Below, piece after piece: positions 1 through 64,000 of a DNA stretch of 64,000 nucleotides. Numbering within the stretch: the first letter of the stretch is position 1; each line of letters begins with the position of its first letter. The position numbers and the translations under genes are program-made. The notes under the pieces were generated by a model that was given only the letters and a program-made list of their open reading frames with translations, was not told where the DNA came from and searched no databases. The DNA lies in assembly GCF_032362555.1 (NCBI RefSeq), contig NC_083531.1, positions 5,084,001-5,148,000 on the forward strand. Reading direction: 5' to 3'. The stretch is from Amyelois transitella (lineage: Eukaryota; Arthropoda; Insecta; Lepidoptera; Pyralidae).

Positions 1-64
1 CATTGGCAGAATCACCGAAAGTCCGGTGGAAGCCATAATATAGAAAAGAAAGAAAGAAAGAAAG
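1..64 (+). repeat. retroposon tail with (GAAA)n microsatellite
   Basis: The first 45 bases do not match the other array units, and they end in a GAAA repeat (about 46-64) directly joined to the unit sequence that begins GCGTTTTGTTTACGG. This looks like the 3' end of a retroposon inserted in + orientation. The family is not recognisable from so little sequence. Confidence 0.4.
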
Positions 65-90
65 CGTTTTGTTTACGGCAGTTATTTTAC

Positions 91-103
91 TTGTATTAAC
101 CAT
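91..103 (-). CDS. candidate coding exon 1 of the zinc-finger gene left of the window
   Basis: On the minus strand the sequence reads ATG GTT AAT ACA A followed by the donor GTAAAA, giving a phase-1 exon that encodes M-V-N-T. The same ATG/donor arrangement occurs upstream of each zinc-finger exon in the array. The partner exon is outside the window. Confidence 0.5.
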
Positions 104-570
104 TTATCAATTTCGATACTAAGTTTTCTCTTTTTAAGTACCGACGGCGAAAAAAATGGTAACGACTATCTGTGAATCTTGCGCAGTGGATTGAGACATT
201 ACTATTAATTTACAGGTGTACGTTAGATCTTGAAATAATACAATGGAGATTACGATGTTCAAGATGCACATTCAAAATTCTGTTACTTACTTGAGGGTTT
301 ATAAAAACGTAATTACGTATTTAAGATAATTTGAAGTAAATTATTGCATGTGAACGAACACATAATATTTCGTAAGTCGTAAATTACCAATGAAGTAAGA
401 ATAGAGTCTGCCACAGATATAAGTATAAATTGAAATGTCTTGGACATATAGGACACTCATTGGTTCACCTTTTGGTTTTCCCCTTTATATGCGTCTCGCT
501 GTCGTCATCCCACACGGCCCTGGGGTCCGCTTTCCGTCATTCCGGCGAGCGACATTCGCGCTATGCGCAT

Positions 571-1262
571 TATTTATTTATTTATTTAAACTTTATTGCA
601 AAATACAAATGTATAGCACAATTAGCGGACTTAATGCTAAAAGTATTATCTACCAGTCAACCATTGGGTATGACAGAGAACTTCAAGTGTGGGTTCAACC
701 TAAATGAATATATTTATACTTTCACAAAATATAAAATAAAATAATTATAATAAACATAGATACTACAATAAAGAAACAATATATATAAATTAATAAGTGC
801 AGCGATTACCGAAATGAGTGAAAAGGCAGAAAGGTATCAAATACCCTCGCGACTGAAGAGAAACCCGTGGACCCGTGATATGAAACTAGAACGACTTGAG
901 GATGCCCTGATGGACTCGGGAAGTGAATTCCAAAGCATAACAGCCATATCGGCGAAGGAATTGGAGGCAAAACCTGTACGGTGAAAAGGAGTAGCAAGAG
1001 CTAACTTATTTGAAGAACGTAGAATTCTTTCAAGAGTGGAACTTAATAGTTGGAAGTCTTTTTTATGATAGTCCTGGGGCAAGCTGATTATTGAGAATGT
1101 TAAAGAGCTGACATAAAATGTGAAGACTTCTTCGGTTACGGATTAAGAGCTATTTTAGCCGAGAACGATATTCAGAAATACGATCGTATTTCCGAAGGCA
1201 GAATATAAACCTGATACAATTGTTAAAAAGACGTTCTAATTTGTTGAGATTAATTTATATTA
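571..1262 (-). mobile_element. LINE 3' fragment in spacer (copy 1)
   Basis: The minus-strand translation holds broken pieces of the C-terminal part of a LINE ORF2, including LRKYD-like, SFADMAVMLWNSLPESIR and PQDYHKK-like stretches. They are followed (lower coordinates) by an AT-rich 3' region and a TTTATT-rich tail near 571-590. Stop codons interrupt it, so it is non-functional. The same fragment sits at 5067-5607, 28195-28760 and 63440-64000, so it was present before unit duplication. The clade was not determined; the style suits CR1/Jockey-type LINEs. Confidence 0.6.
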
Positions 1263-2079
1263 TTACTGTTATTGGCTGATAGAGTAGCGAGATTGGCTGT
1301 TGTGACTTGTGGCGTAGAGATGTCGCCACATATTCATAGTTGGTCCACAAACCTACTATCGATAGTTGAGTAAACCCGTGGAAGTGGACTAGGTATCGGT
1401 CGGCAACACTAAACAGGGACATGGAGAAGAGAGAAGTTAAAACCAGATTGGAAAGATCAATATTTATTATCTGCACTTACACTTTATGAAGGTAATGGGG
1501 TCGTGAGAGTCGGCGAGCAGCCCGCTTAGAGATAACACGACCTTACCTTAGGGCTCGTGCAGCGTGCGGCCGACTAGCGACCAGCGACTGATTTACGGTT
1601 CTGAAGGAGGTTCGCGTGATTTCATACATCGTTAACGATAGAAATTATACCTGATACCAACGAAACAATCTCAGCTATAGATGCGATTGAAAGTTAGTTT
1701 GTTTGTTAGTTTGTTTGTCTTCAGTTTTCCCAGTGAACTAACTCAAATTTCAACATTGTAAATTTGAATCGACTTTGAGGGAGTCTTGACTAAATAATTC
1801 ATTATGTCATCCGATATTTTGTAGCTGCAGCCGCCAGTCTTTATCTTATGACATTCAAACAAAAAATCAGTTTATCTATTCGAGAACCACGATAAACAGA
1901 CATACAAACAAACAGACAACATCCAACTTCCCGTGGGTTTTTGTCAATAGATCGTTGCTAAAGTCACCAGCATTTTACTTGAACACCCACCATTAAAAAA
2001 TTAATTACAGTTTCATTTCCGTGTGTGGTAGCTAGCTGCAATATATAGTATAGCTAAGTCTGTGACGGCCTTAAATCGC

Positions 2080-2430
2080 AAGTGCAGCGCAGGTCGTATG
2101 AATGTTCGCTAGTCGTCGGTCGGTGGCACACTGCAGTTCGCCGTTTAATTACACAAGTTCACTCCAGTCTGTCCGAATCGGTCAGACTGAGGTCGGCCGA
2201 AGTCCGCGGCACGCTGCACAAAGCCTTAGGGACGCAGTGCTGGCAAAAAGAAAGACGTCCGCCGTCGCGAGTCTCTTTATATAAGGGTGAGGCGCAGGAC
2301 TGACACAGACACGACGTCACAAGTTCCTTTCTTGTATCGTCAACCCGAGCGCAGGATGCGCCTGTGATTACGGTCTTAAAGTGAGTCAGTGAGGCAATGA
2401 GTCGTAACAGTGCCTAGTCCTGCGCCGTCC
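2080..2430. promoter_or_regulatory. D block 1: predicted bidirectional TATA promoter
   Basis: This is a GC-rich island in AT-rich surroundings, repeated in all units. TTTATATAA at 2276-2284 reads as TATATAAG on + and as TATATAAAG on minus. On + a good donor, AAA|GTGAGT, follows at 2380/2381. On minus, AAG|GTAAGG follows in the C block at 1547. A dyad AGTCTG...CAGACT lies at 2166-2188. Transcription in either direction is inference; no initiator motif is clear. Confidence 0.45.
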
Positions 2431-2604
2431 TTCACATTAGCCCTTATTTGAAGATTTCAGTTTGCGGCGTCATCTCCCATTCACTTATAAAGTGTAATAC
2501 ATAAATAATAAATAAATAGAGCCACAGTTTATCAATTGCCTGTATGTGCTAAGATGGACTGTGAAATTACTCTTCTGACTTAAATATTATGACACGCATC
2601 ACAT

Positions 2605-3065
2605 TCATAGGTTTTCTACACCAGTATGAGTTAAATGATGTGATAATAAAGTGCTCTTCATATTAAATCGACGTTGACACACGTCACATTCATAAGGTTG
2701 TTCACCAGTATGAGTTCTACGGTGATTTAATAAATTACACTTCACATTAAATCGACGTTGACACACGTCACATTCATAAGGTTTTTCACCAGTATGGGTT
2801 CTACGGTGTTTTAATAAATTACCCTTTTCATTAAATCGACGTTGACACACGTCACATTCATAAGGTTTTTCGCCAGTGTGAGTTCTGTAATGCATGTCAA
2901 AATTTGATTTAAATTTAAAACGTCTACCACAAATATCACATTGGAGTGGACCCTGACCACTCCGTGACGTTGACTCTCGTCGAGACTCGCGCTGGGTCCT
3001 GTTGGTTGTACTTCCTGCACCTGGTTGCCGTTTGTCAGCTCCCGATGTGTCAGCTGACGCAGTAT
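2605..3065 (-). CDS. C2H2 zinc-finger protein, exon 2 (unit 1, 4 fingers)
   Basis: Encodes a presumed nuclear DNA-binding protein of about 157 aa when joined to exon 1 at 4530-4542. After an acidic/Ser-Thr/Arg-rich N-terminus (TASADTSGADKRQPGAG) come four Krueppel-type fingers (C-X2-C-X12-H-X3-H) with TGEKPYECDVCQRRF-type linkers. The helices read KFKSNFDMH, NEKGNLLKH, NVKCNLLNH and NMKSTLLSH. I start the exon at the acceptor ACAG|AT (3066/3065) rather than at the in-frame ATG at 3072-3070, because other units lack that ATG but keep the acceptor. The reading frame shifts after the last finger and stops early (VENL). A remnant of a further half-finger (YECDACH) follows out of frame. No effector domain is visible. 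Target and function are unknown. Confidence 0.75.
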
Positions 3066-4529
3066 CTGTCATTAATCAGCCAACTTGAGAAGAAAGCATA
3101 AGATAAAAAAATACAAATATTAAAACATACTTCACATTCAAACAACAAAATGCTAAAATTCTTTGAAATTGTTTGTTTAATTTACACGGTTTTCTTCCCC
3201 TGGCTTTAGTTGAGGTTGTATCCTCATCACTCTGGAGAGGAGCCCGGGGTATGCCTTTGACCAAGGACCCTAGATTAGGTGAGTCAGGTTTTACACGAAG
3301 CGACTCCCATCTGACCTCCGCAATCTGAATGTGTAGGTTTCCTCACGATGTTTTCCCTTACCGTAAACGCAACGGTTAGTATTCAAACTAATGTACATAA
3401 CTTTGAAAATAGTCATTGGTACACGGCCGAGGTAAAGGTGCCGTCATAATTTTTTATATTCACGTCATGGATGTTCAGAAATGACACGTGTGGTGGCTGC
3501 GGGATGGACAATGTGGGTATGTGGACATATGCCCAACAATATGCCAGGAACAATGCAGCTCACAAATCAAATGTTATGTAGCTATTGCGCTTTATTTAAA
3601 CTTACCAAATTGTTCATCCTTTCTTACGATATAAGACCGCGAATACGCAAACATAGCTAGAACCCCAAAGCCGGGCAGAGATCCGCCCTGACCAACAGCG
3701 CCGTCCATCATAAATAGTTATCTGCAAACATATAAATATGTATGTAGTGTCAAACAACTCAGACAGGTTGTAAGTACTTATGTAGGTTGATATACACACG
3801 TACCTCCAAAACCCCTTACTCGTGAAAATTATTTGGGAGGTCACCACTTAAACACGTAACAAATGGGTTCAGTTCCTAAAACCTGATAAACGCGGTCGAG
3901 TGGGAAGGCCTAGATGAACGTACCTTGACCAAAACATGGACGTCCTGGTCCAGGCGAAAAGTCTATACCTACGAGCTTTAATTAAGAGTTATGAATGTGG
4001 GTGAAGCGAAAGAAGTGTACAGGGATCGTGGTAAGAGGAAGAAAGATGTAGTTTCTGCCTTCATCTCTGGGAAGGGGACGTGATTTTATGTACATATTCA
4101 CGTACCTACAATGCTTTATCCACTAAGCAACTTGGCACTGTTGCAGTACGCCACTCAAACCACACAGAACAACGATTAAATAATATTAGCCACTATCTTC
4201 ATCGTTCACAGGACTTTGGTTAAAATAGAATCAAATCATGACAAAAAGCTGAGAAAACACTTATATACGCACTATCTACTTCAGTAGGATTTATTTTTAG
4301 TAAATAAACATATTCTATTCTTAAGTATTAGAGTATCGGGTATCGACTTAAATTATAATAAATTTGAAGGTAGTTTTAAAAAGATATCTGTCACTGTCAC
4401 ACTTGCTGTCTGACATTGACAGACACTAAGCGACTTTGTAGATCTGTCAGACTCATTGTCATTGCCATTCTCTTGTGTCAATATCAGCTGATTGCTGATT
4501 TAGCGTTTTGTTTACGGGAGATATTTTAC

Positions 4530-4542
4530 CTGTATTAACCAT
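4530..4542 (-). CDS. candidate coding exon 1 of the unit 1 zinc-finger gene
   Basis: Minus strand ATG GTT AAT ACA G|GTAAAA, phase 1. Joined to the acceptor at 3065 it gives M-V-N-T-D-T-A-S in frame with the fingers, across an intron of 1464 bp. Evidence is the conserved start, donor and phase in other units; there are no transcript data. Confidence 0.55.
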
Positions 4543-5066
4543 TATCAAATTCTAATATAAGTTTTCTTTATATAAGTACACACGGCGAAAAAATAGTTAA
4601 TTATGAATTTCAATAACGCCGTATCACTCGTCTGTTAGAACTTGTTCAACTATCTGTGAATCAAGCGCAGTGGATTGAGACATTACTATTAAATAGCAAT
4701 TACTTTACAGGTGTATGTTAGATCTTGAAATAATACAATGGAGATTACAATGTTCAAGATGCACATTCAAAATTCTGTTACTTACTTGAGGGTTTATAAA
4801 AACGTAATTACGTATTTAAGATAATTTGAAGTAAATTATTGCATGTGAACGAACACATAATATTTCGTAAGTCGTAAATTACCAATGAAGTAAGAATAGA
4901 GTCTGCCACAGATATTAATATAAATTGAAATGTCTTGGACAGATAGGACACTCATTGGTTCACCTTTTAGTTTTCCCCTTTATATGCGTCTCGCTGTCGT
5001 CATCCCACACGGCCCTGGGGTCCGCTTTCCGTCATTCCGGCGAGCGACACTCGCGCTATGCGCATT

Positions 5067-5607
5067 ATTTATTTATTTAAACTTTATTGCAAAATACAAA
5101 TGTATAGCACAATTAGCGGACTTAATGCTAAAAGTATTATCTACCAGTCAACCATTGGGTATGACAGAGAACTTTAAGTGTGGGTTCAAACTAAATAAAT
5201 ATATTTATACCTACACAAAATATAAAATAAAATAATTATAATAGACATATAAACTACAATTAAGTGAATTCCAAAGCATAACAGCCATATCGGCGAAGGA
5301 ATTGGAGGCAAAACCTGTACGGTGAAAAGGAGTAGCAAGAGCTAACTTATTTGAAGAACGTAGAATTCTTTCAAGAGTGGAACTTAATAGTTGGAAGTCT
5401 TTTTATGATAGTCTGGGGCAAGCTGATTAATGAGTAAGTTACAGAGCTGACATAAAATGTGAAGACTTCTTCGGTTACGGATTGAGAGCCATTTTAGCCG
5501 AGAACGATATTCAGAAATATGATCGTATTTCCGAAGGCAGAATATAAACCTGCTACAATTGTTAAGAAGGCGTTCTAATTTGTTGAGATTAATTATTGTT
5601 ATTATTA
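5067..5607 (-). mobile_element. LINE 3' fragment in spacer (copy 2)
   Basis: Same fragment and same position in the unit as 571-1262, with an internal deletion of about 130 bp. The minus strand preserves RKYDHISEYRSRLKWL and SLHILCQLCNLLINQL, typical of the region after the reverse transcriptase in a LINE ORF2. Non-functional. Confidence 0.6.
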
Positions 5608-6255
5608 CTGTTATCGGCTGATAGAGAGATTGGCTCTTGTGACTTGTGGCGTAGAGATGTCGCCACATATTCATAGGTGGTCCACAAACCTACTATCGAT
5701 AGTTGAGTAAACCCGTGGAAGTGGACTAGGTATCGGTCGGCAACACTAAACAGGGACATGGAGAAGAGAGAAGTTAAAACCAGATTGGAAAGATCAATAT
5801 TTATTATCTGCACTTACACTTTATGAAGGTAATGGGGTCGTGAGAGTCGGCGAGCAGCCCGCTTAGAGATAACACGACCTTACCTTAAGGCTCGTGCAGC
5901 GTGCGGCCGACTAGCGACCAGCGACTGATTTACGGTTCTGAAGGAGGTTCGCGTGATTTCGTACATCGTTAACGATAGAAATTATGTCAGATACCAATGA
6001 AACAATCTCAGTTCTAGTTGCAGTAGGTAGTTAGTTTTTTTGTCTTTACAGTTTAACCAGTGAAAAATCAAATTGCAACATTGTAAATTGTTTTTTGTAA
6101 TCCGATATTTTGTCAAAAGATCGTTGCCTAAGTCACCCGCATTTTCGCTTTTAAACACACACCATTAAAATACATACATATTATAGTTTCATTTCCGTGT
6201 GTGGTAGCTAGCTGCAATATATAGTATAGCTAAGTCTGTGACGGTCTTAAATCGC

Positions 6256-6603
6256 AAGTGCAGCGCAGGTCGTATGAATGTTCGCTAGTCGTCGGTCGGT
6301 GGCACACTGCAGTTCGCCGTTTAATTACACAAGTTCAATCCAGTCTGTCCGAATCGGTCAGACTGAGGTCGGCCGAAGTCCGCGGCACGCTGCACAAATC
6401 CTTAGGGACGCAGTGCTGGCAAAAAGAAGGACGTCCGCCGTCGCGAGTCTCTTTATATAAGGGTGAGGCGCAGGACTGACACAGACACGTCACAAGTTCC
6501 TTTCTTGTATCGTCAACCCGAGCGCAGGATGCGCCTGTGATTACGGTCTAAAAGTGAGTCAGTGAGGCAATGAGTCGTAACAGTGCCTAGTCCTGCGCCG
6601 TCC
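6256..6603. promoter_or_regulatory. D block 2: predicted bidirectional TATA promoter
   Basis: Near-identical to D block 1. TATA core at 6452-6460. In minus orientation it would feed the unit 1 zinc-finger gene through the C-block donor near 5887; in + orientation it points at the 3' end of the unit 2 zinc-finger exon. Confidence 0.45.
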
Positions 6604-6861
6604 TTCATATTAGCCCTTATTTGAAGATTTCAGTTTGCGGCGTCATCTCCCATTCACTTATAAAGTGTAATACATAAATAATAAATAAATAGAGCCACAG
6701 TATATCAATTGCCTGTATGTTCTAAGATGGACTGTGAAATTACTCTTCTGACTTAAATTTTATGACACGCATCACATTCGTAGGTTTTCTATACCAGTAT
6801 GAGTTAAATGATGTGATAATAAAGTGCTCTCCATATTAAATCGACGTTGGCACACGTCACA

Positions 6862-7826
6862 TTAATAAGGTTGTTCACCAGTGTGAGTTCTTCTGTGTTT
6901 TGTTAAATTACTCTTCTTATTAAATCGGTGTTGACACACGTCACATTCATAAGGTTTTTTACCAGTATGAGTTCTAAAGTGTCTTTTTAAACTACTCCTC
7001 TCATTAAATCTGTGGTGACACACCTCACATTCATAAGGTTTTTTACCAGTATGAGTTCTAAGGTGTCTTTTTAAACTACTTCTCTCATTAAATCTGCGTT
7101 GACACACCTCACATTCATAAGGTTTTTTACCAGTATGAGTTCTAAGGTGTCTTTTTAAACTACTCCTCGTATTAAATCTGCGTTGACACACGTCACATTC
7201 ATAAGGTTTTTCGCCAGTGTGAGTTCTCCTGTGTTTTGTTAAATCACTCTTCTGAACAAATCGATGTTGACACACGTCACATTCATAAGGTTTTTCACCA
7301 ATATGAGTTCTAACGTGTCTTTTTAAACTACTCCTCGTATTAAATCTGCGTTGACACACGTCACATTCATAAGGTTTTTCGCCAGTGTGAGTTCTACTGT
7401 GTTTTGTTAAATCACCCTTCTGAACAAATCCGCGTTGACACACGTCACATTCATAAGGTTTTTCGCCAGTATGAGTTCTACGATGTTGTAATAAGTTTCC
7501 CTTTAAATTAAATCGGCGTTGACACACTTCACATTCATAAGGTTTTTCGCCAGTGTGAGTTCTCCTGTGGTTTGTTAAATCACCCTTCTGAACAAATCCG
7601 CGTTGACACACGTCACATTCATAAGGTTTTTCGCCAGTGTGAGTTCTATAATGTCTGTCAAATTTGGATTTAAATTTAAAACGTCTATCACAAACATCAC
7701 ATTGGAGTGGACCCTGACCACTCCGTGACGTTGACTCTCGTCGAGACTCGCGCTGTGTCCTGTTGGTTGTACTTCCTGCACCTGGTTGCCGTTTGTCAGC
7801 TCCCGATGTGTCAGCTGACGCAGTAT
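6862..7826 (-). CDS. C2H2 zinc-finger protein, exon 2 (unit 2, 10 fingers)
   Basis: The longest member of the array: about 325 aa with exon 1 at 9291-9303. The constant first finger (KFKSKFDRH helix) is followed by nine fingers drawn from a few types: VQKGDLTNH, NLKGNLLQH, VQKGDLTKH, NTRSSLKRH (twice), VQKSDLTKH, NERSSLKRH (twice) and NKKSNLTKH. Linkers are TGEKPYECDVCQ-like, some changed to TGKKP. The acceptor ...TTACAG|AT is kept, but the base that makes an ATG in unit 1 is ATT here, so the frame has no ATG of its own. This supports the spliced start. A GAA-to-TAA change at 6862-6864 stops translation just inside an eleventh finger whose remains continue to about 6770. Presumed DNA-binding; target unknown. 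Confidence 0.75.
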
Positions 7827-9290
7827 CTGTAATTAATAAATAATATAATAATAATAAATAAATACAAATATTAAAACATGCTTCAAATTCAATGTGCTAA
7901 AATTCTTTGAAAACTGTTTAATTTTGACGGCTTTCCTCCCCTGGCTTTAGACGAGGTTGCATCCTCATCACTCTGGAGAGGAGACCGGGGTATGCCTTTC
8001 ACCATGAACCCTAGATTGGGTGAGACAGGTTTTTACACGAAGCGACTCCCATCTGACCTCCGCAGGTAAACTCTCCTCTCCTTTGCAGGTAAATCTAACA
8101 TCTAGTCGCCTAAATGTGTAGGTTTCCTCACGATGTTTTCCCTGACCGTAAACGCATCGGCTAGCATTTAAACTAATGTACATAACTTTGAAAATAGTCA
8201 TTGGTACACGGCCGAGGTAAAGGTGCCGTCATTCAATATTCACGTCATGGATGTTCAGAAATGACACGTGTGGTGGCTGCGGGATGGACAATGTGGGTAT
8301 GTGGACATATGCCCAACAATATGCCAGGAACAATGCAGCTCACAAATCAAATTTTATGTGGCTATTGCGCTTTATTGAAACTTACCAAATTGATCATCCT
8401 TTCTTACGATATAAGACCGCGAATACGCATAGATAGATAGAACGTCAAAGCTGGGCAGAGATCCGCCCTGACCAACAGCACCGTCCATCACAAATAGTTG
8501 TCTGCAAGAATATAAATTATAATATATCTATGTAGTGTCAAACAAATCAGGCAGGTTGTAAGTACTTATGTGGGTTAATATACACATCTACCTCCAAAAC
8601 ACTTACAATACAATACAAATACGCAGTCGAGTGGGAAGGCCTAAATGAACGTTCCTTGACCAAAAGAGGAAATCCTGGTCCAGGCGAAAAGTCTATACCT
8701 ACGAGCTTTCATTAAGAGTTATGAATGTGGGTGAAGCGAAAGAAGTGTACAGGGATCGTGGTAAGAGGAAGAAAGATGTAGTTTCTACCTTCCTCTCTGG
8801 GAAAGAGACGTGATTTTATGTATTTAGGTACGTACCTACAATGCTTTATCCACTAAGCAACTTGGTACTGTTGCAGTACGCCACTCAAACCACACAGAAT
8901 AGCGATTATTTATTATTAGCCACTATCTTCATCGTTTACCAGACTGGCTAAGATTTGGTTGGTTAAAATAGAATCAAATCATGACAAATAGCTGAGAAAA
9001 CACTTATACACGCACTATCTACTTCAGTAGGTTTTAGTTTTAGTAAATAAACATATTCTATTCTACAGTATTAGAATATCGGGTATCGACTTAAATTATA
9101 ATAATTTTGAAGGTAGTTTTAAAAAGATATCTGTCACTGTCACACTTGCTGTCTGACATTGACAGACACTAAGGGCACGGCAGCGTGTCCCCGACTTTGT
9201 AGATCTGTCAGACTCATTGTCATTGCCATTCTCCTGTGTCAATATCAGCTGCATGCTGATTTAGCGTTTTGTTTACGGCAGATATTTTAC

Positions 9291-9303
9291 TTGCATAAAC
9301 CAT
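9291..9303 (-). CDS. candidate coding exon 1 of the unit 2 zinc-finger gene
   Basis: Minus strand ATG GTT TAT GCA A|GTAAAA, phase 1, in frame with the exon ending at 7826 across a 1464-bp intron. The exon differs in two codons from unit 1 but keeps start, length and donor. Confidence 0.5.
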
Positions 9304-10571
9304 TTATCAATTTCGATACTAAGTTTTCTTTATTTAATTACCCACGGCGAAAAAATGGTAATTATGGATTTCAACAACGCCGTATCACTCGTCTATAAGA
9401 ACTTGTTCAACTATCTGTGAATCTAGCACAGTGGATTGAGACATTACTATTAAATAGCAATTACTTTACAGGTGTACGTTAGATCTTGAAATAATACAAT
9501 GGAGATCATAATCTTAAAGATGCACAATTAAATGTCTGTTACTTTCTTGAGAGTTTATAAAAACGTATTTACGTATTTAAGATAATTTGAAGTAAATTAT
9601 TGCGTGTGGACGAACACATAATATTGCGTAAGTCGTAAATTACCATATAAGTAAGAATCAAGTCTGCCACAGATATTAGTATAAATTAAAATGTCTTGGA
9701 CAGATAAGACACTCATTGGTTCACCGTTTAGTTCCTCCCTTGATATGCACATAGCGTATTTATCTACAACAGCTTCCTCTCTCCTTCTCGCCCCCGCGTG
9801 TTAGCCTGCACTAGGTCTCGCTGTCGTCATCCGACACGGCCCTAGGGTCCGCTGTCCGTCATTCCGATGAGCGACACTCCCGCTATGCGCATTAGATAAA
9901 TTAAGCTCAGATAAATTATTACATAGATATAGTGCTGATTAATTCCACTAAATTAGTCTCTTTCTTTTTACCTTATAAGGAAAGGTGATAAGTATCATTT
10001 CGTCAGTTACTAGTGGCCACTTGTCACAAATAATACAGTATCAACGGTCTTTCCTAAGATGTATCTGTACACTGGCGTTTCATTCCATGACCTATAAATA
10101 AAACGTTTGTTTATCCTTCTTAATAGGTAATTAGTTTCCGGCTGGCTCTTGCTACAGTCGCAGGGATCTTCGGGATTTATTTTCGTATAATAAGTACCTA
10201 AGTGAACAATAGTCATTTAAGAAGGTGTAAAAACATTCTGCTATTATCTTTGCAACTTGGTTGGGGTCCGCCTTTGACCGAGATCCTGGAGTGGGCAGTC
10301 AGGTAATTCAAGATACGATTCTTGTCTGAATTCGTTAAATTTATTATAGCGGAAGCGATGAGTCTGTTTCAACCGCCACCAAAGGGAAGACCTTCCGCCA
10401 GGATAGGTGTTATGCCTGAAGGAATGCGGATCCGACGATCGTCGTGGGTCATCCTGCATTTCCGCCGTAGGCGGAAATGTGGGGTAGCTGTTCAGGGATT
10501 GTGGCCCTCTTCAGCGGATGTCTACGCTGCCTGCAACGGCAGGCAGGTCACGAGCGTGGCCGTGGCGGCCA

Positions 10572-13310
10572 CTAATGAGGTCTTCCTCTTCCTGCGGGGT
10601 CAACGGGCGCCGCGGGTGCGGCGCCTGCAGTGGTGTTCGCTGCGAAGATGGCTTCTCTCGGCGATGGCCAGTGTCTTCGGTCCGGCGGGCGAGCGTGGAG
10701 TGGCGCGATACCCACAAGGTGCGGGTGCGCCGACCTGTCCGCCCTGCCGAACATATCGCCGGCCAGACGCGAGATGAACGCGTCCAGGCCCTCCCATTTG
10801 AGGTCCCGCTGGATCGTCGCGTTCCTCACGTACCGTGGGGCCCTGACGATGTCGCGGAGACATTGGTTCTCTTGTGCACGGAGACGTCGCCTGTTTGTCT
10901 CCGCAACATAGGCGTACCACGCCTGGGCTGCGTACGTGAGGCGGGATCTGACGTAGGTTTTGTAGATCCCGAGCTTCGTCTTCAGCGGGAGGCTGGAGGA
11001 GAGGACTGGACGCAGTCTTCCCCTGGCCATCTTCACAGTTTGCACCACTGAATCGACGTGGGTCTTCAGGCGAAGTCCACGGTCGATCTTGACCCCGAGG
11101 TAGGTGACGTGTGGCTGCCACGCCACGTCCTTCCCGAAGAGCTTCAGCGGCGGCGGTGGGGCGGCGTTCTTGGAGATAATGGCCTGCGTTTTCGCCACGT
11201 TCACCGACAGTCTCCACTTCTGGAGCCAATCTGGCAGGGCGTCGAGTGCCTTTTGGAGTTTCTTGGCGGCGTGCTTCGCGTTTATGGATTTCGCGAAGTA
11301 CGCCGCGTCGTCGGCGTATAGAGCCAGCTTGGCTCCATCGGCGACCGGGATGTCGTCGGTGTACGCAGCGTAGCAGGCCGGGCTCAAGCAGCTGCCCTGG
11401 GGAACGCCAGCCCGGACGGGTTTCTCCGAAGAAACGGCGTCTTCGACCGCCACCCTGATCTTCCGCTCGTTCAGGAAGGAGGCCACAATCCTTGTTAGTC
11501 TTCTGGGAAGTTGGCTCTTCGACAGTTTGTACAGCAACCCCTCGTGCCATACTCTGTCGAAGGCCTTCTCATTGTCGAGGAGCACGACAGCCACGGTCTC
11601 CTTGCGGTTGGCAGCAGCTGAGATCTCGCCAAGGAGTCTGGCAATCTGGAGCGTCGTGGAGTGTTCGGGCCGGAACCCGAACTGCTCGGCGCGCGGCGTG
11701 ATGTGCGGCAGCATGAGGCCGAGCAGCAGTTTTTCGAACACCTTCGAGAGGGCGCTGAGAAGCGTAATGGGCCGGTAGCTCTCAGGCTTGCGGAGGTCCT
11801 TTCCCGGCTTGGGCAAGAGGATCACCCTTCCGGTCTTCCATTGTTGCGGGTAGTGGCCCGAGCGCAGAATGCCGTTGAAGAGGCGCGTCACCGCCGTGAT
11901 GAATCCCGGCGGTAGGTGGCGAAGCGCCTCGTTCGTGACGTTGTCTGCGCCCGGGGCTTTCCTGGGCTTCAGCTTCAGGATGGTCCTCTTGACCTGGCCG
12001 GGAGTGAATAATGCCGCATCCTCAAGCTCCGGTACCGGCTCCGCAAGGTACTCCCGAAGGTGCTCGATGACGCTGTCGTGGTGGGCCTGGTCCACGATCG
12101 GGTTCGGCGTGAACTGACGCTCCAGATGTTCGGCGAAGATCTCAGCCCTGTCTTCGGCCTTGAATCGTGGGAGGCCATCAGCTGCCAGCAGCGGCCGGAC
12201 GGGTTGTGGCACGCCCGACAACTGCCGGCAGAGGCGGTGAACGGAGGGGATATCACCGCCTACCGATAAGAGGTGGTTCTCCCACGATCTGGCTGCGTGC
12301 TCCTCTAGTTTGTCCTTGATTGTCTCCACCAGCTTGTTCAGGTCGGCTTTGAGTGTTGGGCAGCGAGTACTCATCCACAGCCTCCGCATTCTTCGCTTCC
12401 GCTCCAGCAGCGCGGTGAGGTGCGCCGGGAGCGGCTCGGGTTTGGCGGTGGCCGGCACGGGGGTCCGTGTGGCGTCGAGAGCGTGCTGGATGCTGCGGGT
12501 GATGGCACTCGCCGCAAGCTCGACCTCTTCGCTGGTGGAGACCCGCTTGAAGGCGACACTGGCCTTGTCGCCCACAATTTTGTCCTCGAAGTGGTCCCAT
12601 TTTATTTTGGATGTTCTCCTCGGCAGCGTGACCCTCGCCGGAAGGTCCCGGAGGATGAGAAGAACCGGCCGGTGATCTGACGGCAGGTCCGGGTAGACGT
12701 GCAGTGTTGGCAGCGCTGTCAGCCCTCTGTGGGCCACGATGTCGATGGTGTCGGAGCCTCCCAACGTGTCGGTGTGGGTGGGTTCGTCCGGCCCCAACAG
12801 CTCGAAGTCGTGGTCCACAGCGGCCTGAAGAAGGAGTCTTCCGCTTCGGTTGACCCTCGTGGAGTTCCAGGCTGTGTGCTTGGCGTTGAAGTCGCCAGCC
12901 ACAAGCGTTGGCGTGGTGGTGTTCAGCAGGGACCAAAGCTCGTTGGTGTCGAGCTTGGCCCCTGGCGGTATATACGTAGCAAACAGCCGCAGCTCGCGGC
13001 CGGCGACGCTGACGAGCACGCCGAGGGCGTACATCGTCTGGAACTCCACGTGGGGGATGGGCTGATGAATAATGTTGCGCTTCACCAACACTGCAAGTCC
13101 CCGGTAGGCGTATCCACTGACCGGGCTCTTCTCATCCTTCCGGTATGTGATGTAGTTGGGGATGCCAAACTTTTGGTCATCCCGCAGGTGGGTCTCGCTG
13201 ACGAGGAGAACATCGATGTGCTGCTCCCGGAGGAAGTTGGCCAGCAAGTGTTTCTTCCTCCGGAGCGATTCCGCGTTCCAATACACGATCCTCAGAGGCG
13301 TACCATCCAT
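10572..13310 (-). CDS. LINE ORF2: APE endonuclease + reverse transcriptase
   Basis: Intact 912-aa ORF. Residues about 1-220 form an APE-like endonuclease: VYWNAESL at the start, SETHL near 40, GDFNAKH near 138 and SDHRPVL near 209. These are the usual metal- and substrate-binding motifs for nicking target DNA. A reverse transcriptase follows, with KAPGADNVTNEAL, SYRPITLLSALSKVFEKLL, VPQGSCLSPACYA and the catalytic YADD near 664. The C-terminal part is short and I see no RNase H domain. The ATG at 13310 lies 2 nt after the ORF1 stop (TAATTATG), which suggests reinitiation by the same ribosome. No stop or frameshift is visible, so this protein may be functional even though ORF1 is broken. Length fits Jockey ORF2 proteins. 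Confidence 0.9.
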   Translation of the reverse strand: MDGTPLRIVYWNAESLRRKKHLLANFLREQHIDVLLVSETHLRDDQKFGIPNYITYRKDEKSPVSGYAYRGLAVLVKRNIIHQPIPHVEFQTMYALGVLVSVAGRELRLFATYIPPGAKLDTNELWSLLNTTTPTLVAGDFNAKHTAWNSTRVNRSGRLLLQAAVDHDFELLGPDEPTHTDTLGGSDTIDIVAHRGLTALPTLHVYPDLPSDHRPVLLILRDLPARVTLPRRTSKIKWDHFEDKIVGDKASVAFKRVSTSEEVELAASAITRSIQHALDATRTPVPATAKPEPLPAHLTALLERKRRMRRLWMSTRCPTLKADLNKLVETIKDKLEEHAARSWENHLLSVGGDIPSVHRLCRQLSGVPQPVRPLLAADGLPRFKAEDRAEIFAEHLERQFTPNPIVDQAHHDSVIEHLREYLAEPVPELEDAALFTPGQVKRTILKLKPRKAPGADNVTNEALRHLPPGFITAVTRLFNGILRSGHYPQQWKTGRVILLPKPGKDLRKPESYRPITLLSALSKVFEKLLLGLMLPHITPRAEQFGFRPEHSTTLQIARLLGEISAAANRKETVAVVLLDNEKAFDRVWHEGLLYKLSKSQLPRRLTRIVASFLNERKIRVAVEDAVSSEKPVRAGVPQGSCLSPACYAAYTDDIPVADGAKLALYADDAAYFAKSINAKHAAKKLQKALDALPDWLQKWRLSVNVAKTQAIISKNAAPPPPLKLFGKDVAWQPHVTYLGVKIDRGLRLKTHVDSVVQTVKMARGRLRPVLSSSLPLKTKLGIYKTYVRSRLTYAAQAWYAYVAETNRRRLRAQENQCLRDIVRAPRYVRNATIQRDLKWEGLDAFISRLAGDMFGRADRSAHPHLVGIAPLHARPPDRRHWPSPREAIFAANTTAGAAPAAPVDPAGRGRPH

Positions 13311-13312
13311 AA

Positions 13313-14932
13313 TTAAAGGTTAGGGGTGGGTACGCCTCTGAGGGGGGCCGCGGGAACAAGGGCGGCCAGCAGTGCCTGCATCTGCTGCACCGACTGCACC
13401 AGCGCGTAGAAATGCTCCGGTGGGATCGGCGCAGCCGAGGCAGGCGCGGGAACGGTTTGAGGTGCCGGGGGAGGCGGCACGGTTGCAGCCGCTTCTTCCT
13501 CCGCCACGGGGGCAGAGCTCACAGCGGCGGCATTCTTCTTCTTCTTCTTCTTTCTCTTCTTCTTTGGGAGCTCTGCTCCCCTGGCGGTCGGTGGGTTTGC
13601 AGGGGCCATCAGTGAGGCCTCTGCTGCTTCGGTTGTGGTGTTTTGTGGCGTGGGGGCGGTTCCGCTGCGAGCGACCGGGCCAGCCCGTCTGTTTCTGGCC
13701 TCGCGCCGCAGCACCGGGCACGAAGAATGATTTGCCGGGTGCGGTCCACCGCAGTTGGTGCAGGTGGCGGGCTGGTCCAATGGCCGCTCGCAGTCCGTGG
13801 CCTTGTGGGGCCCTCCGCAGCGCACGCAGACGGTTGCTCGGTGGCAGTTGACCGACGAGTGTCGGAACAACTGGCATCTGTGGCACTGGGCCCTGGCCAC
13901 GCCTCCACCTTCAGGGTCGGCCAATGAAGTATTTCCTTAACCGTGAATACCTCCTGGCAGTTCTGTGTTCTGGCCAGGAGGGCGAAGAAGACACATCCGG
14001 GGCGATCTCCCCTGCCCCGGATGGCTTTGATGGCTTCCACGGTGAAACCCTTCTCCTCCAGGTCTTCTTTAAGCGCGGCCTCCTCCGTGTCGGGCGGCAG
14101 CCCGCGGATGGCCACCTTCAAGGGACGGTCCGACGGCAACGAATATGAGTGCCATTGGACGTCCAGAGTGTTGATATACCTCTGGACTGTCCTATATTCG
14201 TTGCCGTCCTTTGGCGTAAAGTGCACGCCTCTTCCGCGTGCGACGGCGGCCGGCGAGCGTCCCAGCAGTCGGCTAATTTCCCTGAAATGGACCACCCAGT
14301 TGGGCAGGTGGTCCACACAGATCCTTGGGTAGCGCGGCTCCCGGGGCGCTTGTGCCGTCGGCGGGGCGGCTGAGGCGGCAGCGGCGGCGGCGGCGGCGGT
14401 GGCGGTGGCTGCGAGGGCTGCGGTTCCAGAGGAGGCCACTGCTGTGGTCGAACTGGAGGCGGCAGGTGTTGAGGTGGTGGGCGGGGCGCGAGGCACCGCT
14501 CCCCGTTGTGCCCCTTTTCTTTGGGGAAGCGGGGCTCCGGTGTTAGCCGCTACCCGGGCAAATGATACCGCGGGAGCGGCCAGCGAGGGCGGCGCGCGTT
14601 GGGCGGGCGCGTGGGCGGGCGCAAGGGCGGGGGCCTGGGCGGGCGCATGGGCGGGCGGGCGAGCAGCCGCTTGGGCGGGCGGGCAGCTGGTTGGGAGGGC
14701 GCCTGGTTGGGCGGGCGGGCGGCTGGTTGGGCGGGCGCCCGGCTGGGCGGGCGGGCGGCTGGTTGGGCGGGCGCCTGGTTAGGCGGGCGGACGTCTGCCT
14801 GGGCGGGCGCCTGGGCGGACGCGTGGGCGGGCGCGCGATTTGAGTCCGCCCCCGCTTGGGCGCGGCGCGGGTCCCGGGACTGCCATCTCGGGATCGCTGA
14901 TCTTCCGGCCGGCGGAGGCTTCATCATTGCAT

Positions 14933-14975
<43 letters not shown>

Positions 14976-15962
14976 CTCAGAGCCGCGCTCCGACGCCATT
15001 GTGGCCGCGCGCTGCAGGGGGCGGCGGCTTGCTTCCGTCATCGTCAGGTCCGCCATAGACCCCGACGACGACGGCTCCTGCGTGGAGGAGCGGGACTCCT
15101 CCTCCCCCATGTTGATGGCGCGCGGCTTCTTCTTTTGGCCTTCTTCTTCTGGGCTGGCCGGCCTCTTCAGGAGGGAGGTAATTACCCTCCCCCTCGGCGT
15201 TCCCATATCGACGGGGGGGAGTGCAATCACCCCCCGCCTCGCTGAGTCCAACGCCGTCAGGTCGGCGACCGACGGGGCGACCCCCCGCACCTCATTTTCT
15301 TGGAGGCGCAAGTATACGGCCATCCATTGGGCCAACCCCGGCGACAGCCAGTTCCCCTTGACTAGCCGAACGAGAATCTCCGCGTCCCTCTTCATCCATC
15401 CCTTTGGGGACAGGGACGCGAGGGGCGCGGGTGTGGATGCGGCGGCGAGGGCGGCGGTAGCGTCGAAGGCGGTCCTGACTGCCGCGGAGGCGTCGGTGGC
15501 CGGGGTGACGGCGCTGGCGGCGGCGGTGGTGGCGGCGGCGGCAGCGGCGGCGGCGGCGGCAGCGGCGGCGAAGGAAGTGGCGGCGGCGGTGGCGGCAACG
15601 GTGTTGGCCGCGGTGGCGGCAGCGGTGGTGATGGCGGCGGCGGTGACGGCGGCAGTTACATTAGGTGCCGCTGCGGTCGTCGTCGTCGCCGTGTTGGTGT
15701 TCGAAACTGCGGCGGCGGGGGCCGCGGCGACGGCATCGGCGGCAGTGAGCGCAGCGGCGACAGCAGCGGCGGAGACGGCGGCGGCGGGCGCGTGAAAAAC
15801 GCCCGTCGGCGTAGCATACGCCGCTGGTGGCGTATGCGTTAGGGCGATGTCGGGGGAGGGGTGCGGGGGACCCGCACCTACCCCTTCCCTGGGGGGGGGC
15901 TCCATTTCGGAGCCCGGACGACGCGCGGGAGTGGAGTCGCTCCCGAGCAGCCGAAGGAACAA
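13313..15962 (-). pseudogene. LINE ORF1 (gag-like), broken by two frameshifts
   Basis: RNA-binding nucleocapsid-type protein of the LINE, now in three frames. Segment 15962-14550 is Ala-rich (long GCG runs near 14935-14975 and 15530-15630) and contains a conserved-looking WMKRDAEILVRLVKGNWLSP block, then a Pro/Ala/Arg-rich repeat (AQPAARPP). The next frame, to about 13890, has a PRE_C2HC-like region (KVAIRGLPPDTEEAALKEDL). After a second shift near 13890 come three CCHC knuckles (CHRCQLFRHSSVNC, CVRCGGPHKATDC, CTNCGGPHPANHSSC), a Lys run and the stop at 13313-13315. The first frameshift lies between about 14580 and 14700, inside or next to the repetitive stretch. Real breaks or assembly errors in GC repeats are both possible. 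Confidence 0.75.
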
Positions 15963-17085
15963 CGGGGCCGACTACCCAACCCCTTTTCACCGGTGAGACC
16001 CGCTGGTGGGAGGCCGGCTACTAGGGGGGTGCGAGCAAATCAGTTCCGAAGTCCTGGCAGGGGTTTCCGCCGGGAGCTATCCTCTCCTACGCAAATATTG
16101 TTTGCGGGGTGTTGGGGGGGCGTGGCTACGTCTTCCCCAATCGCGGAAACTGAAGTCGGCTCGTACTCGTAAATTGTTCTTGAAGCGACTGGCGAATCCC
16201 TCCGACGATGTTGTGTCGGAGGTTGTATATATGCTCATATTCGTGAAATCTTTGCTTGCGCAATTTTGAATCATTGGCTTGATTCTTTGATTGGCTGTTG
16301 TGACTTTTGTGGCGTAGAGATGTCGCCACATATTCATAGTTGATCCACAAACCTACTATCGATAGTTGAGTAAACCCGTGGAAGTGGACTAGGTATCGGT
16401 CGGCAACACTAAACAGGGACATGGAGAAGAGAGAAGTTAAAACCAGATTGGAAAGATCAATATTTATTATCTGCACTTACACTTTATGAAGGTAATGGGG
16501 TCGTGAGAGTCGGCGAGCAGCCCGCTTAGAGATAACACGACCTTACCTTAGGGCTCGTGCAGCGTGCGGCCGACTAGCGACCAGCGACTGATTTACGGTT
16601 CTGAAGGAGGTTCACGTGATTTCATGACATCGTTAACAATAGAAATTATTCCAGATACCAACGAAACAATCTCAGCTATAGATGCGGTTGTAAGTTAGTT
16701 TGTTTGTTTGTCTTCAGTTTTCCCAGTAAACTAACTCAAATTGCAACATTGTAAATTTGAATCGACTTTGAGGGAGTCTTGACTAAATAATTCATTATGT
16801 AATCCGATATTTTGTAGCTGCAGCCGCCAATCATTATCTTATGACATTCGAATCAAAAAGTCAGTTTATCTATTCGAGAACCACGATGTACAGACATACA
16901 AACAAACAGTCAACATCCAACTTCCTGTAGTTTTTGTCAATAGATCGTTGCATTTCCGCTATTAAATACCCACCATTAAAATGTATATAAAAGTTTCATT
17001 TCCGTGCGTTGTAGCTACCTGCAATACATAGTATAGCTAAGTCTGTGACTGACTCCTTAAAACGCAAGTCTGGCAAGACAGACTG

Positions 17086-17440
17086 GTGTGCAGCGCAGGT
17101 CGTATGAATGTTCGCTAGTCGTCGGTCGGTGGCACACTGCAGTTCGCCGTTTAATTACACAAGTTCACTCCAGTCTGTCCGAATCGGTCAGACTGAGGTC
17201 GGCCGAAGTCCGCGGCACGCTGCACAAATCCTTAGGGACGCAGTGCTGGCAAAAAGAAGGACGTCCGCCGTCGCGAGTCTCTTTATATAAGGGTGAGGCG
17301 CAGGACTGACACAGACACGACGACGTCACAAGTTCCTTTCTTGTATCGTCAACCCGAGCGCAGGATGCGCCTGTGATTACGGTCTAAAAGTGAGTCAGTG
17401 AGGCAATGAGTCGTAACAGTGCCTAGTTCTGCGCCGTCTC
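17086..17440. promoter_or_regulatory. D block 3: predicted bidirectional TATA promoter
   Basis: TATA core at 17282-17290, dyad and + strand GTGAGT donor as in D block 1. Preceded by an AGTCTGGCAAGACAGACT palindrome near 17067-17084. Confidence 0.45.
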
Positions 17441-17642
17441 AAACTCAAAATATTTATTGCATAACCTTCACATAAACCCAAATAAAATTTTAGTTGGCAA
17501 CTATGTCTCCCATTCATAATTATAAATTGTAATACATAAATAATAAATAAATAGAGCCACAGTTTATCAATTGCCTGTATGTTCTAAGATGGACTGACAC
17601 TACTGACTAAATTTTATGACACGCATCACATTCATAGGTTTT

Positions 17643-18427
17643 TTATCCAGTATGAGTTAAATGATGTGATAATAAAGTGCTCTTCATATTAAATCGACAT
17701 TGGCACACGTCACATTCATAAGGTTTTTCACCAGTATGAGTTCTAACGTGTCTTTTTAAACTACTCCTATCATTAAATCTGCGTTGACACACGTCACATT
17801 CATAAGGTTTTTCACCAGTATGAGTTATAAGGTGTCTTTTTAAACTACTCCTCGTATTAAATCTGCGTTGACACACGTTACATTCAAAAGGTTTTTCGCC
17901 AGTGTGAGTTCTACGGTGTTTTGTTAAATGATCCTTCTGAACAAATCGACATTGACACACGTCACATTCATAAGGTTTTTCGCCAGTATGAGATCTACGG
18001 TGTTTTAAAAAACTACTCTTTTCATTAAATCGACGTTGACACACGTCACATTCATAAGGTTTTTCACCAGTATGAGTTATAAGGTGTCTTTTTAAACTAC
18101 TCCTCTCATTAAATCTGCGTTGACACACGTCACATTCATAAGGTTTTTCACCAGTGTGAGTTCTAAGGTGTCTTTTTAAACTACTCCTCTTATTAAATCT
18201 GTGTTGACACACGTCACATTCATAAGGCTTTTCGCCAGTGTGAGTTCTATAATGTATGTCAAAATCTGATTTAAATTTAAAACTTCTATCACAGACATCA
18301 CATTGGAGTGGACCCTGACCACTCCGTGACGTTGACTCTCGTCGAGACTCGCGCTGTGTCCTGTTGGTTGTACTTCCTGCACCTGGTTGCCGTTTGTCAG
18401 CTCCCGATGTGTCAGCTGACGCAGTAT
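17643..18427 (-). CDS. C2H2 zinc-finger protein, exon 2 (unit 3, 8 fingers)
   Basis: About 265 aa with exon 1 at 20046-20058. The first finger is the array-wide constant finger (helix KFKSDFDIH). It is followed by NKRSSLKRH, NERSSLKRH, NEKSSFLKH, VQKDHLTKH, NTRSSLKRH, NDRSSLKRH and NMKSTLLSH fingers, all with complete C2H2 ligands and TGEKP linkers. The acceptor reads TCACAG|AT; there is no ATG at the exon edge. The ORF ends at a TAA in the linker after the last full finger; in-frame remains (YECDACHKI) show an older, slightly longer end. Presumed sequence-specific DNA-binding protein; no effector domain. Confidence 0.75.
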
Positions 18428-19297
18428 CTGTGATTAATCAGCCGACTTCAGAAGAAAGCATAAGTTAAAAATAAATAAATACAAATATTAAAACATACTT
18501 CAAATACAAACAACAAAATGCTTAACTTCTTTGAAAATTGTTTCTTTAATTTAGACGGTTTTCATCAACTGGCATTAGTCGAGGTTGCACCCTAATCACT
18601 CTGGAGATGCCTTTGACCAAGGACCCTAGATTAGGTGAGTCAGGCGACTCCCATCTGACCTCCGCAATCTGAATGTGTAGGTTTCCTCACGATGTTTTCC
18701 CTCACCGTAAACGCATCGGTTAGTAATCAAACTAATGTACATAACTTTGAAAATAGTCATTGGTACACATACAGAAATGACACGTGTGGTGACTGCGGGA
18801 TGGACAATGTGGGTATGTGGACATATGCCCAACAATATGCCAGGAACAATGCAGCTCACAAATCAAATGTTATGTTGCTATTGCGCTTTATTTAAACTTA
18901 CCAAATTTTTCATCCTTTCTTACGATATACGACCGCGAATACGCAAACATAGCTAGAACCCCAAAGCCGGGCAGAGATCCGCCCTGACCAACAGCGCCGT
19001 CCATCATAAATAGTTATCTGCAAACATATAAATTATATAAATATGTATGTAGTGTCAAACAACTCAGACAGGTTGTAAGTACTTATGTAGGTTGAAATAT
19101 ACACCTACCTCCAAAACCCCTTAATCGTGAAAATTATTTGGGAGGTCACCACTTAAACACGTAACAAATGTGTTCAGTTCCTAAAACCTGATAAACGCGG
19201 TCGAGTGGGAAGGCCTAGATGAACGTACCTTGACCAAAACAGGAAGTCTTGGTCCAGGTGAAAAATTAAGAGTTATGAATGTGGGTGAAGCGAAAGA

Positions 19298-19461
19298 CAC
19301 TACTTTGACTTTTACTAAGTAAGTACTATAATGTTAATCATGCTGAGTACACTTGTTTTTGGTTTTACAACTGGCCATGTTTCTATTTCTATTGTTTATA
19401 TTTATATTAAGTTTTGTTGTAAAACTGTTTTGTGTACCTAATTAATAAATAAAAAAATAAA
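19298..19461 (+). mobile_element. 164-bp retroposed 3' end in the unit 3 intron
   Basis: Extra sequence absent from the other units, flanked by the direct repeat GAAAGA (19292-19297 and 19462-19467). It ends in AATAAATAAAAAAATAAA, i.e. an A-rich tail. A strongly 5'-truncated retroposon in + orientation; parent family not recognised. Confidence 0.6.
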
Positions 19462-20045
19462 GAAAGAAGTGTACAGGGATCGTGGTAAGAGGAAGAAAGA
19501 TGTAGTTTCTGCCTTCCTCTCTGGGAAAGAGACGTGATTTTATGTATTTACGTACCTACTACGCTTTATCCACTAAGCAACTTGGTACTGTTGCAGTACG
19601 CCACTATAACCACACAAAATAGCGATTAATTAATATTAGACACTATCTTCATCGTTCACTTCGTCCACACGTTCGTTGGGAAATCTGTTACCTGACTGTG
19701 TAATTAGATATTTAGTGGAAGGAATTTAATTTAGTTGGTTAAAATAGAGTAAAATCATGACAAAAAGCTGAGAAAACACTTATATACGCACTATCTACTT
19801 CAGTAGGTTTTAGTTTTAGTAACATATTCTATTCTACAGTATTAGAGTATCGGGTATCGACTTAAATAATAATAATTTTGAAGGTAGTTTTAAAAAGATA
19901 TCTGTCACTGTCACACTTGCTGTCTGACATTGACAGACACTAAGCGACTTTGTAGATCTGTCAGACTCATTGTCATTGCCATTCTCTCTTGTGTCAATAT
20001 CATTTGATTGCTGATTTAGTGATCTGTTTACGGCAGATATTTTAC

Positions 20046-20058
20046 CTGTATTTACCAT
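20046..20058 (-). CDS. candidate coding exon 1 of the unit 3 zinc-finger gene
   Basis: Minus strand ATG GTA AAT ACA G|GTAAAA. Phase 1, in frame with the acceptor at 18427. The open frame that continues past the donor to 19834 is probably intron, since indels break it in most other units. Confidence 0.55.
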
Positions 20059-20279
20059 TTACCAATTTCGATAAGAAGTTTTCTTTATTTAAGTACACAC
20101 GGCGAAAACATAGTTAATTATGAATTTCAACAACGCTGTATCACTCGTCTGTAAGAACTTGTTCAACTATCTGTGAATCTAGCACAGTGGATTGAGACAT
20201 TACTATTAAATAGAAATTAATTTACACCCACGTACACCTGGTACGTTAGATCTTGAAATAATACAATGGAGATTACAAT

Positions 20280-21663
20280 TCAAATTCAAAAATTCAAAAT
20301 TCATTTATTCCTTAAAAATATGTGTACATAGAGGTGGTCAATAAAATATGGTGTCAAACATACTTTGCCATCTGAGGCGTAGGAAATAACATTATGTCAA
20401 ATATAAATTAATATAGTTCACACATTGTCAATTAATAATATTTTGTATATTATTAATTGACAATGTGTTAAGTGACAGTTGGCCTATAGGAACTCCTTAA
20501 CGCTATAATAACATTCCTTCAGTAAATATTCATGAACTGCATTTTTGAATCTTCGGTATGGCAAACATTTTATTGCTTCAGGTAACTTATTATAAAGCTT
20601 TATACACATTCCGTAACAATTATTGAAATACATTTTTGTCCGTGGTACGTGACCGTGTACTAGTCTATCTCCACGTCTTGTGTTACGGGGATATATGTCA
20701 GATGCCTTCTGAAAAAGTGACAAATTCAGTTTAACAAATTTCACTATCTCTAAAATATATATACATGGCAGTGGAAGTATTTTAAATTTTTGAAAAAGAG
20801 GTTTACATGATATAAATGGAGCCGCTCCTGCAATGGCTCTAACACATTTTTTTTGTACAAGAAAGGCTTTGTTGATGTCGACATAGTTTCCCCATACAAT
20901 AACACCGTATCTAAGCACCGACTCAACATAACCATAGTACGCAAAAAGAGTACATTCCAGAGAAGCTATTTTCCGCAATCTGGATAAGACATATACATAT
21001 TTATTTAGTTTGCAGCAGATGTTGTTAATATGTGTTTTCCAATTAAAATTGTCGTCAATAGTAATACCTAAGAATGTTAAAATATTAGCCTGATTTAAAA
21101 GTTGTCCGTCATACTCTATATTTATTTCTTTATTTCTATTCAAACCTTTATTAAAATGCATATAGTTTATTTTACTTAAATTAACAGAAAGATTATTTTT
21201 ACTTAGCCACTTTATGACATCCTTTACGGCCATGTTTACTTCATGTTCATGTTCTGCCGATGTCTTTTCATTACCTTTTATTATTAATGAGATGTCATCA
21301 GCAAACAGAATAATTTTATGTTTTATTATACCTGGAAGATCATTAATAAAAATTATGAAGAGAAGTGGACCTAAGACACTTCCTTGAGGTACCCCAAATT
21401 TATTCGTTCTATAATATGATCTACATTGCTGCTTTACTTTTTCATCATTTATATATTCTATCTCAACACATTGTTGCCTATTTTTCAAATACTTTTGTAG
21501 CCAATTTAAAGTGTTTCCCCTAATACCATATTTTTCTAATTTGTGAAGTAATAGATCATGTGGTACCATGTCAAAAGCCTTTGACATATCAAAAAAGAAT
21601 ACAGTAGTTTTCATTTGTATGTCAATATTATAAATGGTATCACTTACTAATTCAAAAACAGCA
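20280..21663 (-). mobile_element. 5'-truncated LINE (reverse transcriptase half)
   Basis: Interrupts the leader block between GAGATTACAAT and ACAATGTTCAAG, leaving a 5-bp ACAAT duplication (20275-20279, 21664-21668). The 3' end at low coordinate has TTCAAATTCAAAAATTCAAAATTC, a short-repeat tail as in CR1-like/Jockey-superfamily LINEs. Only the 3' 1.38 kb was inserted. Confidence 0.8.
20484..21663 (-). pseudogene. LINE ORF2 fragment: reverse transcriptase C-terminal half
   Basis: Open frame of about 390 codons lacking the endonuclease and the first RT motifs because of 5' truncation. Visible are FFFDMSKAFDMVPHDLL (first catalytic Asp region), GVPQGSVLGPLLFIIFINDL and ILFADDISLI (FADD in place of YADD). 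A thumb-like region follows (FLGITIDDNFNWKTHI), then a typical C-terminal tail (NTRRGDRLVHGHVPRTK, NKLPEAIKCLPYRRFKNAV). The frame is still open, so the insertion is fairly young, but it has no start codon of its own and no promoter. Inactive on its own. Confidence 0.8.
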
Positions 21664-21789
21664 ACAATGTTCAAGATGCACATTCAAAATTCTGTTACTT
21701 ACTTGAGGGTTTATAAAAACGTAATTACGTATGTAAGATAATTTGAAGTAAAACTATTGCGTGTGAACGAACACATAAACGCAATAAGT

Positions 21790-23130
21790 TTCGGAAATAA
21801 ACGGAAAAAACAAATTCCGCTGGAGTGACGCTGTTGCGGCTTGTTGTGTTCCGGTGTTAAATGGAAGCGCTAAGAAGCTCACTGAAAGCTGCATTTAGGT
21901 CGCCTTGGTATTCTTAACCGTGCTGTTTCGTGTGGTTCCCGGCACCAATACAAAAAAGAATAGGACTACTCCATCTCTTTCCCTCGGATGTCGTAAAAGG
22001 CGACTAAGGTAAAGGCTTACAAACTTGGGATTCTTTTTAAGGCGATGTATTAGCAACCTGTCACTATTTGAATCACAATTCTATCATTAGGCCAAATAGC
22101 TGAACGTGGCCATTCGGTCTTTTCAAGACTGTTGGCTCTGTCTATCCCGCAAGGGTTATAGACGTGACTATATGTATGTATGGTATTCTTAACAAATATA
22201 ATAAGTTTCAGGAAAGTTCGTTCACGCATCTATCAGTTATTTCAGTCAAAGAGTCAGCACGACTGTACGGTTAACAAGAGTATAAGACTGCCCATTTAAG
22301 AATGTCGTTTAAATGTATGAATCCGTCGCTTTTTTGTGCCAATTCGAATTTGGTCGGTTAGCTAGTAATTTAGGTTGTTTCGTTTTTTGTATATATCTAG
22401 ATAAATGCGCATCATCTGGAGCTGATATTTTCAGGACACGTATTTCCAAGTAAGCATTAATTTGTTATGTGTACATAAGTATATATCTTTGGTTGAATAG
22501 TTTCTTTGCATCGGATATGACATTATTCGATTTCAGTCAAAGTGAAATTACTGATAGATGCGTGAACGAACTTTCCTGAAACTTATTATATCTGTTAAGA
22601 ATACTAAGGCGACCTGAATGCAGCTTTCAGTGAGCTACTTAGTGCTTGCATTTAAGCGCTAGAAGGCTTTATCAATTACTTCTAGGATTTCCGATTATTC
22701 CTAAACAGTAGATATTTTTGACAATATAATTAATTCACAAATTAGCACTAATTGAGCACTAATTACCTGTGTTTAAGTAACGGTCGCACATTCAATGGTT
22801 TTCGAGATACAGCTTTCTGCAAAACGTGACTCCAGCAGGAAACTAAACAACTCTAAAACCCTATGGCGCACAAATTCAATTTTTGCTGCACTTTTTTGCT
22901 GAAATATAAGCTATCAGCTGATATTCATTACTTGCTTCTCCGGCCCCAGCAAGAAGAATCTTCCTGCTGGAACAGCGTTACTAAAGCAGAATTTGTTTCT
23001 TCCGTTTTTTTCCGAAACGGTTATGTGCACAAATTGTATATTTCGCGCACATTTACACGAGATAATGCTATAATTATTTAGAGGGAGGAGGGAGAGGAGG
23101 GTCTAGAACTGGGAGGAAGGAGGGTCTGGA
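21790..23130. mobile_element. foldback element with long inverted arms (copy 1)
   Basis: Left and right halves are imperfect inverted copies: GTTTCGGAAATAAACGG (near 21787) with its complement near 22995-23020, GTTTCAGGAAAGTTCG (near 22206) with the complement near 22565-22585, and the CTCACTGAAAGCTGCAT / ATGCAGCTTTCAGTGAG pair (near 21878 and 22619). It replaces the normal spacer rather than simply interrupting it. A SINE is nested in the left arm. There is no convincing coding sequence. Copies at about 40810-42120 and 51980-53330. Confidence 0.65.
21919..22181 (+). mobile_element. lepidopteran SINE with (TATG)n tail (copy 1)
   Basis: Starts CGTGCTGTTTCGTGTGG, contains GTCGTAAAAGGCGACTAAGG and ends TATGTATG. 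Flanked by the 12-bp duplication GGTATTCTTAAC (21907-21918, 22182-22193). I recognise this as a repeat common in moth and butterfly genomes. Same insertion in units 6 and 7. Confidence 0.8.
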
Positions 23131-23840
23131 GTCACGCTCACGAAGTGGACTAGGTATCGGTCGGCAACACTAAACAGGGACATGGAGAAGAGAGAAGTTA
23201 AAACCAGATTGGAAAGATCAATATTTATTATCTGCACTTACACTTTATGAAGGTAATGGGGTCGTGAGAGTCGGCGAGCAGCCCGCTTAGAGATAACACG
23301 ACCTTACCTTAGGGCTCGTGCAGCGTGCGGCCGACTAGCGACCAGCGACTGATTTACGGTTCTGAAGGAGGTTCACGTGATTTCGTACATCGTTAACGAT
23401 AGAAATTATACCAGATACCAACGAAACAATCTCAGCTATAGATGCGATTGAAAGTTAGTTTGTTTGTTAGTTTGTTTGTCTTCAGTTTTCCCAGTGAACT
23501 AACTAAAATTTCAACATTGTAAATTTGAATCGACTTTAAGGGAGTCTTGACTAAATAATTCATTATGTAATCCGATATTTTGTAGCTGCAGCCGCCAGTC
23601 TTTATCTTATGACATTCAAACAAAAAATCAGTTTATCTATTCGAGAACCACGATGAACAGACATACAAACAAACAGTCAACATCCAATTTCCCGTGGTTT
23701 TTTGTCAATAGATCGTTGCTAAAGTCACCAGCATTTTACTTGAACACCCACCATTAAAAAATTAATTACAGTTTCATTTCCGTGTGTGGTAGCTAGCTGC
23801 AATATATAGTATAGCTAAGTCTGTGACGGTCTTAAATCGC

Positions 23841-24190
23841 AAGTGCAGCGCAGGTCGTATGAATGTTCGCTAGTCGTCGGTCGGTGGCACACTGCAGTTC
23901 GCCGTTTAATTACACAAGTTCACTCCAGTCTGTCCGAATCGGTCAGACTGAGGTCGGCCGAAGTCCGCGGCACGCTGCACAAATCCTTAGGGACGCAGTG
24001 CTGGCAAAAAGAAGGACGTCCGCCGTCGCGAGTCTCTTTATATAAGGGTGAGGCGCAGGACTGACACAGACACGACGTCACAAGTTCCTTTCTTGTATCG
24101 TCAACCCGAGCGCAGGATGCGCCTGTGATTACGGTCTAAAAGTGAGTCAGTGAGGCAATGAGTCGTAACAGTGCCTAGTCCTGCGCCGTC
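23841..24190. promoter_or_regulatory. D block 4: predicted bidirectional TATA promoter
   Basis: TATA core at 24037-24045, dyad and GTGAGT donor conserved as in D block 1. Confidence 0.45.
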
Positions 24191-24366
24191 TCAAACTCAA
24201 AATATTTATTGCATAACCTTCACATAAACCCAAATAAAATTTTAGTTGGCAACTATGTCTCCCATTCATAATTATAAATTGTAATACATAAATAATAAAT
24301 AAATAGAGCCACAGTTTATCAATTGCCTGTATGTTCTAAGATGGATTGTTAAATTACTCTTCTGAC

Positions 24367-24932
24367 TTAAATTTTATGACACGCATCACATTCATGGGTT
24401 ATACCAGTATGAGTTCTAAGGTGTTTATTTAAAGTACCCCTCTGATTAAATCGACGTTGACACAATTCACATTCATAAGGTTTTTCACCAGTATGAGTTC
24501 TCCTGTGATTTGTTAAATTACTCTTTCTATTAAATCGACGTTGACACACGTCACATTCATAAGGTTTTTCACCAGTATGAGTTCTAAGGTGTCTTTTTAA
24601 CGTACTCCTCTCATTAAATCTGCGTTGACAAACGTCACATTCATAAGGTTTTTCGCCAGTGTGAGTTCTACGGTGTCTTGTTAAATCACTCTTCTGAACA
24701 AATCGACTTTGACACACGTCACATTCATAAGGTTTTTCGCCAGTGTGAGTTCTGTAATGTATGTCAAAATTTGATTTAAATTTAAAACGTCTATCACAAA
24801 TATCACACTGGAGTGGACCCTGACCACTCCGTGACGTTGACTCTCGTCGAGACTCGCGCTGTGTCCTGTTGGTTGTACTTCCTGCACCTGGTTGCCGTTT
24901 GTCAGGTCCCGATGTGTCAGCTGACGCAGTAT
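24367..24932 (-). CDS. C2H2 zinc-finger protein, exon 2 (unit 4, 5 fingers)
   Basis: About 192 aa with exon 1 at 27645-27657. Five complete fingers: the constant first finger (KFKSNFDIH), VQKSDLTRH, NERSTLKRH, NRKSNLTNH and NQRGTLNKH. A half-finger ending ...HECDACHKI and a natural-looking stop follow, so this copy shows the probable original C-terminus. Acceptor TCACAG|AT with no exon-edge ATG. All zinc ligands of the five fingers are present. Presumed DNA-binding, nuclear. Among the units this one has the least visible damage. Confidence 0.78.
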
Positions 24933-25322
24933 CTGTGATTAATCAGCCGACTTGAGAAGAAAGAATAATTTAAAAATAAATAAATACAAATATTAAAACA
25001 TACTTCAAATTCAAACAACAAAATGCTAAAATTCTTTTAATTTGTTTGTTTAATTTAGACGGTTTTCATCACCTGGCTTTAGTCGAGGTTGCATCCTCAT
25101 CACTCTGGAGAGGAGCCCGGGGTATGCCTTTGACCAAGGACCCTAGATTAGGTGAGTCAGGTTTTACACGAAGCGACTCCCATCTAACCTCCGCAATCTG
25201 AATGTGTAGGTTTCCTCACGATGTTTTCCCTCACCGTAAACGCATCGGCCTGTAATCAAACTAATGTACATAACTTTGAAAATAGTCATTGGTACACGGC
25301 CGAGGTAAAGGTGCCGTCATAA

Positions 25323-26640
25323 TCTATACTTATAATAAATCTGTAGAGAGGTCAATTCTGTACATGGAATATATTTTCAAAATAACTATCAGGGGGTGAT
25401 TAGTGATCGATACTGATGCCAAAAATGCAATCAGTAAAATTTTTGTCTGTCTGTCTGTCTGTCTGTATGTTCTTTTCTTTATAGAAACAAAAACTACTTG
25501 ACGGATTTTAACGAAACTTGGTACAGTTATTTTTCATACTTCTGAGCAGGTTATAGTATACTTTTCATTACGCTACAATCGCTAGGAGCAGAGCAGTGAA
25601 AGGAAATGTTGGAAAAACGGGAGAAGTTACTTGATTTTTTAAGCTTCCGTCGCGTGTGCAGCCTTAATAGTTTCAGCTACAGCGAAACCATGTATAACGG
25701 AAATATTCTGCATAAAATTATTAAAAAAATATCCCACGACAGCATAAGTCTATCTTTTATGGTTGATTCACAATAACACGTGTAATTCCTAATAGCTTAG
25801 CAGTTCGGAGATTTCTGATTATATTTCTTTACTCTGGCGTTTATAATACCAATAACACTCACACTCATTCTTAATTTTAAAAATTAATATAAGTACCTAT
25901 TCAATAAATAAGAATCATCGAAATCGGTATAGAAACACCAAACTTATACATGAAATGAAATACGCTAACAAACCATCGCGCGTAAATACTGAATCATGCT
26001 ACGCGTATAAGGATTATTTCAAACACATCATCTCTACATAGAATAAAACAAAGTCGCTTTCGCTGTCCCATGTCCCTTTGTATGCTTAAATCTTTAAAAT
26101 TACACACCGGATTTTGATGCGGTTTTCAATAGAGTGATTCAAGAGGAAGATTTTTATGTATAATTACATCCATTAAATAGTGGAGAAATACTGTTATTTT
26201 TGAGGTTTCTAATGTGATGTCGTTAATTATCATATTATTTTACGCTTACATTGCAAACGCAGGCTGAACCCTACGAGATTTATCCAAATAATGTACTGAT
26301 CATTTGTACACATTAAAAAAGTCTACAGAAAACTGCGCGATGGTATAATTATGTCTATCTCTGATAGATATCCCACGATAAAAATATTTTGTCATTTACT
26401 TTTTACGACAAATAATGGCAAATGAAGCGATTTTAACCAATTTAGCATTAATCCTTATCCAATTAAATGACTTAAATAAATTGTTGATTTAATATACATA
26501 GATCTATATGGTCCTTTACAGCACAAGATTTAAATTAATATTTCGAAGATATTACAGATTTACTGCGGCGGTACTGTCCGACTTCTGTAGTGTATTTAGT
26601 ATCAGCATTGCACCCGTGCGAAGCTGGGGCGGGTCGCTAG
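25323..26640 (+). mobile_element. non-autonomous Helitron, 1318 bp
   Basis: Begins TCTATACTTATAATAAATC and ends CACCCGTGCGAAGCTGGGGC followed by GGGTCGCTAG. It lies exactly between A and T of the unit sequence GTCATAA|TATTCAATATTCAC, which is intact in other units. This is the Helitron pattern: 5' TC, 3' CTRR, a hairpin (ACCCG...CGGGT) just before the end, insertion between A and T, and no duplication. A (GTCT)n run lies near 25446. No Rep/helicase ORF, so it depends on another element. Confidence 0.85.
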
Positions 26641-27644
26641 TATTCAATATTCACGACATGGATGTTCAGAAATGACACGTGTGGTGGCTGCGGGATGGAC
26701 AATGTGGGTATGTGGACATATGCCCAACAATATGCCAGGAACAATGCAGCTCACAAATCAAATGTTATGTGGCTATTGCGCTTTATTTAAACTTACCAAC
26801 GTCAAAGCCGGGCAGAGGTCCGCCCTGACCAACACCGTCCATCACTAAACGTTGTCTGCAAGCATATAAATTATAATATATGTATGTATTGTCAAACAAC
26901 TCGGGCAGGTGGTAAGTACTTATGTAGGTTGATATACACACGTACCTCCATAACCCCTTACTCGTGAAAATTATTTGGGAGGTCACCACTTAAACACGTA
27001 ACAAATGTGTTCAGTTCCTAAAACCTGATAAACGCGGTCGAGTGGGAAGGCCTAGATGAACGTCCCTTGACCAAAACAAGAAGTCTTGGTCCAGGTGAAA
27101 AATTAAGAGTTATGAATGTGGGGAAGCGAAAGAAGTGTACAGGGATCGTGGTAAGAGGAAGAAAGATGTAGTTTTTGCCTCCTCTGTGGGAAAGAGATGT
27201 GATTTGATGTATTTACGTACCTACTACGCTTTATCCACTAAACAACTTGTTACTGTTGCAGTACGCCTCACAAACCACACAGAATAACGATTAATTAATA
27301 TTAGCCACTATCTTCATCGTTCACAAGACTTTGGTTAAAATAGAATCAAATCATGACAAAAAGCTGAGAAAACACTTATATACGCACTATCTACTTCAGT
27401 AGGATTTAGTTTTAGTAAATAAACATATTCTATTCTTAAGTATTAGAGTATCGGGTATCGACTTAAATTATAATAAATTTGAAGGTAGTTTTAAAAAGAT
27501 ATCTGTCACTGTCACACTTGCTGTCTGACATTGACAGACGCTAAGCGACTTTGTAGATCTGTCAGACTCATTGTCATTGCCATTCTCTTGTGTCAATATC
27601 AGCTGATTGCTGATTTAGCGTTTTGTTTACGGGAGATATTTTAC

Positions 27645-27657
27645 CTGTATTAACCAT
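27645..27657 (-). CDS. candidate coding exon 1 of the unit 4 zinc-finger gene
   Basis: Minus strand ATG GTT AAT ACA G|GTAAAA, phase 1, in frame with the exon ending at 24932. The intron would be 2712 bp because of the Helitron. Confidence 0.55.
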
Positions 27658-28194
27658 TATCAAATTCTAATATAAGTTTTCTTTATATAAGTACACACGG
27701 CGAAAAAATAGTTAATTATGAATTTCAATAACGCCGTATCACTCGTCTGTTAGAACTTGTTCAACTATCTGTGAATCAAGCGCAGTGGATTGAGACATTA
27801 CTATTAAATAGCAATTACTTTACAGGTGTATGTTAGATCTTAAAATAATACAATGGAGATTACGATGTTCAAGATGTACATTCAAAATTCTGTTACTTAC
27901 TTGAGGGTTTATAAAAACGTAATTACGTATTTAAGATAATTTGAAGTAAATTATTGCATGTGAACGAACGCATAATATTTCGTAAGTCGTAAATTACCAA
28001 TGAAGTAAGAATAGAGTCTGCCACAGATATAAGTATATGTAAATTGAAATGTCTTGGACAGATAGGACACTCATTGGTTCACCTTTTAGTTTTCCCTTTT
28101 ATATGCGTCTCGCTGTCGTCATCCCACACGGCCCTGGGGTCCTCTTTCCGTCATTCCGGCGAGCGACACTCGCGCTATGCGCATTATTTATTTA

Positions 28195-28760
28195 TTTAAA
28201 CTTTATTGCAAAATACAAATGTATAGCACAATTAGCGGACTTAATGCTAAAAGCATAATCTACCAGTCAACCATTGGGTATGACAGAGAACTTTGATGTG
28301 GGGTCAAACTAAATGAATATATTTATACCTTCACAAAATATAAAATAAAATAATTATAATAGACATATAAACTACAATAAGTGAATTCCAAAGCATAACA
28401 GCCATATCGGCGAAAGAATTGGAGGCTAAACCTGTACGGTGAAAAGGGGTAGCAAGAGCTAACTTATTTGAAGAACGTAGATTTCTATCGAGAGTGGAAC
28501 TTAATACCAAGTTAGAAGTCTTTTTATGATAGTCTGGGGCAAGCTGATTATTAACAATGTTATAGAGCTGACATAAAATGTGAAGACTTCTTCGGTTACG
28601 GATTGAGAGCCATTTTAGCCGAGAACGATATTCAGAAATATAATCGTATTTCCGAAGGCAGAATTATAAACCTGATACAATTGTTAAGAAGACGTTCTAA
28701 TTTGTTGAGATTAGTTATAGTTATTATTACTGTTATTGACTGATAGAGTTAGTTATAGTT
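28195..28760 (-). mobile_element. LINE 3' fragment in spacer (copy 3)
   Basis: Same remnant as at 571-1262 and at the same place in the unit. It carries a short private tandem duplication (TAGTTATAGTTATTATTACTG, twice between about 28711 and 28770). Non-coding now. Confidence 0.55.
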
Positions 28761-29173
28761 ATTATTACTGTTATTGACTAATAGAGTTGCGAAATTGGCT
28801 GTTGTGACTTTTGTGGCGTAGAGATGTCGCCACATATTCATAGTTGGTCCACAAACCTACTATCGATAGTTGAGTAAACCCGTGGAAGTGGACTAGGTAT
28901 CGGTCGGCAACACTAAACAGGGACATGGAGAAGAGAGAAGTTAAAACCAGATTGGAAAGATCAATATTTATTATCTGCACTTACACTTTATGAAGGTAAT
29001 GGGGTCGCGAGAGTCGGCGAGCAGCCCGCTTAGAGATAACACGACCTTACCTTAGGGCTCGTGCAGCGTGCGGCCGACTAGCGACCAGCGACTGAGTTAC
29101 GGTTCTGAAGGAGGTTCACGTGATTTCATACATCGTTAACGATAGAAATTATGTCAGATACCAATGAAACAAT

Positions 29174-30488
29174 AGGCTATTTGACTGTATTAAAAATATA
29201 CATTTATTTTATGTCATCAGTCTTAATATTATTTTTTTGGAGCGATTTGTATTAACGCGAGATAAAAATATTGCATTATTTTAACAAAATCCGTCTCAGA
29301 AAATTAGGGTTTTTTATGCAGCTGTCACGTGACTAAAAACGAACGTGATTGGCTATTTCTATTATGACGTCAATTATCCATAAACAGACTGTGGATCGTA
29401 CCTAGGGTTGAAAAAAGCGGAAATTTTTCCGGTTTTTTTTCAAATTCCCTCGTTTTTATACAAGTTTTTTACGAAAGTTTCAAGAAAGATAAGAATGAAA
29501 TATTTTATGTTTTTTTATTAATAAAACGGAAAAATATGAAAGAAACGGAAAAATACGATAGGAAAAGAATTGATTACCTTACAAAATATGCATCATTGTT
29601 TCAAAAATTGGTAATTATACCTAGAATATATATATAGTTCTTCAATCGTTTTTTTCTTATTTTTCGAAACAAACGACGAAAATCTCAATAAAACCGTTTT
29701 TTCCCCAAGGTTTTATTCTGATATATTTCAATGTAACAAACCAATGAAACGCTAAAAAACGAAAAAACGTTTCTTTCACCAAAAAAAACAATTTGTTTCT
29801 TTCGGAATTTTCAACGCTAATCGTACCGTTCCTTAGTGTTCGCTATTATTTTTCAAGATTTTATAAGTGTTTGATCGCTCAGGATTAGTCAGATAACATA
29901 GGTATTTAATAATGGAAACCAATTCCGCGAAAGCTGACAGTCGAAACCTACTAAAAGTGGACGCAATAATGGTTGGCGTCTTCTTCAAAAACAATCCAGA
30001 TTTCTATGCTGCCGAACTGAGGAATGTGAAAACATCAATGTAAGTATATCTTGGTAACCACTGATCTTAGATCATGATCTGAAACCACTTCTTGCGAATA
30101 TTCAAATCCATCGGCATAGAAAAAAACAGTTTCGTAGGAGATTTTATTGTTGTATTAGTGCATTGAGGCACTGCACAACATTTATAGGAACTCATTGTAA
30201 TAATTTTCACACATATGACGTGGCACAAGTTAAATAAAACAAGAGAAAATAAAAACTTTTCGAAACACTGTTGGTGTTTGTATGATATTTACACGAAATT
30301 TACGTCACTGCATGCCATGGCCGCCATATTGCTAAAAGTCGCGTTTTGGCGGCATATTTGAATATTTCATTTTCTTTTTCGATTTTTTAATAAAATAGCT
30401 GTAATAAAGGCAGAAAAGTATTTTTGTAGGGCTCCTTATAAACAAATAAATACCCTAAGATAGTTTTTAGAACTTTGTCAAATAGCCT
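29174..30488. mobile_element. unfamiliar inverted-repeat DNA element carrying one exon
   Basis: Absent from all other units, which read AAACAATCTCAG here. The ends are a perfect inverted repeat, AGGCTATTTGAC ... GTCAAATAGCCT, flanked by AT on both sides (or TA if the boundary is shifted by one base). Inside, only one coding-like exon is present (29912-30039), followed by a splice donor. Most of a parent gene is missing, so it looks like an internally deleted, non-autonomous derivative. The superfamily is not clear from the ends. Confidence 0.65.
29912..30039 (+). CDS. first exon of a captured or transposon gene (42 codons)
   Basis: ATG, then 42 codons plus 2 nt, then a consensus donor, T|GTAAGT. 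The peptide contains KVDAIMVGVFFKNNPDFYAA and ELRNVKTS. From memory it resembles the N-terminus of a multicopy insect protein family that carries SWIM zinc-finger and YqaJ-type nuclease domains; I could not check this. No matching acceptor or second exon is seen before the element ends at 30488, so no full protein can be made here. Chance is unlikely given the codon-like sequence and donor, but function is unknown. Confidence 0.5.
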
Positions 30489-30653
30489 ATCTCAGCTATA
30501 GTTGCAGTATATAGTTAGTTTGTTTGCCTTTACAGTTTAACCAGTGAAAAATCAAATTTGACTAAATTGTTTTTTGTAATCCGATATTTTGTCAAAAGAT
30601 TGTTGCCTAAGTCTCCCGCATTTTCGCTTTTAAACACCCACCATTAAAATATA

Positions 30654-31974
30654 CATTCAGTCAGAAAAGTATCGGGAATGGATTATTTATTTATGGTTCC
30701 AAATTCAAATTTTTGTTTTTTTTGTTGTTGTTAGATTGGCACAACTGTTTTCCATTTTGGCGCGGAGTTTGAGTTGCATCTGTTGTTTACATTAAATACA
30801 GTGCTATTTTTAGTTATATCATATCTAGTGTGTATTGCTAATTTCATAATGGATAAAAACATCGAACAAAGAGTTTGTCTTAAATTTTGCATTGCCAATG
30901 GAATATCGTGTTCGGAGTCACTGAAAATGTTACAGAAGGCTTACGGTGAATCGACTTTATCAAAAACTCGTGCTTATGAGTGGTACAAAGCGTTCAAAAG
31001 CGGTCGAGATGTGATGGAAGATTTGCCTCGCTCTGGTAGGCCATCAACGTCTGCAACTGAAGTTAACATCGCAAAAGTGAAGGAAATAGTGACTGAAAAT
31101 CCTCATTCAACTTTGAGAGAGATAGCCACCGAACTTTCTGTATCTCACGAGTCGATCCGTACCATTTTAACTAATAATTTGGGTATGAAACATGTTGCCG
31201 CTCGGCTAGTCACAAAAGACCTGAATTTTTTTCAAAAACTCAATCGCATGAGAGTCGCTGAGGACATGCTAGAACGAGTCAATTCCGACCCAACATTCAT
31301 GAAACGCATTGTTACTGGTGACGAGACGTGGGTTTACGAGTTTGACATGCAAACTAGTCAACAAGCTTCGGAGTGGCGCCTTCCAACTGAACCGAAACCG
31401 AAAAAACCACGCTAAAGTCGTTCAAAAGTCAAAGTCATGTTGACTGTTTTCTTTGACTATCGCGGTGTTGTGCACTCGGAATTCTTGCCGGAAGGTCAAA
31501 CGGTAAATAAGGAATATTATTTAAGTGTTATGCGGCGTTTAAGAGAGCAAATCCGACGAAAAAGGCCAGATTTGTGGAAAGAAATTTCTTGGATTTTGCA
31601 CCATGATAATGCACCTTCGCACAAGGCCATCATTGTGAACGAATTTTTAACCAAACACTCAACAAATACCATCGAGCAACCACCATATTCACCAGATATG
31701 GCTCCAGCCGACTTTTTTCTTTTTCCTAAACTCAAATTACCACTTCGTGGCACCCGTTTTCAATCGGTAGAAGACATAAAAGAGAATTCGCGGCGAGAAC
31801 TGACCTCAATTCCGGAAACAGCGTTTAAAAAATGTTTTGATGATTGGATTATTCGTTGGCGTAAGTGTATCGTTTCTAAAGGAGCATATTCTGAAGGTGA
31901 TAAAATAAATTTGGATGAATAACAAACAGTTTGTGTATTATTGATCTTTTCCTGCTACTTTCTTGACAGAGTAG
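30654..31974 (+). mobile_element. mariner transposon (copy 1), inactive
   Basis: 1321 bp with imperfect terminal inverted repeats (CATTCAGTCAGAAAAGTATC at left; the complement of CTACTCTGTCAAGAAAGTAG at right). Flanked by TA at 30652-30653 and 31975-31976. Size, ends and TA target are those of mariner elements. Sister copy at the same unit position at 53788-55091. Confidence 0.9.
30849..31922 (+). pseudogene. mariner transposase with a premature stop
   Basis: Cut-and-paste DDD transposase, 357 codons apart from one internal stop. The N-terminal half has paired HTH motifs (SGRDVMEDLPRSGRPSTS; TLREIATELSVSHESI) that bind the inverted repeats. The catalytic Asps are in TGDETW, HHDNAPSH and APADFF, with 34 residues between the second and third (DD34D, mariner). 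A TAA at 31413-31415 follows PKPKKPR, between the first and second catalytic Asp, in the same frame. The ATG at 30849 (MDKNIEQR) is chosen because the upstream in-frame Met at 30774 precedes a hydrophobic stretch atypical of the family. Non-functional unless readthrough occurs. Confidence 0.88.
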
Positions 31975-32073
31975 TATATTATAGTTTCATTTCCGTGTGT
32001 GGTAGCTAGCTGCAATATATAATATAGCTAAGTCTGTGACGGTCTTAAATCGCAAGTCTGGCAACACAGACTG

Positions 32074-32420
32074 GTGTGCAGCGCAGGTCGTATGAATGTT
32101 CGCTAGTCGTCGGTCGGTGGCACACTGCAGTTCGCCGTTTAATTACACAAGTTCAATACAGTCTGTCCGAATCGGTCAGACTGAGGTCGGCCGAAGTCCG
32201 CGGCACGCTGCACAAATCCTTAGGGACGCAGTGCTGGCAAAAAGAAGGACGTCCGCCGTCGCGAGTCTCTTTATATAAGGGTGAGGCGCAGGACTGACAC
32301 AGACACGACGTCACAAGTTCCTTTCTTGTATCGTCAACCCGAGCGCAGGATGCGCCTGTGATTACGGTCTAAAAGTGAGTCAGTGAGGCAATGAGTCGCA
32401 ACAGTGCCTAGTCCTGCGCC
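32074..32420. promoter_or_regulatory. D block 5: predicted bidirectional TATA promoter
   Basis: TATA core at 32270-32278. The extra upstream palindrome AGTCTGGCAACACAGACT near 32056-32073 is also found before D blocks 6-9. Confidence 0.45.
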
Positions 32421-32598
32421 GTCCTTCACATTAGCCCTTATTTGAAGATTTCAGTTTGCGGCGTCATCTCCCATTCACTTATAAAGTGTAATACATAAAT
32501 AATCAATAAATAGAGCCACAGTTTATCAATTGCCTGTATGTGCTAAGATGGACTGTGAAATTACTCTTCTGACTTAAATATTATGACACGCATCACAT

Positions 32599-33227
32599 TC
32601 ATAGGTTTTCTACACCAGTATGAGTTAAATGATGTGATAATAAAGTGCTCTTCATATTAAATCGACGTTGGCACACGTCACATTCATAAGGTTGTTCACC
32701 AGTATGAGTTCTACGGTGTTTTAATAAATTACTCTTTTCATTAAATCGACGTTGACACACGTCACATTCATAAGGTTTTTCACCAGTATGAGTTCTACGG
32801 TGATTTAATAAATTACTCTTCACATTAAATCGACGTTGACACACGTCACATTCATAAGGTTTTTCACCAGTATGGGTTCTACGGTGTTTTAATAAATTAC
32901 CCTTTTCATTAAATCGACGTTGACACACGTCACATTCATAAGGTTTTTCACCAGTATGAGTTATAACGTGTCGTTTTAAACTACTCCTCGTATTAAATCT
33001 GCGTTGACACACGTCACATTCATAAGGTTTTTCGCCAGTGTGAGTTCTGTAATGCATGTCAAAATTTGATTTAAATTTAAAACGTCTACCACAAATATCA
33101 CATTGGAGTGGACACTGACCACTCCGTGACGTTGACTCCCGTCGAGACTCGCGCTGTGTCCTGTTGGTTGTACTTCCGGCACCTGGTTGCCGTTTGTCAG
33201 CTCCCGATGTGTCAGCTGACGCAGTAT
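32599..33227 (-). CDS. C2H2 zinc-finger protein, exon 2 (unit 5, 6 fingers)
   Basis: About 213 aa with exon 1 at 34657-34669. Fingers: constant first (KFKSNFDMH), NTRSSLKRH, NEKGNLLKH, NVKSNLLNH, NEKSNLLKH and NMKSTLLSH. All C2H2 ligands are intact. Relative to unit 1 it has two extra fingers, consistent with gain or loss of whole 84-bp finger repeats. It has the exon-edge ATG (33234), but the acceptor ACAG|AT is also intact. It ends VENL through the same post-finger frameshift as unit 1. Near-identical to the unit 8 copy. Confidence 0.78.
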
Positions 33228-34656
33228 CTGTCATTAATCAGCCAACTTGAGAAGAAAGCATAAAATAAAAAAATACAAATATTAAAACATACTTCACATT
33301 CAAACAACAAAATGCTAAAATTCTTTGAAATTGTTTGTTTAATTTACACGGTTTTCTTCCCCTGGCTTTAGTCGAGGTTGCATCCTCATCACTCTGGAGA
33401 GGAGCCCGGGGTATGCCTTTGACCAAGGACCCTAGATTAGGTGAGTCAGGTTTTACACGAAGCGAGTCCCATCTGACCTCCGCAATCTGAATGTGTAGGT
33501 TTCCTCACGATGTTTTCCCTTACCGTAAACGCAACGGTTAGTATTCAAACTAATGTACATAACTTTGAAAATAGTCATTGGTACACGGCCGAGGTGAAGG
33601 TGCCATCATAATTTTCAATATTCACGTCATGGATGTTCAGAAATGACACGTGTGGTGGCTGCGGGATGGACAATGTGGGTATGTGGACATATGCCCAACA
33701 ATATGCCAGGCACAATGCAGCTCACAAATCAAATGTTTTGTGGCTATTGCACTTTATTTAAACTTACCAAATTGATCATCCTTTCTTACGATATAAGACC
33801 GCGAATACGCATAGATAGATAGATTGTCAAAGCTGGGCAGAGATCCGCCCTGACCAACAGCACCGTCCATCACATATAGTTGTCTGCAAACATATACATT
33901 ATATATATATATATATATGTATGTAGTGTCAAACAACTCGGGCAGGTTGTAAGTACTTATGTGGGTTGATATACACATCTAACTCCAAAATACTTACAAT
34001 ACAATACAAATACGCAGTCGAGTGGGAAGGCCTAAATGAACGTACCTTGACCAAAAGAGGAAATCCTGGTCCAGGCGAAAAGTCTATATCTACGAGCTTT
34101 CATTAAGAGTTATGAATGTGGGTGAAGCGAAAGAAGTGTACAGAGATCGTGGTAAGAGGAAGAAAGATGTAGTTTCTGCCTTCCTCTCTGGGAAAGAGAC
34201 GTGATTTTATGTATTTACGTACCTACTACGCTTTATCCACCAAGCAACTTGGTACTGTTGCAGTACGCCACTCAAACCACACAGAATAGCGATTATTTAT
34301 TATTAACCACTATCTTCATCGTTCATCAGACTGGCTAAGATTTGGTTGGTTAAAATAGATTCAAATCAAAACACTTATATACGCACTATCTACTTCAGTA
34401 GGTTTTAGTTTTAGTAACATATTCTATTCTACGGTATTAGAATATCGGGTATCGACTTAAATAATAACAATTTTGAAGGTAGATTTAAAAAGATATCTGT
34501 CACTGTCACACTTGCTGTCTGACATTGACAGACACTAAGGGCACGGCAGCGTGTCCCCGACTTTGTAGATCTGTCAGACTCATTGTCATTGCCATTCTCC
34601 TGTGTCAATATCAGCTGCTTGCTGATTTAGCGTTTTGTTTACGGCAGATATTTTAC

Positions 34657-34669
34657 TTGCATTAACCAT
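34657..34669 (-). CDS. candidate coding exon 1 of the unit 5 zinc-finger gene
   Basis: Minus strand ATG GTT AAT GCA A|GTAAAA, phase 1, in frame with the exon ending at 33227; intron 1429 bp. Confidence 0.55.
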
Positions 34670-35775
34670 TTATCAATTTCGATACTAAGTTTTCTTTATT
34701 TAATTACCCACGGCGAAAAAATGGTAATTATGGATTTCAACAACGCCGTATCACTCGTCTATAAGAACTTGTTCAACTATCTGTGAATCTAGCGCAGTGG
34801 ATTGAGCCATTACTATTAAATAGCAATTACTTTACAGGTGTACGTTAGATCTTGAAATAATACAAAGGAGATCACAATCTTAGAGATGCACATTTAAATG
34901 TCTGTTACTTTCTTGAAAGATTATGAAAACGTATTTAATATAATTTGAAGTAAATCATTGCGTGTGAACGAACACATAATATTTCGTAAGTCTTATGTAT
35001 ATTTAGTAAGAATCGAGTCTGCCTCAGATATAAGTATAAATTAAAATGTCTTAGTCAGATAAGACACTCACTGGTTCACCGTTTAGTTCCTCCCTTGATA
35101 TGCACATAGCGTATGTATCTACAACAGCTTCCTCTCTCCTTCTCGCCCCCGCGTGTTAGCCTGCACTAGGTCTCGCTGTCGTCATCCGACACGGCCCTAG
35201 GGTCCGCTTTCCGTCATTCCGACGAGCGACACTCCCGCTACGCGCATTAGAAAATTAAGCTCAGATAAATTATTACATAGATATCGTGCTCATTAATTCC
35301 ACTAAATTCGTCTCTTTCTCTTTACCTTACAAAGAAAGGTAAAAAGTATCATTTCGTCAGTTACTAGTGGCCACTTGTCACAAATAATACAGTATCGACG
35401 GTCTTTCCTAAGATGTATCTGTGCACCGGCTTTTTATTCCATGTCTTATAAATTAATCGTTTGTTTATCCTTCTTAATAGGTAATTAGCTTCCGGCTGTG
35501 ATCTTTGGGATTTATTTTTGTATAATAAGTACCTAAGTGTACAATAGGTAATTTTAGAAGGTGTAAAAACATTCTGCTTTTATCTTTGCAACTTGGTTGG
35601 GGTCAGCCTTCGACCGAGATCCTAGAGTGGGCAGTCAGATAATTTAAGATACGATTCTTGCCTGAATTCGTTTAATTTACGTTTTTTTTAAATTAAGGTA
35701 TTTAACGGCCTATCTGCAGCGGAAGCGATAATTCGGTCTCCACCGCCACCAAAGGGAAAACATTCCGCCAGGATA

Positions 35776-36764
35776 CAATACAATACAATACAAATTATCT
35801 TTATTGCCCATAAAAAAATACAAACGTAGTAAAAAAACATACATTATGAACATGTTGAGCAAAGGCGGACTTATCGCTAAGCAATCTCTTCCAGCCAACC
35901 TTTGGGTAGTGAAAGGTAAAATCCTGGAACCGGGTGGGCAGCATACTTAAGATATGTTAGTAAGTGTATAATAAATAAACTACACACATACATAAACTAT
36001 AAATATAAACTTACACAGACTACATACATAATATTACACAAAATAAATAAATACAGTGCCGTGTGGCTCCCGGCACCAATACAAAAAAGAATGGGACCAC
36101 TCCATATCTTTCCCATGGATGTCGTAAAAGGCGACTAAGGGATAGGCTTACAAACTTGGGATTCTTTTTTAGGCGATGGGCTAGCAACCTGTCACTAGTT
36201 GAATCTCAATTCTATCGTTAAGCCAAATAGCTGAACGTGGCCATTCAGTCTTCAAGACTGTTGGCTCTGTCTACCCCGCAAGGGATATAGACGTGACGAT
36301 ATGTATGTATGTATGTATGTAAATAAATACATAATAATATACATACCTATATAAAAAAAAATATTGATTAAAATGAGTATTACCATGAATAAAGTTAAGA
36401 AGAGAGATAGTACTTCTTCAACTTCGTTTTAAAGGTACCTATTGTTTGTGAGGTGCGTATGTCAATGGGTAAAGCATTCCACAGACGAACGGCCTGAACT
36501 GTAAAGGATTTAGAGTAGGCTGCAGTCATATTAATGGGAGTATTGAGGCGAAGGGCAATTAGACTACGGGAAGTGTGACTGTTATTCTGATGAAAAAAGG
36601 TGAAGCGCTCTTTAAGATACTGAGGAGTAGAAGGGATGAAAAGTACAGAAAAAAGCAGTGTGAGAATGTGATAATTGCGACGTAACCTGATTGGAAGCCA
36701 CTTGAGTTGTGCACGGAAAGAGGAGATGTGGTCATATTTGCGTAAGCCAAATATGAACCTGATA
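35776..36764 (-). mobile_element. LINE 3' fragment with nested SINE
   Basis: Inserted into CCGCCAGGATAGGTGTTATG, duplicating GGATA (35771-35775 and 36765-36769). The low-coordinate end is an (ATACA)n tail followed by CTTTATTGCCC, the 3' end of a minus-oriented LINE. The minus-strand translation of about 36764-36390 gives the C-terminus of an ORF2: LRKYDHISSFRAQLKWLPIR, KERFTFFHQNNSHTSR, RLWNALPIDIR. 5'-truncated and inactive. Confidence 0.75.
36055..36320 (+). mobile_element. lepidopteran SINE with (TATG)n tail (copy nested in LINE)
   Basis: Same family as 21919-22181, here inserted into the LINE with the 10-bp duplication AAATAAATAC (36045-36054, 36321-36330). The tail is a long TATG run at about 36300-36320. 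Confidence 0.85.
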
Positions 36765-36823
36765 GGATAGGTGTTATGCCTGGAAGAATATGGTTGAGAA
36801 AATGTTGTGTCGGAGATTTTATA

Positions 36824-37289
36824 CAGGGTGACATTTAAAACAACTGCATCCTTTTAAACATATACTATACCCATGCTTCTGAGCCGTTTGAGCCTATTTT
36901 TACTTAAATTAAACGTCATCATTTTCACATTTAAAAAACTTTCAAAAACTACGTCACACGCTTTATTAAAGACCAATACTACAAAAAGAAATTAAAACTT
37001 AACATGTAAATAAATGTCTGAAAAATAAATTATTTTTCTAGTATCAAGATCAATTAAAGTACAGGGTTGGCGAGATCGCTCAGCTGAATGAATTGTGTCG
37101 TTGACCTCTGAATCGCGTCGCTTTTCCGCCGGCCGGGGTGATATGACGTATTCAGTGGATTTTGATACTTTTATTTTTTTCGTACTTTCTGCAATATGAA
37201 ACGACCTTTTTCTTTTAACGTTTTTAAATATCCTTTAGATGAGTACACTTAACAGTTAAATTTATGCAGTTGAATTAAAAGTCACCCTG
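36824..37289. mobile_element. MITE with CAGGGTGAC ends (copy 1)
   Basis: 466 bp with terminal repeats CAGGGTGAC ... GTCACCCTG, flanked by TA (36822-36823, 37290-37291). No ORF. The same insertion is at 58752-59222. Confidence 0.75.
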
Positions 37290-38176
37290 TATATGCTCCA
37301 TTCCGTGAAATCTTTGCTTGCGCGATTTAGGCCTTTCACTGTCATTGGCTGATAGTATCGCGTGATTGGCTGTTGTTACTTTTGTGGCGTAGAGATGTCG
37401 CCACATATTCATAGTAAGTCCACAAACCCAACTATCGATAGTTGAGTAAACCCGTGGAAGTGGACTAGGTATCGGTCGGCAACACTAAACAGGGACATGG
37501 AGAAGAGAGAAGTTAAAACCAGATTGGAAAGAACAATATTTATTATCTGCACTTACACTTTATGAAGGTAATGGGGTCGTGAGAGTCGGCGAGCAGCCCG
37601 CTTAGAGATAACACGACCTTACCTTAGGGCTCGTGCAGCGTGCGGCCGACTAGCGACCAGCGACTGATTCACGGTTCTGAAGGAGGTTCACGTGATTTCA
37701 TACATCGTTAACGATAGAAATTATGCCAGATACCAATGAAACAATCTCAGTTATAGTTGCGGTAGTAAGTTAGTTTGTTTGTTAGTTTGTTTGTCTTCAG
37801 TTTTCCCAGTGAACTAACGTTTGTAAATTTGAATTGAATTTGAGGGAGCCTTGACTAAATAATTTTTTATGTAATCCGATATTTTATAGCTGCAGCCGCC
37901 AATCATTATCTTATGACATTCAAACAAAAATACATTCGAATCAAAAAGTCGGTGTAGCTATTCGAGAACCACGATGTACAGATATACAAACAGACAGTCA
38001 ACATCCAACTTACCGTAGTTTTTTGTCCATAGATTGTTGCCTAAGTCACTCGCATTTCCGATAATTAACACCCACCACTAAAATATTAAAGTTTCATTTC
38101 CAAGTGCGGTAGCTGCAATATATAGTAAAGCTAAGTCTGTGACGGCATTAAATCGCAAGTCTGGCAACACAGACTG

Positions 38177-38459
38177 GTGTGCAGCGCAGGTCGTATGAAT
38201 GTTCGCTAGTCGTCGGTCGGTGGCACACTGCAGTTCGCCGTTTAATTACACAAGTTCAATCCAGTCTGTCCGAATCGGTCAGACTTAGGTCGGCCGAAGT
38301 CCGCGGTACGCTGCACAAATCCTTAGGAACGCAGTGCTGGCAAAAAGAAGGACGTCCGCCGTCGCGAGTCTCTTTATATAAGGGTGAGGCGCAGGACTGA
38401 CACAGACACGACGACGTCACAAGTTCCTTTCTTATATCGTCAACCCGAGGCAATGACAC
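38177..38459. promoter_or_regulatory. D block 6: TATA promoter, + strand arm disrupted
   Basis: TATA core 38373-38381 is kept. The downstream part with the GTGAGT donor is replaced by a SINE-containing segment, so the + strand exon predicted elsewhere is destroyed here while the minus-strand arm is intact. Confidence 0.4.
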
Positions 38460-38481
38460 GAAGTAAATTCAGAATACAGAC

Positions 38482-38721
38482 GGCCTCTGTGGCGCAGCGG
38501 TAGTACGCTTGTCTGTGACACAGGAGGTCCCGGGTTCAAATCCCGGTCAGGGCATGATGAGAAAAGAACTTTTTCTGATTGGCCTGGGTCTTGGATGTTT
38601 ATCTTTATAAGTATTTGTTATAAAATATCGTTGAGTTAGTATCTCGTAACACAAGTTTCGAACTTACTTTGAGGCTAACTCAATTAGTGTAATTTGTCCT
38701 GTATATATTTATTTATTTATT
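38482..38721 (+). mobile_element. tRNA-derived SINE
   Basis: The head, 38483-38554, folds like a tRNA, with A box TGGCGCAGCGGT (38490-38501) and B box GGTTCAAATCC (38533-38543). The anticodon loop CTGTGAC would place GTG in the anticodon. The acceptor stem has mismatches, and a 165-bp unrelated body with a (TTTA)n tail follows. That is a Pol III SINE, not a working tRNA gene. Confidence 0.8.
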
Positions 38722-38933
38722 CCGCCTTGCGACGTCGTAACAGTGCCTAGTCCTGCGCCGTCCTTCACATAATTTCAGTTGGCGACATTATCTCCCATTC
38801 ATAATTATAAATTGTAATACATAAGTAATAAATAAATAGAACCACAGTTTTTCAATTTCCTGTATGTTCTAAGATGGACTATGAAATTTCTCTTCTGACT
38901 TCATATTTTATGACACACTTCCGATTCATAGAT

Positions 38934-39385
38934 TTATAAAACAGGATGATTTCTACGGTGTCTTGTTAAATATCTCTTCACCTTAAATCGACGTTGACAC
39001 ACGTCACATTCATAAGGTTTTTCGCCAGTGTGAGTTCTCCTGTGATTTGTTAAATCACCCTTCTGAACAAATCCGCGTTGACACACGTCACATTCATAAG
39101 GTTTTTCACCAGTATGAGTTCTAAGGTGTGTTTTTAAACTAAACCTCTCATTAAATCTGCGTTGACACACGTTACATTCATAAGGTTTTTCGCCAGTGTG
39201 AGTTCTATAATGTATGTCAAAATTTGATTTAAATTTAAAGCTTCTACCACACATATCACACTGGAGTGGACCCTGACCACTCCGTGACGTTGACTCTCGT
39301 CGAGACTCGCGCTGTGTCCTGTTGGTTGTACTTCCTGCACCTGGTTGCCGTTTGTCAGCTCCCGATGTGTCAGCTGACGCAGAAT
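38934..39385 (-). CDS. C2H2 zinc-finger protein, exon 2 (unit 6, 4 fingers)
   Basis: About 154 aa with exon 1 at 40475-40487. Fingers: constant first (KFKSNFDIH), NERFSLKTH, VQKGDLTNH and KVKRYLTRH, the last ending HRRNH then PVL-stop. It lacks the NMKSTLLSH finger that closes most other copies, so the 3' end has been replaced or deleted. Zinc ligands are intact in all four fingers. Exon-edge ATG present (39392), acceptor ACAG|AT intact. Confidence 0.75.
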
Positions 39386-40474
39386 CTGTCATTAATTAGA
39401 CCGACTTGAGAAGAAAGCATAAGATAAAAAAATACAAATATTAAAAGATACTTCACATTCAAACAACAAAATGCTAAAATTCTTTGAAATTGTTTGTTTA
39501 ATTTACACGGTTTTCTTCCCCTGGCTTTAGTCGAGGTTGTATCCTCATCACTCTGGAGAGGAGCCCGGGGTATGCCTTTGACCAAGGACCCTAGATTAGG
39601 TGAGTCAGGTATTTACACGAAGCGACTTCCATTTGACCTCCGCAATCTGAATGTGTAGGTTTCCTCACGATGTTTTCCCTCACCGTAAACGCATCGGTTA
39701 GTATTTAAACTAATGTACATAACTTTAAATATAGAACAATGCAGCTCACAAATCAAATGTTATGTGGCTATTGCGCTTTATTTAAACTTACCAAATTGTT
39801 CATCCTTTCTTACGATATAAGACCGCGAATACGCAAACATAGCTAGAACCCCAAAGCCGGGCAGAGATCCGCCCTGACCAACAGCACCGTCCATCACAGA
39901 TAGTTATCTGCAAGCATATAAATTATAATATATGTATGTAGTGTCAAACAACTCGGGCAGGTTGTAAGTACTTATGTAGGTTGATATACACACCTACCTC
40001 CAAAACCCCTTAATCGTGAAAATTTTAAAGATTAATTAATATTAGACACTATCTTCATCGTTCACTTCGTCCACACGTTCGTTGGGAAATCTGTTACTTG
40101 ACTGTGTAATTAGCTATTTAGTGGTAGGAATTTAATTTAGTTGGTTAAAATAGAATAAAATTATGACAAAAAGCTGAGAAAACACTTATATACGCACTAT
40201 CTACTTCAGTTGGTTTTAGATTTAGTTAATAAACATATTGTATTCTAAAGTATTAGAATATCGGGTATCGAAATAAATTTTAATAATTTTGAAGGTAGTT
40301 TTAAAAAGATATCTGTCACTGTCACACTTGCTGTCTGACATTGACAGACACTAAGGGCACGGCAGCGTGTCCCCGACTTTGTAGATTTGTCAGACTCATT
40401 GTCATTGCCATTCTCTCCTGTGTCAATATCATTTGATTGCTGATTTAGTGTTCTGTTTATGGCAGATATTTTAC

Positions 40475-40487
40475 CTGTATTTACCAT
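40475..40487 (-). CDS. candidate coding exon 1 of the unit 6 zinc-finger gene
   Basis: Minus strand ATG GTA AAT ACA G|GTAAAA, phase 1, in frame with the exon ending at 39385; intron only 1089 bp. Confidence 0.55.
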
Positions 40488-40809
40488 TTACCAATTTCGA
40501 TAAGAAGTTTTCTTTATTTAAGTACACACGGCGAAAACATTGTTAATTATGAATTTCAACAACGCCGTATCACTCGTCTGTAAGAACTTGTTCAATTATC
40601 TGTGAATCTAGCACAGTGGATTGAGACATTACTATTAAATAGCAATTATGTACTTTACAGGTGTACGTTAGATCTTGAAATAATACAATGGAGATTACAT
40701 GTTAAAGATGTACATTTAAATGTCTGTTACTTACTTGACAGTTTATAAAAACGTATTTACGTATTTAAGATAATTTGAAGTAAATTATTGCGTGTGAACG
40801 ACAACATAA

Positions 40810-42120
40810 ACGCAATAGGTTTCGGAAATAAACGGAAACAACAAATTCCGCTGGAGTGACGCTGTTGCGGCTTGTTGTGTTCCGGTGTTAAATGGAAGCG
40901 CTAAGAAGCTCACTGAAAGCTGCATTTAGGTCGCCTTGGTATTCTTAACCATGCTGTGCCGTGTGGTTCCCGGCACCAATACAAAAAAGAATAGGATCAC
41001 TCCATCTCTTTCCCTCGGATGTCGTAAAAGGCGACTTAGGTATAGGCTTACAAACTTGGGATTCTTTTTAAGGCGATGTGTTAGCAACCTGTCACTATTT
41101 GAATCTCAATTCTATTTGTTGGCTCTGTCTACCCCGCAAGGGATATAGACGTGATCATATGTTTGTATGTATGGTATTCTTAATAGATATAATAAGTTTC
41201 AGGAAAGTTCGTTCACGCATCTATCAGTTATTTCAGTCAAAGAGTCAGCACGACTGTACGGTTAACAAGAGTATAAGACTGCCCATTTAAGAATGTCGTT
41301 GAAATGTATGAATCCGTCGCTTTTTTGTGCCAATTCGAATTTGGTCTGTTAGCTAGTAATTTAGTTCGTTTCGTTTTTTGTATATATCTAGATAAATGAG
41401 CATCATCTGGAGCTGATATTTTCAGGACATGTATTTCCAAGTAAGCATTAATTTGTTATGTGTACATAAGTATATATCTTTGGTTGAATAGTTTCTTTGC
41501 ATCGGATATGACATTATTCGATTTCAGTCAAAGTGAAATTACTGATAGATGCGTGAACGAACTTTCCTGAAACTTATTATATCTGTTAAGAATACTAAGG
41601 CGACCTGAATGCAGCTTTCAGTGAGCTACTTAGTGCTTGCATTTAAGCGCTAGAAGGCTTTATCAATTACTTCTAGGATTTCCGATTATTCCTAAACAGT
41701 AGATATTTTTGACAATATAATTAATTCACAAATTAGCACTAATTGAGCACTAATTACCTGTGTTTAAGTAACGGTCGCACATTCAATGGTTTTCGAGATA
41801 CAGCTTTCTGCAAAACGTGACTCCAGCAGGAAACTAAACAACTCTAAAACCCTATGACGCACAAATTCAATTTTTGCTGCACTTTTTTGCTGAAATATAA
41901 GCTATCAGCTGATATTCATTACTTGCTTCTCCGGCCCCAGCAAGAAGAATCTTCCTGCTGGAACAGCGTTACTCAAGCAGAATTTGTTTCTTCCGTTTTT
42001 TTCCGAAACGGTTATGTGCACAAATTGTATATTTCGCGCACATTTACACGAGATAATGCTATAATTATTTAGAGGGAGGAGGGAGAGGAGGGTCTAGAAC
42101 GAAACTACCTGCTGGAGTCA
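40810..42120. mobile_element. foldback element with long inverted arms (copy 2)
   Basis: Closely matches 21790-23130 and occupies the same place in the unit. Its last bases keep CCTGCTGGAGTCACG, the complement of CGTGACTCCAGCAGG near 41817. That arm is partly replaced by a GGAGGAAGG repeat in copies 1 and 3. Confidence 0.65.
40950..41172 (+). mobile_element. lepidopteran SINE with TATG tail (copy in unit 6)
   Basis: Same insertion site (GGTATTCTTAAC) as 21919-22181, with a private internal deletion of about 45 bp near 41115. Confidence 0.75.
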
Positions 42121-42866
42121 CGCTCACGAAGTGGACTAGGTATCGGTCGGCAACACTAAACAGGGACATGGAGAAGAGAGGAGTTAAAACCAGATTGGAA
42201 AGATCAATATTTATTATCTGCACTTACACTTTATGAAGGTAATGGGGTCGTGAGAGTCGGCGAGCAGCCCGCTTAGAGATAACACGACCTTACCTTAGGG
42301 CTCGTGCAGCGTGCGGCCGACTAGCGACCAGCGACTGATTTACGGTTCTGAAGGAGGTTCACGTGATTTCATACATCGTTAACGATAGAAAATATGCCAG
42401 ATACCAATGAAACAATCTCGGTTACAGATGCGGTTGTAAGTTTGTTTGTTGTTTGTTAGTTTGTTTGTCATCCGTTTCTCCAGTGAGTAACTCAAATTGC
42501 AACATTGTAAATTTGAATTGACTTTGAGGAAGTCTTGACTAAATAATTTATAATGTAATCCGATATTTTGTAGCCGCAGCCGCCAATCATTATCTTATGA
42601 CATTCGAATCAAAAAGTCAGTTTATCTATTCGAGAACCACGATGAACAGACATACAAACAAACTGTCAACATCCAACTTCCCATGGTTTTTTGTCCATAG
42701 ATCGTTGCTAAAATCACCAGCATTTCTACTTTTGAACACCCACCTTTTAAATATACCTATATTATAGTTTAATTTCCGTGCGTTGTAGCTAGCTGCAATA
42801 CATAGTATAGCTAAGTCTGTGACGGCCTTAAAACGCAAGTCTGGCAACACAGACTGGTGTGAAGCG

Positions 42867-43130
42867 CAGGTCGTATGAATGTTCGCTAGTCGTCGGTCGG
42901 TGGCACACTGCACAATTCCTTAGGGACGCAGTGCTGGCAAAAAGAAGGACGTCCGCCGTCGCAAGTCTCTTTATATAAGGGTGAGGCGCAGGACTGACAC
43001 AGACACGACGTCACAAGTTCCTTTCTTGTATCGTCAACCCGAGCGCAGGATGCGCCTGTGATTACGGTCTAAAAGTGAGTCAGTGAGGCAATGAGTCGTA
43101 ACAGTGCCTAGTCCTGCGCCGTCCTTCACA
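42867..43130. promoter_or_regulatory. D block 7: TATA promoter with internal deletion
   Basis: TATA core 42970-42978 and the + strand GTGAGT donor are kept. About 128 bp on the minus-transcript side, including the central dyad, are deleted. D block 9 has the same deletion. Confidence 0.4.
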
Positions 43131-43174
43131 TTAGCCCTTATTTGAAGATTTCAGTTTGCGGCGTCATCTCCCAT

Positions 43175-43389
43175 TCCACATCCACACTAATAATAAAGAG
43201 AGATTTGTATTTTTGTATGTTTGTGTGGAATTAACTCAAAAACTACTGGTCCGATTTTGATAAAATTTGGCACAGATATAGAATAGACCTTCAAAAGTGA
43301 CATAGGCATAAATTTGTTTTTACTCTTTGTTTATTTAAAAAAAAACACAAAAATATGTCCACCCGTGCGAAGCCGGGGCGGGCCGCTAG
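43175..43389 (+). mobile_element. short non-autonomous Helitron (copy 1)
   Basis: 215 bp: starts TCCACATCCACACTAATAAT, ends GTGCGAAGCCGGGGCGGGCC followed by GCTAG, with no duplication of flanking sequence. The undisturbed site reads CCCATTCACTTATAAAG in other units. Shared with unit 9. Confidence 0.75.
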
Positions 43390-43572
43390 TCACTTATAAA
43401 GTGTAATACATAAATAAAAAATAAATAGAGCCACAGTTTATCAATTGCCTGTATGTTCTAAGGTGGATTGTTAAATTACTTTACTTGATCTAAATTTTAT
43501 GACACGCATCACATTCATAGGTTTTCTATACAAATATGATTTAAATGATGTGATAATAAAGTGCTCTTCATA

Positions 43573-44138
43573 TTAAATCGACATTGGGTCACATTCATAA
43601 GGTTTTTCGCCAGTGTGAGTTCTCCTGTGATTTGTTAAAGCACCCTTCTGAACAAATCCGCGTTGACACACGTCACATTCATAAGGTTTTTCGCCAGTGT
43701 GAGTTCTCCTGTGATTTGTTAAATTACTCTTCTGAACAAATCGACGTTGACACACGTCACATTCATAAGATTTTTCGCCAGTGTGAGTTTTCCTGTGATT
43801 TGTTAAATTACTCTTCTGAACAAATCGACATTGACACACGTCACATTCATAAGGTTTTTCACCAGTATGAGTTCTAATGTGTCTTTTTAACTTACTCCTC
43901 TCATTAAATCTGCGTTGACACACGTCACATTCATTAGGCTTTTCGCCAGTGTGAGTTCTATAATGTCTGTCATATACTGATTTAAATTTAAAACGTCTGT
44001 CACAGACATCACATTGGAGTGGACCCTGACCACTCCGTGACGTTGACTCTCGTCGAGACTCGCGCTGTGTCCTGTTGGTTGTACTTCTTGCACCTGGTTG
44101 CCGTTTGTCAGCTCCCGATGTGTCAGCTGACGCAGTAT
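43573..44138 (-). pseudogene. C2H2 zinc-finger exon 2 (unit 7, 5 fingers), start codon lost
   Basis: Five complete fingers: KFKSVYDRH (constant type), NERSKLKRH, VQKSNLTNH (twice) and VQKGALTNH, with intact zinc ligands. A deletion then scrambles the last finger (YECDPMSI-stop). The acceptor reads TTCACAG|AT with no ATG. The matching exon 1 near 45690-45705 has lost its ATG (AAAGTT in place of ATGGTT), and its donor reads GTTAAA. The large transposon also sits just upstream. Hence probably not translated as the other copies would be. The finger part itself is open and near-identical to unit 9. Confidence 0.65.
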
Positions 44139-45798
44139 CTGTGAAAAATCAGCCGACTTGAGAAGAAAGCATAGGTTAAACATAAATAAATACAAATATT
44201 AAAACATACTTCACAATCAAACAACAAAATGCTAAAATTCTTTGAAATTGTTTGTTTAATTTAGACGGTTTTCCTCCCCTGGCTTAAGTCGAGGTTGCAT
44301 CCTCATCACTCCAGAGAGGGGCCCGGGGTATGCCTTTGACCAAGGACCCTAGATTAGGTGAGTCAGGTTTTTACACGAAGCGACTCCCATCTGACCTCCG
44401 CAATCTGAATATGTAGGTTTCCTCACGATGTTTTCCCTTACCGTAAACGCATCGGCTAGTATTTAAACTAATGTACATAACTTTGACAATAGTCATTGGT
44501 ACACGGCCGAGGTAAAGGTGCCGTCATAATATTCAATATTCACGTCATGGATGTTCAGAAATGACACGTGTGGTGGCTGCGGGATGGACAATGTGGGTAT
44601 GTGGACATATGCCCAACAATATGCCAGGAACAATGCAGCTCACAAATCAAATGTTATGTGGCTATTGCACTTTATTTAAACTTACCAAATTGTTCATCCT
44701 TTCTTATGATATAAGACCGCGAATACGCAAACATAGCTAGAACCCCAAAGCCGGGCAGAGATCCGCCCTGACCAACAGCGCCGTCCATCATAAATAGTTA
44801 TCTGCAAACATATAAATTATATAAATATGTATGTAGTGTCAAACAACTCAGACAGGTTGTAAGTACTTATATAGGTTGAAATATACACACCTACCTCCAA
44901 AACCCCTTAATCGTGAAAATTAGTTGGGAGGTCACCACTTAAACACGTAACAAATGTGTTCAGTTCCTAAAACCTGATAAACGCGGGCGAGTGCGGAGGC
45001 CTAGATGAACGTACCTTGACCAAAACAGGAAGTCCTGGTCCCGACGAAAAGTCTATAACTACGAGCTTTAATTAAGAGTTAGGAATGTGGGTAAAGCGAA
45101 AAAAGTGTACAGGGATCATGGTAAGAGGAAGAAAGATGTAGTTTTTGCCTCCTCTGTGGGAAAGAGATGTGATTTTATGTATTTACGTACCTACTACGCT
45201 TTATCCACTAAACAACTTGGTACTGTTGCAGTACGCCTCAGAAACCACACAGAATAACGATTAATTAATATTAGCCACTATCTTTATCGTTAACTTCGTC
45301 CACACGTTCGTTGGGAAAACTGTTACCTGACTGTGTAATTAGATATTTAGTAGTAAGAATTTAATTTAGTTGGTCAAAATAGAATAAAATCATGACAAAA
45401 AGCCGAGAAAATACTTATATACGCACTATCTACTTCAGTAGGGTTTAGTTTTAGTAAATAAAAATATTCTTTTCTAAAGTATTAGAGTATAGGGTATCGA
45501 CTTAAATTTTAATAATTTTGAAGGTAGTTTTAAGATATCTGTCACTGTCACACTTGCTGTCTGACATTGACAGACACTAAGGGCACGGCATCGTGTCCCC
45601 GACTTTGTAGATCTGTCAGACTCATTGTCATTGCCATTCTCTTGTGTCAATATCAGCTGATTGCTGATTTTGTGTTCAGTTTACGGCAGATATTTAACTA
45701 TATTAACTTTTATCAAATTCGATAATAAGTTTTCTTTATTTAAGTACACACGGCGAAAAAATGGTAATTGGGTGGATTTCAACAAGTGATTTTTTTTT

Positions 45799-46060
45799 GT
45801 CATTTCGGTGAGATTTTTTATTTCAATGCTATTCTACAATTTTTTGATAATAAATAAAACTTTAAGCTATTTTATAACATATGCGTGAATGGTCATCAAA
45901 TATCATCGAAACTTGCAGATATATTTAAGGTTGAATTTTTAAGTGTCCACTGAAATGATAAGTATCCATCGAAATGATAATAAAAGCCCACCGAAATGAA
46001 AATTACCCACCGAAATGATTTAAATGTGCACCGAAATGAAATAAACCCACTGAAATGATA
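45799..46060. repeat. left subterminal CACCGAAATGA repeats
   Basis: Six direct copies of C(C/A)(A/T)(C/T)(C/T)GAAATGA-like motifs at about 45948, 45967, 45988, 46007, 46029 and 46047, plus one inverted copy (CATTTCGGTG, 45801-45810). Probable transposase-binding sites (inference). Confidence 0.7.
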
Positions 46061-46377
46061 CGGCTAAGAACAACCGTGCTGCGGAACAAGGGTTCCGTAA
46101 TATTTTAAGTTCGGTTTTCATATTCTTAGTTAAAGAAGATACAGTTAGTTGTTGTTATAATATCTTTCTTTGAGACTATTCTCATTGTTTCTTTACTCAA
46201 ATAACTGTGACTAATTTTAGGCACGTTTAATTTTTTTTAAAGTCATTTTAGTAACTGTGATATTTTTAGTAAATAATGAAGTTTGCTATAATTAAGCTTC
46301 TTAGATTTTATTACACACTTAGTTACCTACAGCTCGACCATAATAAAAGCGTGCTAATATTTATTTTACTACCTGCA

Positions 46378-46758
46378 TTAAGGCGTTGTGGCAAGCAAAA
46401 CTAGTGCTGCCAATGAAAAAAAATAATATGTCAGTAACTAGTACGAATATCAAAAATGTACAACACCCGAACACTAAAGTATTATAATCATATTATGCAT
46501 TGTTTTTTAGAAATAATAAGAAAACTTTGTTTCATTGTGTTGAGAAACAAAAAGCATTATTGCTAAAAGCGGCCGTTTTTTCCTTTGATGAAAACTGTTG
46601 CTCAAAACAATGACATACAGTTTTCCTAGTATGTTTAAAAAATAAAGCGCGTATTAATTTAGTATTCGGGTGTTGTACATTTTTGATATTCATTACTTAC
46701 TGAGATATGATTTTTTTTTTCATTGGTGGCGCTAGTTTTGCTTGCCACAGCGCCTTAA
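46378..46758. mobile_element. nested MITE flanked by TTAA
   Basis: Inverted arms of about 100 bp: GGCGTTGTGGCAAGCAAAAC at left, complement of GTTTTGCTTGCCACAGCGCC at right, with TTAA at both edges (46378-46381, 46755-46758). No ORF. TTAA targets suit piggyBac-type MITEs. Confidence 0.75.
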
Positions 46759-47634
46759 CACCAAAATATGGAGCAGGTAAAGAACTTCGTTTAGGTATAA
46801 AAATGTTATAAGAAGTTAAAATTAAAAAAAAAACAGAAAGGTTACACACTGGAGAGTTCATCGAATTAACAGTTTCTTTACGGAATAAGGCAGATACGTA
46901 CCCTCGTGACTCTTAACCCGGTCAAATGTAGCAAGTAGTTAAAGGTGATAAGTGGGATTTAGTATTTTATAAGTAAAACTTCTATATTAAACAAATCAAC
47001 TCTTATATTTTTTGATAAGAAACATTATAAAACATCTAATTATATCAGACGAGCTAAGTACTTTAAAACCCTTTTAATTGAGATCACGTTATCTTAAATC
47101 ACTAATAACAATACAGTATAGTATCTAATAAAAAAAAAGGAATGCAGTTTTTTTCTGCCTAAATACTTATTATTGCAAACTATAAGCCTTAATAAAACAG
47201 TATTTTTAAGTAGGTACGTAGATGTAACTTATGTCTCTAATTCGCTAATCAGCCTCTTTTTATGACTTTAAATATGTATATATTGGTTCTTAACTAGATA
47301 TATAGTAAACAAATGTTTTTTTTTTTATTATCACATGATAACACTTCTTCATTATAATTAAGTATACTATAATTCTCCATTAGTTTAACTTACTACTTAA
47401 TAGGAACATAGCAAATATCACAAGTATAAATATTCACGCACGAATGATCCAATGGGTTGCTACAAGTTTTACCACACTTTAAGAAAGATAGCCCACACAT
47501 TAGCAAGCTTGTATTTAAGTGGGAATATGCATTTGAAATCAGGCTCATTCGTGCATTAAACAAGTCGAGTACTTAAAAAAACAAAAAACGAAACCAACGA
47601 ATAACTACTTACTTTAAAAAATCAAATCAACAGT

Positions 47635-50568
47635 TCAATCAAAAATATTCAAATCTGAAGTCGATGAAGACGATGATAATCTTTTTACTGGTCTCCTCTT
47701 GACTTTAGTTTTGATTTCCTGTTCACTGTCACTGTTACTTTGTTCATACTTTTCAAGTAATGCAGTATCAGGGTTATCAAAAAATGAACACGAGGGAGTG
47801 TTGAATTCAATGAAGTTTTCATACTTTTCCAGTAGTGATTTGGGGATCATTGATGATTCCTGTCCAGTTTCTTCTTTTTGATTATTCATTCCAACGGGAG
47901 ATTTGGATGTTGAGGGCTTAAGAACTGATATGTCAATGTTTTGGATCGAGTGTATTGATAGTTCAGTTATAATACTACTTCTTTTCTTTGGATGTTTCTT
48001 TTCTTTGGATGGTTTGGGACGTAGTACCAACTTCTCTGTTAGTTGTATTGGACGCAGCTGTGCCATATTTGTAGTATTTACAAAAGTAGGTAATTGAGTC
48101 TCAGTTAAATCATGAAAACCTAAATGTTTGCCGTGAGGGCACATTACGATTTTATTTAGGCATTCTCTTTCAACACAGGATAGATGACGAAGTGCCAAAC
48201 GGTTCCCCGACTCTTTAGACCAAACCACTTGGTGAACTTTCATAGTTCCCGCAAACGTTTTCAAGTCTTTGGGCAAAAGCCAGTCTTTTTCTGTTATTTG
48301 ATAATCTTCAACTACTTCGATTTTCACGCCTTGAACAAAAGACTTTAAGTTTTGTACTAGTACTTCAATATTGGTAATATCATGTTGATATGCGACCTGT
48401 TTATCCAGCGTTCTCTTTAACACCCCACCCACTCCGTCTGCTGCGCTTTTTCCATGGCCGCACTCGCAATAGTTCCATACTATGTGGGTCAGCATTGGAC
48501 AATAGGAAGACAGTTGTGATATTATGTATAATATCTTTTTATTCCGGTATTGGGCAGACGGAGAGTCAGAAATAATGTAAAGATTGCGGACTAGAGGCGC
48601 AGTTATTTCAATTTCACGCAAAATAGGAACAAGATGCGTCCAGACTGCTGCAGCATCATGCCTTAATGATGTACTTACAGTACAAAAAGATTGAGTTTTG
48701 CAAGTTTCATTGTTCAGTTTAAAATAAATTACAGCAGTGTGTAACGTAAATTGTTTTCTGCTGCCACCAAAATGAAGAGACTGAATTTCGGATCCATATT
48801 TAGTGGTATAATTTTCACTAAAATCTATTTGTATAATGCAGTCTTCTGTAGTCATATTTTCTTTTAAAGTCTTAAAAGCTTGGTTTTGGTTTTTATTATT
48901 AAGGCAATGTTGAAGGAATGCTTTCAGGCTGTTTTCAAATTTTTTAATCAGATCTAGAGGTTTTACCCAGTGTCTTACCTTTTCAACTTTAATAGCAGAT
49001 TTCTCTACACTATTTTTGGTGTATGTACTTTTGTTCTTCTCCCAATTCCAATACGTTACGTGTACTCCATTATCAAACTCTTGGTAATCAATGAGTCTAC
49101 TTTTACAGTTCGAGCATGTTCTTTGCAGACAATCGATGTTATCTTTACTACAACATAGGCTGTTTAAAACGTCGGATATTGTGTTTTCTTTGATCAGGCG
49201 ATTTCTTTTCATCGATTCAATCAAAAGTTTCATATTTTCATGCTTTTCACATAAACATGTGTTTCGTGCATTCACATTTGGTTGAATAATCCAGAAAGGT
49301 TTCAGTCTTGAAAATGTTGAATAGCTTATCGGTGGTTCGCCTGATTTTAGATATTTCAAGTGTAAATTTTTAAGTGTGTCTGTCATTAGTCTCTTTTGTT
49401 TTTTTAAGCCATGTCTTGATATAGTGTCATTTTTGCCAGGACAAATTGTTGAATTTTCATCGTCTTCTAAAAATGTTACAACCCTCGTGAGATATTGTTT
49501 TTTTTTCTTATCAGATTTAATAACTACTTCTGTTTTTTTTTCTACTTTTTGCGTATTTTTTTTCAAATTTATATAACTGCTTTGTAGTCTATTACACCTT
49601 TTTTTGAGCATTTCTTTTTCCCGAGAGACCTGTAATAATTTATTTTGTAATTCTGTTATTAGCTTATTTTTAGTTCTTTGATATATGCGGAATTTATCTT
49701 TAAGCGCTCGCCTTAATTCTACAGATGTAATTGACGATTCTGACACAGGGCTGTTGGGGCAAAGTGTTGACTCAATACTACTCAGATTTGATGGAGATGG
49801 TATTCGTTGTGCGCTACTTGGTAGTACACAAGGAGTGGTAGTTACTACGTTGTCGTAAATATGATGTTGAACATCGGAACTGACGGAACTATCACTGTTC
49901 ATCCGCAAGCAGCGCCGTATCATGCTGCAACGAGTAGGTCTTAGAGATGAAGATGGGTAGTCTTGTCGTGAAGTACTTGGACCAGGATTATTATTGTCTA
50001 CAAAATTTCGATGCCTTGAGAGCGGGGTTTGTCGTGGACTGCTTGTGTATATAGGACGAGAGGTTGTAGTCGCTGTATGTTGAGGTTGGATATTCGTACT
50101 GATGCTACTTCTACTGTTCAATCGTAAGCTGTGCCTCAAAGTATTGCAACGGGCAGGTCTTGCAGTCGAAGAAGGTGAATCTTGACAGGAAGTGCTGAGT
50201 CCAGGATTATTAATATCCTCACCAATTTGATTTGTTGAAGATTGTTCTGGATGATCTTGAACTGTTCCAACTAGAGAGTTTGCACGAGTAGCCGTAGGAG
50301 CCGTAGTGGCTCTTTTTTTTTTTCTTTGGTAATAAGCGGCAGCACTTATGTTGTTTCTTCTTCTTAAGTTTCTTAATTTGGTCTTGTTCATTTGATGCCT
50401 TGAAACAATTAATCCTGCTGCTTTCTTTCTTGCATATCTTTCTCTATCTTTTTTCAGAAACTCTTCGCGTGTCTCTGCATTGCTCTTTATTCTTTCTTTT
50501 CTCCTTCTTTCGTACAACCTTCTTTTTTCTAACCTTTCTTCTCTAGTCTGTGTTCTTGGCCGAGGCAT
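47635..50568 (-). CDS. transposase-like protein of the 45.8-51.7 kb element, 977 aa
   Basis: Intact ORF from ATG at 50568. N-terminus is very basic (RLYERRRKERIK, RERYARKKAAGL), perhaps DNA-binding or a nuclear signal. Residues about 95-280 are Ser/Thr-rich and likely disordered; about 285-345 look coiled-coil (LITELQNKLLQVSREKEML). A Cys/His cluster follows at about 437-505 (CLCEKH, CCSKDNIDC, CSNCKSR), likely binding zinc. The presumed catalytic core has Asp in IQIDFSENY (about 578), SDSPSAQYRN (about 667) and CGHGKSAADGVGG (about 703-712), an RNase H-fold DDE/D arrangement by analogy. The tail is Lys- and Ser-rich. It presumably cuts and joins its own ends. No stops or frameshifts are present, so it may be active. 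Family assignment is uncertain; Sola is my best guess. Confidence 0.75.
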   Translation of the reverse strand: MPRPRTQTREERLEKRRLYERRRKERIKSNAETREEFLKKDRERYARKKAAGLIVSRHQMNKTKLRNLRRRNNISAAAYYQRKKKRATTAPTATRANSLVGTVQDHPEQSSTNQIGEDINNPGLSTSCQDSPSSTARPARCNTLRHSLRLNSRSSISTNIQPQHTATTTSRPIYTSSPRQTPLSRHRNFVDNNNPGPSTSRQDYPSSSLRPTRCSMIRRCLRMNSDSSVSSDVQHHIYDNVVTTTPCVLPSSAQRIPSPSNLSSIESTLCPNSPVSESSITSVELRRALKDKFRIYQRTKNKLITELQNKLLQVSREKEMLKKRCNRLQSSYINLKKNTQKVEKKTEVVIKSDKKKKQYLTRVVTFLEDDENSTICPGKNDTISRHGLKKQKRLMTDTLKNLHLKYLKSGEPPISYSTFSRLKPFWIIQPNVNARNTCLCEKHENMKLLIESMKRNRLIKENTISDVLNSLCCSKDNIDCLQRTCSNCKSRLIDYQEFDNGVHVTYWNWEKNKSTYTKNSVEKSAIKVEKVRHWVKPLDLIKKFENSLKAFLQHCLNNKNQNQAFKTLKENMTTEDCIIQIDFSENYTTKYGSEIQSLHFGGSRKQFTLHTAVIYFKLNNETCKTQSFCTVSTSLRHDAAAVWTHLVPILREIEITAPLVRNLYIISDSPSAQYRNKKILYIISQLSSYCPMLTHIVWNYCECGHGKSAADGVGGVLKRTLDKQVAYQHDITNIEVLVQNLKSFVQGVKIEVVEDYQITEKDWLLPKDLKTFAGTMKVHQVVWSKESGNRLALRHLSCVERECLNKIVMCPHGKHLGFHDLTETQLPTFVNTTNMAQLRPIQLTEKLVLRPKPSKEKKHPKKRSSIITELSIHSIQNIDISVLKPSTSKSPVGMNNQKEETGQESSMIPKSLLEKYENFIEFNTPSCSFFDNPDTALLEKYEQSNSDSEQEIKTKVKRRPVKRLSSSSSTSDLNIFD

Positions 50569-50942
50569 CCTAAAATAAAAAGAAACACAGTTCCTTTTTA
50601 CTTACTTTCACACACAAAAACATATACACGCTGTACATACCTAGTTTCCCTAATATACCTTCAAATATACCATGCATTTACATTAGCTCTCTCGCAATGG
50701 AGAAGTTCAATGATGTTAAAAATACAACATCATAAAATTAAAATATATGTAGATCTGAACTAATCAATAAACTGATCTAATGAGTGTTTTTTTTTTTAAA
50801 ATTCATCAATATAGGTATGATTGATATATGGATTATAAAAGATTGTGTTTTTTCGCGAAACGACTACCTACCTACACATAAAAGTATCTAGCAAGGTAAG
50901 TTTAAAAAAATATCTCGAGGATCTCTAAAACTTTTAACGGAT

Positions 50943-51334
50943 TTATCATTTCGGAGATACATTTCATTCCGGTGGACTGTTATCAGTATTACAGTCCACC
51001 GAATCCGCTGAAATGATAACACTGAGATGATAAAACAGATGTCAATTTGACAATAACTCTGAAATAATGTCTGTATCAAAATTTCAAAACTATTTAAACA
51101 AAACCATACTTACAGCGTATTTAATGCACAATTTTGAAATAAATCAAATTAATGTAACACAAGTTATAACAGCTACCGAAATGAAATTTTTTTTGACCCC
51201 ATATCACAGAAATGATACACTTACTTTTTACTACTCAAGCCGGACTAATCTGAGGCGAGGAAAGGTAAGGGGGGCGCAACAACGCAATATTGACGGAGTT
51301 TTACTGCTAAAACTTAATGTCCTTTGAAATGATA
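50943..51334. repeat. right subterminal motifs and hairpin
   Basis: Degenerate copies of the GAAATGA motif in both orientations at about 50945, 50961, 51010, 51174, 51205 and 51324. Also a perfect 10-bp inverted repeat, GGTGGACTGT (50971-50980) / ACAGTCCACC (50991-51000), with a 10-bp loop. Mirrors the left cluster. Confidence 0.6.
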
Positions 51335-51979
51335 ATTTTTTTCGGGACAAAAGTTGAATGCCTGTCAAATCTATGAGAAGGAAGATAAACAAACAAAAAT
51401 AGTTTTTGTTGATAGGAAATACATTATTAAATGAAACTAAAATCGATTTCAATCCAAAAAAAATATCGTATTTGCAGGATAAGATATTTTATGAGCAAAA
51501 TTGGGTGCGGGACAGGTCACCGTCATGATAAAGTGACACTTTGTCATTTTTTTTGGCATGTAATAGATGCCGTAACTCGATGATTTTTTTTGCCATGGTA
51601 GAGGAGTACAAACTTCATTAAGGAAAAATATGAAAAATCATAAAGCACCATTCCTCACTACCGTTTTCACGTTTGCCGTGTAATTCTTGTGCTTGCGCAA
51701 TTCACCCAATTATGGATTTCAACAACGCCGTATCACTCGTCTGTAAGAACTTGTTCAATTATCTGTGAATCGAGCACAGTGGATTGAGACATTACTATTA
51801 AATAGCAATTATGTACTTTACAGGTGTACGTTAGATCTTGAAATAATACGATGGAGATTACATGTTAAAGATGTACATTTAAATGTCTGTTACTTACTTG
51901 ACAGTTTATAAAAACGTATTTAATACGTATTTAAGATAATTTGAAGTAAATTATTGCGTGTGAACGAACACATAAACGC

Positions 51980-53330
51980 AATAAGTTTCGGGAAATAAAC
52001 GGAAACAACAAATTCCGCTGGAGTGACGCTGTTGCGGCTTCTAGTGTTCCGGTGTTAAATGGAAGCACTAGCTCACTGAAAGCTGCATTTAGGTCGCCTT
52101 GGTATAATTAGCCGTGCTGTTCCGTGTGGTTCCCGGCACCAATACAAAAAAGAATAGGACTACTCCATCTCTTTCCCTCGGATGTCGTAAAAGGCGACTA
52201 AGTTATAGGCTTACAAACTTGGGATTCTTTTTAAGGCGATGGGCTAACAACCTGTCACTATTTGAATCTCAATTCTATCATTAGGCCAAATAGCTGAACG
52301 TGGCCATTCAGTATTTTCAAGACTGTTGGCTCTGTCTATCCCGCAAGGGATATAGACGTGACCGTATGTTTGTATGGTATTCTTAACAGATATAATAAGT
52401 TTCAGGAAAGTTCGTTCACGCATCTAACAGTAATTTCAGTCAAAGAGTCAGCACGACTGTACAGATAACAAGAGTATAAGACTGCCCATTTAAGAATGTC
52501 GTTGAAATGTATGAATCCGTCGCTTTTTTGTGCCAATTCGAATTTGGTCGGTTAGCTAGTAATTTAGGTTGTTTCGTTTTTTGTATATATCTAGATAAAT
52601 GCGCATCATCTGGAGCTGATATTTTCAGGACATGTATTTCCAAGTAAGCATTAATTTGTTATGTGTACATAAGTATATATCTTTGGTTGAATAGTTTCTT
52701 TGCATCGGATATGACATTATTCGATTTCAGTCAAAGTGAAATTACTGATAGATGCGTGAACGAACTTTCCTGAAACTTATTATATCTGTTAAGAATACTA
52801 AGGCGACCTGAATGCAGCTTTCAGTGAGCTACTTAGTGCTTGCATTTAAGCGCTAGAAGGCTTTATCAATTACTTCTAGGATTTCCGATTATTCCTAAAC
52901 AGTAGATATTTTTGACAATATAATTAATTCACAAATTAGCACTAATTGAGCACTAATTACCTGTGTTTAAGTAACGGTCGCACATTCAATGGTTTTCGAG
53001 ATACAGCTTTCTGCAAAACGTGACTCCAGCAGGAAACTAAACAACTCTAAAACCCTATGGCGCACAAATTCAATTTTTGCTGCACTTTTTTGCTGAAATA
53101 TAAGCTATCAGCTGATATTCATTACTTGCTTCTCCGGCCCCAGCAAGAAGAATCTTCCTGCTGGAACAGCGTTACTCAAGCAGAATTTGTTTCTTCCGTT
53201 TTTTTCCGAAACGGTTATGTGCACAAATTGTATATTTCGCGCACATTTACACGAGATAATGCTATAATTATTTAGAGGAAGGAGGGAGAGGAGGGTCTAG
53301 AACTGGGAGGAAGGAGGGTCTGGAGTCACG
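51980..53330. mobile_element. foldback element with long inverted arms (copy 3)
   Basis: Near-identical to copies 1 and 2, same unit position, nested SINE 52113-52375. The right edge carries the GGAGGAAGGAGGG repeat as in copy 1. Confidence 0.65.
52113..52375 (+). mobile_element. lepidopteran SINE (copy in unit 7)
   Basis: Same nested insertion as 21919-22181. The left duplication has decayed to GGTATAATTAGC, while the right still reads GGTATTCTTAAC. Confidence 0.75.
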
Positions 53331-53787
53331 CTCACGAAGTGGACTAGGTATCGGTCGGCAACACTAAACAGGGACATGGAGAAGAGAGAAGTTAAAACCA
53401 GATTGGAAAGATCAATATTTATTATCTGCACTTACACTTTATGAAGGTAATGGGGTCGTGAGAGTCGGCGAGCAGCCCGCTTAGAGATAACACGACCTTA
53501 CCTTAGGGCTCGTGCAGCGTGCGGCCGACTAGCGACCAGCGACTGATTTACGGTTCTGAAGGAGGTTCGCGTGATTTCATACATCGTTAACGATAGAAAT
53601 TATGTCAGATACCAATGAAACAATCTCAGCTATAGTTGCAGTAGATAGTTAGTTTGTTTGCCTTTACAGTTTAACCAGTGAAAAATCAAATTTGACTAAA
53701 TTGTTTTTTGTAATCCGATATTTTGTCAAAAGATTGTTGCCTAAGTCTCCCGCATTTTCGCTTTTAAACACCCACCATTAAAATATA

Positions 53788-55091
53788 CATTCAGTCAGAA
53801 AAGTATCGGGAATGGATTATTTATTTATGGTTCCAAATTCAAATTTTTGTTTTTTTTTGTTGTTGTTAGATTGGCACAACTGTTTTCCATTTTGGCGCGG
53901 AGTTTGAGTTGCATCTGTTGTTTACATTAAATACAGTGCTATTTTTAGTTATATCATATCTAGTGTGTATTGCTAATTTCATAATGGATAAAAACATCGA
54001 ACAAAGAGTTTGTCTTAAATTTTGCATTGCCAATGGAATATCGTGTTCGGAGTCACTGAAAATGTTACAGAAGGCTTACGGTGAATCGACTTTATCAAAA
54101 ACTCGTGCTTATGAGTGGTACAAAGCGTTCAAAAGCGGTCGAGATGTGATGGAAGATTTGCCTCGCTCTGGTAGGCCATCAACGTCTGCAACTGAAGTTA
54201 ACATCGCAAAAGTGAAGGAAATAGTGACTGAAAATCCTCATTCAACTTTGAGAGAGATAACCACCGAACTTTCTGTATCTCTCGAGTCGATCCGTACCAT
54301 TTTAACTAAAAATTTGGGTATGAAACATGTTGCCGCTCGGCTAGTCCCAAAAGACCTGAATTTTTTTCAAAAACTCAATCGCATGAGAGTCGCTGAGGAC
54401 ATGCTAGAACGAGTCAATTCCGACCCAACATTCATGAAACGCATTGTTACTGGTGACGAGACGTGGGTTTACGAGTTTGACATGCAAACTAGTCAACAAG
54501 CTTCGGAGTGGCGCCTTCCAACTGAACGCTAACGTCGTTCAAAAGTCAAAGTCATGTTGACTGTTTTCTTTAACTATCGCGATGTTGTGCACTCGGAATT
54601 CTTGCCGGAAGGTCAAACGGTAAATAAGGAATATTATTTGAGTGTTATGCGGCGTTTAAGAGAGCAAATCCGACGAAAAAGGCCAGATTTGTGGAAAGAA
54701 ATTTCTTGGATTTTGCACCATGATAATGCACCTTCGCACAAGGCCATCATTGTGAACGAATTTTTAACCAAACACTCAACAAATACCATCGAGCAACCAC
54801 CATATTCACCAGATATGGCTCCAGCCGACTTTTTTCTTTTTCCTAAACTCAAATTACCACTTCGTGGCACCCGTTTTCAATCGGTAGAAGACATAAAAGA
54901 GAATTCGCGGCGAGAACTGACCTCAATTCCGGAAACAGCGTTTAAAAAATGTTTTGATGATTGGATTATTCGTTGGCGTAAGTGTATCGTTTCTAAAGGA
55001 GCATATTTTGAAGGTGATAAAATAAATTTGGATGAATAACAAACAGTTTGTGTATTATTGATCTTTTCCTGCTACTTTCTTGACAGAGTAG
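53788..55091 (+). mobile_element. mariner transposon (copy 2), inactive
   Basis: 1304 bp, same ends, TA flanks (53786-53787, 55092-55093) and same neighbouring sequence as 30654-31974, so it arose by unit duplication rather than a second transposition. Confidence 0.9.
53984..55039 (+). pseudogene. mariner transposase with premature stop and 18-bp deletion
   Basis: Same gene as 30849-31922, with DDD motifs TGDETW, HHDNAPSH and APADFF. The TAA at the equivalent place is shared, and an 18-bp in-frame deletion just before it removes six codons of the PKPKKP linker. The HTH region differs by a few residues (TELSVSLESI). The shared stop shows it was dead before the unit was copied. Confidence 0.88.
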
Positions 55092-55190
55092 TATATTATA
55101 GTTTCATTTCCGTGTGTGGTAGCTAGCTGCAATATATAATATAGCTAAGTCTGTGACGGTCTTAAATCGCAAGTCTGGCAACACAGACTG

Positions 55191-55540
55191 GTGTGCAGCG
55201 CAGGTCGTATGAATGTTCGCTAGTCGTCGGTCGGTGGCACACTGCAGTTCGCCGTTTAATTACACAAGTTCAATACAGTCTGTCCGAATCGGTCAGACTG
55301 AGGTCGGCCGAAGTCCGCGGCACGCTGCACAAATCCTTAGGGACGCAGTGCTGGCAAAAAGAAGGACGTCCGCCATCGCGAGTCTCTTTATATAAGGGTG
55401 AGGCGCAGGACTGACACAGACACGACGTCACAAGTTCCTTTCTTGTATCGTCAACCCGAGCGCAGGATGCGCCTGTGATTACGGTCTAAAAGTGAGTCAG
55501 TGAGGCAATGAGTCGCAACAGTGCCTAGTCCTGCGCCGTC
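55191..55540. promoter_or_regulatory. D block 8: predicted bidirectional TATA promoter
   Basis: TATA core 55387-55395; nearly identical to D block 5, including the AGTCTG/CAGACT palindrome just upstream. Confidence 0.45.
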
Positions 55541-55715
55541 CTTCACATTAGCCCTTATTTGAAGATTTCAGTTTGCGGCGTCATCTCCCATTCACTTATA
55601 AAGTGTAATACATAAATAATAAATAAATAGAGCCACAGTTTATCAATTGCCTGTATGTGCTAAGATGGACTGTGAAATTACTCTTCTGACTTAAATATTA
55701 TGACACGCATCACAT

Positions 55716-56344
55716 TCATAGGTTTTCTACACCAGTATGAGTTAAATGATGTGATAATAAAGTGCTCTTCATATTAAATCGACGTTGGCACACGTCACAT
55801 TCATAAGGTTGTTCACCAGTATGAGTTCTACGGTGTTTTAATAAATTACTCTTTTCATTAAATCGACGTTGACACACGTCACATTCATAAGGTTTTTCAC
55901 CAGTATGAGTTCTACGGTGATTTAATAAATTACTCTTCACATTAAATCGACGTTGACACACGTCACATTCATAAGGTTTTTCACCAGTATGGGTTCTACG
56001 GTGTTTTAATAAATTACCCTTTTCATTAAATCGACGTTGACACACGTCACATTCATAAGGTTTTTCACCAGTATGAGTTATAACGTGTCGTTTTAAACTA
56101 CTCCTCGTATTAAATCTGCGTTGACACACGTCATATTCATAAGGTTTTTCGCCAGTGTGAGTTCTGTAATGCATGTCAAAATTTGATTTAAATTTAAAAC
56201 GTCTACCACAAATATCACATTGGAGTGGACCCTGACCACTCCGTGACGTTGACTCTCGTCGAGACTCGCGCTGTGTCCTGTTGGTTGTACTTCCGGCACC
56301 TGGTTGCCGTTTGTCAGCTCCCGATGTGTCAGCTGACGCAGTAT
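55716..56344 (-). CDS. C2H2 zinc-finger protein, exon 2 (unit 8, 6 fingers, one damaged)
   Basis: About 213 aa with exon 1 at 57552-57564; sister of the unit 5 gene. Finger order: KFKSNFDMH, NTRSSLKRH, NEKGNLLKH, NVKSNLLNH, NEKSNLLKH and NMKSTLLSH. In the second finger the first zinc-binding Cys is Tyr (PYEYDVCQRRF), so that finger should not fold normally; unit 5 keeps Cys. Ends VENL. Acceptor ACAG|AT and exon-edge ATG are both present. Presumed DNA-binding protein with altered specificity. Confidence 0.75.
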
Positions 56345-57551
56345 CTGTCATTAATCAGCCAACTTGAGAAGAAAGCATAAGATAAAAAAATACAAACATT
56401 AAAACATACTTCACATTCAAACAACAAAATGCTAAAATTCTTTGAAATTGTTTGTTTAATTTACACGGTTTTCTTCCCCTGGCTTTAGTCGAGGTTGTAT
56501 CCTCATCACTCTGGAGAGGAGCCCGGGGTATGCCTTTGACCAAGGACCCTAGATTAGGTGAGTCAGGTTTTACACGAAGCGACTCCCATCTGACCTCCGC
56601 AATCTGAATGTGTAGGTTTCCTCACGATGTTTTCCCTCACCGTAAACGCATCGGTTAGTAATCAAACTAATGTACATGACTTTGAAAATAGTCATTGGTA
56701 CACGGCCGAGTTAAAGGTGCCGTTATAATATTCAATATTCACGTCATAGATGTTCAGAAATGACACTTGTGGTGGCTGCGGGATGGACAATGTGGGTATG
56801 TGGACATATGCCCAACAATATGCCAGGAACAATGCAGCTCACAAATCAAATGTTTTGTTGCTATTGCGCTTTATTTAAACTTACCAAATTGTTCATCCTT
56901 TCTTACGATATAAGACCGCGAATACGCAAACATAGCTAGAACCCCAAAGCCGGGCAGAGATCCGCCCTGACCAACAGCACCGTCCATCACAGATAGTTAT
57001 CTGCAAGCATATACATTATATATATATATATATGTATGTAGTGTCAAACAACTCGGGCAGGTTGTAAGTACTTATGTAGGTTGATATACACACCTACCTC
57101 CAAAACCCCTTTAAAGATTAATTAATATTAGCCACTATCTTCATCGTTCGCTTCGTCCACACGTTCTTTAGGAAATCTGTTACCTGACTGTGTAATTATC
57201 AATTTAGTGGTAGGAATTTAATTTAATTGGTTAAAATAGAATAAAATCATGACAAAAAGCTGAGAAAACACTTATATACGCACTATCTACTTCAGTAGGT
57301 TTAAGTTTTAGTAAATAAACATATTCTATTGCACAGTATTAGAATATGGGGTATCGACTTTAATTATAATAATTCTGAAGGTAGTTTTAAAAAGATATCT
57401 GTCACTGTCACACTTGCTGTCTGACATTGACAGACACTAAGGGCACGGCAGCGAGTCCCCGACTTTGTAGATCTGTCAGACTCATTGTCATTGCCATTCT
57501 CCTGTGTCAATATCAGCTGATTTAGCGTTTTGTTTACGGCAGATATTTTAC

Positions 57552-57564
57552 TTGTATTAACCAT
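57552..57564 (-). CDS. candidate coding exon 1 of the unit 8 zinc-finger gene
   Basis: Minus strand ATG GTT AAT ACA A|GTAAAA, phase 1, in frame with the exon ending at 56344; intron 1207 bp. Confidence 0.55.
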
Positions 57565-58751
57565 TTATCAATTTCGATACTAAGTTTTCTTTATTTAAAT
57601 ACCCACGGCGAAAAAATAGTTAAAAATGAATTTCAACAACGCCGTATCACTCGTCTGAAAGAACTTGTTCAACTATCTGTAAATCTAGCACAGTAGATTG
57701 AGACTTTACTATTAAATAGCAATTAATTTACAGGTGTACGTTAGATCTTTCACATTTAATGTCTGTTACTTCCTTGAGAGATTATGAAAACGTATTTAAT
57801 ATAATTTGAAGTAAATCATTGCGTGTGAACGAACACATAATATTTTGTAAGTCTTATGTTTATTAAGTAAGAATCGAGTCTGCTTCAGATATTAGTATAA
57901 ATTAAAATGTCTTAGACAGATAAGACACTCATTGGTTCACCGTTTAGTTCCTTCCTTGATATGCACATAGCGTATTTATCTACAACAGCTTCCTCTCTCC
58001 TTCTCGCCCCCGCGTGTTAGCCTGCACTAGGTCTCGCTGTCGTCATCCGACACGGCCCTAGGGTCCGCTTTCCGTCATTCCGACGAGCGACACTCCCGCT
58101 ATGCGCATTAGAAAATTAAGCTCAGATAAATTATTACATAGATATAGTGCTGATTAATGCCACAATTTTCATCTCTTTCTTTTCACTAAATTCGTCTCTT
58201 TCTCTTTACCTTACAAAGAAAGGTAAAAAGTATCATTTCGTCAGTTACTAGTGTCCACTTGTCACAAATAATACAGTATCGACGGTCTCTCCTGAAATGT
58301 ATCTGTGCACCGGCTTTTAATTCCATGACTTATAAATAAAACGTTTGTTTATCCTTCTTAATAGGTAATTAGTTTCCGGCTGGCTCTTGCTACAGTCGCA
58401 GGGATCTTCGGGATTTATTTTTGTATAATAAGTACCTAAGTGTACAATAGGTCATTTTAGAAGGTGTAAAAACATTCTGCTTAAATTATCTTTGGTTTTG
58501 GTCTCAACTTGGTTGGGGTCAGCCTTCGACCGAGATCCTAGAGTGGGCAGTCAGATAATTTAAGATACGGTTTTTGTCTGAATTCGTTTAATTTACGTTT
58601 TTTTTAAATTAAGGTATTTAACGGCCTATCTGCAGCGGAAGCGATAATTCGGTCTCCACCGCCACCAAAGCGAAAATATTCCGCCAGGATACGAGTAGGT
58701 GTTATGCCTGAAAGAATGTGGTTGAGAAAATGTTGTGTCGGAGATTTTATA

Positions 58752-59222
58752 CAGGGTGACATTTAAAACAACTGCATCCTTTTAAACATATACTATACCC
58801 ATGCTTCTGAGCCGTTTGAGCCTATTTTTACTTAAATTAAACGTCATCATTTTCACATTTAAAAAACTTTCAAAAACTACGTCACACGCTTTATTAAAGA
58901 CCAATACTACAAAAAGAAATTAAAACTTAACATGTAAATAAATGTCTGAAAAATAAACTATTTTTCTAGTATCAAGATCAATTAAAGTACAGGGTTGGCG
59001 AGATCGCTCAGCTGAATGAATTGTGTCGTTGACCTCTGAATCTTACGCGTCTCTTTTCCGCCGGCCGGGGTGATATGACGTATTCAGTGGATTTTGATAC
59101 TTTTATTTTTTTTCGTACTTTCTGAAATATGAACCGACCTTTTTCTTTTAACGTTTTTAAATATCCTTTAGATGAGTACACTTAACAGTTAAATTTATGC
59201 AGTTGAATTAAAAGTCACCCTG
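58752..59222. mobile_element. MITE with CAGGGTGAC ends (copy 2)
   Basis: Same insertion as 36824-37289 with TA flanks and near-identical sequence; 471 bp. No ORF. Confidence 0.75.
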
Positions 59223-60122
59223 TATATGCTCCATTCCGTGAAATCTTTGCTTGCGCGATTTAGGCCTTTCACTGCCATTGGCTGATAGTATCGCGTGATT
59301 GGCTGTTGTTACTTTTGTGGCGTAGAGATGTCGCCACATATTCATAGTAAGTCCACAAACCCAACTATCGATAGTTGAGTAAACCCGTGGAAGTGGACTA
59401 GGTATCGGTCGGCAACACTAAACAGGGACATGGAGAAGAGAGAAGTTAAAACCAGATTGGAAAGATCAATATTTATTATCTGCACTTACACTTTATGAAG
59501 GTAATGGGGTCGTGAGAGTCGGCGAGCAGCCCGCTTAGAGATAACACGACCTTACCTTAGGGCTCGTGCAGCGTGCGGCCGACTAGCGACCAGCGACTGA
59601 TTTACGGTTCTGAAGGAGGTTCACGTGATTTCATACATCGTTAACGATAGAAAATATGCCAGATACCAATGAAACAATCTCGGTTACAGATGCGGTTGTA
59701 AGTTTGTTTGTTGTTTGTTAGTTTGTTTGTCATCCGTTTCTCCAGTGAGTAACTCAAATTGCAACATTGTAAATTTGAATTGACTTTGAGGAAGTCTTGA
59801 CTAAATCATTTATTATGTAATCCGATATTTTGTAGCCGCAGCCGCCAATCATTATCTTATGACATTCGAATCAAAAAGTCAGTTTATCTATTCGAGAACC
59901 ACGATGTACAGACATACAAACAGACAGCCAACATCCAACTTCCCATGGTTTTTTGTCCATAGATCGTTGCTAAAATCACCAGCATTTCTACTTTTGAACA
60001 CCCACCTTTTAAATATACCTATATTATAGTTTAATTTCCGTGCGTTGTAGCTAGCTGCAATACATAGTATAGCTAAGTCTGTGACGGCCTTAAAACGCAA
60101 GTCTGGCAACACAGACTGGTGT

Positions 60123-60390
60123 GAAGCGCAGGTCGTATAAATGTTCGCTAGTCGTCGGTCGGTGGCACACTGCACAATTCCTTAGGGACGCAGTGCTGGC
60201 AAAAAGAAGGACGTCCGCCGTCGCAAGTCTCTTTATATAAGGGTGAGGCGCAGGACTGACACAGACACGACGTCACAAGTTCCTTTCTTGTATCGTCAAC
60301 CCGAGCGCAGGATGCGCCTGTGATTACGGTCTAAAAGTGAGTCAGTGAGGCAATGAGTCGTAACAGTGCCTAGTCCTGCGCCGTCCTTCA
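60123..60390. promoter_or_regulatory. D block 9: TATA promoter with internal deletion
   Basis: TATA core 60232-60240; same 128-bp deletion as D block 7; + strand GTGAGT donor kept. Confidence 0.4.
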
Positions 60391-60436
60391 CATTAGCCCT
60401 TATTTGAAGATTTCAGTTTGCGGCGTCATCTCCCAT

Positions 60437-60654
60437 TCCACATCCACACTAATAATAAAGAGGAGAGATTTGTATTTTTGTATGTTTGTGTGGAATTAAC
60501 TCAAAAACTACTGGTCCGATTTTGATAAAATTTGGCACAGATATAGAATAGACCTTCAAAAGTGACATAGGCATAAATTTGTTTTTACTCTTTGTTTATT
60601 TAAAAAAAAACACAAAAATATGTCCACCCGTGCGAAGCCGGGGCGGGCCGCTAG
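60437..60654 (+). mobile_element. short non-autonomous Helitron (copy 2)
   Basis: 218 bp, same site and sequence as 43175-43389 apart from a 3-bp GAG insertion; 5' TC, 3' GCTAG. Confidence 0.75.
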
Positions 60655-60837
60655 TCACTTATAAAGTGTAATACATAAATAAAAAATAAATAGAGCCACA
60701 GTTTATCAATTGCCTGTATGTTCTAAGGTGGATTGTTAAATTACTTTACTTGATCTAAATTTTATGACACGCATCACATTCATAGGTTTTCTATACAAAT
60801 ATGATTTAAATGATGTGACAATAAAGTGCTCTTCATA

Positions 60838-61403
60838 TTAAATCGACATTGGGTCACATTCATAAGGTTTTTCGCCAGTGTGAGTTCTCCTGTGATTTGT
60901 TAAAGCACCCTTCTGAACAAATCCGCGTTGACACACGTCACATTCATAAGGTTTTTCGCCAGTGTGAGTTCTCCTGTGATTTGTTAAATTACTCTTCTGA
61001 ACAAATCGACGTTGACACACGTCACATTCATAAGATTTGTCGCCAGTGTGAGTTTTCCTGTGATTTGTTAAATTACTCTTCTGAACAAATCGACATTGAC
61101 ACACGTCACATTCATAAGGTTTTTCACCAGTATGAGTTCTAATGTGTCTTTTTAACTTACTCCTCTCATTAAATCTGCGTTGACACACGTCACATTCATT
61201 AGGCTTTTCGCCAGTGTGAGTTCTATAATGTCTGTCATATACTGATTTAAATTTAAAACGTCTGTCACAGACATCACATTGGAGTGGACCCTGACCACTC
61301 CGTGACCTTGACTCTCGTCGAGACTCGCGCTGTGTCCTGTTGGTTGTACTTCTTGCACCTGGTTGCCGTTTGTCAGCTCCCGATGTGTCAGCTGACGCAG
61401 TAT
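60838..61403 (-). CDS. C2H2 zinc-finger protein, exon 2 (unit 9, 5 fingers)
   Basis: About 192 aa with exon 1 at 62963-62975. Fingers KFKSVYDRH, NERSKLKRH, VQKSNLTNH (twice) and VQKGALTNH, then the scrambled end YECDPMSI shared with unit 7. Unlike unit 7, this copy retains a start exon. Zinc ligands are intact; one linker reads TGDKSYECD. Acceptor TCACAG|AT with no exon-edge ATG, so it depends on splicing. Presumed DNA-binding; target unknown. Confidence 0.73.
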
Positions 61404-62962
61404 CTGTGATAAATCAGCCGACTTGAGAAGAAAGCATAGGTTAAACATAAATAAATACAAATATTAAAACATACTTCACAATCAAACAACAAAATGCTAA
61501 AATTCTTTGAAATTGTTTGTTTAATTTAGACGGTTTTCCTCCCCTGGCTTTAGTCGAGGTTGCATCCTCATCACTCTGGAGAGGGGCCCGGGGTATGCCT
61601 TTGACCAAGGACCCTAGATTAGGTGAGTCAGGTTTTTACACGAAGCGACTCCCATCTGACCTCCGCAATCTGAATATGTAGGTTTCCTCACGATGTTTTC
61701 CCTTACCGTAAACGCATCGGCTAGTATTTAAACTAATGTACATAACTTTGACAATAGTCATTGGTACACGGCCGAGGTAAAGGTGCCGTCATAATATTCA
61801 ATATTCACGTCATGGATGTTCAGAAATGACACGTGTGGTGGCTGCGGGATGGACAATGTGGGTATGTGGACATATGCCCAACAATATGCCAGGCACAATG
61901 CAGCTCACAAATCAAATGTTATGTAGCTATTGCGCTTTATTTAAACTTACCAAATTGTTCATCCTTTCTTACGATATAAGACCGCGAATACGCAAACATA
62001 GCTAGAACCCCAAAACCGGGCAGAGATCCGCCCTGACCAACAGCGCCGTCCATCATAAATAGTTATCTGCAAACATATAAATTATATAAATATGTATGTA
62101 GTGTCAAACAACTCAGACAGGTTGTAAGTACTTATATAGGATGAAATATACACCTACCTCCAAAACCCCTTAATCGTGAAAATTAGTTGGGAGGTCACCA
62201 CTTAAACACGTAACAAATGTGTTCAGTTCCTAAAACCTGATAAACGCGGGCGAGTGCGGAGGCCTAGATGAACGTACCTTGACCAAAACAGGAAGTCCTG
62301 GTCCAGACGAAAAGTCTATAACTACGAGCTTTAATTAAGAGTTAGGAATGTGGGTGAAGCGAAAGAAGTGTACAGGGATCGTGGTAAGAGGAAGAAAGAT
62401 GTAGTTTCTGATTTCCTCTCGGGGAAAGAGACGTGATTTTATGTATTTACGTACCTACTACGCTTTATCCACTAAGCAACTTGGTACTGTTGCAGTACGC
62501 CACTCAAACCACACAGAATAGCGGTTAATTAATATTAGCCACTATCTTTATCGTTCACTTCGTTCACACGTTCGTTGGGAAAACTGTTACCTGACTGTGT
62601 AATTAGATATTTAGTAGTAAGAATTTAATTTAGTTGGTCAAAATAGAATAAAATCATGACAAAAAGCCGAGAAAACACTTATATACGCACTATCTACTTC
62701 AGTAGGGTTTAGTTTTAGTAAATAAACATATTCTTTTCCAAAGTATTAGAGTATAGGGTATCGACTTAAATTTTAATAATTTTGAAGGTAGTTTTAAGTT
62801 ATCTGTCACTGTCACGCTTGCTGTCTGACATTGACAGACACTAAGGGCACGGCAGCGTGTCCCCGACTTTGTAGATCTGTCAGACTCATTGTCATTGCCA
62901 TTCTCCTGTGTCAATATCAGCTGATTGCTGATTTAGCGTTTTATTTACGGCAGATATTTTAC

Positions 62963-62975
62963 TAGTATTAACCAT
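62963..62975 (-). CDS. candidate coding exon 1 of the unit 9 zinc-finger gene
   Basis: Minus strand ATG GTT AAT ACT A|GTAAAA, phase 1, in frame with the exon ending at 61403; intron 1559 bp. Confidence 0.5.
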
Positions 62976-63439
62976 TTATCAATTTCGATACTAAGTTTTC
63001 TCTATTTAAGTACCGACGGCGCAAAAAATGGTAATTATGGATTTTAACAACGCCGTATCACTCGTCTGTAATAACTAGTTCGACAATCTGTGAATCTTGC
63101 GCAGTGGATTGAGACATTACTATTAAATAGCAATTAATTTACAGGTGTACGTTAGATCTTGAAGTAATTCAATGGAGATTACGATGTTCAAGATGTACAT
63201 TCAAAATTCTGTTCCTTACTTGAGGGTTTATAAAAACGTAATTAGGTATTTAAGATAATTTGAAGTAAATTATTGCATGTGAACGAACACATAATATTTC
63301 GTAAGTCGTAAATTACCAATGAAGTAAGAATAGAGTCTGCCACAGATATAAGTATAAATTGAAATGTCTTGGACAGATAGGACACTCATTGGTTCACCTT
63401 TTAGTTTTCCCCTTTATATGCGTCTCGCTGTCGTCATTC

Positions 63440-64000
63440 CAAAATACAAATGTATAGCACAATTAGCGGACTTAATGCTTAAAGCATTATCTACCAGTCA
63501 ACCATTGGGTATGACAGAGAACTTTAAGTGTGGGTTCAAACTAAATAAATATATTTATACCTACACAAAATATAAAATAAAATAATTATAATAAACATAG
63601 ATACTACAATAAAGAAACAATATACATAAATTAATAAGTGCAGCGATTACCGAAATGAGTGAAAAGGCAGAAAGGTATCAAATACCCACGCGACTGAAGA
63701 GAAACCCGTATACCCGTGATTTGAAACTAGCACGACTTGGGGATGCCCTGATGGACTCGGGAAGTGAATTCCAAAGCATAACAGCCATATCGGCGAAGGA
63801 ATTGGAGGCAAAACCTGTACGGTGAAAAGGGGTAGCAAGAGCTAACTTATTTGAAGAACGTAGAATTCTTTCGAGAGTGGAACTTAATAGTGGGAAGTCT
63901 TTTTTATGATAGTCCTGGGGCAAGCTGATTATTGAGAATGTTATAGAGCTGACATCTTTATTATTTTTATATCTTTTATACCTGTGTACTACAATAAATA
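63440..64000 (-). mobile_element. LINE 3' fragment in spacer (copy 4, runs off the window)
   Basis: Matches 600-1110 closely, including the SFADMAVMLWNSLPESIR peptide on the minus strand. The TTTATT-rich 3' tail is missing through a deletion joining GTCGTCATTCC to AAAATACAAATG. Beyond about 63955 it departs from copy 1. Confidence 0.6.

Follow-up and report, generated by a model that had tools for sequence, protein, structure and literature searches.

The window, by which we mean the whole 64,000-nt stretch of Amyelois transitella DNA analysed here, contains a complete DNA transposon of 5,938 bp at 45770..51707 on the minus strand, and its ends are common to other copies in the genome and agree with empty paralogues. 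It is flanked by AATT at 45766..45769 (left copy) and at 51708..51711 (right copy), a perfect 4-bp target site duplication. Within it lies one large ORF at 47635..50568 on the minus strand, which encodes 977 amino acids, needs no intron and is accompanied by no second large frame. The first-pass annotation had described this ORF as uninterrupted, and it is indeed open throughout; the same frame is open in all five full-length copies. The element also carries a nested, imperfect, MITE-like hairpin at 46378..46758 (381 bp, TTAA at both ends, 76% self-complementary). Every other transposase or gag gene of the window had been taken as broken. A stop does interrupt each of the two mariner genes, but a LINE frame at 10572-13319 (minus strand, 915 aa, endonuclease plus reverse transcriptase) is open, so the mobile genes of the window have not all decayed.

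Insertion site and termini

The host locus is a single unit of a tandem array, and self-comparison of the window together with a Pfam test of one frame indicated that its units carry C2H2 zinc-finger frames. The insertion site is empty in eight paralogous units of the window, near 4520, 9280, 20040, 27640, 34650, 40460, 57540 and 62950, which show TAATTATG(G/A)ATTTCAACAACGCC or close variants at the position of the element. Small differences exist among these empty units, and the one at 57540 has TAAAA in place of TAATT; in a ninth unit, near 80, the insertion site itself has been lost. Because the eight paralogues read across the site without the element, the insertion is real, and the empty site is its direct proof. 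The coordinates proposed from the first reading were exact, with AATT on both sides and an empty site in all eight units.

The left terminal inverted repeat, GGGTGGATTTCAACAAG at 45770..45786 (plus strand), is identical in seven of seven genome copies, and the right one, which reads inward as GGGTGAATTGCGCAAG at 51692..51707 (minus strand), is found in six of six. They match in 13 of 17 aligned columns and form an imperfect repeat of 16-17 bp, so the ends are longer than the GGGTG to which they had initially been limited. This match is weak alone, with 201 of 20,000 random internal pairs scoring equally well; the ends are assigned because seven genome copies on the left and six on the right start or stop at exactly the same bases. 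Further inward, the subterminal arrays noted in the first reading are real: the window has 33 sites that match CACCGAAATGA with up to two mismatches, against a mean of 19.1 and a maximum of 32 in 100 shuffles, and 14 of these sites sit in the element ends. Seven of them form the left array at 45800..46058 (one inverted, six direct), and seven lie at 50946..51528 on the right in mixed orientation, each with one or two mismatches.

The empty target carries TGGATTTCAACAA, which equals 13 bp of the left end of the element in the same orientation and lies one base past the duplication. Since GGATTTCAACAA is present in both the left end and the target, we considered boundaries elsewhere and rejected them: all seven copies begin with GGGTGGATTTCAACAAGTG regardless of the flank, which upholds the left end and makes the target match an additional feature. 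Of 32 occurrences of the 13-mer in the assembly, seven are ends of the element itself, nine lie in the host array on contig C27 (target included) and 16 are elsewhere, a number near the 14 of the control. Within 30 bp, none of the five remaining two-ended copies has more than 7 bp in common with the left end, the end that was compared, and in 25 sister flanks no match to their own ends exceeds 7 bp; the match was therefore set aside as a rule of targeting. A chance landing beside one of 25 such sites has a probability of about 5e-6 when estimated post hoc (7 insertions x 25 sites x 10 bp / 327 Mb), and the 13-bp match is unexplained.

Copies, relatives and recent mobility

The assembly that includes the window comprises 327 Mb in 33 contigs. 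A protein search of this genome, for which 47 of 228 candidates were scored and all counts are thus lower bounds, gave at least 49 places: five full-length matches, two partial matches, 40 core matches and two N-terminal pieces, the last belonging to sister genes already counted. Among the matches listed, five full-length frames, that of the window included, are at 100% identity, the two partial copies are at 98-100% protein identity, and no match falls between 46% and 97%. The core matches, at least 40 at 35-45% protein identity, represent sister elements, and 38 of the 40 have no stop within the matched stretch.

Searching for further copies with 4-bp duplications, a check that the first-pass annotation had suggested, yielded a family of seven: five full-length copies with an open ORF, one internally deleted copy and one truncated copy. 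Seven places match the left 381 bp at 100% and six match the right 308 bp, with limits at exactly 45770 and 51707. Perfect 4-bp duplications flank all six two-ended copies (AATT, TTAT, TTCT, AGGT, ACCT and ATCA), and the truncated seventh, on contig C20, retains the left end only. AATT is thus not diagnostic of the family, the other five two-ended copies having duplicated different 4-mers. The four other full-length copies measure 5,981 bp; the window copy is without 43 bp near the right end that they possess. Over about 5.98 kb, 0-2 substitutions separate these four from one another, and 4-5 separate them from the window copy. The internal deletion derivative on contig C23 has a length of 3,377 bp; it keeps the two ends and has a duplication of its own, ATCA, which is what a non-autonomous derivative would show. 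The description of an apparently intact large DNA transposon is therefore strongly supported by the other copies, the matching ends, the 4-bp duplications and the empty site. The element moved very recently: near-identical copies stand at seven places, six of them two-ended with a 4-bp duplication.

The nested hairpin shares this distribution. Its 27-bp end, with up to three mismatches, gave 14 matches, two in each of the seven element copies, and none elsewhere in the assembly, although old and diverged hairpins would escape such a pattern search. A DNA search with the full-length hairpin, which skipped very common words, agreed with this result. Only one short relic end was found (GGGTGAATTTCAACAAG at locus L040, 80% over 76 bp). 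The near-identical copies, the lack of listed copies of intermediate age, the single short relic end and the nested TTAA hairpin suggest a recent arrival of the family from another genome; a recent burst from a single surviving copy would look similar. Given that no copies of intermediate age occur among the matches scored and that the hairpin is absent elsewhere, the family is a candidate for recent horizontal arrival.

The sister families in the genome include L010/L011, L012, L014, L015-L018, L019, L020-L026 with L029/L030, L027/L028 and L032. Ends were checked for two copies in each of four families (B, C, D and E), and all eight copies have perfect 4-bp duplications: ATAT twice in family B (L015/L016), ACCT and ATAT in family C (L020/L022), CAAA and TATT in family D (L010/L011), and ATAT twice in family E (L027/L028). 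ATAT thus accounts for five of the eight, and TATT, ACCT and CAAA for one each. The ends of these copies are of the form GGGT...ACCC, except that family B has GAGT on one side.

The encoded protein

The window protein was aligned with nine sister proteins drawn from 23 sister loci (L010-L032); of these nine, L020 and L030 come from one family. The nine are 35-45% identical to the window protein and have the same invariant acidic residues and the same Cys/His cluster. A GDYVLVKF-like C-terminal stretch distinguishes them by eye from the window protein, which is without it; it is found in eight of the nine, weakly in L032, and is absent from L027. Nine acidic residues are invariant in all ten proteins: D370, D582, E585, E594, D668, E702, D711, D722 and D730. 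The Cys/His cluster reported earlier was located at C438, C440, H443, C473, C480, C485 and C488 and is likewise invariant in ten of ten. The motifs IDFSENY, SDSPSAQYRN and CGHGKSAADGVGG, also recognised in the first reading, are present, and they contain D582, D668 and D711, whose codons lie on the minus strand at 48823..48825, 48565..48567 (SDSPSAQYRN) and 48436..48438 (GHGKSAADG), respectively. Judged by their conservation, these three would be the first, second and third catalytic Asp. The transposase is thus most likely of the DDD type; E702, a candidate alternative to D711, is also invariant, and a DDE arrangement is possible instead. The motifs, running from IDFSENY through SDxPxxQYRN to GHGKxAxDGxG, follow an order that would suit an RNase H-like core (strand 1, strand 4 and final helix) with D582, D668 and D711 as its triad. 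A propensity calculation resolved this putative core, a feature of Sola transposases, only in part, and an AlphaFold model of residues 540-800, built from one sequence without an alignment, had a pLDDT of 34.4 and was not usable.

The protein family is under purifying selection, because pN (0.21-0.46) was lower than pS (0.75-0.83) in all five coding pairs compared, three between sisters and two with the window gene; pS is saturated, so no ratio is given. In a possible mechanism, the product of the single ORF would act as the transposase, and its basic N-terminus and Cys/His cluster may bind both the imperfect repeats at the termini and the subterminal sites of the CACCGAAATGA type. The RNase H-like core, with metal bound by D582, D668 and D711, would excise the element and join it to the target strands with a 4-bp stagger, and host repair would then produce the 4-bp duplication.

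Classification and probable relation to Sola2

Taken together, we consider it probable that the element is a cut-and-paste DNA transposon, autonomous and recently mobile, and that it represents a new family whose most likely place is in the Sola2 group of the Sola superfamily, with Sola2 compared by its published description only. The idea of a domesticated host gene family can practically be dismissed. An intronless ORF and purifying selection across paralogues would suit such a family, but the common termini, the dispersed near-identical copies, the empty site and the perfect 4-bp duplications (14 of 14 over five families) contradict it. piggyBac, Kolobok and Sola3 elements duplicate TTAA, and none of the six duplications here is TTAA. 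The Academ, Ginger and Chapaev superfamilies have 4-bp or 3-4-bp duplications, so some of them share the duplication length of the element, and a cut-and-paste DDE/D transposon of one of these groups is an unlikely but not negligible explanation. Against Ginger, whose transposase resembles the integrase of Gypsy (rve), stands the result that Pfam gave no rve integrase at E up to 1 for the window protein and the other members of the ten-protein alignment. Against Chapaev, no DUF1280 was found in the same proteins at the same threshold, in a copy of Pfam that may or may not contain a model of that name; PMC3985635 equates DUF1280 with Chapaev.

Slightly less probable, in our estimation, is a lineage distinct enough to form its own superfamily, marked by the DFSENY, SDxPxxQYRN and GHGKxAxDGxG motifs, GGGT...ACCC ends and 4-bp duplications. 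The searches of general collections are on its side. Pfam and PHROGs returned weak, mutually dissimilar matches, none of them significant (best E 0.0098), and NCBIfam gave no match. PDB searched by sequence gave no match at E up to 1, and a PDB profile search returned two Hsp104-type matches (E 0.62 and 0.65), which were taken as chance. In plasmids and phages, tblastn gave no match. Viral contigs, searched by protein, DNA pattern and profile, yielded no relative, since neither of the loci picked up by pattern, L001 and L002, encodes one, and a profile search of prokaryote genome contigs gave 137 pattern stretches, of which none was confirmed. A text search of 5.39 million papers with six motif words retrieved no paper; full papers seldom spell such words out. 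Nevertheless, the libraries searched are not transposon libraries, none of them is certain to contain a Sola model and no search hit one, the printed description of Sola2 fits the element, and nothing that we found requires a new superfamily, which is thus not needed. It is more doubtful still, and in our view quite improbable, that the window family and its sisters stand outside Sola as a separate eukaryotic line of transposases and, at the same time, that this member can be drawn to targets resembling its own terminal repeat.

Placement in the Sola2 group by description therefore remains our preferred reading. Near-identical copies whose transposase is open offer starting material for experiments on Sola transposition, and we know of no functional assay of a Sola element. 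The several sister families, in which most matches are free of stops, are suited to the study of end recognition and of what causes the 4-bp duplication.

The original Sola paper is said to be that of Bao et al. 2009. The Sola2 group of this superfamily is treated in PMC3627910, PMC10741241 and PMC4455052. PMC10741241 describes Sola elements as having a DDD transposase, 4-bp duplications and, in most cases, a length of 2-9 kb, with highly variable termini whose inverted repeats measure 11 bp or more. For Sola2 of social amoebae, PMC3627910 gives inverted repeats of 12, 13 or 21 bp, a transposase of 888 aa and AT-rich 4-bp duplications of the form AWWT (ATAT, AAAT and ATTT in some families). 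Sola elements are likewise known from a moth, Trichoplusia ni, which has DNA/Sola families according to PMC8634313; Sola_2, Sola_3 and Sola_6 are named there among the families that earlier studies had found inserted in baculovirus genomes, and these names are family labels and not Sola groups.

Measured against these descriptions, the suggestion of a Sola-like element gains from the duplication length, the short inverted repeats, the invariant D-D-D set and the protein size, with Sola compared by description and not by sequence. The companion suggestion that the element may be a new family is likely to be correct at the family level; a new superfamily is not required, and the short ends are within the printed Sola range. 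The window family differs from Sola2 in its subterminal CACCGAAATGA arrays and its nested TTAA hairpin, and in that four of its six duplications (AGGT, ACCT, TTCT and ATCA) depart from AWWT, as do ACCT and CAAA among the sisters, whereas AATT and TTAT are AT-only. The Sola2 elements described in PMC3627910 additionally carry Fanzor genes, in contrast to the single large ORF here. The likeness lies in a single large transposase (888 aa as printed, 977 aa here) with a candidate D-D-D triad, in 4-bp duplications that are often AT-rich and were found in six of six two-ended copies of the family and eight of eight sister copies, in a length of 5,938-5,981 bp within the 2-9 kb range, and in short imperfect inverted repeats, here of 16-17 bp, which are weak alone.

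Related families and a relic end

Several sister families of the element, represented by loci L010-L032 with transposases 35-45% identical to its own, are present together in this genome. Because several of these families have near-identical copies and open frames of 770-1167 aa, the kind of transposase that the element and its sisters carry seems to be broadly active in the genome. A lone relic end, GGGTGAATTTCAACAAG, adjoins ATAT at L040 (G000:C24:5158413) and is 80% identical to the element's left end across 76 bp; no matching right end was seen within this locus.

Target site and host array

The region of the insertion site was found in ten units of the host array, of which one is occupied, eight are empty, and one has lost the site. 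The empty target contains TGGATTTCAACAA (window 51713-51725), which is identical to 13 bp of the element's left end (window 45773-45785), lies in the same orientation as that end and begins one base past the duplication. This 13-bp sequence occurs 32 times in the 327 Mb assembly, and seven of these sites are the element's own ends. The window as a whole (1-64000) is a tandem array whose units carry C2H2 zinc-finger frames.

Other mobile genes in the window

The first-pass annotation held that every other transposase or gag gene here was broken, which is right for two mariner genes (window 30735-31922 and 53870-55039), each split into two frames by one stop, but not for every other mobile gene, since a LINE frame of 915 aa (window 10572-13319, minus strand) is uninterrupted and matches the profiles of an endonuclease and a reverse transcriptase in full. 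The Pfam check of mariner pieces covered those of the first gene. Both mariner genes sit in copies of a duplicated block (30489-33990 and 53623-57105, 98% identical) that is part of the zinc-finger array.

A hairpin nested in the element

An imperfect hairpin of 381 bp with TTAA at either end (window 46378-46758) is present inside all seven copies of the element, and a search of the assembly gave no match to it outside these copies. It looks like a TTAA-type MITE that was brought in from elsewhere.
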